Shown: in pieces, positions 1-64,000 of the stretch | Layout: each line of letters opens with the position of its first letter | Position numbering within the stretch: the stretch's first letter is position 1 | NCBI GenBank assembly: GCA_017480195.1 | Contig: JAFVBE010000017.1 | Span: 1-64,000 of the forward strand | Source of the DNA: Lachnospiraceae bacterium | GTDB lineage: Bacteria > Bacillota > Clostridia > Lachnospirales > Lachnospiraceae | Reading direction: 5' to 3' | Length of the DNA stretch: 64,000 nt | The notes under the pieces: generated by a model | Told to the model about the DNA's origin: nothing | Seen by the model: the letters and a program-made list of their open reading frames with translations, nothing else | The model's database searches: none | Position numbers and translations under genes: made by a program

Positions 1-16
1 AATATCGTTGTGAATG

Positions 17-25
17 TGCTATAAT
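17..25 (+). promoter_or_regulatory. Extended -10 promoter
   Basis: TGC followed directly by TATAAT (20-25) is a strong extended -10 element. A -35 box at normal spacing would fall at or beyond the left edge of the window. It would start a transcript near position 32, exactly where the hairpin RNA described next begins. Confidence 0.45.
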
Positions 26-31
26 ATTCAT

Positions 32-104
32 GGCGATTGGATTCCTTTCAAAGTTAGGTGTTTTTTGTGGTGATTAATATTCTAACGGAACCAATCGCTT
101 TTGT
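32..104 (+). ncRNA. Candidate small hairpin RNA with its own terminator
   Basis: The segment folds into one long hairpin. GCGATTGG (33-40) pairs with CCAATCGC (91-98), TTCC (42-45) with GGAA (87-90), and GTTAG (53-57) with CTAAC (82-86), with small internal loops. The outer stem is followed at once by TTTTGT, as in an intrinsic terminator, and a consensus extended -10 lies about 10 bases upstream. There is no credible reading frame. The simplest view is a free-standing transcript of about 73 nt. It could instead be the leader or end of a transcript starting outside the window. It matches no RNA family I recognise. Confidence 0.4.
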
Positions 105-172
105 ATAGTGGGTAGGTGTCACATCAATTGTAACCCTACAACAAAAATCAAAAAATAGCCTGTGAATTATTG

Positions 173-796
173 CTATTTATCGGCTGATTTGATATTATTT
201 AACTTGAGTTTGATGAGATTTTGGGATAGTGAATTAATTTCTTCGGCTTTTGCCGAAAGCTTATTAAAGCTGTCCATATCATTTTTACTATAATATATAC
301 TGCCGAGCATTTCAAAATCCGAACTGATGTCGGAGCCTATTGATATGTTGTATTCCAGAAAGCTTTTAGCAAGCTCTGGCTCATCCGCTTCAATGAGTTT
401 AGTGCTTAGCTTATTGATAAGTCGGATTACCTGATTGAAGTTATTATCATATTCAGATAACTCTTCGAGGTTGGCAGGTCCGTACATAAGCTTAAGGTCA
501 GTGTTGCTGTAGTCGGACAGATTGAGAAGCTTTTTATCGGTATAATACAGAATATTTTTTGTAATATCTGAAAAGCCCTTTTGCTCTGCTTCTTTTATAG
601 GAAGAGTGTCAGTATTAAGCGTAATATAATCGAGGTTGGAGATGTCGGCACGGCGTGTGAAGCTTGCTCGCAGCTCGCGGTCCCAGAAATCTTCCTTCTC
701 TTTGGATTCCCGCTTGTTCTGGACAGCGTTTGCGCGGTACATCAGAAATCCGAGCAGCAGGGTCAATATAATTAAAACATAAGAAGCGTAACTCAT
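173..796 (-). CDS. Membrane-anchored hypothetical protein with TPR-like tail
   Basis: A 207-residue protein of unrecognised family. Residues about 4-20 form one hydrophobic segment (SYASYVLIILTLLLGF), followed by a charged stretch and a helical, Asp/Leu/Asn-rich region. The C-terminal third (ELAKSFLEYNISIGSDISSDFEMLG...YYSKNDMDSFNKLS) has the alternation of a tetratricopeptide-like pair of helices. Start chosen at 796 because AAAGGA lies 8 bases upstream; longer in-frame starts would read the antisense of the 34-residue gene on the other strand. It runs divergently from that gene with only 28 bases between start codons. Likely an inner-face membrane anchor or scaffold; function unknown. Confidence 0.6.
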   Translation of the reverse strand: MSYASYVLIILTLLLGFLMYRANAVQNKRESKEKEDFWDRELRASFTRRADISNLDYITLNTDTLPIKEAEQKGFSDITKNILYYTDKKLLNLSDYSNTDLKLMYGPANLEELSEYDNNFNQVIRLINKLSTKLIEADEPELAKSFLEYNISIGSDISSDFEMLGSIYYSKNDMDSFNKLSAKAEEINSLSQNLIKLKLNNIKSADK

Positions 797-824
797 AACA
801 TCAAATCCTTTGGAGGTAATAATA

Positions 825-929
825 ATGATTAATTTTAATAACAAGAAAAAGCAAAAGCTTATATCAGCTATAATCTGCATAGTTTTGGTTCTTGCCATGG
901 TTATAACTCTCTTGGTATCTGCTTTATAG
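825..929 (+). CDS. 34-residue single-pass membrane peptide
   Basis: ATG at 825 is preceded by GGAGG with good spacing and the frame closes at TAG 927-929. The product begins MINFNNKKKQKLISA and ends with a hydrophobic helix (IICIVLVLAMVITLLVSAL). A Lys-rich cytoplasmic N-terminus followed by one membrane segment recalls short peptides I have seen in other Lachnospiraceae genomes, whose role is unknown. The strong ribosome binding site and composition argue it is translated. It sits in front of the VanW-like gene in the same direction, 40 bases away, so the two may share a transcript. Confidence 0.6.
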   Translation: MINFNNKKKQKLISAIICIVLVLAMVITLLVSAL

Positions 930-969
930 GATACCATTTGTTATATGTTTTTTCAAGAATGGAGATATT

Positions 970-2559
970 ATGATGGATAATAATTTTTTTAAGACAATGT
1001 CTTTGCATATGAGGAAGGGCATGCTCGGTGTTCTTGTTGCATTTGCAGTTATAGGAGGGGGCTCCTATAATGCTTTGGCAGAGGAAGCAGGTGATGTAGC
1101 AGATACAGAAGGACAGGAATATACTCAGGAGTCCGCAGGACAGGATACTATACTGCCTAATGTCTATATCGGTGACATAAATGTGGGCGGTATGACGATA
1201 GACGAAGCAAGGGCGGCCTGCACATCATATATAAATGAGGTTAATGCATCATCAGTAAAATTCATATGTGGTGATGAGTCGGTAGATGTAAGTCTGTCTG
1301 ATATAGGTGTATCTGTAGATGCTGATACAGTGGTAAATGCAGCATATGGCTATGGACGTAAGGGTAATGTATTAAAAAGATACAAGGATACCAAAGACCT
1401 TGAGAGTGGAAATGCACAGGAGCTTGATCTTAACTTTTCTCTTGGAACGGATTCCTATGCGAATCTTGAAAATCAGTTATTGACTCTGGAGAAAGAGGCT
1501 TCACCTGCATCCATAGAATTGATAAATGGTGAATTTGAGATTATGCCGGAGACTGTCGGAATAGATGTTGATGAACATGCGACAGTTGATATGCTTGAAG
1601 AAAAGCTCAACAGCATTGATGATATATCCGATTTAACGGTTGAGGTCGTATATAATGAAACACAACCTGAGGTTACCGGTGATGCTCTGAGTGGAGTGAC
1701 AGATAAGCTTGGTTCATTTACCACGACCTACAGTGGTGATGCCGGTCGTATGGCAAATGTTGAGAACGCCTGTAGCTTCATAAATGGAACGCTTGTTATG
1801 CCTGGTGAGGAATTTGATACAGATGCAACCATAAGACCTTATACTGAGGAGAATGGTTATCACTATGCTGCCGAGTACAGCAATGGTCAGGTGGTTCAAG
1901 GACTTGGCGGAGGTGTGTGTCAGGTGTCTACAACATTGTACAATGCCGTACTTTATGCCGAGCTTGAGGTTACACAGCGTGCCAATCATAGTCTTACAGT
2001 CGGATATGTTAAGCTTGCCAAGGATGCGGCAATCTCCGGAGATGTTAAAAACTTTAAGTTTAGGAATAATACAGATACACCTATCTATATAGCAGGTGCT
2101 TGTGAAGGTGGAGAGATAACATTTGCGATATTCGGCAAGGAGACAAGACCGGAGAACAGAACTCTTGATTTTGAGTCTGTTCTTATTTCTACAATCTCAC
2201 CGGGAGAGGCAATAGTAACGGTGGATGAAAGTCTTCCTGCGGGAACAAGAAATGTAACTCAGAGTGCTCACACAGGATATGTAGCTGAGCTGTGGAAGCA
2301 TGTGTATGTGGATGGCGAGCTTACAGATTCCATTAAGGTCAATACAAGTCAATATATGGCGTCTCCTGAGCGTGTTACGGTAGGACCGGATGCACCGGAG
2401 GAAGAAGCTTTTGCAGAGGAGGCTTCACCTGAGGGACAGGAGTCAGTACCTGCTGATGCGCCTGTAGAACCTGCCCCGACAGAGGATGTATCGGAAACAC
2501 CTGTAGATGTACCGGAACCTGCTCCGGCAGAGGATGTACCGGAAGTACCGGCAGAATAA
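970..2559 (+). CDS. VanW family exported protein
   Basis: A 529-residue surface protein. It has an N-terminal signal segment (about residues 15-37, ending near NALAEEAG), then a region resembling the PG_binding_4 repeat (YIGDINVGGMTIDEARAA near residues 66-83), then a VanW domain with the hallmark FSFNGTLVMPGEEFD-like region (here SFINGTLVMPGEEFD) and the GLGGGVCQVSTTLYNA motif. The last ~60 residues are a Pro/Glu/Asp low-complexity tail with repeats of the type VPEPAPAEDVPE, probably crossing or lying on the cell wall. VanW takes its name from vancomycin clusters but its biochemical role is not settled; a cell-envelope role is inferred. GGAG 5 bases before ATG 970 supports the start; the adjacent second ATG is an alternative. 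Confidence 0.85.
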   Translation: MMDNNFFKTMSLHMRKGMLGVLVAFAVIGGGSYNALAEEAGDVADTEGQEYTQESAGQDTILPNVYIGDINVGGMTIDEARAACTSYINEVNASSVKFICGDESVDVSLSDIGVSVDADTVVNAAYGYGRKGNVLKRYKDTKDLESGNAQELDLNFSLGTDSYANLENQLLTLEKEASPASIELINGEFEIMPETVGIDVDEHATVDMLEEKLNSIDDISDLTVEVVYNETQPEVTGDALSGVTDKLGSFTTTYSGDAGRMANVENACSFINGTLVMPGEEFDTDATIRPYTEENGYHYAAEYSNGQVVQGLGGGVCQVSTTLYNAVLYAELEVTQRANHSLTVGYVKLAKDAAISGDVKNFKFRNNTDTPIYIAGACEGGEITFAIFGKETRPENRTLDFESVLISTISPGEAIVTVDESLPAGTRNVTQSAHTGYVAELWKHVYVDGELTDSIKVNTSQYMASPERVTVGPDAPEEEAFAEEASPEGQESVPADAPVEPAPTEDVSETPVDVPEPAPAEDVPEVPAE

Positions 2560-2615
2560 AATAATTACTTCAATGTATGATTTTGTAAAATGAATATATA
2601 GCATAAGAGGTTTGT

Positions 2616-3605
2616 ATGGAGCTTGGAACATTAAGTGAGCTTGTAAATACCCGCTCTGTAATTAAGCATATAAGAAAACATAATAAGAATGTGAAGCAGG
2701 GCGCAGGAATTGGGAATGATTTTTCCTTGGTTGATAATGTAGTATCGTGCGAGGGTGTTTCTTCTGTTACGTATATAGCATGGGTTAAGGCAATGAATAA
2801 CCTTGCTGTCTCATGTGCCGAGCCTGTAGGGGTAAGGATACTTATACTGCTTCCTGAGTCGTGTGATGAAGCTATGGTTAAGCTTTATATGATGCAATTT
2901 AACGAATTTGCAGATGATGAGCATGTACAGATACTTGGAGGACATACCGAGGTAAGCAGAGCGTACAAATATGCAAGCTTTGTGGTGACAGCTTACGGAA
3001 TAATACCGGATGAAACCGGTTATTTGAATAGGCAGGATAAGATTGATGCAGGCTCCAAGATTGTTATGCTTGGTTATTCGGGGCTTATGGGGTCTGATAT
3101 TATAGTTAGAAAAAAGGTAGAAAAGCTTAGTGAAAGATTTGCATATAGCTATATAAAAGGAGCATATTTTGATGGGAAAGAGTATGCCATAAGAGATAAG
3201 GTTGGTATGCTGATGGACACATTTGGCGAAGATATACTTTATATGCATGATGTTTCACATGGCGGTGTATATGGTGCATTGTGGCAGCTTGGGGTAAAGA
3301 TAAGACATGGAATCCGCATAAATAATTCGGATATACCGATAAAGCAGGAAACTGTTGAGGTTTGTGAATTCTTTAATATAAATCCGTATATGCTGGATGG
3401 AACAGGAGCGGTGCTTGCGGTTGTACGGAATGCTTCGGACGAATTTGAAGGTTTGATGATAGATAGCTGCCCTGCATCTGTTATTGGAACTGTGACGGAT
3501 GATAATAACAGGGTGATATTGCTTGGTAATATGGATGAGCCGGAACAAAGATTTCTTTCGCCGATAAATGGAGATGAGATTTATAAGGTCATTGATAGAA
3601 TTTAA
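2616..3605 (+). CDS. AIR synthase-related (PurM/HypE-like) protein
   Basis: A 329-residue protein with the two-domain PurM-like fold shared by HypE, SelD, ThiL and PurM. The N-terminal half carries GIGNDFSLVD and AVSCAEPVGV, the positions of the ATP-binding Asp/Gly segments. The C-terminal half has HDVSHGGVYGALWQL, equivalent to the DPTRGG-type glycine motif of HypE. No hydrogenase maturation genes are nearby, so a role in [NiFe] hydrogenase assembly is unlikely. In this operon it precedes an Lrp regulator and an aminotransferase, suggesting an ATP-dependent activity in amino-acid metabolism; this is inference from context only. Confidence 0.7.
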   Translation: MELGTLSELVNTRSVIKHIRKHNKNVKQGAGIGNDFSLVDNVVSCEGVSSVTYIAWVKAMNNLAVSCAEPVGVRILILLPESCDEAMVKLYMMQFNEFADDEHVQILGGHTEVSRAYKYASFVVTAYGIIPDETGYLNRQDKIDAGSKIVMLGYSGLMGSDIIVRKKVEKLSERFAYSYIKGAYFDGKEYAIRDKVGMLMDTFGEDILYMHDVSHGGVYGALWQLGVKIRHGIRINNSDIPIKQETVEVCEFFNINPYMLDGTGAVLAVVRNASDEFEGLMIDSCPASVIGTVTDDNNRVILLGNMDEPEQRFLSPINGDEIYKVIDRI

Positions 3606-3608
3606 TTA

Positions 3609-3626
3609 ATCACGATATATCGTGAT
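3609..3626. promoter_or_regulatory. Perfect 18 bp palindrome before the Lrp gene
   Basis: ATCACGATATATCGTGAT is a perfect 18 bp dyad. It lies directly after the stop of the AIR-synthase-like gene and 18 bases before the Lrp start codon, next to the ribosome binding site AGAGGT. Lrp/AsnC proteins bind dyads of this size and commonly autoregulate, so an operator is the best guess. As RNA it would also form a small hairpin close to the ribosome binding site. Confidence 0.45.
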
Positions 3627-3644
3627 GGAAAAGAGGTATATTAT

Positions 3645-4127
3645 ATGAATACTGAGATTTTGAAGCTTTTGGAGACTGACAGCAAGTTATCTGTTAAAGA
3701 CATTGCGGATATGCTTGGAATTGATGAGGCGGCGGTCGCGGCGGATATTAAGGCTATGGAGGACAAGAAGGTCATCTGTGGTTATCATACTATGATTGAC
3801 TGGGATAAGGTTGCAGATGAGAAGGTTACTGCTCTTATCGAGATTAAGGTTACTCCACAGCGCGGACAGGGCTTTGACAAAATCGCAGAGAGAATATATA
3901 ACTTTGAGGAGGTAAGTGCTGTATATCTTATGGCGGGCGCATTTGATCTTACTGTTATCCTTCAGGGTAAGACTCTTAAGGAGGTATCAATGTTCGTATC
4001 AAATAAGCTTGCGGTTATGGAAACTGTTGTAAGCACCTCTACGAATTTTGTACTTAAGAAATACAAAGACCATGGCATAATTTTTGATATTGAGAAGAAA
4101 GATGAAAGGTTGGCAATAGTACCATGA
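3645..4127 (+). CDS. Lrp/AsnC family transcriptional regulator
   Basis: A 160-residue regulator of usual Lrp length. Residues 1-55 are a winged helix-turn-helix (LLETDSKLSVKDIADMLGIDEAAVAADIKAMEDKKVI). The rest is the RAM ligand-binding/oligomerisation domain, with the typical IKVTPQRGQGFDKIAERI strand-helix and AVYLMAGAFDLTVILQG. It ends in an ATGA overlap with the aminotransferase gene, so the two are translationally coupled; this pairing is common in Clostridia. It probably senses an amino acid that the neighbour uses or makes. A perfect palindrome just upstream suggests autoregulation. Confidence 0.9.
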   Translation: MNTEILKLLETDSKLSVKDIADMLGIDEAAVAADIKAMEDKKVICGYHTMIDWDKVADEKVTALIEIKVTPQRGQGFDKIAERIYNFEEVSAVYLMAGAFDLTVILQGKTLKEVSMFVSNKLAVMETVVSTSTNFVLKKYKDHGIIFDIEKKDERLAIVP

Positions 4128-5302
4128 GAAATCCGTTATCTAAGACAATACAGGACATTAAGCCTTCGGGCATAAGAAAATTTTTTGATATAGTAAGCGA
4201 GATGCCGGAGGCTATTTCGCTCGGCGTAGGTGAGCCGGACTTTGATACCCCATGGCATATACGTGAGGAGGGTATTTACTCACTTGAGAAGGGTAGAACC
4301 TTCTACACCTCTAACTCAGGTCTGCTTGAGTTAAGAGAGGAAATTTGCAAATGGTACAAGAGAAAATATAATGTGGACTATGACTACAGGAACGAAGCGC
4401 TTCTTACAGTAGGTGGCAGCGAGGGTATAGATGTTGCACTTCGTGCGATGCTTGACCCGGGGGATGAGGTTATTATCCCGCAGCCTTGTTATGTATCATA
4501 TGTACCTTGTGTTGAGCTTGCGGGCGGTGTGCCTGTTACCATAGAACTTAAGAATGAGAATGAATTCAGACTTACACCTGAGGAGCTCCTTAGTGCAATA
4601 ACTGATAAGACCAAGATACTTATACTTGCATTTCCGAGCAATCCGACAGGCGCAATTATGACTAAGGAAGACCTTGCACCGATTGCTGATATCTGCAAGG
4701 AGAAGGACATATTTGTCATATCTGATGAGATATATTCAGAGCTTACATATGGCGGGGAGACACATTGCACTATTGGCGCATTCCCTGATATGAAAGAGAG
4801 GACGATTATTATAAATGGTTTCTCTAAGGCGTATGCTATGACTGGATGGAGACTTGGCTATGCCTTAGCACCTAAGGTTATCGCTGAGCAGATGACTAAG
4901 GTGCATCAGTTCGCAATTATGTGCGCACCGACGACCAGTCAGTATGCGGCTATAAGCGCCATAAAAGAGGGCGACAAGGACATAGAAATGATGAAGGAGT
5001 CCTACGATAAGAGAAGACATTTTCTTTTAAAGCAGTTCGAGGAGATGGGACTTCCATGCTTTGAGCCGAAGGGGGCATTTTATATGTTCCCTTGTATTAA
5101 AGAATTCGGTATTACAAGTGATGAATTCGCTACGAGGCTTCTTCAGGAGGAAGAACTTGCAGTAGTTCCGGGAACTGCCTTCGGAGATTGCGGAGAGGGA
5201 TTCCTTAGAATATCCTATGCTTATTCCATAGATGAGCTTCGAGAGGCTATGGGAAGAATTAAGAGATTTATTACAAAATTAAGGGAAGAAAAGAATGCTT
5301 AA
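4124..5302 (+). CDS. PLP-dependent class I/II aminotransferase
   Basis: A 392-residue fold-type I aminotransferase. Visible features are LGVGEPDFDTP near residue 33, the FPSNPTGAIM loop with the conserved Asn-Pro-Thr-Gly near 173, SDEIYSELTY with the PLP-pyridine Asp near 201, the Schiff-base lysine in NGFSKAYAMTGWRLGY (about K235), and a C-terminal FLRISYA with the substrate-carboxylate Arg. Similarity is to the aspartate/alanine/aromatic aminotransferase group; the substrate cannot be assigned. Translationally coupled to the Lrp gene (ATGA) and overlapping trmL by 8 bases, so all three are one operon. Confidence 0.9.
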   Translation: MRNPLSKTIQDIKPSGIRKFFDIVSEMPEAISLGVGEPDFDTPWHIREEGIYSLEKGRTFYTSNSGLLELREEICKWYKRKYNVDYDYRNEALLTVGGSEGIDVALRAMLDPGDEVIIPQPCYVSYVPCVELAGGVPVTIELKNENEFRLTPEELLSAITDKTKILILAFPSNPTGAIMTKEDLAPIADICKEKDIFVISDEIYSELTYGGETHCTIGAFPDMKERTIIINGFSKAYAMTGWRLGYALAPKVIAEQMTKVHQFAIMCAPTTSQYAAISAIKEGDKDIEMMKESYDKRRHFLLKQFEEMGLPCFEPKGAFYMFPCIKEFGITSDEFATRLLQEEELAVVPGTAFGDCGEGFLRISYAYSIDELREAMGRIKRFITKLREEKNA

Positions 5303-5786
5303 TATAGTTTTGCTTGAACCTGAGATGCCTGCCAATACGGGTAACATAGGACGCACTTGTGTGGCGACCGGCACGAGGCTTCATCTGATTGAGCCTCTTG
5401 GATTCAGGATAAATGACAAGATGCTAAAACGCGCCGGACTTGATTATTGGGAAAAGCTTGATGTGACCATATATGATGATTATCAGGATTTCTTAGATAA
5501 AAATTCCGGTGCGAAAATATATATGGCGACAACTAAATCAAGGCAGACATACACAGATGTGAATTACGAAGAAGACGCTTATATAATGTTTGGTAAGGAG
5601 AGTGCGGGCATACCGGAGGAAATACTGCTTGATAATAAGGAGACCTGTGTGAGAATACCGATGATGCCGGATGAGCGTTCACTTAATCTGTCCAACTCAG
5701 TAGCGGTCATACTCTATGAGGCATTGAGGCAGCAGGGGTTTCCTTGTTTGGAGGAACAGGGGCAGCTTCACAGATATATGTGGTAG
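5295..5786 (+). CDS. trmL: tRNA (cytidine(34)-2'-O)-methyltransferase TrmL
   Basis: A 163-residue SPOUT methyltransferase, the minimal TrmL length. It begins NIVLLEPEMPANTGNIGRTC, typical of the family, and has the C-terminal trefoil-knot SAM-binding segments MFGKESAGIPEEIL and RIPMMPDERSLNLSNSVAV. TrmL methylates the ribose of the wobble base of tRNA-Leu isoacceptors, using SAM. The start lies inside the end of the aminotransferase gene (8 base overlap). The neighbours are not functionally related; this appears to be co-transcription only. Confidence 0.93.
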   Translation: MLNIVLLEPEMPANTGNIGRTCVATGTRLHLIEPLGFRINDKMLKRAGLDYWEKLDVTIYDDYQDFLDKNSGAKIYMATTKSRQTYTDVNYEEDAYIMFGKESAGIPEEILLDNKETCVRIPMMPDERSLNLSNSVAVILYEALRQQGFPCLEEQGQLHRYMW

Positions 5787-5851
5787 AGCAGTTGAGGCAG
5801 GATGAGTTGAGGAATATTGTGAAAATAATCAGAGGTTAAGTTGAAATATAT

Positions 5852-6934
5852 ATGGATTTTAATGATTGGTTCGGAAAACCGTATAACTCGTTAAATGCGT
5901 ATTTTAAAAATACATATGGACAGAAAATATACAAGATAGCCGTGAATGCCGGACTTTCCTGTCCTAACAGGGACGGAACACTCGGAAATCGCGGCTGTAT
6001 CTTTTGCAGTCAGGGCGGAAGTGGAGATTTTGCGGTAGGTGTATCGTATATAAATAATAAGTCTGACATAGATAATGGAACGGTAAACAATGATTACGGC
6101 AGCAAACTTAGTGAGGGTTTTAATGTATCACAACAGATAAAATCCGGCTTAGAAAGATTTAATAAGCGGTCAGGAGAGAAATTTGTTATATACTTTCAGG
6201 CATTTACCAATACCTACGGAGATATTGATTATCTGCGAAGAATCTGGAGTGAGGCACTTTCGCACGAGGATGTGGCTGGAATATCCATAGCTACTAGACC
6301 GGATTGCCTTTCAGATGAGGTGCTTATACTTTTAAGAGAGTTAAGAGATAAATTCTGTAAAGATAATAAAAGCTTTATTGAAACTGGTGCATATCAATCA
6401 GGTAAAATACAAGCAGAGGAGGCAGGTAATGAGACGGATAAATTCATCTGGCTTGAACTCGGACTACAGACAATTCACGAAAGGACAGCAGAATATATAA
6501 GACGCGGATATCCTTTGTCGGTTTATGATGAAGCGGTAAAAAAGCTGGATGATATAGGAATTCCATATATAACGCATATAATACTTGGCTTGCCATATGA
6601 AACAAGAGAGATGATGCTTGATACGGTAAGATATGTGAATGAGAGAAAGCCTTTTGGGATAAAGCTTCAACTGTTGCATGTATTAGAGGGTACAGACCTT
6701 GCTGATGAATATCGGGAGGGTAAGTTCGAAGCTATGGATATGGAAAGCTATATAGCACTCGTGATAGAATGTCTGGAGAATATAAGTCCTGAGGTTGTGA
6801 TACACAGGGTAACGGGGGATGGACCGAAGAAAATCCTTATCGCACCGACATGGTCGGCAGATAAGAAGAATGTTCTTAACACACTTCATAGGAGGATGAA
6901 GGAACTGGGAGCATATCAGGGTAGGAAAGTATAA
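5852..6934 (+). CDS. TIGR01212-type (YhcC-like) radical SAM protein
   Basis: A 360-residue radical SAM enzyme. The cluster motif near residues 36-51 is CPNRDGTLGNRGCIFC, the spaced Cys arrangement of the YhcC/Elp3-like group rather than the classical CX3CX2C. Further on are the typical YFQAFTNTYGDI, IATRPDCL, WLELGLQTIHERT and HIILGLPYETREMMLDT segments. YhcC-type proteins have no firmly established substrate; Elp3 relationship suggests RNA modification, which is inference. About 65 bases separate it from trmL and it could be part of the same transcript. Confidence 0.88.
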   Translation: MDFNDWFGKPYNSLNAYFKNTYGQKIYKIAVNAGLSCPNRDGTLGNRGCIFCSQGGSGDFAVGVSYINNKSDIDNGTVNNDYGSKLSEGFNVSQQIKSGLERFNKRSGEKFVIYFQAFTNTYGDIDYLRRIWSEALSHEDVAGISIATRPDCLSDEVLILLRELRDKFCKDNKSFIETGAYQSGKIQAEEAGNETDKFIWLELGLQTIHERTAEYIRRGYPLSVYDEAVKKLDDIGIPYITHIILGLPYETREMMLDTVRYVNERKPFGIKLQLLHVLEGTDLADEYREGKFEAMDMESYIALVIECLENISPEVVIHRVTGDGPKKILIAPTWSADKKNVLNTLHRRMKELGAYQGRKV

Positions 6935-6948
6935 AAAGGTATAAAATA

Positions 6949-7731
6949 ATGAGTAAAATTCTAATTATCGAAGATGATAAGGAAATTAATAACTTAATAA
7001 AGCTATATCTGGAAGAGAATTCATATACTACTGAAAGTGTTTTTGATGGCATGAAGGCTTTAAAGCTTCTTAGAGAAAGAGCGGAAGAGTTTGACCTTGC
7101 TATACTTGATATTATGCTTCCGTTTAAAAGTGGTGATAATGTATTGAGCGAGCTTAGGACACATTCAAATCTTCCGGTTATTATGCTTTCGGCTAAGGAT
7201 TCGGTTCATACTAAGGTTGATATGATAAGGCTTGGTGCGGATGACTATATGACTAAGCCCTTTGACCTGGACGAGCTTATCGTGCGGATTGAGGCGGTAC
7301 TTAGAAGAAGCATAAGAGATATGGACAATGCTCCTAATAAGTCGGGGAAGGATGTTGATGACATAAGCGGAAATCAAAGTGAGAAGAAGCTTACCTATAG
7401 AAATATAATTATGGATATTAATTCAAAGAGGGTATATATCAGAGGAACAAATTCTTTACCGGATAATGCCGGTGAAGAAAATGACAATCAGACAGAAAAC
7501 GAGCTTGAGCTTACCGCCAAGGAATTTGAAATCCTTGAACTTTTTTTAAAAAATCCTACTAAGCTATTCTCAAAAGCCAACATATATGAAAGTGTGTGGA
7601 ATGAGGAATATCTTGTAGAGGATACGACGCTCAAGGTACATATGAGCAACTTAAGAAGTAAGCTTAAGAAATATGATGATTTCGATTATATAGAGACTGT
7701 TTGGGGTATGGGATACAGACTTAAGCATTAA
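6949..7731 (+). CDS. OmpR-family response regulator
   Basis: A 260-residue two-component regulator. The receiver domain (1-120) has acidic residues in LIIEDDKEIN, phospho-acceptor Asp54 in AILDIMLPF, Ser81 and Lys103 (MTKPFD). The C-terminal winged helix (about 150-260) ends ...VHMSNLRSKL...VWGMGYRLKH. It is about 30 residues longer than usual, with acidic, Asn-rich inserts in the linker and the first wing. It starts 15 bases after the radical SAM gene, yet it belongs functionally with the ABC transporter and the histidine kinase downstream. The 11-bp-spaced TTAACC repeats before the ABC operon are its likely target. Confidence 0.9.
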   Translation: MSKILIIEDDKEINNLIKLYLEENSYTTESVFDGMKALKLLRERAEEFDLAILDIMLPFKSGDNVLSELRTHSNLPVIMLSAKDSVHTKVDMIRLGADDYMTKPFDLDELIVRIEAVLRRSIRDMDNAPNKSGKDVDDISGNQSEKKLTYRNIIMDINSKRVYIRGTNSLPDNAGEENDNQTENELELTAKEFEILELFLKNPTKLFSKANIYESVWNEEYLVEDTTLKVHMSNLRSKLKKYDDFDYIETVWGMGYRLKH

Positions 7732-7796
7732 AATCGACCAAAAGACGATATAAAGTATCTAATATATAGAAACTATTATTAATGGAGGTAGCAGCT

Positions 7797-8285
7797 ATGC
7801 TATTTGAAACAGAGACAAGATACACCTTTGAGGAGTACAAGAGAGCTTGTAACACAAAGGTTTTAAATCAAAAAATAAGAATAACCATAACAGTAATATG
7901 CCTGGTTTGTATGGTGCTTTGGGGAATAAATGGCATTATAAATATACCTGGTGGCGTAGTTGTGGGTTTATCTTGCTTGTTTTTTGCGATAATATTTCCT
8001 ATTATTATGATAGCAAGGTATAACTATTCTGTTAAAAAATCATATAATACATTTGCGGCAATCAGGGATGCAGCTTATCATTTTACCTTCTTTGAAAATA
8101 AAATGGAGATAGTGAAGCCGCATGGTAAAAGCGATATTGAATATGGTGAAATATATGATATTGTTGAAACAAAAACAAATTTTTACATATTGGCTTCTTC
8201 TACTACCTTGGCTGCAATTATAGTCAAGGCAAACTGCAGTGATGAGCTGATTGTCTTTATTCAAAATCTGAAAAATAAAAAATAA
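7797..8285 (+). CDS. YcxB-like membrane protein
   Basis: A 162-residue protein with two adjacent membrane helices (about residues 27-45 and 50-71) and a C-terminal cytoplasmic beta-rich domain (YHFTFFENKMEIVKPHGKSDIEYGEIYDIVET...FYILAS) of the kind seen in YcxB-like proteins. The ATG at 7797 is chosen because GGAGGT lies 7 bases before it; the ATG at 7782 is part of that ribosome binding site. Such proteins often accompany ABC transporter/two-component modules in Firmicutes, as here. Role unknown. Confidence 0.7.
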   Translation: MLFETETRYTFEEYKRACNTKVLNQKIRITITVICLVCMVLWGINGIINIPGGVVVGLSCLFFAIIFPIIMIARYNYSVKKSYNTFAAIRDAAYHFTFFENKMEIVKPHGKSDIEYGEIYDIVETKTNFYILASSTTLAAIIVKANCSDELIVFIQNLKNKK

Positions 8286-8287
8286 TC

Positions 8288-8353
8288 TTAACCTTTTCTT
8301 AACCTTTTTCTTTACATTTGATTAACCTTTATATTTTATTATTAAAATATAAT
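8288..8353 (+). promoter_or_regulatory. Activator-dependent promoter with 11-bp-phased TTAACC repeats
   Basis: TTAACC occurs at 8288, 8299 and 8322, with a TTTACA variant at 8311, giving spacings of 11, 12 and 11 bp, one helical turn each. This tandem pattern is typical of OmpR/PhoB-family regulators. A perfect TATAAT at 8348-8353 follows, but the -35 position (8325-8330, ACCTTT) is poor and is covered by the last repeat, as in promoters where the regulator replaces a -35 contact. Start codon of the ABC ATPase is at 8384. The response regulator at 6949-7731 is the obvious candidate. Confidence 0.6.
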
Positions 8354-8383
8354 ACAAATGAATCTGTAAAAGGGAGGAAGAAT

Positions 8384-9316
8384 ATGTCAAGTGTTATAAG
8401 CTTAAAAAATATCACCAAGACCTATACAGCCAAGAAGAAAAAAGTAAATGTTGTTGATAATGTATCTTTCGACATAGAGGAAGGACATATATACGGACTT
8501 ATCGGACCAAATGGTGCAGGTAAGACTACCATTATGAAGATGATAGGTGGTCTTGTTATGCCGAGTGAGGGAAGTCTGAGTCTGTTCGGAAAGACTGACG
8601 AGAAGGAGCTCGACAGAGTCAGAGACCGTATCAGCTTTATGATAGAGGCTCCTATTATCGAGGGTGGAATGACTGCTAGACAGAATATGGAATTCATACG
8701 CTATATGCGGGGAGTGGCAAGCAAGGAAAGGATTGACGAGGTACTTGAGTTTGTGGGACTTGCCGATACGGGAGATAAACTTGCAAAAAGATTTTCGCTT
8801 GGTATGAAACAGAGACTTGGCATAGGTATGGCGCTGCTTCCTGACCCGGATGTGCTCGTGCTTGATGAGCCGGTAAACGGTCTTGATCCGGAGGGGATAG
8901 CTTATGTAAGACATATCTTAAAGAAACTTTGTGTAGAAGACAAGAAGACAATCCTTATATCGAGCCACCTACTGACTGAGCTTTTCGAGCTGTGTACGGA
9001 TTTTATAATAATCAATGAGGGAAAGCTGATTGAGGAGCTTTCCAAAGAGGAGTTAATCGAACATTCAAGAACATACATATCTCTTAAGACCAATAAGATA
9101 TCTGAGACAGTGGCTTATATCGAAAGTAAGCTTAATATAAATGATTTCAAGGTCAGAGATAATGATGAAATCAGATTATATGACGGAATTGAAGATGTAG
9201 AAAAACTATCCAAATCCATTACAGACGGCGGATTTATCATAACGAGGCTTTCTGAAGAGGGCGAGAGCTTAGAGGAATATTACCTTGAAAAAACAGGTAA
9301 GCAGGTAGAGGATTAG
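8384..9316 (+). CDS. ABC transporter ATP-binding protein
   Basis: A 310-residue nucleotide-binding subunit of the bacitracin/lantibiotic-export (BcrA-like) type. It shows Walker A GPNGAGKTT (about residue 40), signature FSLGMKQRLG, Walker B VLVLDEPVNGLDPEG and the switch His in SSHLL. The ~80-residue C-terminal extension is usual for this group. ATG 8384 has AGGGAGG 8-13 bases upstream. It is 11 bases from the permease gene. With the two-component genes on both sides, the module is the standard arrangement for sensing and removing an envelope-active peptide; the actual substrate is unknown. Confidence 0.92.
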   Translation: MSSVISLKNITKTYTAKKKKVNVVDNVSFDIEEGHIYGLIGPNGAGKTTIMKMIGGLVMPSEGSLSLFGKTDEKELDRVRDRISFMIEAPIIEGGMTARQNMEFIRYMRGVASKERIDEVLEFVGLADTGDKLAKRFSLGMKQRLGIGMALLPDPDVLVLDEPVNGLDPEGIAYVRHILKKLCVEDKKTILISSHLLTELFELCTDFIIINEGKLIEELSKEELIEHSRTYISLKTNKISETVAYIESKLNINDFKVRDNDEIRLYDGIEDVEKLSKSITDGGFIITRLSEEGESLEEYYLEKTGKQVED

Positions 9317-9327
9317 GAGGGATAGCT

Positions 9328-10056
9328 ATGAATAGATTACTTAGAGCAGAATGGTACAGAATGACTAAGACTATGAGATTTTGGCTTATGGCACTTATCT
9401 TGGTTTTATTCGGTGCGGTCGTACCTTTTATTAATGCACCGGAAAATGCAGGAGAATATCTGATAGAGACAGGAGAGGATTCTTCGGTATTACTTATACT
9501 TTTTATAGCTATGTTTGCAGCGGTGCTTACAGCTATGGCATTTGCTAATAGGACAGTTTATTATGAGGTTATGAGCGGCAAAAGACCGATGCAGATTTTA
9601 ACAAGCAAATGTATCGTGATTGGCGGCACAATTACCGGAGTAATGGGGCTTTCCTTTGTTGCGGCGACCGTTATATTCGGCAATGCCAAGGGCTATGGAG
9701 ATGTGGATGATGTAGCAGTAAGGCTGCTTCTATATATTGTCGTATTGTTTCATGCATCTATAATGGGTATTTTGATAGTGACAACATTTAGGAGCGGACT
9801 TGGGGCAGTGATTTGCTATCTTAGATTTATGTTTGTTGATACGCTTATAAGCCTGGTTCTTGAATTTAAATATGAGGATAGTCCGAGCAAATACTTGAAA
9901 TATACCAGATGGCTTTTAATGAGCCAGCCGATGAGTATATTCGGTGAAAAAATATCAGGTGAGCTGGTATATGCCATTCTTTTGAGCTTTTTACTTGAGA
10001 CCTTGCTTTGGGGAGGATTATCATATATATTTATGAAGAAGAGATTGTATAAATAA
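9328..10056 (+). CDS. ABC transporter permease
   Basis: A 242-residue membrane protein with six predicted helices (for example FWLMALILVLFGAVVPF, VLLILFIAMFAAVLTAMAF, ITGVMGLSFVAATVIF, LLYIVVLFHASIMGILIV, and a C-terminal YAILLSFLLETLLWGGLSYIF). The N-terminal LLRAEWYRMTKTMRFWLM is typical of ABC-2 permeases paired with BcrA-like ATPases. GGAGGGATAGCT precedes the ATG. It is co-transcribed with the ATPase and forms its membrane partner. Confidence 0.88.
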   Translation: MNRLLRAEWYRMTKTMRFWLMALILVLFGAVVPFINAPENAGEYLIETGEDSSVLLILFIAMFAAVLTAMAFANRTVYYEVMSGKRPMQILTSKCIVIGGTITGVMGLSFVAATVIFGNAKGYGDVDDVAVRLLLYIVVLFHASIMGILIVTTFRSGLGAVICYLRFMFVDTLISLVLEFKYEDSPSKYLKYTRWLLMSQPMSIFGEKISGELVYAILLSFLLETLLWGGLSYIFMKKRLYK

Positions 10057-10130
10057 TCTAAGGTTAAGGCCGGATGCCTAATGGCAAGTCTGATATAGTG
10101 GCAGGATTGATTTAACCGGAAAGTCGGATT

Positions 10131-11042
10131 ATGGAAAAGATTTTGATAATAATATGCTCCCTGCTTGTGTTGATATGTATCATCCTTACTATAAGGATTG
10201 GTATTCTTAAAAAAGAGATGCGGGACATAACGGTTCAAATTAAAGAGAAACAGAAAAACGAAAAGAATCAGCCGGTTACGGTTGGTTCTTTTGGTGCGTC
10301 AAGCGTTGACCTTGCAAATGCGATAAATGATTATGTAAGTGAGCTTGAAGGCAAGCTTAAGGAATACGCAGCAGACAGGGAGCATTTGCAGAGGATAATC
10401 GCAGGTATTTCGCATGATTTCAGAACGCCGCTTACATCTGTAGACGGCTATCTGCAATTAATTAATAAGTCTGATGAGCTTTCCGACAAGGAGAAGGAAT
10501 ATCTTAATGTGGTTATAAATAAGGTTAAATTCCTTAGAGAACTTTCCGATGATTTTCTTGATTTATCCATTGTTGAAAATAACGAGTCCGTAGAGAAAAA
10601 CGAGATATCACTTATTCCTTTTATAAGCGAGATAATTCTTGAACAGAATGAGTGGATTGAGGCAAGAGGTATTAAAGCTGATTTTTCCATACCGGAAAAG
10701 GATATAAAGCTTGCTGCAAATGAGCACGATTTACGAAGAATATTGGAGAATATATTTTCAAATTCGAGAAAGTATGCGGAGAATTGGCTTAAGCTTTCAA
10801 TTGTTGATGAGCATGATGAGAATGTGTTAAGGATAATATTTGAAAATGATGTTGCAGACGGCAATGAAATAGATATAGATGAGATATTTGAGCCATTCGT
10901 GCGCTCAAAGGATAGACATGGTGAAGGAAGCGGGCTCGGACTTTATGTTGTGAAAAGACTTTGTGATAAGCTTGGATATGATGTGGAGGCTTCTTTTAAA
11001 AATAAGATATTTAGATTGGAATTATTGATAAAATCCAATTGA
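10131..11042 (+). CDS. Short sensor histidine kinase
   Basis: A 303-residue kinase with only one N-terminal membrane helix (residues about 3-24) and a charged linker; there is no extracytoplasmic sensor domain. The HisKA box is GISHDFRTPLTSVDGYLQL with phospho-acceptor His95. The catalytic domain has the N box (LENIFSNSRKYAENW), IDEIFEPFVRS and the G box HGEGSGLGLYVVKRL. Kinases without a sensor domain beside ABC exporters usually take their signal from the membrane or the transporter itself. Its partner regulator is encoded before the transporter genes. Confidence 0.9.
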   Translation: MEKILIIICSLLVLICIILTIRIGILKKEMRDITVQIKEKQKNEKNQPVTVGSFGASSVDLANAINDYVSELEGKLKEYAADREHLQRIIAGISHDFRTPLTSVDGYLQLINKSDELSDKEKEYLNVVINKVKFLRELSDDFLDLSIVENNESVEKNEISLIPFISEIILEQNEWIEARGIKADFSIPEKDIKLAANEHDLRRILENIFSNSRKYAENWLKLSIVDEHDENVLRIIFENDVADGNEIDIDEIFEPFVRSKDRHGEGSGLGLYVVKRLCDKLGYDVEASFKNKIFRLELLIKSN

Positions 11043-11105
11043 CAAAGTGCATATCATGATATATTTTTAGCAAAAAGATAATAGATAAATCAGAAAGGCA
11101 TATTT

Positions 11106-11600
11106 ATGAAAAATAAAAACAATTCATTGCTATACGGCATAGTAGTCGTGGTTATAGTTGTAGTATCTGTATTTGCAAGGCTTGTGGGCGGTAGTGATAA
11201 TTCATCGGATAACGACACGACAAGTCAGACAACAGAGATAACTGTGACGGAGAAAGGAACTGAAGAAATCACAGAGGGAAAAAATGCATCCGAGGTGACG
11301 GAAGAAGCTTCCACCGAGATAGAAGATGACCGTCCACTTACATTCAGAAACTCGTACAGACTTGATGAGCATTATGAGAAGCATGGTATAGAGATGGGCT
11401 TTGCGTCGGCGGCTGAATATGAGGCGGCAGCAAAAAAGGTTGTGCTAAATCCTGACTCACTTCATAAGATAGAAGCTGAGGATGGGGATGATGTGTATTA
11501 CCTTGAGGAGACTAACGAATTCGTGATTGTCTCTACGGATGGGTACATAAGGACATATTTTAATCCCTCAGGCGGCATAGATTATTATAACAGGCAGTAA
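11106..11600 (+). CDS. Secreted protein with BECR/toxin-like C-terminal domain
   Basis: A 164-residue protein. Residues about 8-27 form a signal or anchor helix (LLYGIVVVVIVVVSVFARLVGG), residues 30-75 are a Thr/Glu-rich linker, and residues 78-164 are a compact domain. The domain pattern (LDEHYEKHGIEMGFAS..EYEAAA...DGDDVYYLEETNEFVIVSTDGYIRTYF.P) resembles toxin domains of the barnase/EndoU/colicin-like RNase superfamily: an N-terminal His-Lys-His cluster and a late Thr-Tyr-Phe strand. That assignment rests on pattern memory. No dedicated immunity gene is recognised next door. Follows the kinase by 63 bases. Confidence 0.5.
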   Translation: MKNKNNSLLYGIVVVVIVVVSVFARLVGGSDNSSDNDTTSQTTEITVTEKGTEEITEGKNASEVTEEASTEIEDDRPLTFRNSYRLDEHYEKHGIEMGFASAAEYEAAAKKVVLNPDSLHKIEAEDGDDVYYLEETNEFVIVSTDGYIRTYFNPSGGIDYYNRQ

Positions 11601-11656
11601 TAAATGCCTTTTATTAACACTTTTAATAAAAAATGCATACTCTTATCAGATATTTC

Positions 11657-11685
11657 TTGAAAAGAAAGCAAAAATATTATATTAT
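11657..11685 (+). promoter_or_regulatory. Promoter of the DHH gene
   Basis: TTGAAA (11657-11662), a 17 bp spacer and TATTAT (11680-11685) match a sigma-A promoter about 60 bases before the DHH start codon. An overlapping TATATT gives an alternative -10. An AT-rich inverted repeat at 11612-11634 (TTTATTAA...TTAATAAA) may end the preceding transcript. Confidence 0.45.
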
Positions 11686-11741
11686 AGGAATAGGTTGACG
11701 AAAAATAACTAATTGTTAAAGACGATTAAGGGGGATATACA

Positions 11742-12680
11742 ATGAGATTAATTACGCGTTCTGACTTTGACGGTTTGGCTTGTGGAGCACTTCTTAAGGA
11801 AGCCGGCATTATAGATAGCTGGAAGTTTGCACATCCAAAGGATTTACAGGATGGACTGATACCTGTTGATGAGAATGACTGCCTTGCAAATGTTCCGTTT
11901 GTAGAGGGCTGTGGTCTGTGGTTTGACCACCATTCAAGTGAGTTTGAGAGAAATCAGCTTGAGGGCAAATATAAGGGAGAGAGCAGAGTTACTCCTTCGT
12001 GTGCAAGAATTATATATGAGTATTATGGTGGTGCCGAAAAGTTTTCACATCTTGATGAGATGATGGAAGCAGTTGATAAGGTAGATTCGGGTAACCTTAC
12101 GATAGACGAGGTACTTAATCCTACCGGATGGATATTGATAGGATTTTTGATGGATCCAAGAACCGGTCTTGGAAGATGGCGTCAGTTTACAATTCCTAAT
12201 TACAAGCTTATGGAAGAGCTTATAGATGCCTGCAGAACCATGACTACAGAGGAGATACTTGATCTTCCTGATGTTAAGGAAAGAATTGAAGTATATAACG
12301 AGCAGACAGCTAAGTTCAAGGAGATGGTTACTGCTCATACAAGAGTTGAAAAGGATGTAATAATCTCAGATTTAAGAGGTGTTGATCCTATATATACAGG
12401 TAACAGATTTATGATTTACAGTATGTATCCTGAACAGAATATATCTGTATGGATTGTAAATGGCAAGGGTGGCTTGGGCTGTTCGGCAGCAGTAGGCTAT
12501 AGTATACTTAATAAGACATCACATGTAGATGTAGGAAGTCTTATGCTCAAGTATGGCGGCGGCGGACATAAGAAGGTTGGTACCTGCCAGTTCAACGATG
12601 AGGAAATGGACGAGAAGCTTGAGAAGCTTATTGATGAGATAGTAAATTATGATAAGTATTATCCACAACAGGCTGACTAA
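11742..12680 (+). CDS. DHH family phosphoesterase
   Basis: A 312-residue DHH/DHHA1 protein. The N-terminal domain has RSDFDGLACG and WFDHHSSEF, supplying the metal-binding Asp and His residues. The C-terminal DHHA1 substrate domain ends in GGGGHKKVGTCQF. Members act on small phosphodiesters or polyphosphate (exopolyphosphatase, oligoribonuclease, cyclic dinucleotide hydrolases). The DFDGLA start resembles the exopolyphosphatase-like group, but the substrate cannot be fixed from sequence. AAGGGGGATATACA precedes the ATG. A clear terminator follows, so it is monocistronic. Confidence 0.85.
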   Translation: MRLITRSDFDGLACGALLKEAGIIDSWKFAHPKDLQDGLIPVDENDCLANVPFVEGCGLWFDHHSSEFERNQLEGKYKGESRVTPSCARIIYEYYGGAEKFSHLDEMMEAVDKVDSGNLTIDEVLNPTGWILIGFLMDPRTGLGRWRQFTIPNYKLMEELIDACRTMTTEEILDLPDVKERIEVYNEQTAKFKEMVTAHTRVEKDVIISDLRGVDPIYTGNRFMIYSMYPEQNISVWIVNGKGGLGCSAAVGYSILNKTSHVDVGSLMLKYGGGGHKKVGTCQFNDEEMDEKLEKLIDEIVNYDKYYPQQAD

Positions 12681-12705
12681 CAGATAGATATTGTTAAATA
12701 AAAAG

Positions 12706-12748
12706 ATGCTTTTGCAGACAGATAAATGTTTTGCAAAAGCATTTTTTT
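12706..12748 (+). terminator. Intrinsic terminator of the DHH gene
   Basis: ATGCTTTTGCA (12706-12716) pairs perfectly with TGCAAAAGCAT (12732-12742) over 11 bp, followed by a run of seven T. It lies 26 bases after the DHH stop codon. Confidence 0.9.
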
Positions 12749-12842
12749 ATAAAAAAAAAATCGATGTGCGCGTAAGCCTCTGTTTTAGAGCGTTAAAGAG
12801 GGGCTTTGTAAACTTAAGTTAACATTGGTTCGTTTTTTGGTC

Positions 12843-12871
12843 TTTACTTTGATTTTTTATGATGTTATATT
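12843..12871 (+). promoter_or_regulatory. Tad operon promoter and leader
   Basis: TTTACT (12843-12848), 17 bp, TATATT (12866-12871) is a sound sigma-A promoter in the 277-base gap before the Tad genes. The same gap holds a GCCTC/GAGGGGC hairpin at 12773-12805 upstream of the promoter. Inside the leader there are a GTAGCT/AGCTAC hairpin (about 12877-12895) and AGATATATCT followed by T6, which could act as a weak attenuator. No riboswitch class was recognised. Confidence 0.5.
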
Positions 12872-12978
12872 CTACTTGTAGCTAAGATAAAGCTACATCA
12901 TAATTTCCTTATATTAAGGATAGATATATCTAATTTTTTCAGCTGAAGAATTTAATATTGAAAAAGGAGGCAGATATT

Positions 12979-13446
12979 ATTGTAGATATTACTGTTTGTA
13001 TTTTGTGTACCCTTTTGGCTTTTTTTGCAATGATATATGATTTACGAACCTATAAGATACCGAATGTTTTATGTGTTATTGGGATATTATCAGGAATTGT
13101 TTTCAATATAATTTTTCATGGCTTTTCAAGTGTTAAGAACAGTCTGACCGGAATCGTCTGTCCGATAGGTATTCTCTTTATATTTTTCTGCTTAAGAATA
13201 ATAGGTGCGGGAGATATAAAGCTTTTGTCAGCTATTGGTGCTTTTATTTCTTTTGGTGTAATTAAGATAATTATCATTACATTTGTCATAGCTGGAACTT
13301 ATGCGTTTGTGTATGTAATTGTCAAATTACTAAGGAGGTTGGCAGACAAGGATAAGAAATCAAAATATACATTTTCGCGTATGCATCTATCAGTTTCTAT
13401 ATTCACAGCATTGGTCGTCTATACAATATCTGAGTTATGTATATGA
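12979..13446 (+). CDS. A24 family prepilin peptidase (TadV/CpaA-like)
   Basis: A membrane aspartyl protease of about 155 residues that removes the leader of the Flp pilin. Two catalytic Asp motifs are present: MIYDLRTYKIPN near the N-terminus and GAGDIKLLSAIG near residue 75. It has about five hydrophobic helices. The start is uncertain. The only good ribosome binding site is AAAAAGGAGG (12961-12970), which points to ATT at 12979, 8 bases later. A TTG at 12958 is in frame but has no ribosome binding site before it. First gene of the Tad operon. Confidence 0.85.
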   Translation: MVDITVCILCTLLAFFAMIYDLRTYKIPNVLCVIGILSGIVFNIIFHGFSSVKNSLTGIVCPIGILFIFFCLRIIGAGDIKLLSAIGAFISFGVIKIIIITFVIAGTYAFVYVIVKLLRRLADKDKKSKYTFSRMHLSVSIFTALVVYTISELCI

Positions 13447-13462
13447 GATTTGGAGGCTTTTT

Positions 13463-14371
13463 ATGAATGAATATAAGGTAGGTATCTGTGATAGCGATAC
13501 ATATTATGTAATGGGGTTTATGGAATATGTGAACCTAAATAAGAGTATTCCAATTAAGGTTTTTGCTTTTTCAAATCCTGATTCTATAGAGGATTATATC
13601 AGGAAGGATAAGCTTGATATGCTTCTGCTGGACGAGAAGCTTGAATATAAGAATACATCGGTTTTGATTTCTGAGCTTACGGAGGTCAGGGAAAATGGTG
13701 CAAAGAACGGAAAAATATACAAGTACCAAAGCGTTGATAATATATCTGATATTGTCCTTAAAATACTTGATACCCAAAGGCTTCATATTAAGAATGGTAA
13801 TTATGTATATGGAATTTATTCCCCTCTTGGCAGATGTGGGAAGACAAGCCTTGCAAAAGGAATATGTAATTACTATAAGGAAAGTTTCTATATCGGCTTT
13901 GAAACTTACGCGAGTGGAATGCCTGAGGATATAAAGACATATAGAACACTTTATGAGCATTTTATGTATTATCTGATAGGTAAGAATATCCGCATAAACG
14001 AAGTGATAGATAAGCTGGCATTTATTAATGGATATAGGTCGTTTATCGCGCTTGATTACATGGATCTTAAGAATGTAAGTATGGAAAATATAAGATGGCT
14101 TACTGATACATTGCGATACTCATATGGATATCGCAGAATCGTATATGATATCAACGCAGGGATTATGAATATGAATGTGCTGCTTGAAATGGATAAAATC
14201 TATGTGCCTGTTTTAAGGGACAGAACATCTGTAGAAAAGCTTAATCGATTTAAAAAGATGGTAGCAGACGAGTTTGTCGAATTAGTTCCAAAGGTCAATT
14301 ATATCGAGGTTCCCGAAGCAGACCGGGATAGCAGTAAAATTAGAGAATTAATTGTGAAAGGGGATATATAG
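13463..14371 (+). CDS. TadZ/CpaE-like pilus localisation ATPase
   Basis: A 302-residue protein. Residues 1-105 look like a degenerate receiver domain (VGICDSDTYYVMGFMEYV...MLLLDEKLE). Residues 115-302 are a MinD/ParA-like P-loop domain with a deviant Walker A, SPLGRCGKTSL (about 120-130), in which a conserved Gly/Lys position is changed. TadZ proteins place the Tad machinery at a pole and often have atypical P-loops. The gene is preceded by a 17-base gap and overlaps the next start by one base. Confidence 0.8.
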   Translation: MNEYKVGICDSDTYYVMGFMEYVNLNKSIPIKVFAFSNPDSIEDYIRKDKLDMLLLDEKLEYKNTSVLISELTEVRENGAKNGKIYKYQSVDNISDIVLKILDTQRLHIKNGNYVYGIYSPLGRCGKTSLAKGICNYYKESFYIGFETYASGMPEDIKTYRTLYEHFMYYLIGKNIRINEVIDKLAFINGYRSFIALDYMDLKNVSMENIRWLTDTLRYSYGYRRIVYDINAGIMNMNVLLEMDKIYVPVLRDRTSVEKLNRFKKMVADEFVELVPKVNYIEVPEADRDSSKIRELIVKGDI

Positions 14372-15624
14372 TGCTGCAGGGTGAGGATATAAAGGAGAGG
14401 CTTAAGACAAGGATAATATCTGAAATTGATTTGAGTGTAGAACCCGATGATAGTGATATAGGACAGATAATTGATAAATGCATATTATCTGAGGCTGAGA
14501 ATGTGTATATGTCACTTGGCGAGAAGCTGCAATTAAAAACCGAGCTTTTCAATTCCTTCAGAAGACTGGATATATTGACGGAGTACCTTGATGAAGAGGA
14601 TATTACGGAGATTATGGTAAATGGATATGACACGATTTTTCTGGAGAAAAGCGGACATATCATAAGGGCTCCTAAGGCATTTGACTCTGAGGAAAAATTA
14701 AAGTCCGTCATACAGCAGATTGTAGCGGATTGTAACAGACGCATAAATGAAGCTAATCCGATAGTTGATGCGAGGCTTTCTGATGGCTCAAGAGTAAATA
14801 TTGTCATGTATCCGGTATCATTAAGCGGCCCTGTTGTTACTATAAGAAAATTTCCAAAAGAAGTGATGTCACTGGATAAGCTTGTGGCAGTTGGCACATT
14901 GGATAAAGGCGTTGCAGAACTTTTAAAGCTGCTAATTAGGGCAAGATATAATATCTTTATATCGGGTGGAACGGGTTCAGGTAAGACAACCTTTCTTAAT
15001 GCACTTTCGGCATTTATTCCTGAGGATGAGAGAATTATAACAATCGAGGATGCGGCAGAGCTGCAGATAAGAGAAATTCCCAACCTGATAAGTCTTGAAG
15101 CAAGGAATGCCAATGTAGAGGGAGAAAATGAGATAAGTATCAGGAATTTAATTAAGACAAGCCTTAGGATGAGACCGGACAGAATTATTGTGGGAGAGGT
15201 AAGGGATATGGCTGCAATTGATATGTTGCAGGCTATGAACACCGGTCATGATGGATCACTATCGACCGGGCACGCAAACTCCGCTAAGGATATGTTGTCC
15301 CGACTTGAGACTATGGTACTGATGGGAATGGATATTCCGCTTCCGGCAGTCAAAAAACAGATAGCCTCCGCGGTGGATATAATCATACATCTTGGAAGAC
15401 TTAGGGACAAGAGCAGGAGGGTATTAGAGATATGTGAGGTTACGGAGGTAGATATGAATTATGGTGATATAAAGATTAATACATTATTTGAATTTACTGA
15501 GACATGTGAGGAAGAAGGAAGAGTTAAGGGCTTTTTACGAAAGATGAACGATCTGATTAATATACAGAAGCTTATGAATGCAGGGCTTTATGATATTTAT
15601 AAGGAGATAAACAGTGGATTATAA
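14371..15624 (+). CDS. tadA: TadA/CpaF secretion ATPase
   Basis: A 417-residue hexameric ATPase that drives Flp pilus assembly. Visible features are the N-terminal CpaF region (DITEIMVNGYDTIFLEKSG), Walker A GGTGSGKTTF (about 199-208), the Asp box RIITIEDAAELQI, Walker B RPDRIIVGEVRD and the His box GHDGSLSTGHAN. It starts with GTG at 14371, overlapping the TadZ stop by one base, which suggests translational coupling. It is the engine for the two membrane proteins that follow. Confidence 0.95.
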   Translation: MLQGEDIKERLKTRIISEIDLSVEPDDSDIGQIIDKCILSEAENVYMSLGEKLQLKTELFNSFRRLDILTEYLDEEDITEIMVNGYDTIFLEKSGHIIRAPKAFDSEEKLKSVIQQIVADCNRRINEANPIVDARLSDGSRVNIVMYPVSLSGPVVTIRKFPKEVMSLDKLVAVGTLDKGVAELLKLLIRARYNIFISGGTGSGKTTFLNALSAFIPEDERIITIEDAAELQIREIPNLISLEARNANVEGENEISIRNLIKTSLRMRPDRIIVGEVRDMAAIDMLQAMNTGHDGSLSTGHANSAKDMLSRLETMVLMGMDIPLPAVKKQIASAVDIIIHLGRLRDKSRRVLEICEVTEVDMNYGDIKINTLFEFTETCEEEGRVKGFLRKMNDLINIQKLMNAGLYDIYKEINSGL

Positions 15625-16351
15625 GAAGTATAAACCGACGAAGAAATGGGTAATAAGCGAGGTGGTTAAGATATGTGCTTTATCATTAGGAACAGGCTAT
15701 ATATTCTTTGAAAGCCTGATATGGTCGCTGGTTGTTCTGCCATTCGGGATAATCGTATGGAAGAAGGATATAGAGTCATATATTGCTAAGCGTAAGAAGA
15801 TGCTGACTAAGGAATTCAGAGAGATGATAGTTGTCCTGTCGGGAAATCTTAATGCCGGCTATTCTCTTGAGAGAGCATTTGCGGTTACCTATGGTGATAT
15901 GAGAAAAAGTGGTGAGGAATATCAATACATATTGTCAGAGCTTAAGGTGATTATTAACGGAATCGAATGTAACAGGAGAGCTGAGGATATGCTCTTAGAC
16001 CTTGGCACAAGAAGTGATGTGAGGGATATCCTTGATTTTGCAAGGCTTATCGTATCAACCAAGATTTATGGCGGGAATATCGTGTCAATTATCAGACAGA
16101 CTGCAGGTAATATTGCCGAGAAGCATATGGTAGAGGAGGAGATAAACACAATTATTGCCTCTAAGAAGCTTGAGGGACGAATTATGCTTATGATGCCATT
16201 TTTAATAATCATATATATGAAGCTGACTAATTCCGGTTATATGGACATTATGTACCGAACTGCGCTTGGCAACATCGTAATGTGTATAAGTCTTATATTC
16301 ATTATATTATCAGGATTTTTGATTAATAAAATTGTGAAAATTGAGGTGTAA
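15614..16351 (+). CDS. tadB: TadB-like type II/IV secretion membrane protein
   Basis: A 245-residue inner-membrane platform protein. One hydrophobic region sits near the N-terminus (LSLGTGYIFFESLIWSLVVLPFGIIVW), followed by the cytoplasmic T2SSF domain (LSGNLNAGYSLERAFAVTYGDM... with the conserved ARLIVSTKIYGGN) and two C-terminal helices. It overlaps tadA by 11 bases. With TadC it forms the membrane rotor or scaffold acted on by TadA. Confidence 0.88.
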   Translation: MDYKKYKPTKKWVISEVVKICALSLGTGYIFFESLIWSLVVLPFGIIVWKKDIESYIAKRKKMLTKEFREMIVVLSGNLNAGYSLERAFAVTYGDMRKSGEEYQYILSELKVIINGIECNRRAEDMLLDLGTRSDVRDILDFARLIVSTKIYGGNIVSIIRQTAGNIAEKHMVEEEINTIIASKKLEGRIMLMMPFLIIIYMKLTNSGYMDIMYRTALGNIVMCISLIFIILSGFLINKIVKIEV

Positions 16352-16353
16352 AA

Positions 16354-17748
16354 ATGTTAGTTGTAAATATAATCATTTTAATAATGTTTTTTATGCTCTA
16401 TATGCTGAGCAGAAAACATTATTCGAAATACAAGAATGTATTATTGCGCATGGGTGGATTAATATACAGAAAATCAAAAATAAAGCTGAATATAGCTAAG
16501 AAAAAATCTGACTTTCGAAAAATCAATGTTGTGTCTGATGCGAATTTGGACGAGCTCACAGAGCTTTATTATGTAAAAATTATCTCAATATGTATGGTGA
16601 TTATTTTTGTAATAAATATGGTCTGTATGATACTTACCATATATCAGAAATTTTCTGGTGAGAATTCATCAAATATTATTGAAAGGGGAGATTATAGTGA
16701 TGATGTTTCTTCCTGGGATGTGTATGTAGGAGCAGAATCGTCTCAGGAGGTATATGAGCTTATGGTATATCCGAGGCAGTATACAGAGGATGAGTTCTAT
16801 CAGAGAGCAGAGGAAGTATTTACGGAGCTTGAAGTTGACATATTAGCAGATAATGAAGATTTACAACATATTAGCAAGGACTTAAAACTTCCGTCGTCGG
16901 ATAGCAGTGGTGTTTTTGAGATAAGCTGGTGGAGTGATTATCCTGAATATATTTCTCCCTCCGGCAAGGTATATCTGGGTGAACTGCAAGAAGCAACCGA
17001 AGTTAATTTAACGGCAAAAATAGCGTATCTGGAATTCAACACACAGGATAATTACCGTATTACACTTGTGCCTGTTGAACCGTCGGATGAATTAAGCGAG
17101 GTGGTTGGTGAGGTATTAAAGGAAATCGAAGCAGGTAACCGCAGTGAGTCCAGTATAGAGATTCCAAAGGAGATTTCAGGGCACAGAATATCACTGGAGC
17201 AGCAGGATAAAGGCAGTTATAAGAAACTTTTCGGATTAGGAATTATTGTGTGTACAATTACAATTATATTCTCGAATTCCAATCTGAAGGATAAGATGCA
17301 GAAAAGGGATAATATGCTTATGAATGAGTATGCACCTTTTGTAAATAAACTTTGGCTGTTGCTCGGAACAGGAATGACGATTAAGAAATGCTTTATCAGG
17401 ATAATTGATGAGGCAGAGCATAAAAATATTTTAATTAAAGAGCTTGAATATACTGTAAATCAGATTAATTCAGGCTTTGATGAGGCGGCAGCATATGATG
17501 AACTGGGAATGAGATTAACGCTTCCTCAATATATGAGACTTATGAACAGGATAAGTCACAATCTGAGGATGGGTACGAAGGATTTGCGCGTACTTATGCG
17601 CGACGAGGTAAGAGAGTCAATGGAAAGCAGAAAGGAATATGCCAGAAAAAAAGGAGAGGAGGCATCTACCAAGCTTTTAGTACCGATGATTGTACTTATG
17701 GCGGTAGTTATAGTAATAATTATGGTTCCTGCTTTTGTTGGCTTGTAG
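16354..17748 (+). CDS. tadC: TadC-like membrane protein with a large acidic insert
   Basis: A 464-residue platform protein, long for TadC. It has an N-terminal helix (1-17), a second helix (about 72-95), an acidic hydrophilic region of roughly 190 residues (about 96-288), a third helix (about 290-307), and then the usual T2SSF cytoplasmic domain and a C-terminal helix (LLVPMIVLMAVVIVIIMVP). The insert (GDYSDDVSSWDVYVG..., ISWWSDYPEYISPSGKVYL) is rich in Asp, Glu and Ser and probably lies outside the membrane, where it might contact the wall or pilin. Starts 2 bases after tadB. Confidence 0.82.
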   Translation: MLVVNIIILIMFFMLYMLSRKHYSKYKNVLLRMGGLIYRKSKIKLNIAKKKSDFRKINVVSDANLDELTELYYVKIISICMVIIFVINMVCMILTIYQKFSGENSSNIIERGDYSDDVSSWDVYVGAESSQEVYELMVYPRQYTEDEFYQRAEEVFTELEVDILADNEDLQHISKDLKLPSSDSSGVFEISWWSDYPEYISPSGKVYLGELQEATEVNLTAKIAYLEFNTQDNYRITLVPVEPSDELSEVVGEVLKEIEAGNRSESSIEIPKEISGHRISLEQQDKGSYKKLFGLGIIVCTITIIFSNSNLKDKMQKRDNMLMNEYAPFVNKLWLLLGTGMTIKKCFIRIIDEAEHKNILIKELEYTVNQINSGFDEAAAYDELGMRLTLPQYMRLMNRISHNLRMGTKDLRVLMRDEVRESMESRKEYARKKGEEASTKLLVPMIVLMAVVIVIIMVPAFVGL

Positions 17749-17784
17749 TATATGAAGATAAGGTTTACAGGGGGGATATGAGAT

Positions 17785-17958
17785 ATGAATACATTAAAAA
17801 GGTTTTTACAAGAGGAAGAAGGCATGGGAGTAGTTGAGGTTATACTGATAATCGTTGTTCTTATAGCGATGGTGGCAATATTTAAGGATCAAATCGAGGA
17901 GTTAGTCAACAATATCTGGAAATCTATCAACAAGGATGCCAAGAATATTTACAAATAA
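17785..17958 (+). CDS. flp: Flp type IVb pilin
   Basis: A 57-residue pilin, the structural subunit of the pilus. The type IVb processing site is clear: EEEG/MGVVEV, with cleavage after Gly13 by the A24 peptidase and the required Glu at mature position 5. Next comes the hydrophobic spine ILIIVVLIAMVAIF and a short polar tail (KDQIEELVNNIWKSINKDAKNIYK). GGGGGATATGAGAT precedes the ATG. It is a single copy, where some Tad loci carry several. Lies between TadC and the TadG-like protein. Confidence 0.9.
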   Translation: MNTLKRFLQEEEGMGVVEVILIIVVLIAMVAIFKDQIEELVNNIWKSINKDAKNIYK

Positions 17959-17973
17959 TTATGGAGGGAGAAT

Positions 17974-19380
17974 ATGAATAATAAAGGACAAATAACTGTA
18001 TTCATGTGTCTGATATTGTCCGCTGTTTTATTGCTTGGTATGGCGGCGCTTGGGATATGCAGGCACTTTGCCAATAAGGAAGAGGCAGCTATAGCCGTCA
18101 ATTCGGCAGTGTCGGATATTAAATCAGAGTATAACAGCTACATATTTGAACATTATCATATTCTCCTGTTTGATAAGACAGATTATGGTAAGGGAGAAGC
18201 CGCAGTTGAGGAGAAATTTTATGAGAATGTAAAATTAAATTTAAACAATGACTGTACAGTGAACAATGTGGCAATTACAGATTATGATTTGATATTGGAT
18301 AATAATTGTGAAGCGCTCAAAGCACAGATTGATGACTATATTGTATATGCCGGGATAGAATATGGGGCATCAGAGATACTTGGTAAAACAGGCGGAAGGG
18401 AGGCAAATGTAAGTGATGAAACCATAGATGATATGGATAGGGATTGTGAATCGGATGAATCTTCGGAGAGTGCTTCATCCGAGGAGGAGAATACTTTAAA
18501 AAAAGAGGATGACCCAAGAGATTTTACTAAAAAAATGGGTAAGGTCGGAATAATTAATTATGTAATTCCTGAGGAACTTTATGTAAGCGATGAGATTATT
18601 AATCTGTCAGAATGTCCGTCGAAGCTTGGTATTAGCTTTATGGATGGGTTTGACATAGAGAATAAATTCAACAGCTACAGCAGATTAAAAAAGGATTTAA
18701 AGAAAAACTCCGAATGGAATAGCGCTTTGATTGATGCAGGTTGCGGGCTTTCATATGCTAAGTGTGTGTTTAACTGTGCAACTAATATGAATAACAATGA
18801 TAATACTGTATTTGACTTTGAGTTGGAATATCTGATATGTGGAGATTGTTCTGATTATAAAAATCTTAATAAAACCATAAAAAGAATCATAGCCATTCGT
18901 TTTCCAATTGATTTCACATATTTGCTTACGGATAGCTCAAAGATGTCAAGGGTGAAAAGTATAGCACTTGCTTTAAATGCCTCAACCGGCATTCCTTATC
19001 CTATAATGAAGTATCTTATAGCTGGCTGCTGGTCTTATGTCGAGGCTGCTGCAGATGTAAAGGTATTACTTAGAGGAGATAAGCTTCCCTTTGAAAAAAA
19101 CAGCGAAAGCTGGATAACGGATATAGATAATTTGGGAGGAAGCTTGAATGCTGCGGATATAGATGATGACTCTGGTATGTCGTATGAGGATTATCTTATG
19201 ATACTCATTGCTTTGAATATGGACAAGGCATATATGAGAATGTTGGATGTTATGCAGCTCAATGCCAGACAAATATATCCGGAATTTTTTATAGAAAATG
19301 CGGCTGTTGGTCTGTCCGCTGATGTGAGCATATCCTATGGGGACAGCGTGTTTGAATTTAATATTAGTGGAGGATATTAG
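17974..19380 (+). CDS. DUF5702-like Tad-associated protein
   Basis: A 468-residue protein with one N-terminal helix (GQITVFMCLILSAVLLLGMAALG) of TadE/TadG type, followed by a long extracytoplasmic part. An acidic Ser/Glu segment lies around residues 150-185. The order (MNNKGQITVFMCLILSAV, then AIAVNSAVSDIKSEYN...YHILLFDKTDYGKG) fits what I recall of DUF5702 proteins in clostridial Tad loci. The probable role is a minor pilin or pilus-base component. Its stop codon begins a 32-pair RNA stem that separates it from the rest of the operon. Confidence 0.7.
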   Translation: MNNKGQITVFMCLILSAVLLLGMAALGICRHFANKEEAAIAVNSAVSDIKSEYNSYIFEHYHILLFDKTDYGKGEAAVEEKFYENVKLNLNNDCTVNNVAITDYDLILDNNCEALKAQIDDYIVYAGIEYGASEILGKTGGREANVSDETIDDMDRDCESDESSESASSEEENTLKKEDDPRDFTKKMGKVGIINYVIPEELYVSDEIINLSECPSKLGISFMDGFDIENKFNSYSRLKKDLKKNSEWNSALIDAGCGLSYAKCVFNCATNMNNNDNTVFDFELEYLICGDCSDYKNLNKTIKRIIAIRFPIDFTYLLTDSSKMSRVKSIALALNASTGIPYPIMKYLIAGCWSYVEAAADVKVLLRGDKLPFEKNSESWITDIDNLGGSLNAADIDDDSGMSYEDYLMILIALNMDKAYMRMLDVMQLNARQIYPEFFIENAAVGLSADVSISYGDSVFEFNISGGY

Positions 19381-19479
19381 CGGTTGTTTGTTTTAATGTC
19401 CTCTGTCTTATGCCCAATTAATAAAATCCTCTTCAGGTGCAGATCAAGTGAGGCAGAGGATGTTAAAACAAATAATCGC
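19380..19479 (+). other. Long intercistronic RNA hairpin in the Tad operon
   Basis: Bases 19380-19411 pair with 19448-19479 without a single mismatch in the + strand RNA: 25 Watson-Crick and 7 G-U pairs, with a 36-base loop. The stem starts on the last base of the preceding stop codon. Read on the other strand, the G-U positions would be A-C mismatches, so the structure belongs to the + transcript. No T run follows, so it is not a standard terminator. mRNA processing, 3'-end protection or differential expression of the upstream genes are likely roles. Confidence 0.75.
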
Positions 19480-19562
19480 AATATGTGTATGTTATATGTT
19501 GGTATATGATTGTCGGTTTGTATTATATTGTTAGGTTTTGAAGTATGTGATTATGGAGCGTG

Positions 19563-20309
19563 ATGTATATGAAAAATAATTTATCAAATAACAGAGGCAG
19601 TGTCGTAGTTGAAGCGACACTTATAATACCATTATTTTTATTTGCGATGCTAACAATATATGCTATGTGTCAGTGCAAGTTGGCAGAAGAGATAATATAT
19701 GAGGCCGCAGCTGAGACAGTAGAATATATGGCGGAATATTCATACATATCAAATAATACCCTTTTATTACCACAGTTTAAAATGCAGGAATATATAGATG
19801 ATGAGGAATTGGTTGAAAAATATGTAAGTGGCGGCATAGGCGGCATAAGCTATCTTGGTACGGTTTCGAGGGATGAGGAAGACTATGTGGTTCTAAGAGT
19901 TAATTATTCTCTGAAAATAGATATACCACTTATGCCAAACCTAAGTAAAAAAAGATATATAGTTATGCGGCAGAGGGCATATATCGGCGAGTCGGATGAT
20001 GCAAAGTCTGAAAGGACGGATAATGACAGATATGTGTATGTGACTGATAACCGGGATGTATACCATGACAGCCGTTCATGCACACATCTTAGTCTGTCGG
20101 TACATACTTCATCAGATACATATGCGAGGGCAAACGGATATACGCCATGCGAATTCTGCGGAGCACAGAGTGGGGAGCAGGTTTATATAACTGATGATGG
20201 AAGAAGGTATCATTTCAATAGGAATTGCAGTGGCTTAAAAAGAACCATATACCGTGTCAGACTTAGTGAGACAGGGGGATTAGGAGGATGTCAGAGATGT
20301 ACAAATTAG
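19563..20309 (+). CDS. TadE-like pilus protein with Cys-rich C-terminal repeats
   Basis: About 248 residues. The N-terminus is a pseudopilin-like TadE region (NNRGSVVVEATLIIPLFLFAMLTIY), with Gly-Ser before the hydrophobic helix and Glu at the usual place. The C-terminal 80 residues contain two copies of a small motif: VYVTDNRDVYHDSRSCTHL...CEFCG and VYITDDGRRYHFNRNCSGL...CQRC. Each has His and Cys residues that could bind zinc or form disulfides. GGAG 5 bases before ATG 19563 supports that start; ATG 19569 is possible. A weak internal promoter may exist in the gap after the hairpin. Confidence 0.78.
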   Translation: MYMKNNLSNNRGSVVVEATLIIPLFLFAMLTIYAMCQCKLAEEIIYEAAAETVEYMAEYSYISNNTLLLPQFKMQEYIDDEELVEKYVSGGIGGISYLGTVSRDEEDYVVLRVNYSLKIDIPLMPNLSKKRYIVMRQRAYIGESDDAKSERTDNDRYVYVTDNRDVYHDSRSCTHLSLSVHTSSDTYARANGYTPCEFCGAQSGEQVYITDDGRRYHFNRNCSGLKRTIYRVRLSETGGLGGCQRCTN

Positions 20310-20713
20310 ACGACAGAGGAAGTACGATAATTGAGATGACATTAATTATGCCTTTTATAATTTTTATAGTGGTTTTCGTGTTGTTTTGGTTTCTGGATGT
20401 AATCAATGATGGGATTACACAGGGGGAGACATATTCGGAGTTATATACTTTATCAATAGGAGATAATACAGAGATTATTGAAGCTGACATTACAGAAAGT
20501 ATAGGCAGGCAGATAGTTGGAGTAAATAATATTCCACAGGTTGAAATAATGACAGACAGGGGCGTCATATATGCTTATATAGACAGCTCTGATTTACAGG
20601 GTGGAGAACTCTATCTGTATCAGGGGAAGAAAAACAGCTTTTCAAGAGAATATGATGTGTGTACTGACAGGTTGAGGAGATGGCAGTTGTATGGAGATTT
20701 ATTACGGGAGTAA
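20288..20713 (+). CDS. Second TadE-like minor pseudopilin
   Basis: A 141-residue protein with a TadE-type N-terminus: LDDRGSTIIEMTLIMPFIIFIVVFVLFW, where Gly precedes the hydrophobic helix and Glu lies at +5. The remaining ~100 residues are an extracytoplasmic beta-rich region of unknown fold. It overlaps the previous gene by 22 bases and the next by 23, so the three are tightly coupled. Probably a minor pilin partner of the preceding TadE-like protein. Confidence 0.78.
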   Translation: MSEMYKLDDRGSTIIEMTLIMPFIIFIVVFVLFWFLDVINDGITQGETYSELYTLSIGDNTEIIEADITESIGRQIVGVNNIPQVEIMTDRGVIYAYIDSSDLQGGELYLYQGKKNSFSREYDVCTDRLRRWQLYGDLLRE

Positions 20714-22127
20714 GGGAGTAAATAATTATATTGAGGCAAAATTAAGTAGAGAAGACGGAGACTTCGACCGCAATGCCTATGTATTAAAAATGCTTGAGGG
20801 AAATGATATAGGCGGTATGCTAAAGCCGATTATCAGTAAATTAGACGATTGCACATTCGTAAGATATAACATTACAGCATTTTCCATGCTCGAAAAAAAT
20901 TTCCTGAGACAGAGACCGGATATTGAGTTTTTTATAAACATATTAGGCTGTATATGTGATGCCATTAAAGAAGCGGAAAAGTATCTGTTAAATCCGAATG
21001 ATTTAGTCGTATCGGCGAACTATATGCTGTGGGATATGGGTAGGAATGAGCTTAAGCTGATATATGTTCCATTCTATGACAAGGATATAAAAAATCAGCT
21101 TAAATGTTTTATAGAATACATTATGAAGATATTCGATTACTCAAGTACAACCGGAACTATGAAGATGCACCGTATATATGATGCGGTTGTGTCGGACTGT
21201 TTTGATATGGAGATGCTTAAGCTTGAATTAGGCGATGGTCCTAAGAAGAGTACGAAAGAGGGTTTTTACCTTGATACTCAAAATGATGAATTTATGACGG
21301 TGCCATATAATGATGATGACAACTATGGCAGAGATTATAAAAAAGACGATACCAATATGAATTATTTATATGATGATAAAAGCGTCGAAGACGATTACGA
21401 AGAACCGATATATATAAATTTTGAAGAAGATAAAAATGAAAAAATTGACAAGCTGCATGAGGTATTGATAGTAGTAAATACATTGATAGTTGTTGCTTTG
21501 TCTGCTTTGTATTTTATGGCAGACCGGAGAATGCATTATCTTATTGGAGCATTATCTTCATTTATCATACTTGCGATGAATGTGTTGGTTTATGTATTAA
21601 AGAAGGAGAAGGAAGAGAATATAGATGCAGATAAATCAATGGAGGATTTCAAAATATATACCGATCAGGTAACAAAAAGATATGAGGAAAGTAATTATAC
21701 CAAAGAGTATAATGATATAGATTATGATGATACGAGCTACGATGATAACAATACTTATTTTAGTGTAAATTATAAAAAAGCGGATGAAAAACCAACAATC
21801 AAAAAGAATTCATCGATACAGAATAAAAAGGAATATAAATTAGTATCGCTAAATGATGGTATGCTTGAACCTATAATCTTGAATGGTGACACGCAGAAAA
21901 TTACAATAGGCAGGGGGCATAAAGAGGTTGACTACCGACTTAATAAGGAGCAGATAAGCAGAGTTCATGCGAGCATTACATTAAGTGAAGATGGAATATA
22001 TATCGAGGACCAAAACTCCACCAATGGCACATATATAAACTCAGAAAAGCTTGAAGCATTTGTACAGAAAAGCTTGAATGTGGGAGATATAATAAAGCTG
22101 GCAAATGAGGAGTTCTTTGTATCGTAA
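20691..22127 (+). CDS. FHA domain membrane protein of the Tad operon
   Basis: A 478-residue protein. Residues 1-165 are a cytoplasmic domain of the DUF6382 type (KGVNNYIEAKLSREDGD..., TFVRYNITAFSML). An acidic Asp/Tyr-rich linker follows, then two close membrane helices (about 260-305), another Asp/Tyr-rich linker and a C-terminal FHA domain (about 395-478) with ITIGRGHKEVDYRL, ISRVHASI and DQNSTNGTYIN. FHA domains bind phosphothreonine, implying Ser/Thr-kinase control of pilus assembly; no kinase gene is in this window. Last gene of the Tad operon. Confidence 0.82.
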   Translation: MEIYYGSKGVNNYIEAKLSREDGDFDRNAYVLKMLEGNDIGGMLKPIISKLDDCTFVRYNITAFSMLEKNFLRQRPDIEFFINILGCICDAIKEAEKYLLNPNDLVVSANYMLWDMGRNELKLIYVPFYDKDIKNQLKCFIEYIMKIFDYSSTTGTMKMHRIYDAVVSDCFDMEMLKLELGDGPKKSTKEGFYLDTQNDEFMTVPYNDDDNYGRDYKKDDTNMNYLYDDKSVEDDYEEPIYINFEEDKNEKIDKLHEVLIVVNTLIVVALSALYFMADRRMHYLIGALSSFIILAMNVLVYVLKKEKEENIDADKSMEDFKIYTDQVTKRYEESNYTKEYNDIDYDDTSYDDNNTYFSVNYKKADEKPTIKKNSSIQNKKEYKLVSLNDGMLEPIILNGDTQKITIGRGHKEVDYRLNKEQISRVHASITLSEDGIYIEDQNSTNGTYINSEKLEAFVQKSLNVGDIIKLANEEFFVS

Positions 22128-22128
22128 A

Positions 22129-22174
22129 CAATAAGCACTTCGTGCTTGCTTGGCTCACTTTATTGTGGTATATT
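22129..22174 (+). repeat. Promoter-carrying short repeat, copy 1
   Basis: About 43 bases nearly identical to 33150-33194. It contains the hairpin AAGCAC-TTC-GTGCTT, enclosed by CAATAA (22129-22134) and TTATTG (22160-22165). The right half reads TTGCTT (22146), 17 bp, TATATT (22169) preceded by TGG, an extended -10 promoter pointing to the flavodoxin/SCP2 gene at 22221. It lies directly after the last Tad gene. Confidence 0.65.
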
Positions 22175-22220
22175 TATTATATATGTCAAATTGTCATTTT
22201 ATGTAATGAGGTGAACAGCT

Positions 22221-23237
22221 TTGAAGATTAATATATATTATGGAGGCAGAGGATTACTTGAAGATCCGACATTGTTCGTGCTTGACAGAATTATGCAAGT
22301 ACTTGAGGAATTAAGGGTAGAGGTAAAAAGATACAATATGTATGAGGATAAGTCGGGGATTGCGACCTTACCTAATACCCTTAAGGAATGTGACGGTATA
22401 ATACTTGCTTCTTCTGTGGAGTGGTTCGGTATTGGCGGATATATGCAGCAGTTTCTGGATATGTGTTGGCTGTATGGCGATAAGGAGAAAATTTCCGGAC
22501 TTTATATGATGCCTATAGTAGTCGCTACTGCCTATGGGGAGATGGACGCAGAGCTTTCGTTGAGAAAGGCGTGGGATATACTCGGAGGAACTTCCATAAA
22601 TGGTATTGCAAGCTATGTGGAGAGTGCCGAGGTATTTGAACGCAACTCTGCTTTTTTGTCGTTGATTGAGAAGAAGGCTGAAGATTTATATAGAAGTGTA
22701 AATCAGCATATGGTGAAGTTACCCACAAGTAATACAGAGGTTAAGAACAATATTATTAAGAAACATAATATCAAGCTAACTCCGCAGGAGAGCGAACAAC
22801 TATCCAAGTTTGTAGCTGATGACGGTTATGTAAAGAAGCAGAAGGAAGACATAGAGGAGCTTGCAGCGATGTTCAAGCATATGCTTGGTGATGATGAGCC
22901 TAAGGAAGAACAAATATATGAGGATGATATAGTTGCAGGTTTCTTCAAGAATTATTTTCCTGAGAAGGGTTTCTCTGCAAGCTATGTAATAATTATCCCT
23001 GATATAAGCAAAAATCTTATAATAGATGTTAAAGACGGACAGGAGCTAATATGTGAATATGGTGAGGACAGGGAGGCTGATGTTAAGCTCAAGGCGAAAA
23101 GTGATATGATGCGCGATATCATAGCCGGCAAAATGACCTTTCAGAAGGGTTTTATGTCAGGTGAGATAACAGCAAAAGGCAATTTTAAGACGCTTCGTAT
23201 GCTGGATCAGATATTCAGATTCAGATATAATAAGTAA
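22221..23237 (+). CDS. Flavodoxin-like reductase fused to an SCP2 domain
   Basis: A 338-residue two-domain protein. Residues 1-165 resemble NADPH-dependent FMN reductases (INIYYGGRGLLEDPTLFVLDRI..., CDGIILASSVEWFGIGGYMQQFLD). Residues about 230-338 match a sterol carrier protein 2-like domain (NLIIDVKDGQELICEYGEDREADVKLKAKSDMM). SCP2 domains bind lipids or hydrophobic ligands. The start is TTG at 22221, set by GAGGTGAA 6-12 bases before it and by the IYYGG start of the fold. Probably an oxidoreductase acting on a hydrophobic substrate; monocistronic from the repeat-borne promoter. Confidence 0.75.
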   Translation: MKINIYYGGRGLLEDPTLFVLDRIMQVLEELRVEVKRYNMYEDKSGIATLPNTLKECDGIILASSVEWFGIGGYMQQFLDMCWLYGDKEKISGLYMMPIVVATAYGEMDAELSLRKAWDILGGTSINGIASYVESAEVFERNSAFLSLIEKKAEDLYRSVNQHMVKLPTSNTEVKNNIIKKHNIKLTPQESEQLSKFVADDGYVKKQKEDIEELAAMFKHMLGDDEPKEEQIYEDDIVAGFFKNYFPEKGFSASYVIIIPDISKNLIIDVKDGQELICEYGEDREADVKLKAKSDMMRDIIAGKMTFQKGFMSGEITAKGNFKTLRMLDQIFRFRYNK

Positions 23238-23300
23238 AATTTTATCAGGAAATAATAGATATATTATAACAGACCTAAGCGTAAGGAGAGGACATAAATC

Positions 23301-24947
23301 ATGTCGTATCAGGCATTATACAGGAAATGGCGCCCTAATGAGTTTGGCGAAGTAAAGGGGCAGGAGCATATAGTTACTACCCTTAAAAATCAAGTTAAAT
23401 ACGACAGAGTCGGACACGCATATCTCTTCTGTGGAACAAGAGGAACAGGTAAGACTACTGTAGCGAGGCTTCTGGCAAAAGCAGTGAATTGCGAGCACCC
23501 ATTAGAAGATGGAAGTCCATGTAATGAATGTGCAAGCTGTAAGTCCATAACGAGCGGCTCATCAATAAATGTGATAGAAATAGACGGAGCATCGAATAAC
23601 GGTGTGGATAATATCAGACAGATAAATAGCTCTGTACAGTATTCACCCTCTACGGGCAAGTATCTGGTATATATAATTGATGAGGTTCATATGCTCAGAA
23701 AAGAAGCCTTTAATGCACTTCTTAAGACTTTAGAGGAGCCGCCGTCATATGTAATCTTTATACTTGCGACAACAGATGTACATTCAGTTCCGATAACCAT
23801 ATTATCAAGATGTCAGAGATATGATTTCAGGAGAATATCTATTGAAACCATAGTTGACAGACTGGCTGAACTGCTTGACAGAGAGGGGATTGCGGCGCAG
23901 AGAGATGCTCTTGCATATGTTGCTAAGGTTGCCGATGGCTCTATGAGAGATGCGCTTAGCATACTTGACCAGTGTATATCCTTTAATCTTGGCGAGGAGC
24001 TTACTTATGATAAGGTACTTAATACCGTAGGTGCGGTTGATATAGATATATATATAAGTCTTTTTGAGGCAATAATTACTGATGATGTGAATAAGGCCGT
24101 AAGTATAGTAGACGATGCTGTATGGCACGGCAAGGATTTATCACAGTTTGTCATAGAATTAATAGGCTTTGTAAGAAATGTACTGATGCTTAAGCTGGAT
24201 AATGACTTCGATGTGGATATAGCGTCGGAGAAAAAGGCGGCGCTTATAGAATTCGGTAAAGGATTAAAAGAGGATTATCTGATTAATTATATAAATATAC
24301 TTCAGGAGGCTTCAAATAAGCTTGCTTATGTCAGGACTAAGCGAGTGGTCGTGGATGTGGCTATAATCAAGATGTGTAAGCCACAGATGCAGAAGGATTA
24401 CTCGGCTATTGAAAAAAGACTTGAAGGCTTAGAGAAAAAGACAGAACAGCTTGGGGATAAGCAGGTTGTATATGTGGCTGCTGAAAATGCACAGTCTATA
24501 AATACAGTAACCACAACAGTTACTAACGAAGTAGGTGGGACGACATCCGACAAGGATGAAAGCGGCAAAATAATAGATAATCTTAAAAAAGAATATCCTG
24601 AGGCAGAATACAAAGAGATAGTCAGCATAATAAGCATTTGGAAGCCTTTGATGAACAAGATAATGCGCATACAGAGAAGATTCATAGAGAAGGCGAAGGT
24701 TGTTCCGGGAGACAGGCGTTCTACCATAGACCTTGTGTTTGTGAGGAATTCTGATAATGCACTTGCGATAGAATACTTTGATAAAAAGGAGAACCGCACA
24801 TTGCTTGAGGAAGAACTTTCAGAACTGGCAGGCAGGGATATTCACATAGGTGTAAGAGCTGTAAATGCTAATGATAAATCTATTGAGAGAGCAAGCGGTC
24901 TTGACCTTTCAAAGATTAATTATGATGAAATAGAGTTTAAAAGTTAG
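23301..24947 (+). CDS. dnaX: DNA polymerase III subunit gamma/tau
   Basis: A 548-residue clamp-loader ATPase. Conserved features are the start YRKWRPNEFGEVKGQEHIV, Walker A GTRGTGKTT (about 45-53), four zinc Cys in CEHPLEDGSPCNECASC, Walker B IIDEVHML, the sensor TTDVHSVPITILSRCQRYDF and SMRDALSILDQC. The C-terminal 150 residues are variable, as usual for tau. It assembles the replicative clamp loader. Start supported by GGAGAGG about 8 bases before ATG. Begins the standard dnaX-ybaB-recR order of Firmicutes. Confidence 0.97.
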   Translation: MSYQALYRKWRPNEFGEVKGQEHIVTTLKNQVKYDRVGHAYLFCGTRGTGKTTVARLLAKAVNCEHPLEDGSPCNECASCKSITSGSSINVIEIDGASNNGVDNIRQINSSVQYSPSTGKYLVYIIDEVHMLRKEAFNALLKTLEEPPSYVIFILATTDVHSVPITILSRCQRYDFRRISIETIVDRLAELLDREGIAAQRDALAYVAKVADGSMRDALSILDQCISFNLGEELTYDKVLNTVGAVDIDIYISLFEAIITDDVNKAVSIVDDAVWHGKDLSQFVIELIGFVRNVLMLKLDNDFDVDIASEKKAALIEFGKGLKEDYLINYINILQEASNKLAYVRTKRVVVDVAIIKMCKPQMQKDYSAIEKRLEGLEKKTEQLGDKQVVYVAAENAQSINTVTTTVTNEVGGTTSDKDESGKIIDNLKKEYPEAEYKEIVSIISIWKPLMNKIMRIQRRFIEKAKVVPGDRRSTIDLVFVRNSDNALAIEYFDKKENRTLLEEELSELAGRDIHIGVRAVNANDKSIERASGLDLSKINYDEIEFKS

Positions 24948-24962
24948 GAGGATATATAAAAA

Positions 24963-25322
24963 ATGGCAAAAAGAGGCGGATTTCCAGGTGGCATGGGTAT
25001 GCCCGGCAACATGAACAATCTTATGAAGCAGGCTCAGAAGATGCAGAAGCAGATGGAGGAGACTACTAAGGAGCTTGAAGAAAAGGAATACGAGGCAACA
25101 GCCGGAGGCGGAGTTGTTAAGGTTAAAATCAACGGTAAAAAGGAAATAACTGAAATCAAAATTGATAAAGACGCATTTGATAGAGATGACGAAGAACTTT
25201 TCGAGGATATTGAGGAAAATGTTATGGCAGCAGTTAATGAAGCTATAAGACTTCAATCCGAGGATGAAAAAGCACAGATGGGTAAGATAACCGGCGGTTT
25301 AGGTGGAGGTTTCCCATTCTAA
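24963..25322 (+). CDS. YbaB/EbfC nucleoid-associated protein
   Basis: A 119-residue DNA-binding protein of the YbaB family. It has a Gly/Met-rich start (RGGFPGGMGMPGNMNNLMKQAQKMQKQ), the EYEATAGGGVVKVKINGKKEITEIKID core, and a Gly-rich end (GKITGGLGGGFPF). Dimers bind DNA as tweezers and may affect recombination or gene expression. AGGAGG 7-12 bases upstream supports the ATG. The stop shares a base with the recR start codon. Confidence 0.95.
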   Translation: MAKRGGFPGGMGMPGNMNNLMKQAQKMQKQMEETTKELEEKEYEATAGGGVVKVKINGKKEITEIKIDKDAFDRDDEELFEDIEENVMAAVNEAIRLQSEDEKAQMGKITGGLGGGFPF

Positions 25323-25921
25323 TGGATATATACGGCGATAAGGTCAATAGATTAATTGAAGAACTGTCAAGATTGCCCGGTATAGGCGGTAAGACAGCAC
25401 AAAGGCTGGCATTCTATATAATTAATATGCCAGAGGACAGGGTTAAAAATTTGTCGGAGGCAGTACTTGATGCCAAGACGCATATCAAATACTGTAAGAA
25501 CTGTTATACAATCACGGATAGAGAAGAATGCCCGATATGTGCATCGCCGAACAGGAACCACAAGCTGATTATGGTTGTGGAGACACCGAGAGACCTTGCG
25601 GCTTATGAGAGAACAGGTCAGTATCAGGGCGTATATCATGTGCTTCATGGCGTGATTAATCCGGCTATGGGTATAGGCGCAAATGATATCCGACTCAAGG
25701 AGCTTATCCTGCGGCTTGAGCAGGAGGAGGTTGAAGAGGTTATAGTAGCAACTAATTCCAGTGTGGAGGGAGAAGCAACTGCTATGTATATTTCCAAATT
25801 GATAAAGCCATCAGGCATTAAGACCACGCGTATAGCAAGCGGTGTACCTGTCGGAGGGGATTTGGAGTGTATAGATGAGATGACTTTGCTTAGAGCATTG
25901 GAAGGAAGAATAACTATATAG
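25322..25921 (+). CDS. recR: Recombination mediator RecR
   Basis: A 199-residue protein of standard RecR length. It has the N-terminal HhH motif (LSRLPGIGGKTAQRLAF), a zinc finger (CKNCYTITDREECPIC), and the TOPRIM domain (VVETPRDLAAYERTGQYQGVYHVLHG) followed by GVPVGGDLECIDEMTLLRALEGR. RecR works with RecO to load RecA on gapped DNA. Overlaps ybaB by one base (TAATG). Confidence 0.97.
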   Translation: MDIYGDKVNRLIEELSRLPGIGGKTAQRLAFYIINMPEDRVKNLSEAVLDAKTHIKYCKNCYTITDREECPICASPNRNHKLIMVVETPRDLAAYERTGQYQGVYHVLHGVINPAMGIGANDIRLKELILRLEQEEVEEVIVATNSSVEGEATAMYISKLIKPSGIKTTRIASGVPVGGDLECIDEMTLLRALEGRITI

Positions 25922-25938
25922 AAAGCGAGGTAGATAAA

Positions 25939-27018
25939 ATGAAAAGAATAGGAATGCTTACGAGCGGTGGAGATTGTCAGGCATTGAATGCAACTATGAG
26001 AGGCGTCGTAAAGGGACTTCACGGTTGTTTCAAAGAGGTTGAGATATATGGCTTCCTTGAAGGTTACAAAGGGCTTATATATGGAAACTATCAGAAGCTT
26101 TCACCTGATGATTTCTCAGGCATACTTACTAAGGGTGGAACGATACTTGGAAGCTCCAGAACACCATTCAAGGAGCTGGATATCCCTACACCGGACGGAC
26201 TTGATAAGGTTAAGTCCATGAAGGAGAATTATAAGAAGCTTAAGCTGGATTGCCTTGTTGTATTGGGAGGAAACGGTTCACAGAAGACTGCTAACCGCCT
26301 GTCAGAGGAAGGACTTAATGTAATAGGTCTTCCTAAGACGATAGATAACGACCTCTGGGGAACTGATATGACCTTTGGTTTCCAGAGCGCAGTTGATATA
26401 GCAACAAATGCTATAGATTGCATCCATACTACTGCAAGCTCACATGGCAGAGTATTTATTGTTGAGGTTATGGGACATAAGGTTGGCTGGATTACACTTC
26501 ATGCAGGTATTGCTTCGGGGGCAGATGTCATTCTTATACCTGAGATACCTTATGATATAAAGAAGGTATGCGCTGCCCTTGAGAAGAGGACTAAGGAAGG
26601 CAAAGGCTTCTCTATCCTTGCTGTAGCAGAGGGCGCAATATCTAAGGAGGTTGCGAAGCTTCCTAAGAAGGAACGCAAGCAGGCAGTAGCTGATGCTGCG
26701 GCTAAATATCCGTCAGTTGCCTATGAGGTAGCTGATAAGATTAAGCAGTATTCAGGTATGGATATAAGAGTTACCGTGCCGGGACATACCCAGAGAGGCG
26801 GAAGCCCATGCCCATATGACAGAGTTATATCAAGCAGATTTGGTGCTAAGGCAGCAGAGCTTATCAAGAAAGAGGATTTTGGTAAGCTGGTTGTTATGAA
26901 GAATAATGATGTCACTGCTATACCACTCAGTGAAAGTGCAGGCAAGTTAAAATATGTATCACCTGATGACAGCATAGTAAAGAATGCAAAGATGCTCGGC
27001 ATTTCATTTGGAGATTAA
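25939..27018 (+). CDS. pfkA: 6-phosphofructokinase with mixed ATP/PPi signature
   Basis: A 359-residue phosphofructokinase. Phosphoryl-donor residues are mixed. GGNGS (about 110-114) has the Gly typical of ATP-dependent enzymes where PPi enzymes have Asp. PKTIDND (about 132-138) has the Lys typical of PPi-dependent enzymes where ATP enzymes have Gly. The catalytic TIDND and the sugar-binding MGHKVGWITLHAG and GHTQRGGSP motifs are present. ATP use is more likely because a Gly at the first site usually permits ATP; this needs assay. Lies 17 bases after recR, and a hairpin follows. Confidence 0.9.
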   Translation: MKRIGMLTSGGDCQALNATMRGVVKGLHGCFKEVEIYGFLEGYKGLIYGNYQKLSPDDFSGILTKGGTILGSSRTPFKELDIPTPDGLDKVKSMKENYKKLKLDCLVVLGGNGSQKTANRLSEEGLNVIGLPKTIDNDLWGTDMTFGFQSAVDIATNAIDCIHTTASSHGRVFIVEVMGHKVGWITLHAGIASGADVILIPEIPYDIKKVCAALEKRTKEGKGFSILAVAEGAISKEVAKLPKKERKQAVADAAAKYPSVAYEVADKIKQYSGMDIRVTVPGHTQRGGSPCPYDRVISSRFGAKAAELIKKEDFGKLVVMKNNDVTAIPLSESAGKLKYVSPDDSIVKNAKMLGISFGD

Positions 27019-27059
27019 TTAACTCACATTAAATTACCGAACGAATATAATAATCTAAA

Positions 27060-27105
27060 GAAACAGCGAAACTACACTTTAAGATAAATATAGTTTCGCT
27101 GTTTC
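27060..27105. terminator. Hairpin after phosphofructokinase
   Basis: GAAACAGCGAAACTA (27060-27074) pairs perfectly with TAGTTTCGCTGTTTC (27091-27105), a 15 bp stem and 16 base loop, 41 bases after the stop codon. It is followed by ATATAATG rather than a T run, so it may terminate poorly or protect the 3' end. Confidence 0.55.
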
Positions 27106-27130
27106 ATATAATGATTATAGTGAGGTATAT

Positions 27131-27478
27131 ATGAGTGATTTTGTGGTTAATTCTAAGCTTTATACGCCGGAAATATGTCTCATAGATGAGGAAGAGTTAG
27201 AGCGCGACAGGGAATATCTTATGCAGATGTATCCTGCAAGAGCCAGGATGATAATGGTTTTAGTCGAGGACGAATGTGACAGATTAGAGTACGAGGGAAG
27301 TCCTATGTTTGCTATGTTTCCTGACAAGGAGACATTAAGACGGATTGCGGATAAAATATATAACAAGGTAAAATATAAAGATGACGATAACGAATTAAGA
27401 CATTTGATTGAAGTGATGCTTTGCAATGAGTTTTTTGTAAGGCGAAGCAGATATAAAAGAAGGAGAAGATTCTTTTAG
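27131..27478 (+). CDS. Conserved small acidic/basic protein
   Basis: A 115-residue cytoplasmic protein of no family I can name. The middle is acidic and helical (LIDEEELERDREYLMQMYPARARMIMVLVEDECDRLEY), and the C-terminus is strongly basic (RRSRYKRRRRFF), which could bind nucleic acid or membrane surface. GAGGTATAT precedes the ATG. Only 4 bases separate it from the large exported protein that follows, so the two are co-expressed. Confidence 0.7.
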   Translation: MSDFVVNSKLYTPEICLIDEEELERDREYLMQMYPARARMIMVLVEDECDRLEYEGSPMFAMFPDKETLRRIADKIYNKVKYKDDDNELRHLIEVMLCNEFFVRRSRYKRRRRFF

Positions 27479-27482
27479 GCTG

Positions 27483-30032
27483 ATGATAAGGAAGATAATT
27501 TTAAGAGCGATAGTATTTATCGTAGTAGCGGTAGGTACGGCTTTTTTGGTAAATAAATTAAATAATATTGGGCTGGACGCGGTGTCACGCGAAGTCGAGG
27601 AGCCGGAATTACCTGTAGTATACGGATGTCTTGGAGAACGGACAGTTAATATGATGAATGGCTATACACAGGTAATGTCCACAAGCCTTATGAGAGACGG
27701 AATTGTACCTGTGGATGCTGAGCATGGTGTAAGAGTCAGAGTAATTGATGAAGCTGGCTACGGTGTTTCCTACGGCTATGAATTAAGAAGTATATCAGGA
27801 GATAATCTGATTGAGAACGGAGAGGCCGAGGCAGGTCTTACGAAGGATGGATATACGGAATACAGCGTTAATTTCAGAATGGACATGAGTGAGAATAAGG
27901 AGTATATCTTTGCATTTATAATAACCAACGAAGAGGGGGAAAGTGCAAGGTACTATACTCGTGTTGTAGACTTAAAAAATCAGTATGCTCAAGAGATAAT
28001 AAGCTATGCTATGGAATTTCATAATACTACCTTCATCAAGGAAGTAAACGAGAGTGAGGGTAATATGGTATTCGACCGGCTTAAGGTTACGCCGGAGGGA
28101 CAGGATTATGATTTGTCATATGTAAACCTTAATTCCTCATACGATATGATTAGCTGGGGTGGTATGAGCCCTATATCTGTAACCGGAGTTATACCGGAGA
28201 TAACAGAGCTTGATGGAGAGTATGCAGTCATTCATCTTGGATATGTAGCTCAGACGGTTAATCAGAGTGTGTCGCATTTTTATTATGTCGATGAATACTA
28301 TACGGCAAGATATGATACAAGCAGGGAGGAGGTCGAACTTCTTGCGTTTGACAGATATATAGACAGCATATTTGACAAAGATTATATATCTCCGTCTGAC
28401 AACAGCATAAGTCTTGGCATAGCAAATCCATCGGAGGCTGAGTATGCCGCTTCAGAGGACTGCAAAAAAATAGCTTTCGTGAAAGCCGGGGAACTGTGGT
28501 ATTACGATTATTCCAAGCTCACATTAACCAGCGTATTCAGCTTTATCCAGGGGAATTACTCAGATGTCAGGGTAGTCAATAATAATACAGGAATAAATAT
28601 CGCCGATATGGATGAGGATGGTAATTTTTACTTCGTCGTATATGGCTATATGAGCAGGGGGAAGAATGAGGGTAAAAATGGACTTGCCCTATACTATTTT
28701 GATTCTGATACAGACAGGCTTGAGGAAAAATATTATGTAAGTTGTGACGAACCGTATGACATAATGAAGCAGGAGGTTGGAAGATTTTCCTATTATGATA
28801 AAGAAGGGTATTTTTATTATCTTCTTGACGGCTCGATATACAAGGTTGACTTGAATAGTATGACACAGGATACATTAGTCTATGACCTGTCCTCAGATAA
28901 ATATCTTGTATCGGACAATAAAAGAATAGTTGCCTATCCTAATTCTGATATAGATGAGGAGGTTACCGGAATAATTGTCAGGAATTTCGAGACGGATAAT
29001 GAGTATGTTGAAAGCGGATCGGATAATGATAGATATCTCGGACTTGGTTTTGTAGGGAATGACCTTATATTCGGTATAGCGGATAAGAAGGATATAACCA
29101 TAACCTCGGCAAATGAAGCGATACTTCCGCTATATAAGATAAATATTATGCAGCCTGATGGAAGCATTATAAAGGAATACAGTAAAACCGGTATTTATAT
29201 TATGAATGCAATCGTCGGAGCAGATACTATATATCTTACGAGAGCGGTAAAAAGTAATAACTTTTTTGAGGAGACGGAAGCGGATTTTATATCGTATAAC
29301 AAGGAGGTTAATCCGATGGTATTAGAACTTGGAACCTCATATACGAATTATGATTATACTGAGCATAATATTAAATTTCCTTCGAATATTTATATATCGG
29401 CAAATATTGAACCGATAATGACAAAATACAATGACAGCAAATTCGATAAGGACTTTAAGATAGAGACAAGTACCGGAGAAAATGTATTTTATGTGTTTGA
29501 TAATTCGGGTTATTCAGGAGAATATAAGAGTGCCGGAAGTGCTATATCTGCCGTTAATCAAAGAGGACAGGGGCTTGTTGTAAGAAGTGAAGGAGATACC
29601 ATCTATCGAAGCATAGAGGCGGAAAGCTATAATACGGTAGCGGATTATATAGACGAAACTATGACGCCATATAAGGACAGAACACTTATGACCTGTGCTT
29701 ATATGTGCATTGATTATATGGGTGAAAAGGTGGAATACGAGGATATTATTGCCTGCAGCTCGTGGGAGGAAGCCTTCGATGAATATACGCATGGTGTAGG
29801 TATTAATATATCGGGTATAAGTCTTGATACGGCACTTTATTTCTTAGATAGAGATGTGCCTTTTGCAGCATGTATAGATGACGGAAGATATGTGCTTGTA
29901 ATCAGCTACAACTCCAGCCACATAAGGTACTATGACCCTTTTGCGGCTGAAGAAGTTAAGGTTACAAGAGAAGAATTCGAGAATCTGTTAAGTATGCAGA
30001 GTAATACAATGTATACCTACACATCCCAGTAG
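27483..30032 (+). CDS. Large membrane-anchored exported protein
   Basis: An 849-residue protein with one N-terminal helix (about residues 7-22, IVFIVVAVGTAFLVNKL) and a long extracytoplasmic part. The central ~450 residues look like beta-propeller repeats (short strands with Asp/Tyr turns such as SLGIANPSEAEYAAS, NIADMDEDGNFYFVVYGYM). The last ~110 residues (TLMTCAYMCIDYMGEKVEYEDI...YVLVISYNSSHIRYYDPF) resemble a C39-like peptidase fold, but the usual His in the HY(V/A)V position is Arg-Tyr, so it looks inactive. Ends 16 bases inside the convergent lysA gene. Confidence 0.65.
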   Translation: MIRKIILRAIVFIVVAVGTAFLVNKLNNIGLDAVSREVEEPELPVVYGCLGERTVNMMNGYTQVMSTSLMRDGIVPVDAEHGVRVRVIDEAGYGVSYGYELRSISGDNLIENGEAEAGLTKDGYTEYSVNFRMDMSENKEYIFAFIITNEEGESARYYTRVVDLKNQYAQEIISYAMEFHNTTFIKEVNESEGNMVFDRLKVTPEGQDYDLSYVNLNSSYDMISWGGMSPISVTGVIPEITELDGEYAVIHLGYVAQTVNQSVSHFYYVDEYYTARYDTSREEVELLAFDRYIDSIFDKDYISPSDNSISLGIANPSEAEYAASEDCKKIAFVKAGELWYYDYSKLTLTSVFSFIQGNYSDVRVVNNNTGINIADMDEDGNFYFVVYGYMSRGKNEGKNGLALYYFDSDTDRLEEKYYVSCDEPYDIMKQEVGRFSYYDKEGYFYYLLDGSIYKVDLNSMTQDTLVYDLSSDKYLVSDNKRIVAYPNSDIDEEVTGIIVRNFETDNEYVESGSDNDRYLGLGFVGNDLIFGIADKKDITITSANEAILPLYKINIMQPDGSIIKEYSKTGIYIMNAIVGADTIYLTRAVKSNNFFEETEADFISYNKEVNPMVLELGTSYTNYDYTEHNIKFPSNIYISANIEPIMTKYNDSKFDKDFKIETSTGENVFYVFDNSGYSGEYKSAGSAISAVNQRGQGLVVRSEGDTIYRSIEAESYNTVADYIDETMTPYKDRTLMTCAYMCIDYMGEKVEYEDIIACSSWEEAFDEYTHGVGINISGISLDTALYFLDRDVPFAACIDDGRYVLVISYNSSHIRYYDPFAAEEVKVTREEFENLLSMQSNTMYTYTSQ

Positions 30033-31270
30033 CCATCCAGAGTGGCAAAATAATCCTCCGGAGTTTCTGCTCGGCGAATCTGTTTTACCGAGCCGTTCTC
30101 ACATAGCAGAAGCTCTGCTGACTTCAATCTGCCGTTATAATTATAGCCCATAGAGAATCCGTGAGCCCCTGCATCATGTATTACCAGGTAATCACCATTG
30201 TCAATCTTAGGAAGCTTGCGGTCTATAGCGAATTTATCATTGTTTTCACAGAGTGAGCCGGTGACATCATATGTATGGTCACAAGGCTCATTTTCTTTGC
30301 CGAGTACAGTTATATGATGATATGCACCATACATGGCAGGTCGCATAAGATTGACTGCACAGGCATCGACACCAATGTATTCCTTATGAATATGTTTCTC
30401 GTGTATTGCTTTGGTAACCAGATGTCCGTACGGTGCGAGCATAAATCTTCCAAGCTCGGTAAAAATACTTATATCTCCAAGTCCTGCCGGAACCAATACT
30501 TCATCAAACGCTTTGTGCACACCCTCTCCGATAGCAAGTATATCGTTTGGTTCTTTGTCAGGAGTATAAGGTATTCCGACACCTCCCGAAAGATTGATGA
30601 AGGACAGTGAGATGCCGGTCTTTTCTTTTATTTCAACTGCAAGCTCAAATAATATCTTCGCAAGCTTTGGATAATACTCATTTGTAACAGTATTGCTTGC
30701 TAAAAATGCATGAATTCCGAATCTTTTTGCGCCCATTTCCTTGAGCCTTGGATAAGCCTTAAAAAGCTGCTCCTTAGTCATGCCGTATTTGGCGTCACCC
30801 GGATTGTCCATAATAGTGTTGGATATTGAGAAGGTTCCTCCCGGATTATATCTACAGCATATCGTCTCAGGTATGCCGCATATTTCATCCACAAAATCAA
30901 TATGAGTATAATCATCCAGATTAATTATCGCACCAAGCTTAGCGGCAAGCTCTATATCCTCGGCAGGTGTATCATTTGCAGAGAACATTATATCCTGTCC
31001 GGTAACTCCGATTTTCTCAGACATAAGTAATTCGGTGTATGATGAACAGTCAGTGCCGCAGCCCTCTTCCTTAAGAATTCTTAGTATGGCAGGGGTAGGA
31101 GTTGCCTTGACTGCAAAATATTCCTTATAGCCCTTGTTCCAAGAAAAAGCCTGCTTAAGCTTTCGTGCATTCTCTCTTATTCCTTTTTCATCATATATAT
31201 GAAAAGGGGTAGGATAAGTCTTAACAATTTCTTCAATCTGTTCTTTAGTGACAAATGGCTTTTTCATCAT
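30017..31270 (-). CDS. lysA: Diaminopimelate decarboxylase
   Basis: A 417-residue fold-type III PLP decarboxylase that converts meso-diaminopimelate to lysine. PLP lysine lies in YFAVKATPTP (about residue 54). Other motifs are GCGTDCSSYTEL, the HAFLAS segment (His of the phosphate/ring contact), LSGGVGIPY (phosphate loop), TELGRFMLAPYG and the substrate Cys region VTGSLCENNDKFA. AGGAGG lies 5-8 bases before two adjacent ATG codons; either may be used. Its 3' end overlaps the convergent 849-residue gene by 16 bases, so the two mRNAs are antisense at their ends. Confidence 0.92.
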   Translation of the reverse strand: MMKKPFVTKEQIEEIVKTYPTPFHIYDEKGIRENARKLKQAFSWNKGYKEYFAVKATPTPAILRILKEEGCGTDCSSYTELLMSEKIGVTGQDIMFSANDTPAEDIELAAKLGAIINLDDYTHIDFVDEICGIPETICCRYNPGGTFSISNTIMDNPGDAKYGMTKEQLFKAYPRLKEMGAKRFGIHAFLASNTVTNEYYPKLAKILFELAVEIKEKTGISLSFINLSGGVGIPYTPDKEPNDILAIGEGVHKAFDEVLVPAGLGDISIFTELGRFMLAPYGHLVTKAIHEKHIHKEYIGVDACAVNLMRPAMYGAYHHITVLGKENEPCDHTYDVTGSLCENNDKFAIDRKLPKIDNGDYLVIHDAGAHGFSMGYNYNGRLKSAELLLCENGSVKQIRRAETPEDYFATLDGYWDV

Positions 31271-31294
31271 GAAACCTCCTATAGCTTTAAAAGT

Positions 31295-31323
31295 AATATA
31301 AAAACATAGCTATTGTAACACAA
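31295..31323 (-). promoter_or_regulatory. lysA promoter
   Basis: On the minus strand TTGTGT (31318-31323), 17 bp, TATATT (31295-31300) form a sigma-A promoter 25 bases before the lysA start. No L-box riboswitch is seen; the leader is too short. Confidence 0.5.
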
Positions 31324-31351
31324 TCTATTTAATCATAAAAGTTTTTTCTGA

Positions 31352-31380
31352 TTGAAAATGAAATTAAATAATGATAGTAT
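31352..31380 (+). promoter_or_regulatory. Promoter of the sua5-like gene
   Basis: TTGAAA (31352-31357), 17 bp, TAGTAT (31375-31380) point to the gene at 31494 with a leader of about 105 bases in which I see nothing specific. Confidence 0.45.
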
Positions 31381-31493
31381 GAGTGAGGCGGCTTATAAAT
31401 GTCTGATGAATTGAGGCAATGGAGAAAATTTACAGAAACTATAGAATAGATGGTTATATAAGTCTCTACAGGAGATAACAGGAATAACGAATT

Positions 31494-32624
31494 ATGGCTG
31501 ATACTTTCAATACAGAAAAAATTAATACGATAATTACAGATGCAACAGATGAAGCTATAAAAAAAGCTTCAGATATACTAAGAGATGGCGGGCTGGTAGC
31601 ATTCCCTACCGAGACTGTCTACGGACTTGGTGCGGACGCATTAAATCCCGAAGCGTCGAAGAAGATATATGAAGCCAAGGGAAGACCAAGTGATAATCCC
31701 CTTATAGTCCATATAGCTTACAAAGAAGATGTATATAAAATAGCTGAAAATGTCTCCAATAAGACGGTTATGCTTATGGAGGCTTTCTGGCCGGGACCTC
31801 TTACTATTATTCTTAATAAGAAGAAAAATGTGCCCGACAGTACAACCGGAGGGCTTGGTACGGTAGCAATTCGTATGCCGTCACACCCTGTTGCTATGAG
31901 GCTTATCAAAGAAAGCGGAGTATATATTGCGGCACCAAGCGCTAATACCTCGGGACGTCCATCTCCTACTCTCGCAGAGCATGTCATAGAGGATATGGAT
32001 GGTCGGATAGATATGATAATCGACGGCGGAGCTGTGGGTATAGGGATAGAGTCAACCATAGTCGATATGACAGGAGATATACCTGTTATACTAAGACCGG
32101 GATATATCACCAAGAAGATGCTTGAAGAAATAGTGGGCGAAGTAAGTATTGATAAGGGGCTTATTGAGTCGGATTCTAATATAAGACCTAAGGCTCCGGG
32201 TATGAAATATACGCATTATGCACCCAAGGGAGAGCTTACCATAGTTGAAGCTGATATTCATACAGAAATATCTGGTAATGGGAAGATAAAACGAGACCTA
32301 AAGGATAAAAAGATGTTAAATGAAAGTGTAGTGGAAAAAATAAACGCACTTGTAGCAAAGAAAAATTCCGAAGGTTATGTTACGGCTGTTATAGCTACTA
32401 AGGATAATGCGGCATCATATATATGTGACAATGTTCTTGTAGTAGGTGAGGCGGATAAAGGATTTACCATATCGGCTAATCTTTATGCAGTTCTAAGAAA
32501 ATGTGATGAGCTTAAAGCCGATTATATATTCAGCGAAGCCTTTGACGATAATGAACTTAGTGGAGCGATAATGAACAGACTGCTAAAGGCAGCAGGACAC
32601 AGAGTTATTAAAGTTGAATCATAG
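31494..32624 (+). CDS. L-threonylcarbamoyladenylate synthase (Sua5 type)
   Basis: A 376-residue two-domain enzyme. The N-terminal YrdC domain has GGLVAFPTETVYGLGADAL, KGRPSDNPLIVHI and SANTSGRPSPT. The C-terminal Sua5 domain begins at RPKAPGMKYTHYAPKGEL. It makes threonylcarbamoyl-AMP from threonine, bicarbonate and ATP for the t6A modification of ANN-decoding tRNAs. An N-terminal segment of about 20 residues precedes the domain. The length is typical for the Sua5 rather than the TsaC class. Confidence 0.93.
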   Translation: MADTFNTEKINTIITDATDEAIKKASDILRDGGLVAFPTETVYGLGADALNPEASKKIYEAKGRPSDNPLIVHIAYKEDVYKIAENVSNKTVMLMEAFWPGPLTIILNKKKNVPDSTTGGLGTVAIRMPSHPVAMRLIKESGVYIAAPSANTSGRPSPTLAEHVIEDMDGRIDMIIDGGAVGIGIESTIVDMTGDIPVILRPGYITKKMLEEIVGEVSIDKGLIESDSNIRPKAPGMKYTHYAPKGELTIVEADIHTEISGNGKIKRDLKDKKMLNESVVEKINALVAKKNSEGYVTAVIATKDNAASYICDNVLVVGEADKGFTISANLYAVLRKCDELKADYIFSEAFDDNELSGAIMNRLLKAAGHRVIKVES

Positions 32625-32690
32625 ATGACTGAATTTTATATATTGATTGGATAAAATTTAATATTAAATATAGAAATTGGAGGAAAAAAG

Positions 32691-33116
32691 ATGATAGCAA
32701 TAGGCAGTGACCATGGAGGATATGAGCTTAAACTTGAGGTAATTAAGCACCTTAAGGATAGAGGCATAAAGGTAAAGGACTATGGTTGTGACAGTACAGC
32801 CTCCTGTGATTATCCGGTATACGCAGGCAAGGTTACGGACGCAGTCGTATCAAAGGAATGTGAGCTTGGTATACTTATATGTGGAACAGGTATAGGTATG
32901 TCGATGGCAGCAAATAAGGTAAAGGGCATAAGAGCGGCACTTTGCAGCGATTGCTTTTCGGCTAAGGCTACAAAGGAGCATAACAATGCAAATATACTCT
33001 GTATGGGCGCAAGAACCATAGGACCCGGACTTGCGCTTATGATAGTTGATACATTTTTAGATACCCCATTTTCAGAGGATGAAAGGCATATTAGACGAAT
33101 ATCTATGTTTGATTAG
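32691..33116 (+). CDS. rpiB: Ribose-5-phosphate isomerase B
   Basis: A 141-residue RpiB/LacAB family isomerase of standard length. It has the IGSDHGGYELK start, the active-site Cys in CGTGIGMSMAANK, GIRAALCSD and EHNNANILCMGARTIGP. It interconverts ribose-5-phosphate and ribulose-5-phosphate. ATTGGAGGAAAAAAG precedes the ATG. It is 66 bases after the sua5-like gene, a common pairing in Clostridia. Confidence 0.94.
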   Translation: MIAIGSDHGGYELKLEVIKHLKDRGIKVKDYGCDSTASCDYPVYAGKVTDAVVSKECELGILICGTGIGMSMAANKVKGIRAALCSDCFSAKATKEHNNANILCMGARTIGPGLALMIVDTFLDTPFSEDERHIRRISMFD

Positions 33117-33149
33117 AGCGAAAAATGTCGTTATCGCATTAGCTCGTCA

Positions 33150-33194
33150 AATAAGCACTTCGTGCTTGCTTGACTCGCTTTATTGTGGTATAAT
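33150..33194 (+). repeat. Promoter-carrying short repeat, copy 2 (ATP synthase operon)
   Basis: Matches 22131-22172 at all but two or three positions. It contains the AAGCAC-TTC-GTGCTT hairpin and, in the right half, TTGCTT (33166), 17 bp, TATAAT (33189) preceded by TGG. That is a strong extended -10 promoter at the head of the ATP synthase operon, whose first start codon is at 33243. Confidence 0.7.
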
Positions 33195-33242
33195 ATTTCC
33201 TGTATATTTTGCGCAAAAATAGGTTTTATTTGGTGGTTTTTG

Positions 33243-33470
33243 ATGAATAAGAACACTAATGAGATTTTAAAGATGCTTTTTCTGATTTCTCAGATTGGCG
33301 TGACTATGCTCGTAACCATATTTTTAAGTATGGGAATAGGTTACCTGCTTGATAAATATTTAGGCACTAAGCTCATGGTATGGTTTATTGTGCTGGGAGT
33401 TGGTGCGGGTTTTCGGTCAACATTTATACTTATAAAAAGATTTATAGGACAGGACAATGGAAAGTCGTAG
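33243..33470 (+). CDS. AtpZ/AtpI family protein
   Basis: A 75-residue protein with two membrane helices (LFLISQIGVTMLVTIFLSMGIGYLL and MVWFIVLGVGAGFRSTFILI) and the GYLLDKYLGT loop typical of the F0F1-ATPase accessory family AtpZ. These proteins aid c-ring assembly or handle divalent cations. ATG at 33243 chosen over a longer frame because the family starts with a few polar residues (MNKNTNEILKM). The ribosome binding site is weak (GGTGG). Overlaps the next gene by 14 bases. Confidence 0.82.
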   Translation: MNKNTNEILKMLFLISQIGVTMLVTIFLSMGIGYLLDKYLGTKLMVWFIVLGVGAGFRSTFILIKRFIGQDNGKS

Positions 33471-33987
33471 GGTTTTGATAGAACTTTATGCCGGTATAAT
33501 CCTTTATACTTTAGCGGGACTTGTACTTGGTATAATACTTGGAATTATATATGGAGGATGGGCTTGGTTGTTCATACCCGGACTTTTGGTTGGCTCATTT
33601 ACAGCCTGCTATCAGGCATATCATATATACAGGAGTCTCGACATAGCGCTTGATGATGCAGATGGAAAGAAAGCTAACACTTATATGACAGGACAGAGTT
33701 TGCTCCGGCTTCTTATCAGTGCGGGCGTATTGATAGTTGCTATTATAATCCGTTGGCAGGCATTTGTCGGAGTTGCTTTCGGTCTTCTGGCACTTAAGAT
33801 ATCGGGGTATATAAATCCGTTTGTCAGAAAGTTGATGGGACACAATGAAGAAAGAAAAGACTTGAATTCACTTCTTATGGAGAATTCCGAGGAGAGTATA
33901 GCGGGACAGGCTGATGAAGACGAGGCTGATGAGGATGAATTTGACTATACCTTTAAGCCTATTGGTATGAAAAAATACAAGGGCTGA
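33457..33987 (+). CDS. atpI: ATP synthase subunit I-like protein
   Basis: A 176-residue membrane protein with four helices (IILYTLAGLVLGIILGIIYGG, AWLFIPGLLVGSFTACYQAY, LLRLLISAGVLIVAIIIRW, FVGVAFGLLALKISGYINPF), matching the UncI/subunit I layout, followed by an acidic cytoplasmic tail rich in Asp/Glu that is not found in all members. UncI-type proteins help build the c-ring in Na+ ATP synthases. Immediately upstream of atpB, as expected. Confidence 0.78.
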   Translation: MESRRVLIELYAGIILYTLAGLVLGIILGIIYGGWAWLFIPGLLVGSFTACYQAYHIYRSLDIALDDADGKKANTYMTGQSLLRLLISAGVLIVAIIIRWQAFVGVAFGLLALKISGYINPFVRKLMGHNEERKDLNSLLMENSEESIAGQADEDEADEDEFDYTFKPIGMKKYKG

Positions 33988-34051
33988 TTAATACGATTGA
34001 TGGAGTCATAATGGCTCTTGAGATAAAAAATAAATGAAGGAGGGTGAACAT

Positions 34052-35058
<1,007 letters not shown>

Positions 35059-35069
35059 GAGGATAAAAA

Positions 35070-35608
35070 GTGACATTTATGTTTAATGAAAATGTTGCTC
35101 TTCTCTCAGGTCGTATCTTCGGACTTGACATGCAGTTGATATTTGATGTGTTGCTGCAGGGGATTGCGGTTTTTCTTCTCTTTATCTTCTTATCATATAT
35201 TTTGTTTAAGCCGGTCAGAAAGGTGCTTGAAGACCGTCAGAATAAGGTTAAGGATGATTTGGAAAGTGCAGCTAAGGACAGAGAGGAAGCAGCTAAGCTT
35301 AAAACAGAATATGATGAAAAGCTTGCCAATGCTGACGCAGAGGCAGACGAGATTTTAGCCACTGCAAGAAAGAAAGCTGTTAAGAATGAAGAGAATATCG
35401 TAGCCGAAGCAAAGGAAGAGGCTGCAAGAATTATCTCCAGAGCAAATCAGGAGGCAGAGCTTGAGAAAGACAAGGTTGCCGATGAGGTTAAGCAGGAGAT
35501 TATAAGCGTTGCAACAGTTATGGCGGGTAAGTTCGTAGAGGGCGGCTTGGATGATGCCAAGCAGGCTGAGCTTATCGATGAAACACTTAAGGAAATGGGT
35601 GATGATAC

Positions 35609-35624
<16 letters not shown>
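35070..35624 (+). CDS. atpF: ATP synthase F0 subunit b
   Basis: A 184-residue peripheral-stalk subunit with one N-terminal helix (IFDVLLQGIAVFLLFIFLSYILF) and a long charged coiled coil rich in Ala, Glu and Lys. GTG 35070 is the likely start because AGGAGG lies 7 bases upstream; ATG 35079 would be too far. Overlaps atpH by 16 bases. Confidence 0.94.
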
Positions 35625-37680
<2,056 letters not shown>

Positions 37681-37714
37681 TCACAAGGTTAGGTAGAAAG
37701 AGGTGAATTGAGTC

Positions 37715-38641
37715 TTGGCATCGATGCGAGATATAAAAAGACGTAAGGAAAGCGTCACAAGTACACAGCAGATTACCAAGGCTATGAAGCTTGTTGCAAC
37801 AGTTAAGCTTCAGAAGGCAAGAGGTAAGGCTGAGAGTAATAAACCGTATTTTAATACACTTTATAACACTATCTGTTCTGTACTTGCCTTGACTAAAAAT
37901 GTTGACCATAAGTATATTAAGGAAAACGATTGTAAGAAGAAGGCTCTTATAGTAATTACTTCCAACAGAGGACTTGCAGGCGGTTACAACAGTAACATAA
38001 TCAAGCTCATAGCCAATGGAAGTGGGAACTTATTTCCGAAGGACGATACTTATGTATATGCCATAGGAAAGAAGGGTATCGAAGGTCTTACGCGTAGAGG
38101 ATATAATATACACAAGGATTATTCAGAGGTTATCAATGCACCGCTTTATTCAGACGCATTGGAGATAAGCAAAGAGCTTCTTACTCAGTTTGAGAAGGGT
38201 GAGATAGGCGAGATATATCTTGCTTATACCAACTTCAAGAATACAGTCTCACAGGAAGCAAAGGTTATTAAGCTTCTTCCGATAGATCCGGGTGACTTCA
38301 AACGTGAGGAAGAACTTGATGAGAGAGTGCAGATGAACTTTGAGGGACAGGCTGCAGGCTCCGGAGATTTCCAGCCATTTGTAAACGGACTTGACGATTC
38401 GGAGAATGAAGAGGCTGTACTTGATGAGATAATACCAAATTATATGAGAAGTATAATATATGGTGCATTTCTTGAAGCGGTAGCCAGTGAGAACGGAGCC
38501 CGAATGCAGGCGATGGATTCGGCTACCAGCAATGCAGAGGAAATGATTGATGACTTAACACTTATGTATAACAGAGCAAGACAGGGCGCAATTACTCAGG
38601 AGCTTACTGAGATAATTGCCGGTGCAGAAGCAATATCATAA
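37715..38641 (+). CDS. atpG: ATP synthase F1 subunit gamma
   Basis: A 308-residue central-shaft subunit. The N-terminal coiled coil begins MASMRDIKRRKESVTSTQQITKAM and the C-terminal coil has ASENGARMQAMDSATSNAEEMI. The start is TTG at 37715, set by AGAGGTGA upstream and the family's ASMRDIKRR start. A short acidic insert (QAAGSGDFQPFVNGLDDSENEEAV) lies in the middle domain. Confidence 0.95.
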   Translation: MASMRDIKRRKESVTSTQQITKAMKLVATVKLQKARGKAESNKPYFNTLYNTICSVLALTKNVDHKYIKENDCKKKALIVITSNRGLAGGYNSNIIKLIANGSGNLFPKDDTYVYAIGKKGIEGLTRRGYNIHKDYSEVINAPLYSDALEISKELLTQFEKGEIGEIYLAYTNFKNTVSQEAKVIKLLPIDPGDFKREEELDERVQMNFEGQAAGSGDFQPFVNGLDDSENEEAVLDEIIPNYMRSIIYGAFLEAVASENGARMQAMDSATSNAEEMIDDLTLMYNRARQGAITQELTEIIAGAEAIS

Positions 38642-38669
38642 AGATAAGCAATATTAATTAAGGAGATAG

Positions 38670-40064
<1,395 letters not shown>

Positions 40065-40096
40065 TCCTTCTTAGCTTGGATAAAAAGGAGGACAAT

Positions 40097-40498
40097 ATGG
40101 CAGATAATACAATGAAGGTTAGAATTTTATCACCTGAGAAGGTTTTCTATGAGGGAGAGGTTTCCTTCATAGAGTTTAATACTACAGCAGGTGTAAGAGG
40201 TATTTATCCAAAGCATGTGCCTACCACTATGGTTCTTCAGCCGGGTGTACTTAAGCTGGTTGAGGCTGATGGTGAGAAGCAGGCAGCTCTTCATACGGGC
40301 TTCGTTGAGGTTCTTCCTGATAAGATTACCATGCTTGCAGAGAGTGTGGAATGGCCGGAGGAGATCGATGAGAAGCGTGCCGAGGAGGCTAAGATTCGTG
40401 CGGAGCGTCGTATAAGTGACGATACGCAGGATCAGAACAGGGCTGAGCTTGCACTTAAGCGTGCGGTGGTAAGATTACAGCTTTGCAAGGTTAAATAG
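40097..40498 (+). CDS. atpC: ATP synthase F1 subunit epsilon
   Basis: A 133-residue subunit with the N-terminal beta-sandwich (MKVRILSPEKVFYEGEVSFIEF, GVRGIYPKHVPTTMVLQPG) and a C-terminal helical hairpin. ATG 40097 has AAGGAGGAC immediately upstream. Last gene of the ATP synthase operon; a long structured repeat begins 20 bases after its stop. Confidence 0.94.
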   Translation: MADNTMKVRILSPEKVFYEGEVSFIEFNTTAGVRGIYPKHVPTTMVLQPGVLKLVEADGEKQAALHTGFVEVLPDKITMLAESVEWPEEIDEKRAEEAKIRAERRISDDTQDQNRAELALKRAVVRLQLCKVK

Positions 40499-40518
40499 TA
40501 AATTCAATATTTATCGCA

Positions 40519-40800
40519 TTAAGGGTGTGGTGAATTTGGCTCTTAGCGTCGAAGACATATAGGATACTGAGGACACGCTTTCGCTCGGTAAAAAACGCAA
40601 GGGCTACTAAGAAAAATTCAAAGACAGATGATATGTATAATCAGATTACTATGTAATCAATTATCCGCCTCATCTGTCTTTTTATTTTTCAAGTACCCGC
40701 GTTTTTTAACGGTCCTCCTGTACCCTATATGTCTTCTTGCTAATGAGCCAAATTCACCACACCAGCTCAAACATCACAAAATTGTGATGTTTGAGCTGTA
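40519..40800. repeat. Structured self-complementary element, family 1 copy A
   Basis: A 282 bp intergenic element, the same length as and gaplessly alignable to 61289-61570. It folds on itself. 40524-40542 pairs with 40745-40763 (19 perfect bp). GACATATAGG pairs with CCTATATGTC, and GAGGAC (40569) with GTCCTC (40712). AAAAAACGC pairs with GCGTTTTTT. AAAGACAGATGA (about 40620) pairs with TCATCTGTCTTT, enclosing a GATTAC/GTAATC hairpin. It ends in a 16 bp stem palindrome at 40764-40797. The end hairpin may terminate the ATP synthase transcript. The sequence has no open frame with a ribosome binding site. Confidence 0.8.
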
Positions 40801-40813
40801 TTTTATTGAATAA

Positions 40814-40841
40814 TTGATTTATTAATATTTTATGATATAAT
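40814..40841 (+). promoter_or_regulatory. Promoter of the GNAT gene
   Basis: TTGATT (40814-40819), 16 bp, TATAAT (40836-40841) with a TGA extended -10. It reads into the GNAT gene at 40879. Confidence 0.55.
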
Positions 40842-40878
40842 GTTTTATAAGTTACAATGAAGTTATTAGGGAGATATA

Positions 40879-41316
40879 ATGGTTAGAGAGATATGACAAG
40901 ATGAATTAAACAGTTTGTTAGAGCTTTATTTACATTTGCATGAAAGCTCAATACCGGATATGACAGAGCATTTAAAAGCTGCTTGGAATACGATTATTAA
41001 TGATGAAAAACATCATATTATAGTTAAGGTTGTTGATGATATGATTGTTTCCTCCTGTGTATGTGTTATTATTCCGAATCTAACCAGAAATGTAAGACCA
41101 TATGCTTTTATTGAGAATGTTGTTACACATATTGATTATCGTGGAAACGGGTATGCGACAGAGTGTCTTAATTATGCAAGAGAGATAGCAAGACAGAATA
41201 ATTGCTATAAAATGATGCTGCTTACAGGCTCAAAGGAAGAAGCTACACTTAATTTTTATGAAAATGCAGGATATAACAGTTCTGATAAAACAGCTTTTAT
41301 TCAGTGGCTTGATTAA
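40879..41316 (+). pseudogene. GNAT acetyltransferase interrupted by an early TGA stop
   Basis: AGGGAG and ATG 40879 start a frame reading MVREI, then TGA at 40894-40896, then QDELNSLLELYLHLHESS and a complete GNAT domain to 41316. The reading frame is the same on both sides, and the residue expected at the stop is Arg or Lys, so CGA to TGA is the simplest change. The acetyl-CoA motif (VVTHIDYRGNGYATECLNYA) and the C-terminal NFYENAGYN are intact. Translation could restart at TTG 40915, but there is no ribosome binding site there. It is either a recent pseudogene, an allele with a sequencing error, or a readthrough case. It lies just before the type III toxin-antitoxin locus. Confidence 0.7.
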
Positions 41317-41339
41317 TTGTACGAAAAATCAAAATTATA

Positions 41340-41367
41340 TTTACAAATATGATAAATTGTATATAAT
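41340..41367 (+). promoter_or_regulatory. Promoter of the antitoxin RNA
   Basis: TTTACA (41340-41345), 16 bp, TATAAT (41362-41367) is a near-consensus promoter placed about 30 bases before the first antitoxin repeat. A small AAATCT/AGATTT hairpin (41377-41392) lies at the start of the transcript. Confidence 0.6.
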
Positions 41368-41394
41368 ATAATTAAGAAATCTTTTTAGATTTTT

Positions 41395-41469
41395 ACCTTT
41401 CACAATGTAGGAAAAACATTGTATTATGACACAAAAACCTTTCGCAATGTAGGACACAAAACATTGCAG
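41395..41469 (+). ncRNA. Type III antitoxin RNA, two 42-nt pseudoknot repeats
   Basis: ACCTTTC starts two tandem units at 41395 and 41437, a 42 base period. In unit 1, ACAATGT (41402-41408) pairs with ACATTGT (41416-41422). In unit 2, GCAATGT (41444-41450) pairs with ACATTGC (41461-41467): the first base pair has changed from A-T to G-C on both sides. In each unit the CCT before the stem can pair with AGG in the loop, giving an H-type pseudoknot, the fold known for ToxI, CptI and TenpI antitoxins. A terminator and then the toxin gene follow, which is the defining order of type III systems. Confidence 0.78.
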
Positions 41470-41499
41470 GCCCTATATCTTGACATATAGGGCTTTTGT
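41470..41499 (+). terminator. Terminator between antitoxin RNA and toxin gene
   Basis: GCCCTATAT (41470-41478) pairs with ATATAGGGC (41485-41493), loop CTTGAC, followed by TTTTGT. In type III systems a leaky terminator at this place makes antitoxin RNA exceed toxin mRNA. The toxin ribosome binding site AGGAG begins 4 bases later. Confidence 0.85.
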
Positions 41500-41512
41500 A
41501 TTAGGAGAAATT

Positions 41513-42526
41513 ATGATTGAGCATGGAATGTATTTTGGAAAAAATAGCTTTTATAAATTAATTAGAGATAATGGAGGTCAATGGAACGACATCAAAGAAA
41601 GACCTATAGTTTGTCTTGTTAAATCTGTTGAATGTAGTAATTTATATTGGGCGATACCTGTTGGAAATTACGAACATAGATCAATTGAGGCAAAACAACG
41701 AATTCAAACATATATGAGCTATAATTCAGAAGACATTAGGTCTTGTTTTTATCATATTGGTAATACTAATGAAAAATCAATTTTTTTTATTAGCGATGTA
41801 GTTCCAATTACAGATAAGTATATAGATAGGGAATATCTTAATAAAACCGGTAAAATACATATTATTAAAAATAAAATTCTTCTTTCTGATTTAGAATATA
41901 AATTAGGGAGAATATTAGCATTTGAAAATAGTAATACTAATTATTTCAGACAGCATATAACAGATATAAAGCAATTTTTATTGAATGAATTAAAAGAAAA
42001 TGAGAAATCAAATAACTGTTCTATAAGAAAATGGAAGCTTGAAGATAAAGAAGAATTGGCAAAGAATCTTAATAATAAAAAGGTTCTTGATAACCTAAGG
42101 GATGGTTTGCCTTATCCATATACTGAGAAAGATGCAGAAGAATATATTAAGGCGATGCTTTCGGCGGATGAAGATGATACTTTTGCTTTTGCAATAACTG
42201 TTGATGATGTTGTTATAGGAAGTATAGGTGTATTCCGTCGTGATAATATCCATTTTCGGACGGCTGAAATGGGCTACTATATTGGAGAAGATTATTGGGG
42301 AAAAGGATATATGACCTATGCAGTAAAGCAAGTCTGTAAATATGTATTTGATAACACAGATATTATCAGAATATTTGCTGAACCATTTGCTTATAATATT
42401 GCGTCTTGTCGTGTATTAGAAAAATCGGGTTTTAAGTATGAAGGCACATTACGAAGCGGTGCTTTTAAGAGTGGTAAGGTAGTTGATATGAAAATGTATG
42501 CTCTATTAAAAGTAATTGAAAATTAA
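41513..42526 (+). CDS. Type III toxin (ToxN/CptN/TenpN-like) fused to GNAT acetyltransferase
   Basis: A 337-residue two-domain protein. Residues 1-160 resemble type III toxin RNases: KERPIVCLVKSVECSNLYWAIPVGNYEHR (about 28-56), RSCFYHIGNTNEKSIFFISDVVPIT and the C-terminal LGRILAFENSNTNYFRQHITDIKQFLL. Residues 169-337 are a RimJ/RimL-like GNAT with the acetyl-CoA motif MGYYIGEDYWGKGYMTYAV and AYNIASCRVLEKSGFKYEG. A short linker (KENEKSNN) joins them in one frame. ATG 41513 has AGGAG 6 bases before it; earlier starts lie inside the terminator. Stand-alone toxins of this class are ~150-180 residues. The toxin domain should cut RNA and be held by the upstream RNA; what the GNAT acetylates is unknown. 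Confidence 0.78.
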   Translation: MIEHGMYFGKNSFYKLIRDNGGQWNDIKERPIVCLVKSVECSNLYWAIPVGNYEHRSIEAKQRIQTYMSYNSEDIRSCFYHIGNTNEKSIFFISDVVPITDKYIDREYLNKTGKIHIIKNKILLSDLEYKLGRILAFENSNTNYFRQHITDIKQFLLNELKENEKSNNCSIRKWKLEDKEELAKNLNNKKVLDNLRDGLPYPYTEKDAEEYIKAMLSADEDDTFAFAITVDDVVIGSIGVFRRDNIHFRTAEMGYYIGEDYWGKGYMTYAVKQVCKYVFDNTDIIRIFAEPFAYNIASCRVLEKSGFKYEGTLRSGAFKSGKVVDMKMYALLKVIEN

Positions 42527-42535
42527 TTGAATCTA

Positions 42536-42595
42536 AAAAAGAAACGAGCAGCCCGCTTTAGTAATTAAACTGTACGGTAAAACCCATTTCTTTTT
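42536..42595. terminator. Possible bidirectional terminator
   Basis: AAAAAGAAA (42536-42544) faces TTTCTTTTT (42587-42595) between the convergent toxin fusion and the degenerate EAL gene. The stem is all A-T except one pair, with a long loop, so it is weak evidence. Confidence 0.35.
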
Positions 42596-42640
42596 AAGAA
42601 TTTACTAAATATTAAAAATTAGTTAAGCGATATTTTTATT

Positions 42641-44305
42641 CTATGAATAATACTTCTCTACCATCTCATCGAATGTAAGTGGCTCGGAGTAGTATTTGCC
42701 CTGCATAGTGGTTACAGGGAACTGTCTTACGATGTCGCGGAGTTCCTTAGATTTGACACCTTTGATGTTGATATGCTCGACACAGGTTGATGCCATCTTG
42801 GTAAGGTGCTCTAAGATGTCTCTGTCACGGCCTTCGCTCTCGATGCCGTTCGTGAACTGCTTATCAAGGCAGACTGCATCGACATGTGTTTTCTTAAGGA
42901 AGGATATCGAATCCGTACCGCTTCCGAAACCATCAAGAATGACCAGTATGTTATTCTTGTGTAATCTCTCAATCGTAGCTTTCATATGCTCAGGCTCGAT
43001 TAATCGGCAGTCACTGGAGAACTTCAGGCTTAAAAGATTTGCCGGGAAGCCGCTTTCTTCGATATAATACAGCAGGTTATCTATAAAGTAATCTGTCTCA
43101 AGCTGTGAGCTGTAGACATTTATACATAGTAAGTAATTAGTATTCTTTTCTAAGAATTTTACACCATCATTAAGGCTTTGCTTTAAAACATAATCACTTA
43201 ATTCCTCAAAGACGAAGTCTCTCTCTAATATAGGCAGGAAATCTTCTTCCCTGACAATACCATATTTTTCGTTTTCCCATACGACCTTAGCTTCTGCACC
43301 GTTTACATTCTCTGTATCGGCAGCTATGACAGGCTCATATTCTATATGGAAGCCCTCACAGTCATTAAGTATTGAATCACGAATATCATTGATAAGCCGG
43401 ATAGAGGCAGACTCATCATAATTAATGCTTCCGTTGAAGTCAACCAGCTCTCCATGAGCGTGCTGCTTTGATTCCTCATATGCATAGACGAGACAGGAAT
43501 ATATGGCTTCAGCACTCGAATCGGCATTGTTTGTAGATACCATACTTCCGTTAGCTATCAGGATATTGCGGATGCCGTTTATCTCGATGCCTCGCTGTAA
43601 TCTATAGCGTATCATATCATATATTGCTGACAACTCTTCTCGTGTGAGGGTTTCTGACAGAATTGCGAAGTTCGCATCATTTAATCGGTATATGTTAGCA
43701 CGCTCCCCAATAATTTCCTTAAGCAGCCAAGATATCTCCTGCAGGAGACGGTTGGAATATGTATAGCCGTGTATACGGGTTATCTCGGAGAATCTGCTTA
43801 TACCGACATCCAAAGAGATGGTCTGTGTTCCCGCATTTATGAAATTATTCAAATCTCTAAGATAGGCGTTTTTGTTAGGAAGAATAGTGACCGGATCGAT
43901 ATTCTGAGTCAGTCCTTCATTGATAAGTGCACCACCTATAAGACTTGGGTTTCCATCTGAATCTCTCAATACGGCTCCCAAAGCACGGAAGGTTGCATAA
44001 TCTCCTGTATTAAGACGCACGCGATATGTGATGTCATAGGTATGAGTCTTTCCTTCAATCAGAGGTGTCATAACGTCCATATAACGCTTTCTGTCCTCAG
44101 GATGAAGATAATCATTCCAGTCGTAAGCGCCATTTGGTATATATTCTCCCGGAAGACCTAAAAGCTCTACTGCATTGGCAGAGTAGCGTGTGAAGCCTCC
44201 GGCAACATGCATAAGCGATACTATACCACCATCTGTAAGCATTGTAAAAGCGTCAAATACATCGTCCAGCATTTGTTTGTGTTTCGGGTCCATATTGATT
44301 TCCAT
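42641..44305 (-). CDS. PAS-GGDEF-EAL protein with degenerate catalytic motifs
   Basis: A 554-residue protein. A PAS domain (about 20-125) is followed by a GGDEF-like domain in which the GGDEF position reads LNDANF, and an EAL-like domain in which the EAL position reads GAEAKVVW and the DDFG(T/S)G motif reads LDGFGSG. The key metal-binding and catalytic residues are missing from both, so neither synthesis nor hydrolysis of c-di-GMP is expected. It may bind c-di-GMP or act as a protein-interaction output. AGGAGG lies 9 bases before the ATG. It lies 27 bases downstream of the hybrid kinase and is surely co-transcribed with it. Confidence 0.82.
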   Translation of the reverse strand: MEINMDPKHKQMLDDVFDAFTMLTDGGIVSLMHVAGGFTRYSANAVELLGLPGEYIPNGAYDWNDYLHPEDRKRYMDVMTPLIEGKTHTYDITYRVRLNTGDYATFRALGAVLRDSDGNPSLIGGALINEGLTQNIDPVTILPNKNAYLRDLNNFINAGTQTISLDVGISRFSEITRIHGYTYSNRLLQEISWLLKEIIGERANIYRLNDANFAILSETLTREELSAIYDMIRYRLQRGIEINGIRNILIANGSMVSTNNADSSAEAIYSCLVYAYEESKQHAHGELVDFNGSINYDESASIRLINDIRDSILNDCEGFHIEYEPVIAADTENVNGAEAKVVWENEKYGIVREEDFLPILERDFVFEELSDYVLKQSLNDGVKFLEKNTNYLLCINVYSSQLETDYFIDNLLYYIEESGFPANLLSLKFSSDCRLIEPEHMKATIERLHKNNILVILDGFGSGTDSISFLKKTHVDAVCLDKQFTNGIESEGRDRDILEHLTKMASTCVEHINIKGVKSKELRDIVRQFPVTTMQGKYYSEPLTFDEMVEKYYS

Positions 44306-44332
44306 TATTTTATCCTCCTTGAGATTAGTAGA

Positions 44333-47300
44333 TTATTCCTTTATAAGACTTGAAAGTGTCTGTATCAGTACATCAAGCTCTACCGGCTTGGCAAGGTGCG
44401 CATTCATTCCTGCTTGCAGTGAGTGCTGTACATCCTCGTCAAAGGCGTTTGCGGTAAGTGCAATGATTGGGATTTTCTTTGCATCAGGATGGTCGAGTGC
44501 CCTGATTGTCTTGGTAGCAGTAAGGCCATCCATAACAGGCATTCGCATATCCATAAGTATGGCATCATAGTAGCCCGCCGGATGTTCCTTGAATAAATCA
44601 ACCGTTACCTGACCATTCTCCCCGTGGTCAACCTTCATATCCATCATTTCAAGAAGCTCTATCATTATCTCTGCATTTATTTCGACATCCTCTGCAAGTA
44701 ATATACGTCTTCCTGTTAAATCTATCTCTTTTTCATTCTCTTTCTCTAAGGTCTTGTTCGCCATAGCCTGCTGGAAGGTTGATAATACATTTGCAGCAAA
44801 CAGCGGCTTAGGCATAAAGCTGTCTACACCTGCTTTTAAAGCCTCTTCCTCTATGTCATCCCAGTTATAAGCGGTAAGTACAATGACTGCCGAATCATGA
44901 CCTATAATTTCTCGAATGTCCTTTGTAACCTCTATTCCGTCTTTTTCCGGCATCTTCCAGTCTACAAATATGAGATTGTAAATCTCATGTCTTGCAGCCT
45001 TAAGATGTATGGTGTCTATTGCCTCCTGACCGCCCAGACAGGTATCAGCATATATTCCTATCTCCTCAAGAACTATCTTCGCATGTTCTAAGGCTATAGG
45101 GTCGTCGTCGATTACCATAACCTTAAGATCGCTTGGATTGATGTCGTTCATCTCAAGGTGCCCATGCTTGCTGTTGTGCAGGGTTACATTTACGGTAAAG
45201 GTTGAGCCGACACCCTTCTCGCTTTCTACGCTTATGTTACCATTCATTAACTCGACGATGTTTTTCGTTATCGCCATACCAAGACCTGTACTGCCGTACT
45301 TGTTGGTGTTGGAATCATCCTCCTGACTAAATGGCTCGAATATCTTGCTCAGGTATGATTTCTCCATACCTATACCGGTATCCTTCATAATAAATTTAAG
45401 TGTAGTTTGCTCGTCGAATTCTGCAACACGCTCTACTATGAAGCTTACTGTGCCCGGTGAAGGAGTGAACTTAACGGCATTGCCTAAAATATTTATGAGA
45501 ACCTGCTTTAGCTTCATATCATCGCCGATATAGTATTCGTCCACTTTGCCGATTATCTTACATTCATAGGTTAAGCCCTTGTCCTGACACTGTGAATTAA
45601 TCATTGTATTAATCTGCTCGAGCATATTGCTGAATGAGAAATCCTCATTTTTAAGATTGAGTCGTCCGCTTTCTATACGGCTCATATCAAGTATATCATT
45701 GATAAGACCAAGCAGATGTCTTGCGCTGTTGCCTATTTTTTCAAGGTGCTCCCTTATACGAGGAGATAAATCAGGTTCCTTTAATGCTATATTATTAAGA
45801 CCGATTATAGCATTCATAGGAGTACGGATTTCGTGACTCATAGATGACAGGAATGCTGTCTTTGCCACATTTGCCTGATTGGCAGCTTCTAAGGCAGCGT
45901 TTAGCTGCTCGTTATATGCAATCTGCTCTCTCTGTATATCCGTCGTATCGCTCTTAAGAAGGATATAGAATTTGGCTTCTGCATCAATTCGGTAGAAGTC
46001 AAACTGCTTGTAATATGTCTCGTTATCCATTGTGATACCGATATTTACAACATAGGATTCCTTTTCTGCAAGCTCTTTTTCTATAGTCTCAAGAGAAAGC
46101 GCCTTAATCATAGCTTCCTTCTGTTCGTCTGTACCTTCAAGAACAGGATATACCTGATTGGACAGGTATTGTTGATAGAAACCGTTGCGTGAGGTAGGGA
46201 ATATGCTTCCGTATTTTATATTTGCAGCATCACCGATTGTCACACCATATTGTCCGTTCACGAGGTATGCAACCATATCAAACTGCTGTGCAAGTATTTT
46301 GTTTGCCAAGGTCTGCTGAACCTTCTCGCTATTGAAATCCTGCTCGGTTATAAATGCAATCATATCTCCCGTAAGCGGCTGACGCGTAATGGCTGCGGAA
46401 ATATTAACGAAGCATACATGTCCGTCTTCTCTTATGGAATACAATATCTGTGAGACATTTGTTTTACCTGAAGAATAACCGTTTATAAGTGTATCCCTGT
46501 CAAATAGCTGCTTGAACTGTGCCTGCTCGGATTGTATTGGGAAATGCCCTGCTCTTTGCAGCATAGTATCCGTATATGAATAAGACATGGTGTCTGTCTT
46601 GAAAAGGTCCTTACCCTTTACCTCCTCCACATTATCTCGTGTAAGATTGACACGGAAGAGTGCAAGAGTTCTGTCATTCTCCTGATAGAAGTTATCACCC
46701 ATGCTTGAATATACACTTTTTAGTCTGTCTTCGTACTGCTTCATCGCAGTTACATCAGTGTATGTACAATATACATAATGCTCGTTGAAATCATCTATAA
46801 ATGCATAATGTACATTGCACCATATACGATTGCCCTTTGCGGTTATTTTCTGTATGTTGAGTGAGGATTTTCCGTCATAGGTTGTTCTGTGTTTTAACAT
46901 GCTTCGTACAAGCGGTCTGTCCTCAGGACTGGTGGTTTTATAAAAGCCCATTCCGTCCATAATTTTCATGGCTTCAGCTATTGAACACTCCATCATGGCT
47001 GCAAAGTCATCAGATACGAAGACGGTTTCGAACTGGTTGTTATCACTCTTCTTGAATAATACGGCATTATTCTTCATCTGTTGTACATTCGACAGGAAAT
47101 GTGCCTTGGTATCATGTGAGGCATATCCTGTTATATTTGTCAGATAAAAACCTGCATAAGGCGCAGGGAGATTCGGTATCGGTTCAAAGAAAAGATGCAG
47201 GTTGACCATTGGCATATATGTAACGAAGGAATATGGTTCTTCTGTCACAAATTTCTCCATCATATCAAGGGAGTAATCGTCCATCAGTGTACTTTCCTTT

Positions 47301-47488
47301 AAAAGCGCACCGATATAGTCATCATTGCCGTATATTGTATGCCAATCATTTGCAAATATTTCACTGGCATATACGACACGAAAATCCCTGATGCTTCCAT
47401 CGTCATTAAAAACCGGCTCATATATAAAAGAACTTATATCATGCTTTTCGTATTGTGAAGTGTCAAAATCAAGCGATGGTTTCGACAT
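44333..47488 (-). CDS. Large hybrid sensor histidine kinase with two receivers
   Basis: A 1051-residue cytoplasmic protein. About 540 residues of PAS-like sensory regions (for example AVLFKKSDNNQFETVFVSDDFAAMM and ITAKGNRIWCNVHYAFID) lead into HisKA (SSMSHEIRTPMNAIIGLNN), HATPase (ILGNAVKFTPSPGTV, KDTGIGM, YGSTGLGMAI), and two receiver domains with VMVIDDDPIA...LIFVDWKMPEKDG and ILLAEDVEINAEI...AILMDMRMPVMDG. No membrane helix is seen. AGGAGGAGCATCTT precedes the ATG. No DNA-binding output; probably signals to the degenerate GGDEF-EAL protein downstream or to c-di-GMP enzymes elsewhere. Confidence 0.92.
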   Translation of the reverse strand: MSKPSLDFDTSQYEKHDISSFIYEPVFNDDGSIRDFRVVYASEIFANDWHTIYGNDDYIGALLKESTLMDDYSLDMMEKFVTEEPYSFVTYMPMVNLHLFFEPIPNLPAPYAGFYLTNITGYASHDTKAHFLSNVQQMKNNAVLFKKSDNNQFETVFVSDDFAAMMECSIAEAMKIMDGMGFYKTTSPEDRPLVRSMLKHRTTYDGKSSLNIQKITAKGNRIWCNVHYAFIDDFNEHYVYCTYTDVTAMKQYEDRLKSVYSSMGDNFYQENDRTLALFRVNLTRDNVEEVKGKDLFKTDTMSYSYTDTMLQRAGHFPIQSEQAQFKQLFDRDTLINGYSSGKTNVSQILYSIREDGHVCFVNISAAITRQPLTGDMIAFITEQDFNSEKVQQTLANKILAQQFDMVAYLVNGQYGVTIGDAANIKYGSIFPTSRNGFYQQYLSNQVYPVLEGTDEQKEAMIKALSLETIEKELAEKESYVVNIGITMDNETYYKQFDFYRIDAEAKFYILLKSDTTDIQREQIAYNEQLNAALEAANQANVAKTAFLSSMSHEIRTPMNAIIGLNNIALKEPDLSPRIREHLEKIGNSARHLLGLINDILDMSRIESGRLNLKNEDFSFSNMLEQINTMINSQCQDKGLTYECKIIGKVDEYYIGDDMKLKQVLINILGNAVKFTPSPGTVSFIVERVAEFDEQTTLKFIMKDTGIGMEKSYLSKIFEPFSQEDDSNTNKYGSTGLGMAITKNIVELMNGNISVESEKGVGSTFTVNVTLHNSKHGHLEMNDINPSDLKVMVIDDDPIALEHAKIVLEEIGIYADTCLGGQEAIDTIHLKAARHEIYNLIFVDWKMPEKDGIEVTKDIREIIGHDSAVIVLTAYNWDDIEEEALKAGVDSFMPKPLFAANVLSTFQQAMANKTLEKENEKEIDLTGRRILLAEDVEINAEIMIELLEMMDMKVDHGENGQVTVDLFKEHPAGYYDAILMDMRMPVMDGLTATKTIRALDHPDAKKIPIIALTANAFDEDVQHSLQAGMNAHLAKPVELDVLIQTLSSLIKE

Positions 47489-47526
47489 AAGATGCTCCTC
47501 CTTTTTGTGTAAAATCAGATATTTTA

Positions 47527-47555
47527 ATTATAAGATAGTTGATACGGTTTTTCAA
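47527..47555 (-). promoter_or_regulatory. Promoter of the hybrid kinase operon
   Basis: On the minus strand TTGAAA (47550-47555), 17 bp, TATAAT (47527-47532) is a near-consensus promoter 38 bases before the kinase start. A CAAGAA/TTCTTG dyad (47553-47566) overlaps the -35 box and could be an operator. Confidence 0.6.
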
Positions 47556-47669
47556 GAAAATTCTTGTATTTATAGCATTTATAGATATATGAAAAATATA
47601 TATGTAGTCTTTTTTTAAAAGATGTGATAAACTTAGTAATCATATTATCAAAGGGGGAAAATAAAGTAT

Positions 47670-49940
47670 ATGAATTCCAAGAAGGTAATTACAATTATCT
47701 GCTCTATGTTGGCTGTAGCAGTAATCATAGCAGCCATTGTTCTTGTGATAAGCTCTAACAAAAAGGATGAAAAGCTTACAGCGGGAACTGATGCTGATAC
47801 AACGACTGAGGTTGTGAAGGATACTGAAGAGATAACAGCCGATCCGGGGGCGGTCGCACAGATAGATGCATCGTATGTTAGTTTTATAAGAAGACCGACG
47901 CTTCTTGCAGGTGCAAAAGGAGATTATTCCATAACTGCAAGTGTTCCTGCTTATACGATTGAACCGGATTTTTCTAATGTATATAACAGTGACAAGATTG
48001 CATATTATTCTGATGAAGAAAAGCTGCAGCTTGCAAGTAACGGATTTCTGGTTACAGAGGGTTATGATATGGAGTTTTTCGAAGTGTATGAGACGAATCG
48101 TTATGATTATACGGCGAATTTCATAACCGTCGATTCCATGATGCATACCTATCATCTGTATTTTGCGTATCTATTAAGAAATACTGAGAGGAATTATCTT
48201 TCACAGGATTTAGCTAACCTTTCTAATGAAATGATGAGTGAGGCAAAGTCACAATATGATACACTTAAGGGGACAGAATGGGAGGATGCGGCATATCTTA
48301 ATCTTGCGTTTTTTGCTGTAGGCAATAAGCTGCTTAATCCTGATGCGGAAGTACCAAGCGAGGTAAGTGATATAGTGGCTCAGGAGGTTGACCTTGTAAA
48401 TGCTGCAGGGGGTATTTCATCTTCGCCGCTATTCCAGCCATATAGTGAAGAGCCTGTTGAAGAAGATTATTCACAATATAAGCCGAGAGGATATTATGAG
48501 GGTGAAGAGGCTTTGGAAAGATATTTCAGAGCTATGATGTGGTATGGCAGACGCAACTTCGCACAGGCAAATGAAACCTATAACAGGGCTTCAATTCTTA
48601 TGACGATAGCACTTGATAATGGTGCTTTAAGTGACTGGGAGAAGATATATACTGTAACCTCATTCTTTGCAGGTGCATCTGATGACAGCGGTTATTATGA
48701 ATATCGTCCGATTATTGATGCTGCATATGGTGAAGGTGTTACGGTTGATATGCTCGTAGGAAATACAGAGGGTTATAACAACTTTAATGCACTTGTCACT
48801 GAGCTTGACCCGCCACAGATAAATTCCGTACCGGTATATGCGAGTGATACTGATGAAGAGGTTGCCGAGAAGATTATAGGCTATAGATTTATGGGACAGA
48901 GGTTCTCGATAGATGAGGCAATATTTACGCAGTTAGTATACAGAAAGGTTGAGGAGAATTCACAGGGAGGCTACAGAATGCTTCCTGATGCACTTGATGT
49001 TCCGGCTGCACTTGGCTCTGATACGGCACTTAATATTCTTTCAGCTCAGGGTGCAACCGACTATAAGAATTACAGTGAGAATATGGACAAGTTAAGACTT
49101 GATATAGCAAATGCACCGGAGGATACATGGGATGCAAGTCTTTATTCAGGCTGGATAAATACCTTAAGACCTGTGCTTGAGCCAAAGGGCGAGGGCTATC
49201 CTATGTTTATGCAGAATGAGGAATGGAATAAGAAAAATCTTGTTACATTCTTAGGAAGTTATACAGAGCTTAAGCATGATACGGTTCTTTATTCCAAGCA
49301 GATGATAGCAGAGATGGGCGGAGCAGATATTCCTGTATTGGATGACAGAGGTTATGTCGAGCCTGAGGTTGAGGTTTACAGAAGACTCAGCGCACTTGTA
49401 AAATCTACATCTGACGGCTTGGAAGGATATGGATATCTCGACGCAGATAGCAAGGCAGACCTTGCACTTTTGGCTGAGCTTTCAGACCAGCTTCAGACTA
49501 TATCCGAAAAAGAGCTAAGAAACGAGCTTCCTACCGATGATGAATTCGAGCTGATAAGAACTTTCGGAGGACAGATAGAGCATTTCTGGCAGGAGACTAA
49601 CAAGGATAAGGCAGATAATGAATACTTTACTTCACAGGAATTCCCTGCGGCTGTTGTAGTTGATGTTGCTACGGATCCAAATGGCTCATGTCTTGAGGTA
49701 GGAACAGGTCAATGTAACAGAATTTATGTTATTGTTCCTGTGGACGGACAGCTTAAGGTGGCAGTGGGCGCAACATACTCCTTCTATGAGTTTGAGCAGC
49801 CGATAAGCAACAGGCTTACTGATACACAGTGGAGAATTATGCTTGGCATAGAGCTTGACGAAAGCGGTTCATATTCAAAGGATGAGAGCATAAAACCGCC
49901 TGCATGGACCGAGAGCTTTACAAAATACTATAATTATTAG
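47670..49940 (+). CDS. DUF3160-type exported protein
   Basis: A 756-residue protein with an N-terminal membrane or signal helix (VITIICSMLAVAVIIAAIVLVI) followed by a Thr/Glu linker and a large extracytoplasmic region. Segments such as NGFLVTEGYDMEFFEVYETNRYDYTANFITVDSMMHTYHLYFAYLLR, GYRFMGQRFSIDEAIFTQLVY and the C-terminal YSFYEFEQPISNRLTDTQWRIML are those of DUF3160 proteins, whose role is unknown. AAAGGGGGAAAA precedes the ATG. Only 3 bases separate it from the next gene, which probably encodes a partner. Confidence 0.8.
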   Translation: MNSKKVITIICSMLAVAVIIAAIVLVISSNKKDEKLTAGTDADTTTEVVKDTEEITADPGAVAQIDASYVSFIRRPTLLAGAKGDYSITASVPAYTIEPDFSNVYNSDKIAYYSDEEKLQLASNGFLVTEGYDMEFFEVYETNRYDYTANFITVDSMMHTYHLYFAYLLRNTERNYLSQDLANLSNEMMSEAKSQYDTLKGTEWEDAAYLNLAFFAVGNKLLNPDAEVPSEVSDIVAQEVDLVNAAGGISSSPLFQPYSEEPVEEDYSQYKPRGYYEGEEALERYFRAMMWYGRRNFAQANETYNRASILMTIALDNGALSDWEKIYTVTSFFAGASDDSGYYEYRPIIDAAYGEGVTVDMLVGNTEGYNNFNALVTELDPPQINSVPVYASDTDEEVAEKIIGYRFMGQRFSIDEAIFTQLVYRKVEENSQGGYRMLPDALDVPAALGSDTALNILSAQGATDYKNYSENMDKLRLDIANAPEDTWDASLYSGWINTLRPVLEPKGEGYPMFMQNEEWNKKNLVTFLGSYTELKHDTVLYSKQMIAEMGGADIPVLDDRGYVEPEVEVYRRLSALVKSTSDGLEGYGYLDADSKADLALLAELSDQLQTISEKELRNELPTDDEFELIRTFGGQIEHFWQETNKDKADNEYFTSQEFPAAVVVDVATDPNGSCLEVGTGQCNRIYVIVPVDGQLKVAVGATYSFYEFEQPISNRLTDTQWRIMLGIELDESGSYSKDESIKPPAWTESFTKYYNY

Positions 49941-49943
49941 AAT

Positions 49944-50549
49944 ATGGAAAGTGAAAAGAACAATATTAAAAAGATAAAGAAGACTCGTGTAGTTGGACTG
50001 ATTTTAGTTTTTGCGGCGGCAGTCTTAGGTCTGCTTATATATTACCTTTGGACTAAGGGCGCATTTATCCCGTCATATGCGACATGGCATAATCAGGAGG
50101 ACACCTATGCCATAGGTGATGAGACAGTTGAATTCTCACTTGAGAAAAAGACACTTAAAATTCTTGATAATAAAACGAAGGAGCTTATATATGAGACACC
50201 TGATGAGTGGAAGGTGTCGGATTACTTCTACTTCGATATAGACCATGATGACGAGAATGAGGTGGTTATGGTAGTCTGGAAGCAGGGAAGCTTCGGAGAG
50301 CATAAGCCCTTCTGGCATGAAGGAAAGGATAATAAGTGGACGCAGCATATATTTATATATGATTGGGATATTACAAGGGATAATCGCTTAAAAGCAATCT
50401 GGATGTCATCAGGCTTAGGCATAAAGGCATCAGAAATATTTACTGACGAGAAAGACAGGCTCCACCTTATAGACGACAAGGGAGAAGAGACTGTATGGCA
50501 GTGGATTAGCTGGGGACTGACCTTAATGGAAGTTATACCTGCGGAATAA
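49944..50549 (+). CDS. Membrane-anchored companion of the DUF3160 protein
   Basis: A 201-residue protein with one N-terminal helix (VVGLILVFAAAVLGLLIYYLW) and an extracytoplasmic domain of short beta strands with many aromatic and acidic residues (SDYFYFDIDHDDENEVVMVVWKQGSFGEHKPFW). The Asp-rich strand-turn DIDHDDENE recalls FG-GAP/VCBS-like calcium or propeller blades but is a single copy. It starts 3 bases after the DUF3160 gene and lacks its own promoter, so the two are co-expressed at the cell surface. Confidence 0.65.
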   Translation: MESEKNNIKKIKKTRVVGLILVFAAAVLGLLIYYLWTKGAFIPSYATWHNQEDTYAIGDETVEFSLEKKTLKILDNKTKELIYETPDEWKVSDYFYFDIDHDDENEVVMVVWKQGSFGEHKPFWHEGKDNKWTQHIFIYDWDITRDNRLKAIWMSSGLGIKASEIFTDEKDRLHLIDDKGEETVWQWISWGLTLMEVIPAE

Positions 50550-50592
50550 TGGATGATACAATTTTAAATTAAAATTATAGGAGGTTTACATT

Positions 50593-51549
50593 ATGAGTAA
50601 CAAAAAACTTGACAGTAGAAAATGTGCGATGATAGGCTGCGGCTTCGTAGGCTCGGCATCGGTTTTTGCACTTATGCAGTCGGGACTTTTCTCGGATATA
50701 GTTCTGATTGATGCGAACAAGGACAAGGCAGAGGGCGAGGCTCTCGATATAAGTCACGGAATACCTTTTGCGAAGCCGGTTGAGCTTAGAGCCGGAGACT
50801 ATGAGGATATAGCAGATGCTTCTATAGTAATTGTTACGGCAGGCGCCGCACAGAAGCCGAGCGAGACAAGACTTGACCTTGTGAAGAAGAATGTTGGAAT
50901 ATTTAAGAGTATAATTCCTGAGATTGTTAAGGTTAATAAGGATTGTATACTTCTTATAGTGGCCAATCCTGTAGATGTGCTTACCTATGCTGCATGGAAG
51001 TTGTCGGGCTTCCCTAAGGAGAGAGTTATCGGCTCTGGTACAGTGCTTGATACTGCGCGTTTTAAATACCTTTTGGGTGAGCATCTGCAGTTAGACAGCC
51101 GTAGTATCCATGCGTTTATAATCGGTGAGCACGGTGATTCCGAGATTGCTGCATGGTCCTCTGCAAATGTATCAGGTGTGCCTATCCATAAGGTGTGTGA
51201 GATGAGAGGCTTTACAGACCATGATTATGAGACTCACCGGTTGGCTGAGGAGGTTAAGAATGCCGCTTATGAGATAATTAATAAGAAGGGCGCAACCTAT
51301 TATGGCATAGGTATGGCGATTAAGAGGATATGCGAGGCTATAGTAAGAGACGAGCGTTCGATACTTCCTGTATCTACGCTTATGACAGGACAGTTTGGCT
51401 TGGAGGATGTATGCCTTTCAATGCCGGCATTAGTAGGAGAGGACGGTGTTGATACACTTCTCCCTATCGAGCTTGATGACGAGGAGCTTGCTGCACTCAA
51501 GAAATCAGCAGAGACACTTAAGGCAGTTATTGCTGATTCGGGACTGTAA
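50593..51549 (+). CDS. ldh: L-lactate dehydrogenase
   Basis: A 318-residue NAD-dependent dehydrogenase. It has the Rossmann start IGCGFVGSASVFALM, ETRLDLVKKN with the substrate-loop Arg, ANPVDVLTY, GSGTVLDTARFKYLL and the catalytic His in IGEHGDSE. It reduces pyruvate to L-lactate during fermentation. TAGGAGGTTTACATT precedes the ATG. The 51550-51643 gap holds a GAAGCAGC/GCTGCTTC hairpin (51583-51611), followed by a mixed AT run and a possible weak terminator. Confidence 0.94.
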   Translation: MSNKKLDSRKCAMIGCGFVGSASVFALMQSGLFSDIVLIDANKDKAEGEALDISHGIPFAKPVELRAGDYEDIADASIVIVTAGAAQKPSETRLDLVKKNVGIFKSIIPEIVKVNKDCILLIVANPVDVLTYAAWKLSGFPKERVIGSGTVLDTARFKYLLGEHLQLDSRSIHAFIIGEHGDSEIAAWSSANVSGVPIHKVCEMRGFTDHDYETHRLAEEVKNAAYEIINKKGATYYGIGMAIKRICEAIVRDERSILPVSTLMTGQFGLEDVCLSMPALVGEDGVDTLLPIELDDEELAALKKSAETLKAVIADSGL

Positions 51550-51643
51550 GATATACTGACCTTGGAATAGTATTATAGAGTCGAAGCAGCGGAGTAATTC
51601 TTTGCTGCTTCAATGATTTTCAGATTTTACGGAGTTTTATTGT

Positions 51644-52810
51644 ATGGGAAATATTCAGGAAGCACAGAATGCATTAAATGACGACAGCCTGCATAATGTG
51701 GCGAAGTCAAGAGATATAATAATTATAAGGACAAGTGTAATAGGGATAATAGCAAATGTTTTTCTGGCGGGCTTTAAGGCGGTAATAGGTCTTATAACCG
51801 GCTCTATCGCAATCCTTATGGATGCGGTCAACAATATATCGGATGCTGCGTCATCGCTTATTACGATAATCGGCACGAAGCTGGCAGGCAAGCAGCCTGA
51901 CAAGGAGCACCCGTTCGGACATGGCAGAGCGGAATACCTAAGTGCTATGGTTATAGCTGTATTGGTTCTATATGCGGGCATAACCTCGTTTACGGAATCG
52001 GTCAAGAAGATTATCAATCCGAAGACTCCGGAATATACGATTATCGCACTTGTCATAGTGGCTGTTGCAGTAGTAGTCAAGATCGTGCTTGGTAGATATG
52101 TAAAGGGCATCGGAGAGAAGGTAAACTCCGAGTCACTTGTTAATTCCGGTCAGGATGCGACAATGGATTCGGTAATATCTGCGTCAACTCTTGTTGCAGC
52201 GATTATATTTGAACTCTCCGGCCTTTCCCTTGAGGCGTGGCTCGGTGCGATAATATCTGTTATTATCATCAAGTCAGGTATAGATATGCTTCGTGAAACC
52301 ATATCGAAGCTGCTGGGCGAGAGAATTGACAGAGAGCTTGCACTTGCTATCAAGGAGACCGTAACCTCGTTTCCTGATGTAAAGGGTGCATATGACCTTG
52401 TACTTAATAATTACGGACCGGATTCATTTAATGGCTCTGTACACATTGAAGTCCCTGATACTTATACTGCTTATGACCTTGATGAGTTGCTAAGGCAGAT
52501 TACGATAGAGGTATTTAACAAGCACAATGTAATACTCACAGCGATAGGTGTCTACTCAATCAACACGCAGAACGACTTCGCAGCGAAGGCTCGTGATGAG
52601 ATAAAGAAGATGGCACTTGCCAACGAATATGTATTACAGCTTCACGGCTTCTATCTGAATGAAGAGAAGAAAACCATAAGATTTGATATAGTTGTAAGCT
52701 TCGATGCACCGGACAGAAAAGAAGTGTATATGGATGTGCTGTGTAAGGCTAAGGAAATGTATCCTGAATACGATTTCCAGGTAGCGCTGGATACGGATTT
52801 TAGTGATTAA
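51644..52810 (+). CDS. Cation diffusion facilitator transporter
   Basis: A 388-residue metal/proton antiporter. Six membrane helices (SVIGIIANVFLAGFKAVIGLI, SIAILMDAVNNISDAASSLI, and others) carry the metal-site residues in DAVNNISDA and in the second half. HPFGHGRAEY is the CDF hallmark loop. A C-terminal cytoplasmic ferredoxin-like domain follows, extended by a second ~80-residue region (ARDEIKKMALANEYVLQLHGFYL). Substrate could be Mn2+, Zn2+, Fe2+ or Co2+. Terminated by a strong hairpin. Confidence 0.92.
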   Translation: MGNIQEAQNALNDDSLHNVAKSRDIIIIRTSVIGIIANVFLAGFKAVIGLITGSIAILMDAVNNISDAASSLITIIGTKLAGKQPDKEHPFGHGRAEYLSAMVIAVLVLYAGITSFTESVKKIINPKTPEYTIIALVIVAVAVVVKIVLGRYVKGIGEKVNSESLVNSGQDATMDSVISASTLVAAIIFELSGLSLEAWLGAIISVIIIKSGIDMLRETISKLLGERIDRELALAIKETVTSFPDVKGAYDLVLNNYGPDSFNGSVHIEVPDTYTAYDLDELLRQITIEVFNKHNVILTAIGVYSINTQNDFAAKARDEIKKMALANEYVLQLHGFYLNEEKKTIRFDIVVSFDAPDRKEVYMDVLCKAKEMYPEYDFQVALDTDFSD

Positions 52811-52827
52811 AGAAAGCTTATGATATT

Positions 52828-52878
52828 AAAAGAACGATGTGCGGATAATTAAGATTTAGTTAGCACATCGTTCTTTTT
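52828..52878 (+). terminator. Intrinsic terminator of the CDF gene
   Basis: AAAAGAACGATGTGC (52828-52842) pairs perfectly with GCACATCGTTCTTTT (52863-52877), ending in a T run. It lies between the CDF gene and the convergent pdxT; the A-rich left arm makes it usable in both directions. Confidence 0.9.
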
Positions 52879-52894
52879 GTGTTTTTCAAAAGTA

Positions 52895-53458
52895 TTATTC
52901 AATCATAGATAAAAAGTATTGATGAAGTCTTGCGTCGTCTGCAATCTCAGGATGGAAGGTAAGTCCAAGCTGGTTCTTGTACCTCACGGCTGTTATGTGG
53001 TCATCAACGCTTGCCAATACCTCGACATCATCAGAGACAGCTTCTATGTAAGGTGCTCTGATAAAGACCATTTCAAAATTGCCTATACCTTCTATATTGG
53101 AAGTTCTTTTAAAGCTTCCGAGCTGTCTGCCGTAGGCATTCCTTCTGGTTGTTACAGGTAAGGTCTGAAAATATCTTCTGTCATCATTGGACAGGGTTTC
53201 AGAAAGAAGGATAAGACCTGCACATGTAGCCATAACCGGAAGACCTGATTTGATTTTATCTTTTAAAATATTGAACATATCAAGCTCGTTAAGCAGCTTC
53301 CCCTGCACTGTACTTTCACCACCGGGCAGAACAAGTCCGTCCAAATCATCGGATATATCCGCCTTCTTCCTAAGCTCCACACACTCCGCACCAAGCGAGG
53401 AAAGCATATTCTCATGCTCTATAAAAGCACCTTGTACAGCTAATATTCCAATCTTCAT
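52895..53458 (-). CDS. pdxT: PLP synthase glutaminase subunit PdxT
   Basis: A 187-residue class I glutamine amidotransferase that supplies ammonia to PdxS. It has VLPGGEST, the nucleophile Cys in ATCAGLILL (about residue 78) and the His-Glu pair in LTFHPEIADDARLHQYF. ATG 53458 is the start because AAAGGA lies 8 bases before it and all PdxT proteins begin MKIGILAVQGAF. The open frame continues upstream for another 83 codons, but those translate the repeat element and are not part of the protein. Confidence 0.95.
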   Translation of the reverse strand: MKIGILAVQGAFIEHENMLSSLGAECVELRKKADISDDLDGLVLPGGESTVQGKLLNELDMFNILKDKIKSGLPVMATCAGLILLSETLSNDDRRYFQTLPVTTRRNAYGRQLGSFKRTSNIEGIGNFEMVFIRAPYIEAVSDDVEVLASVDDHITAVRYKNQLGLTFHPEIADDARLHQYFLSMIE

Positions 53459-53497
53459 ATCATATATCCTTTCTGTAAAATAATAACTAAATATTGG

Positions 53498-53712
53498 AAC
53501 GATTGGATGAAGTGGCAGGAGGTTGTAGAAACGATTCGCACAATTTGCGTGAAACCAGCAACGAGTGGTTCGTATTGGCTTGCTCAGAAATCGAGCTGTT
53601 TGAGCGTAAGCGAGTTCTCGATTTCGCGCAAGGGCAATAGAATCCGAGTTGACTGATTTAGCAAATTGATTGCGTGTTTCAACAGCCTCCTCTGCCGCTT
53701 CATCCAATCGTT
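53498..53712. repeat. Structured self-complementary element, family 2 copy C
   Basis: A 215 bp near-palindrome between pdxS and pdxT. The outer arms AACGATTGGATGAAG and CTTCATCCAATCGTT pair perfectly, and the next GGCAG/CTGCC and GAGG/CCTC continue the stem. The apex GAAATCGAG...CTCGATTTC encloses TGAGCGTAAGCGAGTT (53601-53616). Internal boxes at 53538-53555 and 53652-53680 match boxes at 63139 and 63250 in copy D, while the stems between them differ. It would be transcribed as part of the pdxST mRNA. It leaves pdxT with its own intact ribosome binding site. Confidence 0.78.
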
Positions 53713-53732
53713 TAGCTTATAAAAGAATTAGT

Positions 53733-54611
53733 TTACTGTCCACGTTCTTCCATGATAAGCTTGATTTCCTGCTCATTGATGCCAACCATAGCCTCCCCTA
53801 AATCCTCGGAAAGCTCTGCTATAAGCTTAGCGTCGGTATAGTTGGTTACAGCCTTGACGATGGCATTTGCACGCTTGGCAGGGTCTCCGGATTTGAATAT
53901 TCCCGAGCCTACAAATACACCTTCGGCTCCAAGCTGCATCATAAGCGCTGCGTCTGCCGGAGTAGCTACACCGCCTGCAGCGAAGTTTACAACCGGAAGT
54001 CTGCTGTTCTCATGGACATAAACCACAAGGTCATAAGGTACCTGAAGCTGCTTGGCTGCTTCGTACAGCTCATCCTCCCGAAGCGATACAAGCTGAGCTA
54101 TCTCGCTGTTCATTTTCCTCATATGTCGTACAGCCTGAACTATATCGCCTGTTCCCGGCTCACCCTTGGTTCTTATCATTGACGCTCCTTCATTTATGCG
54201 CCTTAAAGCTTCTCCCAAATCCCTCGCACCACATACGAAGGGTACCTTGAACTTCTTCTTGTCTATATGATAGACATCATCTGCCGGAGATAAAACCTCG
54301 GATTCGTCTATGTAGTCTATCTCGATTGCCTCTAAAACCTGTGCTTCTGCGAAATGCCCTATACGGCATTTTGCCATAACCGGTATGCTTACTGCTGCTT
54401 GAATTCCTTTAATCATCTTAGGATCGCTCATGCGCGATACACCGCCTGCTGCTCTTATATCAGCAGGTATCCTCTCAAGTGCCATAACTGCACAGGCGCC
54501 TGCTTCCTCTGCGATTTTTGCCTGTTCGGGTGTGGTTACATCCATTATGACACCACCCTTAAGCATCTGAGCTAAACCCTTGTTCAAATCATATTGTGTG
54601 TTATTACCCAT
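53733..54611 (-). CDS. pdxS: PLP synthase subunit PdxS
   Basis: A 292-residue TIM-barrel synthase that builds pyridoxal 5'-phosphate from ribose-5-phosphate, glyceraldehyde-3-phosphate and ammonia. It begins [50 protein letters not shown]. It retains the lysines of the two active sites ([10 protein letters not shown] and [11 protein letters not shown]). AGGAGGAAC lies 5 bases before the ATG. First gene of pdxST, divergent from pdxR. Confidence 0.97.
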
Positions 54612-54633
54612 TATTGTTCCTCCTAAAATATAT

Positions 54634-54673
54634 TGCGTTCTTCAAGTTTTATTGTAAAAACTTTTGGAACGCA
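54634..54673. promoter_or_regulatory. 40 bp dyad between pdxS and pdxR
   Basis: TGCGTTC (54634) and GAACGCA (54667) form the outer half-sites, and AAGTTTT (54644) and AAAACTT (54657) the inner ones, with 3 base gaps and a 6 base centre. It lies 22 bases upstream of the pdxS start codon, next to its ribosome binding site. It is either an operator for PdxR-type regulation or an RNA hairpin in the pdxS leader. Confidence 0.55.
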
Positions 54674-54777
54674 TATTAAAATATTGAAAATAATTTGACT
54701 ATATGATAGACTCAATCTGAATATAAAAAAATATTCAAAAATATTTATTTTAATAATATCAGATATGAGGAGAAAGA

Positions 54778-56178
54778 ATGCTGACATATAATCTTGAAGA
54801 GAATGATATTCCGCTTTACGAGCAACTATATAATCACATAAAAGAGGATATAAGCAATGGTGTTATAAAGGCAGATGAACATCTTCCATCTAAGAGAAGT
54901 TTTGCAAGACATCTTGGCGTTAGTACCATTACGGTTGAAAATGCGTATGACCAGTTGATAAGTGAGGGGTATATGTATGCCATAGAAAAAAAGGGATATT
55001 ATGCTGCGGATATATCGGATATTCACAAGATAAAAAGCTCAGAGATAAAAAGAGAGAATATTATCCTTCCGGAAACTCCGACGGATTATCAATATGACCT
55101 GTCAGGCAATCAGGTGGATACGGATACATTTCCGTTCTCCATATGGGCAAAGCTGCTTCGTGAAACAATATCAGATGACAGCGACAGATTAATGAGAAAA
55201 TCCTTCTGTGCAGGTGTTGAACCGTTAAGAGAAGCTATTGCTGAGCACCTTGCGTCGTTTCGAGGTATGTCGGTGGATCCGAATCAGATCATAATAGGCG
55301 CAGGAACGGAATATCTGTATAGTATGCTGCTTTTAATACTTGGCAAGGACAAAAGGTACTGTGTGGAAAATCCCGGGTACAAGAAGATTCTTCATATATA
55401 TAGGATGAACGGAGCGGACTGCACCTATGTCGATATGGACGAGCAGGGAATTACGGTAAAGGGACTTAATGATAAGAGGGCGGATGTTGCGCATATCAGT
55501 CCGACGCACCATTTTCCGACAGGTATTACTATGCCGGTCAGCAGGAGATATGAGCTTCTTGCGTGGGCAAATGAGGTGTCTGGAAGATACATTATAGAGG
55601 ACGACTACGACAGCGAATTCAGATTAAATGGCAAGCCTATACCGACGCTGTACAGTATAGACGCCTGTGGTAAGGTGATATATGTGAATACCTTCTCCAA
55701 GTCGCTTGCACCTACAATCAGGGTAAGCTATATGGTGCTTCCTGTGGAACTTGCAAATATATATTATGAGAGATTTTCCTTTTATTCCTGTACGGTGTCA
55801 AACTTCGAGCAGTACACGCTTGCAAAGTTTATAAAGCTTGGATATTTCGAGAAGCATATAAACCGCATGAGGCTTTATTATGCAAGACAGCGCGCTAAGG
55901 TTATGGAGGCGCTTAAGAAGAGCAGTCTGTATAACTCATGTAATATAATTGAGAATAATTCGGGGCTTCATTTTGTCCTTGAGCTTGATACGGAATATGA
56001 AGACGAGGTACTTAAGGCTAAGCTTGCGGAGAAGGGAGTTTATATGTCCGCTATATCGGAATATCTGCATGGTGGTAAGAAAAAAACAGATAATTCACAC
56101 CGCTTCATACTTAATTATTCGAATTTGGATACAGATAAATTGGTTGAAATATTTGAGATTATTAATTACCTTATATAA
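54778..56178 (+). CDS. pdxR: PdxR-like MocR/GntR regulator
   Basis: A 466-residue regulator. Residues 1-75 are a GntR winged helix (PLYEQLYNHIKEDISNGVIKADEHLPSKRSFARHLGVSTITVENAYDQL). The rest is a fold-type I aminotransferase-like domain with the PLP lysine in NTFSKSLAPTIRVSYM and the Asp-Tyr in IEDDYDSEFR. Such proteins bind PLP and control pdxST, usually activating it when PLP is low. Divergent from pdxS across 166 bases that hold the dyad. GAGGAGAAAGA precedes the ATG. Confidence 0.88.
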   Translation: MLTYNLEENDIPLYEQLYNHIKEDISNGVIKADEHLPSKRSFARHLGVSTITVENAYDQLISEGYMYAIEKKGYYAADISDIHKIKSSEIKRENIILPETPTDYQYDLSGNQVDTDTFPFSIWAKLLRETISDDSDRLMRKSFCAGVEPLREAIAEHLASFRGMSVDPNQIIIGAGTEYLYSMLLLILGKDKRYCVENPGYKKILHIYRMNGADCTYVDMDEQGITVKGLNDKRADVAHISPTHHFPTGITMPVSRRYELLAWANEVSGRYIIEDDYDSEFRLNGKPIPTLYSIDACGKVIYVNTFSKSLAPTIRVSYMVLPVELANIYYERFSFYSCTVSNFEQYTLAKFIKLGYFEKHINRMRLYYARQRAKVMEALKKSSLYNSCNIIENNSGLHFVLELDTEYEDEVLKAKLAEKGVYMSAISEYLHGGKKKTDNSHRFILNYSNLDTDKLVEIFEIINYLI

Positions 56179-56212
56179 AATTTATTAAATTTATTAAATT
56201 TATATCAGGTCA

Positions 56213-56241
56213 TTTACTAAAAAAATAATTTGTGGTAAAAT
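56213..56241 (+). promoter_or_regulatory. Promoter of the TPR/DUF4037 gene
   Basis: TTTACT (56213-56218), 17 bp, TAAAAT (56236-56241) preceded by TGG. Three AAATTTATT direct repeats (56178-56203), about 10 bp apart, precede it and probably bend the DNA or act as an UP-like element. Confidence 0.5.
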
Positions 56242-56280
56242 TGATTTATTGTGGGGTTTTTTATTCTAAGGAGGTATACA

Positions 56281-58887
56281 ATGGATGTAGGCAAGGTCCT
56301 TATTCAATATGATAATATGTTTGATACCGAGTCATTGGAGGACATAGAGGCATTTCTTGTTCAGAAGATTGACGAGGCTTACAGGGAGGAGGATTATTAT
56401 TCTGCAATCACCCTTCTCAATGAGATTATAGGATTTTGCCGTGATACCAGTCAGGGTGAAAAGTCCGACAAATATTCTACTCAGGTGCTTGAACTTATGA
56501 CCGCGCAAGGCATAAACGGCACGGTAGAATATGCTACTACACTTCTTAATATCGCCAATGCTTACCGTGCTTTCGGCAAGCTGGATAAATCCCTTAAATT
56601 ATACGAGAATGTTGAACAGATATATAATGAGAAGCTTGATAAGGATGCCTTCAACTATGCGAGCCTTTATAATAACTGGAGTCTGCTGTATCAGGAGTTA
56701 GGAGACTTCGTAAATGCTGCCAAGATGCTCCAGCAGGCGCTTTATATAGTTGACAGCTATCCGAAGGCTGTTATGGAACAGGCGACTACGAGAACGAATA
56801 TGGCGGTTACTCTGCTTAGATTAAGCAAGTCTGAGAAGGGTGAGACAGCGTCTGAGAAGGTTTATAATACTGCGATGAAATATCTTGAGCAGGCGCTTGC
56901 CATATATGAAGCAGATGGAGGCAAGGACTTCCATTACAGTGCGGCTCTGTCAGCTATGGGTGATGCTCTTTATTACAGGAATAAATTTACGGAGGCAGCG
57001 GATTACTATGGCAGGGCTATGGAGGAGACCGAAAGACATGTCGGTAAATCAGATGCCTACTACAGAATACAGGATAATTATGAGAAGGCTATACATGAGG
57101 CAGAGCTTGAGAATTATAATCAGATAATGAACGACTATAATAACCAAACTGATGATAATGCCCATGGAGATGCGGATACGCGCAGAATGTCGTTAAACAG
57201 AAAAAATTTCAAGAATAATATGGAACGCTGTCAGGTGTTTTATGAAGAGTACGGCGCACCTATGATACATGACAGGTTTTCTGATTATGAGTCGAGAATT
57301 GCAGTTGGTTTGGTAGGTGAAGGCTCTGATTGTATGGAGTATGATGATGACATTTCCAAGGATCATGATTATAATGTGGGCTTCTGCATATGGCTTACGG
57401 AAGAGATATACGATGAAATCGGAGATGAGCTGCAGGCGGAATACAATAATCTGATTATAAATTACAGCGGAGAATTCTATAAGAAGGATAATAACGATAT
57501 GAACCTCTGTGACAGAAGGGGAGTATTCTCCATAGGAGATTTCTATGATACGCTCCTTGACAGCAGCGGGTTCTATGATAAGCTGGTAGGCCTTGCCGGA
57601 TATGGGCAGTACAGCTTAAGTGAGCCTATGTGGCTTAAGTTGTCTGAGGAAAGAATTGCAATGGCGGTAGACGGACGAATATTCAGGGATGACTTGGGAG
57701 AGTTCACAAGAGTAAGAAATGCGCTTAAGGAATATTATCCTAATAAGGTGACTATGCTTAAACTGGCACAGTACATCCATGATTTTTCGCAGGCAGGGCA
57801 GTATAACTATGTGAGGATGATGGCAAGGCACGACTATACCACTGCTAATATATGTAAGGCTAAGGCTGTGGATATGGCTATGCATATTATTTATCTGCTT
57901 AATGCAAGGTTTGCACCTTATTACAAGTGGTTAAGACGAGGGCTTGATGATGTACAGATTTTGAATAAGGCAGTTAAATTATTAGATGAGATATCCGAGC
58001 TCCCGATACAGAAGGAGGCATGGACCGGTACGAATTACAGTCCTTATATGATAAATGTTGCCGACAGCGTCGCTACGAAATTCGAAGAGATAGCCGGTAT
58101 GATACTTGATGAATTGAGCACAAGGGATATAGTTGTTAAGAAGGATACATTTTTAGATGCATATGCAGGAAAAATTGCTGCGCTTGCTTATGATGAGCAG
58201 GATATGGAAGATGAAAAAATAGAAAGAAAGGTTCGTGTTAAAGTGTCTGATATTAAGGAAAACAGAATATCAAAGGTTGCAGGTGAATTAATTGAAGAGA
58301 TAATCCTTAGAGAATGGAATCAGTTTGACAAGGTGGATAATGAGGGTGGCAGAGCCGACTGTCAGGACGACTGGAATACTTTCTCAATTATGAGAAGAAG
58401 CCAGTATATGACATGGACAGAGGAACTTTTGTCAAGCTACAGAAATGACCTTGCAGAAGCTGACAGCAAGGGATGGAATATGATTACGGAGAAGTACGCC
58501 CGTATGATGGAGAGTACGGCGCCGGATAAATATATGGAGCTTAAAGCTAATCTTCCGGTTAGAAGTCCTGAGAGAATAGCTATTCAGGAGGAGATAATCA
58601 AGATACAGATTGGCTGGATGGAGGAATTCGCTGTCAAGTATCCGAATATGGCGGCTAATTCAAGAAGTATACATACCTATGAGGATACTGCTTATAATAC
58701 CTCTTATGAGACATATTTAAGAGGTGAGCTTGGAACTTATTCAGATGATACGCTTGTATTATATGGAAGATTTATAGCTAAGGTTAATCAGGAGGGCAAA
58801 AATCTTGCATATATGATTATGAATAACACTGCTTTACTTTATGGTTATTCATCGGTAGAGGAAGCAGAGACAAAGATAAACGAGTAA
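56281..58887 (+). CDS. TPR - DUF4037 nucleotidyltransferase-like - DUF4125 protein
   Basis: An 868-residue cytoplasmic protein. Residues about 20-290 are TPR repeats (ATTLLNIANAYRAFGKLDKSLKLYENV, ASLYNNWSLLYQELGDFVNAAKMLQQAL, ALSAMGDALYYRNKFTEAADYYGRAM). Residues about 320-600 resemble DUF4037, a nucleotidyltransferase-like fold, with GLVGEGSDCMEYDDDISKDHDYNV supplying Gly-Ser and acidic residues. Residues about 670-868 resemble DUF4125 (REWNQFDKVDNEGGRADCQDDW). ATG 56281 has AAGGAGG 8-14 bases upstream. I know of no defined function. It sits 29 bases before a glycosyltransferase gene. Confidence 0.72.
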   Translation: MDVGKVLIQYDNMFDTESLEDIEAFLVQKIDEAYREEDYYSAITLLNEIIGFCRDTSQGEKSDKYSTQVLELMTAQGINGTVEYATTLLNIANAYRAFGKLDKSLKLYENVEQIYNEKLDKDAFNYASLYNNWSLLYQELGDFVNAAKMLQQALYIVDSYPKAVMEQATTRTNMAVTLLRLSKSEKGETASEKVYNTAMKYLEQALAIYEADGGKDFHYSAALSAMGDALYYRNKFTEAADYYGRAMEETERHVGKSDAYYRIQDNYEKAIHEAELENYNQIMNDYNNQTDDNAHGDADTRRMSLNRKNFKNNMERCQVFYEEYGAPMIHDRFSDYESRIAVGLVGEGSDCMEYDDDISKDHDYNVGFCIWLTEEIYDEIGDELQAEYNNLIINYSGEFYKKDNNDMNLCDRRGVFSIGDFYDTLLDSSGFYDKLVGLAGYGQYSLSEPMWLKLSEERIAMAVDGRIFRDDLGEFTRVRNALKEYYPNKVTMLKLAQYIHDFSQAGQYNYVRMMARHDYTTANICKAKAVDMAMHIIYLLNARFAPYYKWLRRGLDDVQILNKAVKLLDEISELPIQKEAWTGTNYSPYMINVADSVATKFEEIAGMILDELSTRDIVVKKDTFLDAYAGKIAALAYDEQDMEDEKIERKVRVKVSDIKENRISKVAGELIEEIILREWNQFDKVDNEGGRADCQDDWNTFSIMRRSQYMTWTEELLSSYRNDLAEADSKGWNMITEKYARMMESTAPDKYMELKANLPVRSPERIAIQEEIIKIQIGWMEEFAVKYPNMAANSRSIHTYEDTAYNTSYETYLRGELGTYSDDTLVLYGRFIAKVNQEGKNLAYMIMNNTALLYGYSSVEEAETKINE

Positions 58888-58916
58888 TATGATACTGCAT
58901 AGGAGACGATTGGATT

Positions 58917-60089
58917 ATGAAGATTATATTTTGCAGATGGGACAGTATATGTGAAGAGGGTATTACAAATGCTATGAAGCGTCTTTCCTATGACCTTGTT
59001 TTATTTGACAGATATTTTGACAGTGTTGATTATGATGTGAATTATCTGAATGCTCTTGCAGAAGAAATACAGAAAAATCCTGATGCGGATTGTGTATTCT
59101 CAGTTAATTTCCAGCCGATTATAGCGCGTGTCTGTAAGGTTTTCAAATTGCCTTATATATCGTGGACGGTTGATTGTCCGCAATTTCAGCTATATTCTGA
59201 AACTATTGATTACAGTACCAATCGTATTTTCTTATTTGATTATGCTCAGTACGAGAGATTTTCGCCGTATAATCCCAACTGTATATTCTATATGCCATTA
59301 GGCTGTGATATTGATACATGGGACAGCATCAAGCCAACCGCAGATGAGCACAAAAGATATGATTGTGATATATCCTTTGTTGGTTCACTTTATTCGGAGA
59401 AAACCAGATACAACAGTATAGAGAAGGAACTGCCGGATGAGATGCGTGGCTATGTAGACGGACTTATCAATGCGCAGCTTAATGTATATGGCTATAATTT
59501 TATTGAAGATTCCATAAGTGATGAATGGGCAGACGAATTTAAAAAATATGCAGGCTGGGTTCCGCTTGCGGAGGATTACAGGGAAGATATAAGGGCCATT
59601 GTAGCAGATACTTATATCGGATATAAATGTACGGAGCAGGAGCGAATTAGAATTTTAACTGCGATAAGTGATAAGTTTAAGATGGATTTGTGGACGCTTA
59701 GTGATGCATCTATGATACCGCATATCAATAACAGAGGCGGTGCAGATTCTAATAATATGATGCCACAGATTATAAAGTGCAGCAAGATTAATCTTAATCT
59801 TACCAATAAGCCGATTAAGACAGGACTGCCGCTTAGGATATTCGACCTGATGGGCGCAGGCGGATTCGTCATATCTAATTATCAGTCTGAGATACCTGAA
59901 TACTTCAATCCGGGTGAAGATATAGTGCTTTTTGAGAGTGTGCCGGATTTGTTAGATAAGATAGGTTATTATCTGGAACATGAGGATGAGAGAATCCGTA
60001 TTGCAAAGAACGGATATGAGAAGGTCAAGAAAGAACATTCATATGATGTAAGGCTTCCAAAGATGCTTGAGATAGCGGGACTTGCATAA
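58917..60089 (+). CDS. DUF3880/CgeB-like glycosyltransferase
   Basis: A 390-residue protein with two Rossmann-like halves. The N-terminal half (IIFCRWDSICEEGITNAMKRL, SVNFQPIIARVCKVFKLPYISWTVDCP) matches DUF3880. The C-terminal half (LTNKPIKTGLPLRIFDLMGAGGFVISNYQSEIPEYFNPGEDIVLFES) is a GT-B type glycosyltransferase domain with the nucleotide-sugar binding Glu-rich segment. Likely modifies a surface protein or polysaccharide. The upstream TPR protein is probably a functional partner; TPR/glycosyltransferase pairs are common. Monocistronic end marked by a new promoter inside its last codons. Confidence 0.8.
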   Translation: MKIIFCRWDSICEEGITNAMKRLSYDLVLFDRYFDSVDYDVNYLNALAEEIQKNPDADCVFSVNFQPIIARVCKVFKLPYISWTVDCPQFQLYSETIDYSTNRIFLFDYAQYERFSPYNPNCIFYMPLGCDIDTWDSIKPTADEHKRYDCDISFVGSLYSEKTRYNSIEKELPDEMRGYVDGLINAQLNVYGYNFIEDSISDEWADEFKKYAGWVPLAEDYREDIRAIVADTYIGYKCTEQERIRILTAISDKFKMDLWTLSDASMIPHINNRGGADSNNMMPQIIKCSKINLNLTNKPIKTGLPLRIFDLMGAGGFVISNYQSEIPEYFNPGEDIVLFESVPDLLDKIGYYLEHEDERIRIAKNGYEKVKKEHSYDVRLPKMLEIAGLA

Positions 60090-60110
60090 TATTTTAATAT
60101 GATGTATAAT
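60082..60110 (+). promoter_or_regulatory. Promoter of the diguanylate cyclase gene
   Basis: TTGCAT (60082-60087), 17 bp, TATAAT (60105-60110). The -35 box overlaps the last codons of the glycosyltransferase gene. The leader of about 55 bases holds a 5-codon ATG frame ending at TGA 60143. Confidence 0.55.
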
Positions 60111-60172
60111 ATTTTGAGGTTTTTTATGAAACTTACCATTTGATTTGTTTGTGGGGGACAATGGGCTGACAT

Positions 60173-61267
60173 ATGGCGGAGTTATTTTCAAAAATTGAAA
60201 TTTTTTTCAAAAATAATTTTATGATTGATGACAGAAAAAAATATGCATTAATCTGTGATTCTGTTGCATTGGTGCATCTGCTCTTTTTGGTTGTCTTTTT
60301 CGTGTCAGGAGTTACACCTTTATTTGTATATAATATTTTTGCGGTTTCCATGTATCTTTATTGTGGATTTTATCTTTCAAAGCATGAGAAATTTGCTACT
60401 GTATTTATATTAACTATAATTGAGGTTATCTTTCATTCTGCATTTGCTACGGTTTTATTGGGGTGGAATTATGGTTTTATGATTTATACCATTGCGTTGA
60501 TACCGGTTGCATTTTATATGGCTTTTACCATAGAAACCATTACAAAGAGTCTCCAATTCTCCGTTCTTTCAAGTGCTTTCATTTTCATTACCTATTTCGT
60601 GATTATATATTATGCCAGACATAATAATGAGGTATACCATGCGGGAGCAAGACTTGAAGGTATGTTTTTTTATTTGAATAATATGATAGCATTTGCTATG
60701 TCCATATTTTTCTCGGGTTTATTCATTGTGGAAATTATTAATATTCAGAGGAATTTAAGAAGTGAGAATATCTCTCTTGAGGAGCAGGCTAATTATGACA
60801 AGCTCACGCATCTTCTGAATCGTAATGCTATGGCTAAGTATTTTGATGATGCGATTATTCTTGCAGAGCGTGATAACAAGGATTTCTGTATTCTTATGCT
60901 TGATATAGATGATTTTAAGAAGGTTAATGATACCTACGGACATGATTGCGGTGACGAGGTTCTTAAAACTGTCGCCAGAGTCATATCTGATGATTTGAGA
61001 CAGGGCGATGCCGTATTCAGATGGGGCGGCGAGGAGATTGTCGTTCTTATACGAAGTGATATTAAGGTTGCAACGAGTGTTGCACACAGAATATGCAATC
61101 ACATAGCGGGCACTGTTACCTCGCATCAGAATAAGAATATCAGGGTTACGATTACCATTGGTGTGGCTGCGTTCGTCAAGGGCATGACTATGGATGAGCT
61201 TATCAAGCAGGCGGATGTCAAGCTTTACTATGGTAAGAAGCATGGCAAGGATCAGGTGGTAAGCTAA
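60173..61267 (+). CDS. Membrane diguanylate cyclase (GGDEF)
   Basis: A 364-residue protein with six or so membrane helices in residues about 20-200 (ALVHLLFLVVFFVSGVTPLFVYNIF, VFILTIIEVIFHSAFATVLLGW, MAFAMSIFFSGLFIVEII) and a C-terminal GGDEF domain: NYDKLTHLLNRNAM, LDIDDFKKVNDTYGHDCGDEVL and the active-site loop FRWGGEEIVVLI. GGEEI departs from GGEEF only at the last position and retains the catalytic Gly-Gly-Glu-Glu. No RxxD inhibitory site is seen. It should make c-di-GMP in response to an unknown membrane signal. Confidence 0.9.
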   Translation: MAELFSKIEIFFKNNFMIDDRKKYALICDSVALVHLLFLVVFFVSGVTPLFVYNIFAVSMYLYCGFYLSKHEKFATVFILTIIEVIFHSAFATVLLGWNYGFMIYTIALIPVAFYMAFTIETITKSLQFSVLSSAFIFITYFVIIYYARHNNEVYHAGARLEGMFFYLNNMIAFAMSIFFSGLFIVEIINIQRNLRSENISLEEQANYDKLTHLLNRNAMAKYFDDAIILAERDNKDFCILMLDIDDFKKVNDTYGHDCGDEVLKTVARVISDDLRQGDAVFRWGGEEIVVLIRSDIKVATSVAHRICNHIAGTVTSHQNKNIRVTITIGVAAFVKGMTMDELIKQADVKLYYGKKHGKDQVVS

Positions 61268-61288
61268 GACAAATATATGTTTGGCGCT

Positions 61289-61570
61289 TTAAGGGTGTGG
61301 TGGATATGACTATTGACTTCGGGAACATATGGGGCACCGAAAACCCGTTCTCACTCGATAAAAAACGCAGGGGATACTAAGAAAAACTTAAAGACAGATG
61401 ATACGTATAATTTGATTACTTTGTAATCCATTATCCGTCTCACCTGTCTTTTCCTTTTTCAAGTACCCGCGTTTTTTAACGGTTTTCTTGTGCCCCATAT
61501 ATCCCCTTGCCAATCAGCCATATTCCCCACACCAGCTTGAACATCACGATATCGTGATATTCAAGCTATA
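61289..61570. repeat. Structured self-complementary element, family 1 copy B
   Basis: 282 bp, aligning without gaps to 40519-40800. The arms GGTGTGG.../...CCACACC, the AAAAAACGC/GCGTTTTTT pair, the GATTAC/GTAATC hairpin and the terminal palindrome (61534-61567) are all kept. Stem bases differ from copy A but remain paired, for example GAAAAC (61339) with GTTTTC (61482), where copy A has GAGGAC with GTCCTC. The end palindrome lies 265 bases after the GGDEF stop and may help end that transcript. Confidence 0.8.
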
Positions 61571-61590
61571 TTATTAATTTAATATATTTA

Positions 61591-61631
61591 TATACGCGCA
61601 GCATGTCAGTTAGATGGGGTTATGCTTTGAT
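61591..61631 (+). repeat. Left direct repeat of the accessory island
   Basis: About 41 bases starting TATACGCGCAGC and containing GTTAGATGGGGTTATGCTTT. The same sequence with about eight differences recurs at 63044-63086 in the same orientation. The pair encloses the 53-bp array, the HTH gene and its inverted repeats. Between this repeat and the array (61632-61734) I see only an AGTTTA/TAAACT hairpin. Confidence 0.55.
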
Positions 61632-61734
61632 TGACCTGACAGATTAGTAATATAACAGATATGAAAAGTAGTTTATCAACACGCTACGCATGTATAGAAT
61701 TTATGAATGCGAATGTCATTTATGTAAACTAATT

Positions 61735-61930
61735 ACAGACTAAGTAATGCAAAACATTGATTTAGTCCGTAGTTTTTTTGAAGAAGTGCGGACTAAAATT
61801 AGTAATATGTTGATTTAGTCTGTATTTGGGGAAAAATAATACAGACTAAACCGGACAAAATTCTTAATTAGTCTGATAGTTTCGAAAAAATATACGGACT
61901 AAATTTGGCAAACCACTGATTAAGTCTGTA
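61735..61930. repeat. 53-bp-phased array of GACTAA/TTAGTC dyads
   Basis: GACTAA occurs at 61738, 61791, 61844 and 61897, and TTAGTC (last one TAAGTC) at 61762, 61815, 61868 and 61921. Every step is exactly 53 bp, five helical turns. Within a unit TTTAGTCYGTA faces TRCGGACTAAA as a hairpin or dyad; the sequence between is not conserved. The array ends about 90 bases before a promoter that reads into the HTH cassette. It could be a multi-site operator, a partition or replication site, or a decayed tandem repeat. Confidence 0.7.
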
Positions 61931-62022
61931 TACTTGCGAAAAATGAGCAAAGTAATCTTATTATATATTCCGATTATTTTTTTTCTTAGTGTATCCTGTA
62001 TTATGTCTGTATCTCATATAAT

Positions 62023-62051
62023 TTGACAAAACAAAATGTAAAAGTTAGTAT
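62023..62051 (+). promoter_or_regulatory. Promoter reading into the HTH cassette
   Basis: TTGACA (62023-62028), 17 bp, TAGTAT (62046-62051): a perfect -35 and fair -10. The transcript would cross the left inverted repeat and reach the HTH gene at 62268 with a leader of about 210 bases. A TTGACA/TGTCAA dyad (62180-62206) in that leader is a possible operator. Confidence 0.5.
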
Positions 62052-62070
62052 ATTAACAGTTAAATAAATT

Positions 62071-62160
62071 GGGATTTGCATGTATGCTACAAGCCGTGAC
62101 CGAGAACACACGAAGTGTGGTCGAGGTGTGCACGGCAATTATTTAAGCAAATTTGAATTT
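62071..62160 (+). repeat. Left long inverted repeat of the HTH cassette
   Basis: Bases 62092-62160 are the exact reverse complement of 62867-62935 (69 of 69). The outer part 62071-62098 matches the reverse complement of 63009-63036 with two differences. The arm itself folds (GCCGTG/CACGGC around CACAC-GAA-GTGTG). The two arms enclose only the HTH regulator gene. Confidence 0.9.
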
Positions 62161-62267
62161 TACGGTATGTAAAAGAACTTTGACACACGGAAAACATAGA
62201 TGTCAATACACTTTGATAGCGAAAATACGACCTTTCGATTAGTATGAGTATGCAAGGAGGTGACGAG

Positions 62268-62855
62268 ATGGAACTTGGAAAACAAATAAAAATGCATCGT
62301 CAGGAAGCACATCTATCCCAAGAGGAGTTAGCCAATCGTGTTTATGTTTCAAGACAAACAATCTCAAATTGGGAAAATGATAAAAGCTATCCAGATGTGA
62401 ATAGTTTGGTATTACTGAGTGAAATCTTTCAAATCTCTCTTGACAATCTAATCAAAGGAGATATTGAAGTTATGAAAGATGTAATTCAAAAAGAAGAAAT
62501 TAAGAAAATGAACCGCTATGGGAAAAACTACACTATAATGCTAATTGCTACTGCTGTTTCTGCGGTTCCGCTATTTATGTGGCTCGGTGTGTGGGCGTTC
62601 ATTCCTTGGGGAATTATTTGGGCAATCTCTATGTATTTTGCCTTTAAGGTTGAAAAGATAAAAAAAGATAATGATGTTCAAACCTATAAAGAAATTGTTG
62701 CATTTTCTGAGGGGAAACTATTGGACGATATACACAAGCAGCGAGAAATAGGTAAACGTCCATACCAGAAGATTCTCTTAGTTATAGGTAGTGCACTGAT
62801 AACATTTATTGTTTGCGAATTAATTGGGTTTCTGATGCATATTTTTTTGAACTAA
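62268..62855 (+). CDS. HTH (XRE) regulator with C-terminal membrane helices
   Basis: A 195-residue protein. Residues 1-65 are a Cro/C1-type helix-turn-helix (LGKQIKMHRQEAHLSQEELANRVYVSRQTISNWENDKSYPD). A short linker is followed by two close membrane helices (IMLIATAVSAVPLFMWLGVWAFIPWGIIWAISMYFAF), a cytoplasmic helix and a last membrane helix (ILLVIGSALITFIVCELIGFL). ATG 62268 has AGGAGG 8 bases upstream. Membrane-tethered XRE regulators occur near transporters in Firmicutes; here there is none. Codon choice looks less biased than in neighbours, consistent with transfer. It is the only gene between the inverted repeats. Confidence 0.85.
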   Translation: MELGKQIKMHRQEAHLSQEELANRVYVSRQTISNWENDKSYPDVNSLVLLSEIFQISLDNLIKGDIEVMKDVIQKEEIKKMNRYGKNYTIMLIATAVSAVPLFMWLGVWAFIPWGIIWAISMYFAFKVEKIKKDNDVQTYKEIVAFSEGKLLDDIHKQREIGKRPYQKILLVIGSALITFIVCELIGFLMHIFLN

Positions 62856-62866
62856 TGTATATGATT

Positions 62867-63036
62867 AAATTCAAATTTGCTTAAATAATTGCCGTGCACA
62901 CCTCGACCACACTTCGTGTGTTCTCGGTCACGGCTGTCGCCGTATACATATGAGACTATATTCGCTTTTGTGAGCAAGCTCCCAAAGTGAATATAGTCTC
63001 ATATTGTGCACGGCTTGTAGCATACGTGCAAATTCC
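62867..63036 (-). repeat. Right long inverted repeat with an extra hairpin
   Basis: 62867-62935 is the exact inverse of the inner left arm and 63009-63036 of its outer end. Between them are 73 extra bases (62936-63008) forming a hairpin in which ATATGAGACTATATTC faces GAATATAGTCTCATAT. Thus the right arm carries an insertion, or the left arm a deletion. Confidence 0.88.
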
Positions 63037-63043
63037 AGTTTAT

Positions 63044-63086
63044 ACATACACGCGCAGCGTGTCGGTTAGAGGGGGTATACTTTAAT
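63044..63086 (+). repeat. Right direct repeat of the island
   Basis: Counterpart of 61591-61631. Its second half (63061-63088, GTCGGTTAGAGGGGG...) is also the inverse of 63321-63350, so the repeat and its inverted partner bracket structured element D. Confidence 0.55.
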
Positions 63087-63102
63087 AGCAATTATTTGTT
63101 TA

Positions 63103-63302
63103 GGCATGATAAAAAGCAGGCAGTTATTGCAACAATTTGCACAATTTGTGTGAAATCAGAATCGAAACATCGAATATATTAACACGAAATCGATATGTCT
63201 GAGCGAAGCGAGTTCATCGATTTCGTGTTAATATAGAGATGTTGAGATTACTGATTTAACAAATTGATTGCATGTTGCATAACTGCCTGCTTTTATCATG
63301 CC
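63103..63302. repeat. Structured self-complementary element, family 2 copy D
   Basis: A 200 bp near-palindrome. The outer arms GGCATGATAAAA and TTTTATCATGCC pair, followed by GCAGGCAGTTAT/ATAACTGCCTGC. The apex CGAAATCGAT...ATCGATTTCG encloses TGAGCGAAGCGAGTT (63200-63214). The internal boxes 63139-63157 and 63250-63278 match copy C almost base for base, while all stems have different sequence but are still paired. Located just downstream of mnmA (minus strand). Confidence 0.78.
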
Positions 63303-63370
63303 GATATTAATCAGATAATCTATTAAAGTATACCATCCCTCTGACCGACCTTGCTAATATAAACATTTAT

Positions 63371-64000
63371 TTATATGATTGTTCCGCCGCCGACTACTAT
63401 ATCACCATCATATAGTACGACAGCCTGTCCTTTGGTTATGGCTCGTTGCGGCTCATCGAATATTACCTTTATCTTTCCGTCTTCGAATGGATAAACAGTA
63501 GCAGATGCCTCTTTGTGCCTATAGCGGACTTTGGCATTTACCTTCATTGGCTCAGTGAGTTTCTCTATTGATATCCAGTTCATATCATCAGCTATAAGCT
63601 CTTTTGTGAACAGCTCGTCATTTGTTCCAAGCATTACGGTATTGTCATAAGGATTTATATTCATTACATACATCGGCGCGGTAAAGGATAGTCCCAAGCC
63701 CTTTCTCTGGCCTATGGTGTATCTTATTATGCCCTTATGCTCGCCTAATATATTGCCGTTCTTATCTATGAAATTACCTTTTGGATAGAGCTTTTCGGTG
63801 TATTTTTCTATAAAGCTTATGTAATCGCCATCCGGGACGAAGCATATATCCTGACTGTCGTGTTTATTTGCGTTTATGAAGCCGTTTTCCTCGGCGAGGT
63901 GCCTGACATCTTCTTTGTTCATTGCACCAAGCGGAAACTGTGTATGTGCAAGCTGCTCCTGAGTAAGTGAATATAGTACATAGCTTTGGTCCTTGGCTGT
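63371..64000 (-). CDS. mnmA: tRNA 2-thiouridine(34) synthase MnmA, C-terminal part
   Basis: The 3' portion (209 codons) of mnmA; the frame is open to the window edge, so the N-terminal PP-loop half lies outside. Visible are the KDQSYVLYSLTQEQLAHTQFPLG segment, the catalytic Cys in SQDICFVPDGDY, the TIGQRKGLGLSF motif and the C-terminal beta-barrel (KVRYRHKEASATVYP, FDEPQRAITKGQAVVLYDGDIVVGGG). MnmA transfers sulfur to U34 of tRNA-Lys, -Glu and -Gln using ATP and a persulfide donor. Ends with two isoleucines before the stop. Confidence 0.95.
   Translation of the reverse strand, partial: TAKDQSYVLYSLTQEQLAHTQFPLGAMNKEDVRHLAEENGFINANKHDSQDICFVPDGDYISFIEKYTEKLYPKGNFIDKNGNILGEHKGIIRYTIGQRKGLGLSFTAPMYVMNINPYDNTVMLGTNDELFTKELIADDMNWISIEKLTEPMKVNAKVRYRHKEASATVYPFEDGKIKVIFDEPQRAITKGQAVVLYDGDIVVGGGTII

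What the first reader, a model, noticed from the sequence alone, without database searches (positions are those of the whole stretch)
41340..42526. Type III toxin-antitoxin locus whose toxin is fused to a GNAT acetyltransferase
Seen: near-consensus promoter, two 42-base tandem units each able to form an H-type pseudoknot (CCT with AGG across a 7 bp stem), an A-T to G-C compensatory change between units, an intrinsic terminator, then at once a ribosome binding site and a 337-codon frame. The order is the defining architecture of type III systems; two ~42 base repeats fit the CptIN class. Residues 1-160 look like a ToxN/CptN/TenpN RNase; residues 169-337 are a full RimJ/RimL-like GNAT with an intact acetyl-CoA motif. 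Stand-alone toxins lack this second domain, and I know of no described type III toxin-acetyltransferase fusion. It could add a second toxic activity (as with tRNA-acetylating GNAT toxins), self-modify the toxin, or be a chance read-through fusion.
Basis: partly seen in the sequence, partly recalled or inferred. Interest (0 to 1): 0.92.

Follow-up and report, generated by a model that had tools for sequence, protein, structure and literature searches.

The report
RNA-controlled toxin fused to acetyltransferase
A bacterium carries a small RNA-controlled self-poisoning module whose toxin protein runs straight into a second, intact-looking acetyltransferase enzyme; two other bacteria carry similar toxins joined to different partners, which suggests that such toxins can pick up passengers.

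Summary
At 41340-42526 lie a promoter-like site, two 42-base repeats able to form H-type pseudoknots, a terminator, a ribosome-binding site and one 337-codon frame. The RNA passes the cut-off of Rfam RF02920, listed as 'Cis-reg'; all 13 distinct RF02920 loci I met precede a toxin of the same clade, so that family looks like a type III antitoxin. Residues 1-166 are a CptN-related toxin, 76% identical to a stand-alone toxin that stops at the junction. They miss NCBIfam's CptIN cut-off and lack CptN's two active-site serines, so I call this a sister group of CptN. Residues 167-337 are a complete RimJ/RimL-like GNAT, 69-78% identical to GNATs not fused to a toxin. No second toxin-GNAT fusion was found, but among 77 distinct toxin frames held, two more carry long C-terminal additions (a P-loop kinase; at least 512 residues of a longer protein). 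Best reading: a type III module whose toxin gained a passenger enzyme by end-to-end fusion, in a variable island beside atpC. A second toxic role for the GNAT is possible but less likely. No reads were available to confirm the junction, and no function was tested.

The parts
41340..41367 (+). promoter-like site TTTACA-16-TATAAT
   Evidence: 11 of 12 consensus matches; consensus only
41391..41467 (+). antitoxin RNA, Rfam RF02920
   Evidence: 60 bits, gathering 52.1, E 5.4e-7
41396..41422 (+). pseudoknot of repeat unit 1
   Evidence: CCT/AGG helix and 7-bp stem; covariation over 20 units
41438..41467 (+). pseudoknot of repeat unit 2
   Evidence: CCT/AGG helix and 7-bp stem; covariation over 20 units
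41468..41495 (+). intrinsic terminator between antitoxin and toxin
   Evidence: 11-pair stem and T-rich tail; stem in the predicted fold
41503..41507 (+). ribosome-binding site AGGAG
   Evidence: read from the sequence
41513..42010 (+). toxin domain, residues 1-166, CptN-related
   Evidence: NCBIfam CptIN 57.8 bits, below cut-off 90; PDB 4rmo E 8.9e-10 with the A3 profile; hhalign 98.7% to 13 classical CptN
42011..42526 (+). GNAT domain, residues 167-337, and stop codon
   Evidence: PF13302 98.4 bits, cut-off 25.4; keeps 76 of 78 residues invariant in 13 relatives
40843..48033 (.). variable island between atpC and the next conserved gene, which holds the locus
   Evidence: absent from the matching stretch of G015 and G022; alignment to G013 ends at 40842, with a phage integrase beyond

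Best explanation
[quoted passage not shown] Inferred working: the promoter makes mostly repeat RNA that stops at the terminator, and a little read-through makes the fusion protein. The toxin domain cuts the repeat RNA into ~42-base pseudoknots, which lock it in a closed RNA-protein ring. When the RNA supply fails, the freed toxin domain cuts cellular RNA and halts growth. The GNAT rides on the toxin's C-terminus, keeps its ancestral acetyltransferase activity and is not the poison. It has no ATG or GTG start near the junction, so it is probably made only as part of the toxin (a weak TTG start is not excluded), and the addiction module helps to keep it. Shown by sequence: the architecture, the covarying pseudoknots, the homology of both domains, the junction, the residues kept in both domains and two other C-terminal fusions of related toxins. 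Inferred: RNA cleavage, toxicity, neutralisation, GNAT activity and the addiction benefit.
For: RNA: 100% of 162 cells pair (9 pairs, 18 distinct of 20 units, 7 loci), 28 cells change on both sides, covariation score 0.539 against at most 0.115 when slid. RF02920 precedes the toxin in 13 of 13 distinct loci met with it. Of 19 viral loci found by two repeat patterns, 7 hold toxin and RF02920 and 12 hold neither. Toxin homology. Junction: L005 stops where the window has residue 167. GNAT keeps 76 of 78 residues invariant in 13 relatives; each of those, left out in turn, misses 0-2. Toxin domain keeps 29 of 29 residues invariant in nine other rows. C-terminal additions recur: 3 of 77 distinct toxin frames held have 171, 190 and at least 512 residues after the toxin, the other 74 at most 55. 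The GNAT family tends to sit tight behind other genes: in frame with other GNATs in L006 and L013, within about 45 bases behind a ParE-like toxin in L009 and an AbiEii toxin in L015.
Against: Nothing here shows expression, RNA cleavage, toxicity or acetylation. The window's toxin group lacks the two active-site serines of CptN (Gly51, Asn52 in the window), so RNase action rests on homology. Only one copy of the toxin-GNAT fusion was found. The genome is a 63-contig assembly, 84.7% complete with 5.5% contamination. Of the 20 distinct toxins nearest the window's, 13 follow RF02920, 5 follow other repeats seen by eye (L155, L157, L222, L223, L224), and 2 show no repeats just upstream: L156/L207, where another frame ends a few bases before it, and L153/L204, whose 5' end abuts a transposase.
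Confidence: 0.6

Rival explanations
1. Bifunctional toxin: the GNAT adds a second poison, for instance acetylating charged tRNA, and the same RNA holds both activities in check.
For: GNAT toxins exist in type II systems (recalled). The domain looks catalytically intact. Fusion guarantees equal dose.
Against: Fifteen relatives at 69-78% identity occur without a fused toxin. Its NCBIfam matches include RimL, AAC(6') and spermidine acetyltransferases and no GNAT named as a toxin among 19 families. Its neighbours are the toxin domain itself and a convergent EAL gene; frames under 60 aa were not looked at.
Confidence: 0.12
2. Frame error or decay: the fusion is a one-off assembly or sequencing error, or a recent neutral stop loss with no function.
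For: Single copy; a draft assembly; a small length change at the junction would put the two parts in different frames; no reads are held. Unfused relatives mostly have an ATG where the fusion has residue 167.
Against: No ATG or GTG start for the GNAT near the junction: in-frame TTG at residues 157, 182 and 199, ATG only at 215. Both domains keep their invariant residues. Two other type III toxins also have long C-terminal additions.
Confidence: 0.18
3. Self-regulation: the GNAT acetylates lysines of the toxin domain or of the toxin-RNA complex and tunes release of the toxin by acetyl-CoA level.
For: Physical linkage; RimJ/RimL-like GNATs modify proteins (recalled); the toxin is lysine-rich.
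Against: No direct evidence. Most toxins of the group have no such domain, and other partners are a kinase and an unrelated long protein.
Confidence: 0.06
4. RF02920 is a cis-regulatory element of the downstream gene, as Rfam lists it, not an antitoxin.
For: Rfam type 'Cis-reg'.
Against: Repeats, terminator and a CptN-related downstream gene are the order that defines type III (PMC5086642 section 4), and the repeats form covarying pseudoknots. All 13 distinct RF02920 loci met precede this toxin group.
Confidence: 0.03

Closest known systems
CptIN type III toxin-antitoxin systems (CptIN of Eubacterium rectale, PDB 4RMO)
   Same: Order of parts; two tandem repeats (45 bases there, 42 here) forming an H-type pseudoknot; homologous toxin (PMC4627078 passages and section 11).
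   Different: 57.8 bits against the CptIN cut-off of 90; Ser51-Ser52 replaced by Gly-Asn; separate branch in the tree; RNA matches RF02920; C-terminal GNAT.
Rfam RF02920 Fusobacteriales-1 RNA
   Same: Window RNA scores above its gathering cut-off.
   Different: Listed as cis-regulatory; the window has two units where the six other loci examined unit by unit have three; read here as an antitoxin array.
Stand-alone toxins L005 and L105 (C. difficile phage pCD1602_4)
   Same: 76% and 59% identical toxins behind RF02920.
   Different: No second domain; L005 stops at the junction.
RimJ/RimL-like GNATs not fused to a toxin (L006-L016, L056-L059; Lachnospiraceae and other Clostridia or Firmicutes records)
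   Same: 69-78% identical; L017 58%.
   Different: Not fused to a toxin; start codon at the junction in those read; L006 and L013 are in frame with other GNATs.
Toxin-kinase fusion L157/L202 (G1325) and toxin-long-protein fusion L214 (G1385)
   Same: CptN-related toxin at the N-terminus, repeats and terminator upstream (by eye), C-terminal addition.
   Different: Partner is a P-loop kinase (NF004861, 141.6 bits, cut-off 203) or a long protein with a sub-cut-off DUF6674 match; toxin 38% identical to the window's (L157) or nearer classical CptN (L214).
Type II GNAT toxins (TacT, AtaT; recalled)
   Same: GNAT fold.
   Different: Their antitoxin is a protein (recalled); no GNAT toxin family among the NCBIfam matches here.

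Membership tests
Type III toxin-antitoxin system | tandem nucleotide repeats upstream of the toxin | tested here: met
   two units 42 bases apart; RF02920 60 bits
Type III toxin-antitoxin system | repeat RNA forms a pseudoknot | tested here: met
   100% of cells paired, score 0.539 against 0.115 at most when slid; sequence evidence only
Type III toxin-antitoxin system | Rho-independent terminator between repeats and toxin | tested here: met
   41468-41495
[quoted passage not shown]
   4rmo E 8.9e-10; hhalign 98.7%, E 4e-16 to 13 classical CptN
[quoted passage not shown] RNA neutralises the toxin | not testable with these tools
   needs an experiment
CptIN family as NCBI defines it (NF047359) | score of 90 bits or more | tested here: not met
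   57.8 bits for the toxin domain, 55.3 for the whole protein
CptIN family as NCBI defines it (NF047359) | active-site Ser-Ser-Arg of CptN (S51, S52, R53 of 4RMO) | tested here: not met
   Gly51 and Asn52; Arg56 probably matches the Arg (alignment; triad from PMC4627078 passages; numbering by my own count)
Pfam toxin families | match to a Pfam toxin model | tested here: not met
   no toxin family for 7 members at E 0.1
GNAT acetyltransferase (PF13302) | score above the gathering cut-off | tested here: met
   98.4 bits, cut-off 25.4
GNAT acetyltransferase (PF13302) | conserved residues kept, acetyl-CoA motif included | tested here: met
   76 of 78 invariant residues kept; YWGKGYMT stretch present (motif recalled)
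Type II GNAT toxin (TacT or AtaT type) | adjacent protein antitoxin | tested here: not met
   neighbours are the toxin domain and a convergent EAL gene; frames of 60 aa or more listed, shorter ones not looked at, none scanned for antitoxin motifs
RF02920 | score above gathering cut-off | tested here: met
   60 bits, cut-off 52.1

The most novel reading that the evidence does not exclude
Type III toxins serve as a fusion platform: the C-terminus accepts enzymes, and the antitoxin RNA then controls both the RNase and the attached enzyme. The window would be an RNA-controlled acetyltransferase, with a kinase and a long protein as parallel cases. Loss of the RNA under phage attack or stress would switch on RNA cutting and acetylation together.
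Probability: 0.22. Interest if true: 0.85.

Novelty: new variant of a known kind. Interest (0 to 1): 0.62.

Why it matters
In the papers seen (PMC4627078, PMC5086642, parts only) type III toxins are small endoribonucleases held by RNA. Domain-sized C-terminal additions in three separate loci say that the toxin-RNA ring may carry an extra enzyme, which gives a direct test of how the complex is built and of whether antitoxin RNA can gate a second activity. The work also proposes an identity for an Rfam family listed as cis-regulatory (RF02920) and marks out a CptN sister group with a changed active site, met in bacterial genomes of the same phylum and in phage and viral records.

Tried and rejected
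Considered and rejected: that the 338-residue frame at L102 is another fusion (its extra residues lie before the toxin, not after it). That the upstream GNAT (40915-41316) pairs with the fused one in relatives: in the loci then held it had one weak match, 27%, not beside a relative of the fused GNAT that I noted. The EAL gene as a synteny anchor: not conserved in place; atpC was used. dN/dS: dS saturated in 8 of 13 pairs; in the other 5, dN 0.18-0.23 against dS 1.8-2.8, mostly time before the fusion. Whole-protein searches of viral contigs found no relative, and of plasmids and phages no match covering 80%. PADLOC gave no match for the window protein.

Papers: searches (open-licence PubMed Central only; one search listed 20 of 39) showed no paper, by title and start of abstract, on a type III toxin fused to an acetyltransferase or kinase; this is not proof of absence. 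Seen: PMC4627078 (passages, section 11), PMC5086642 (outline, sections 4 and 17), PMC5512222, PMC3482391 and PMC12804078 (passages), PMC10511110 (terms not found in the text); otherwise listings. The paper that I recall as the source of RF02920 is not held.

Full report
What is there. The sequence at 41340-42526 holds a promoter-like site, two 42-base units, a terminator, AGGAG and an ATG frame of 337 codons. The RNA with its terminator folds better than each of 200 shuffles, z -4.1, and matches Rfam RF02920 at 60 bits with a cut-off of 52.1.

The RNA. Related toxins came from genomes (L005, L107, L117), a phage record (L105) and viral contigs (L114, L115). With the window these give 20 repeat units, two in the window and three in each of the others. 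Each has a 3-bp 5' helix, a 3-base gap and a 7-bp stem (for L107 unit 1 the script printed a chance alternative, the CCT/AGG pair is in the printed letters). On alignment A2 six of the seven stem pairs and the three 5' pairs were counted: 100% of 162 cells pair and 28 cells change on both sides; the covariation score is 0.539, sliding the partners gives at most 0.115, and no shuffle of 500 reaches it. Two coarser measures are weaker: 24 and 12 of 500 shuffles reach the number of pairs with double changes and of further pair types. L105 and L114 are near copies, so the units are not all independent.

RF02920 looks like a type III antitoxin. It is listed as 'Cis-reg'. I met 13 RF02920 loci with distinct toxins: window, L005, L105, L107, L114 (=L141), L115 (=L134), L117 (53.5 bits, borderline), L145, L147 (=L151), L148, L150, L203 (=L152), L205 (=L154). 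All 13 have the toxin downstream. Most were found through the toxin, so two less biased looks matter. An RF02920 search of 391 genomes of the class, with capped candidates, found 2, the window and L107, both before a toxin. Of 19 viral loci found by repeat patterns alone, 7 hold toxin and RNA and 12 hold neither. Of the 20 distinct toxins that fit profile A6 best, 13 follow RF02920, 5 follow other repeats that I see by eye (L155, L157, L222, L223, L224; no RF02920), and 2 show none just upstream: L156/L207, with another frame ending a few bases before, and L153/L204, which abuts a transposase.

The toxin domain. All 7 members of alignment A3 match NCBIfam CptIN; the window scores 57.8 bits with a cut-off of 90 (the others' bit scores were not printed). 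The A3 profile finds PDB 4RMO at 8.9e-10, and profile-profile comparison with 13 classical CptN gives 98.7%. A tree of 20 rows (14 near the window, 6 of the 13 classical ones) splits the two sets at 100/100. CptN of E. rectale uses Ser-Ser-Arg (PMC4627078 passages). The window has Gly51-Asn52, and the 7 members of A3 share Gly51, His55-Arg56 and His81; five more sequences (L203, L204, L205, L145, L150) also show Gly51 and His-Arg. The L155-L157 group keeps one or both serines. So the change is a trait of the window's group and not decay. The window keeps 29 of 29 residues invariant in nine other rows; row L117 was cut short in that script, so later columns were not counted.

The GNAT domain. 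PF13302 at 98.4 bits. Twelve GNAT relatives came from the genome collection (L006-L017) and four at 69-73% from the 36 other genomes of the genus (L056-L059). In one comparison 15 of them are 69-78% identical and L017 is 58%. In 13 that my script parsed (L012 left out as a copy of L011, L017 as partial; L056 and the phage-record L106 not matched by the pattern; L006 and L013 are in frame with another GNAT), 78 columns are invariant and the fusion keeps 76; the others, left out in turn, miss 0-2. Start codons of relatives fall at the junction, L017 apart. The fusion has no ATG or GTG there; in-frame starts are TTG at residues 157, 182 and 199 and ATG at 215.

The junction. The last two residues of L005 (Lys-Ser) line up with residues 165-166 after a one-residue gap, and its stop falls where the window has residue 167. 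Both partners are essentially whole, joined without a linker.

Is the fusion unique? Whole protein: no other full match in 60 other genomes, in the 84,980-species collection by six peptide patterns, which finds close relatives only, in viral contigs, plasmids or phages. CptIN model: 67 of 397 genomes of the family match, and only the window has a long frame with the toxin in front. A search of 344 genomes of the order (26 with a match) gave two more long frames. L157/L202: toxin 38% identical to the window's, then a P-loop kinase (PF13238 37.8 bits, cut-off 29.4; NF004861 141.6 bits, cut-off 203), behind three repeats and a terminator seen by eye. Six units of L157 and L155 support a pseudoknot: 88.9% of cells pair, score 0.333 against at most 0.119 when slid; helix 1 pairs in 75% because two units are out of register, and the count of further pair types is no better than shuffled, 244 of 500. 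The unfused kin L206 and L207 end at the same place. L214: a toxin nearer classical CptN, frame 957 residues, 671 held, DUF6674 match below cut-off, repeats and terminator by eye. Further searches added none: 5 of 398, 6 of 38 and 13 of 245 genomes matched, with no other frame over 229 residues listed. Among 77 distinct toxin frames in the loci held (20 nearer A6, 57 nearer classical CptN), the stretch after the toxin is 171, 190 and at least 512 residues in these three and at most 55 in the other 74; a frame cut by a contig or locus end would count as short. In the tree the window groups with L005 and L203 (90/100, not starred) and L202 with L206 and L207 (97/93, starred), so the fusions look like separate events.

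Setting. The genome has 63 contigs, 84.7% complete, 5.5% contaminated. In G015 and G022 about 400-420 bases separate the matches of window 40489-40508 and 48034; in G013, the closest by atpC (97%), the alignment ends at 40842 and a phage integrase lies beyond. So the 7-kb stretch with the locus looks like a variable island; it also holds EAL and histidine-kinase genes.

How the fusion may have arisen. Relatives of this GNAT often sit close behind other genes: a ParE-like toxin in L009 and an AbiEii toxin in L015, both within about 45 bases, another GNAT in L059, and GNAT-GNAT frames in L006 and L013. These come from 13 loci parsed of 14; eight neighbour proteins, chosen by me, were scanned. 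A gene that lands close behind others could fuse by stop loss now and then; this is inference. A toxin of the group has a close follower too: in L117 it lies between an N6-methylase gene and a specificity frame that opens 3 bases after it.

Working model and limits. The best reading is a type III module with an intact-looking passenger enzyme. Function, RNA processing, toxicity and acetylation were not tested. The main risk is the lack of a second copy or reads for this junction.

Noticed in passing
window 41391-41467 and 12 other loci: Rfam RF02920 (Fusobacteriales-1, typed Cis-reg) precedes a CptN-related toxin in all 13 distinct loci met, so it is probably a type III antitoxin family.
   Followed up: yes
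L157:1495-2559 / L202 (G1325:C40): Type III toxin with a C-terminal P-loop kinase and its own pseudoknot repeats.
   Followed up: partly
L214 (G1385:C319): CptN-like toxin at the front of a 957-residue frame, with repeats and terminator upstream by eye; C-terminal part weakly like DUF6674.
   Followed up: partly
L117:43-3372 (G859): Type III module sits between an N6-methylase gene and a type I specificity frame that opens 3 bases after the toxin.
   Followed up: partly
L009:2316-3540 and L015:2106-3501: Relatives of the fused GNAT lie within about 45 bases behind a ParE-like toxin and behind an AbiEii toxin.
   Followed up: partly
L006 (401-aa frame) and L013 (327-aa frame): Relatives of the fused GNAT are themselves in frame with other GNATs.
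   Followed up: no
window 40879-41316: A second GNAT gene just upstream; read from the ATG at 40879 it has an in-frame TGA at 40894, and is open from a TTG at 40915.
   Followed up: no
window 40843-48033: Variable island beside atpC; the closest relative by atpC has a phage integrase there.
   Followed up: partly
window 40524-40798: Short stretches downstream of atpC (40524-40574, 40712-40763, 40764-40798) match the same region of G013 also in inverted orientation.
   Followed up: no
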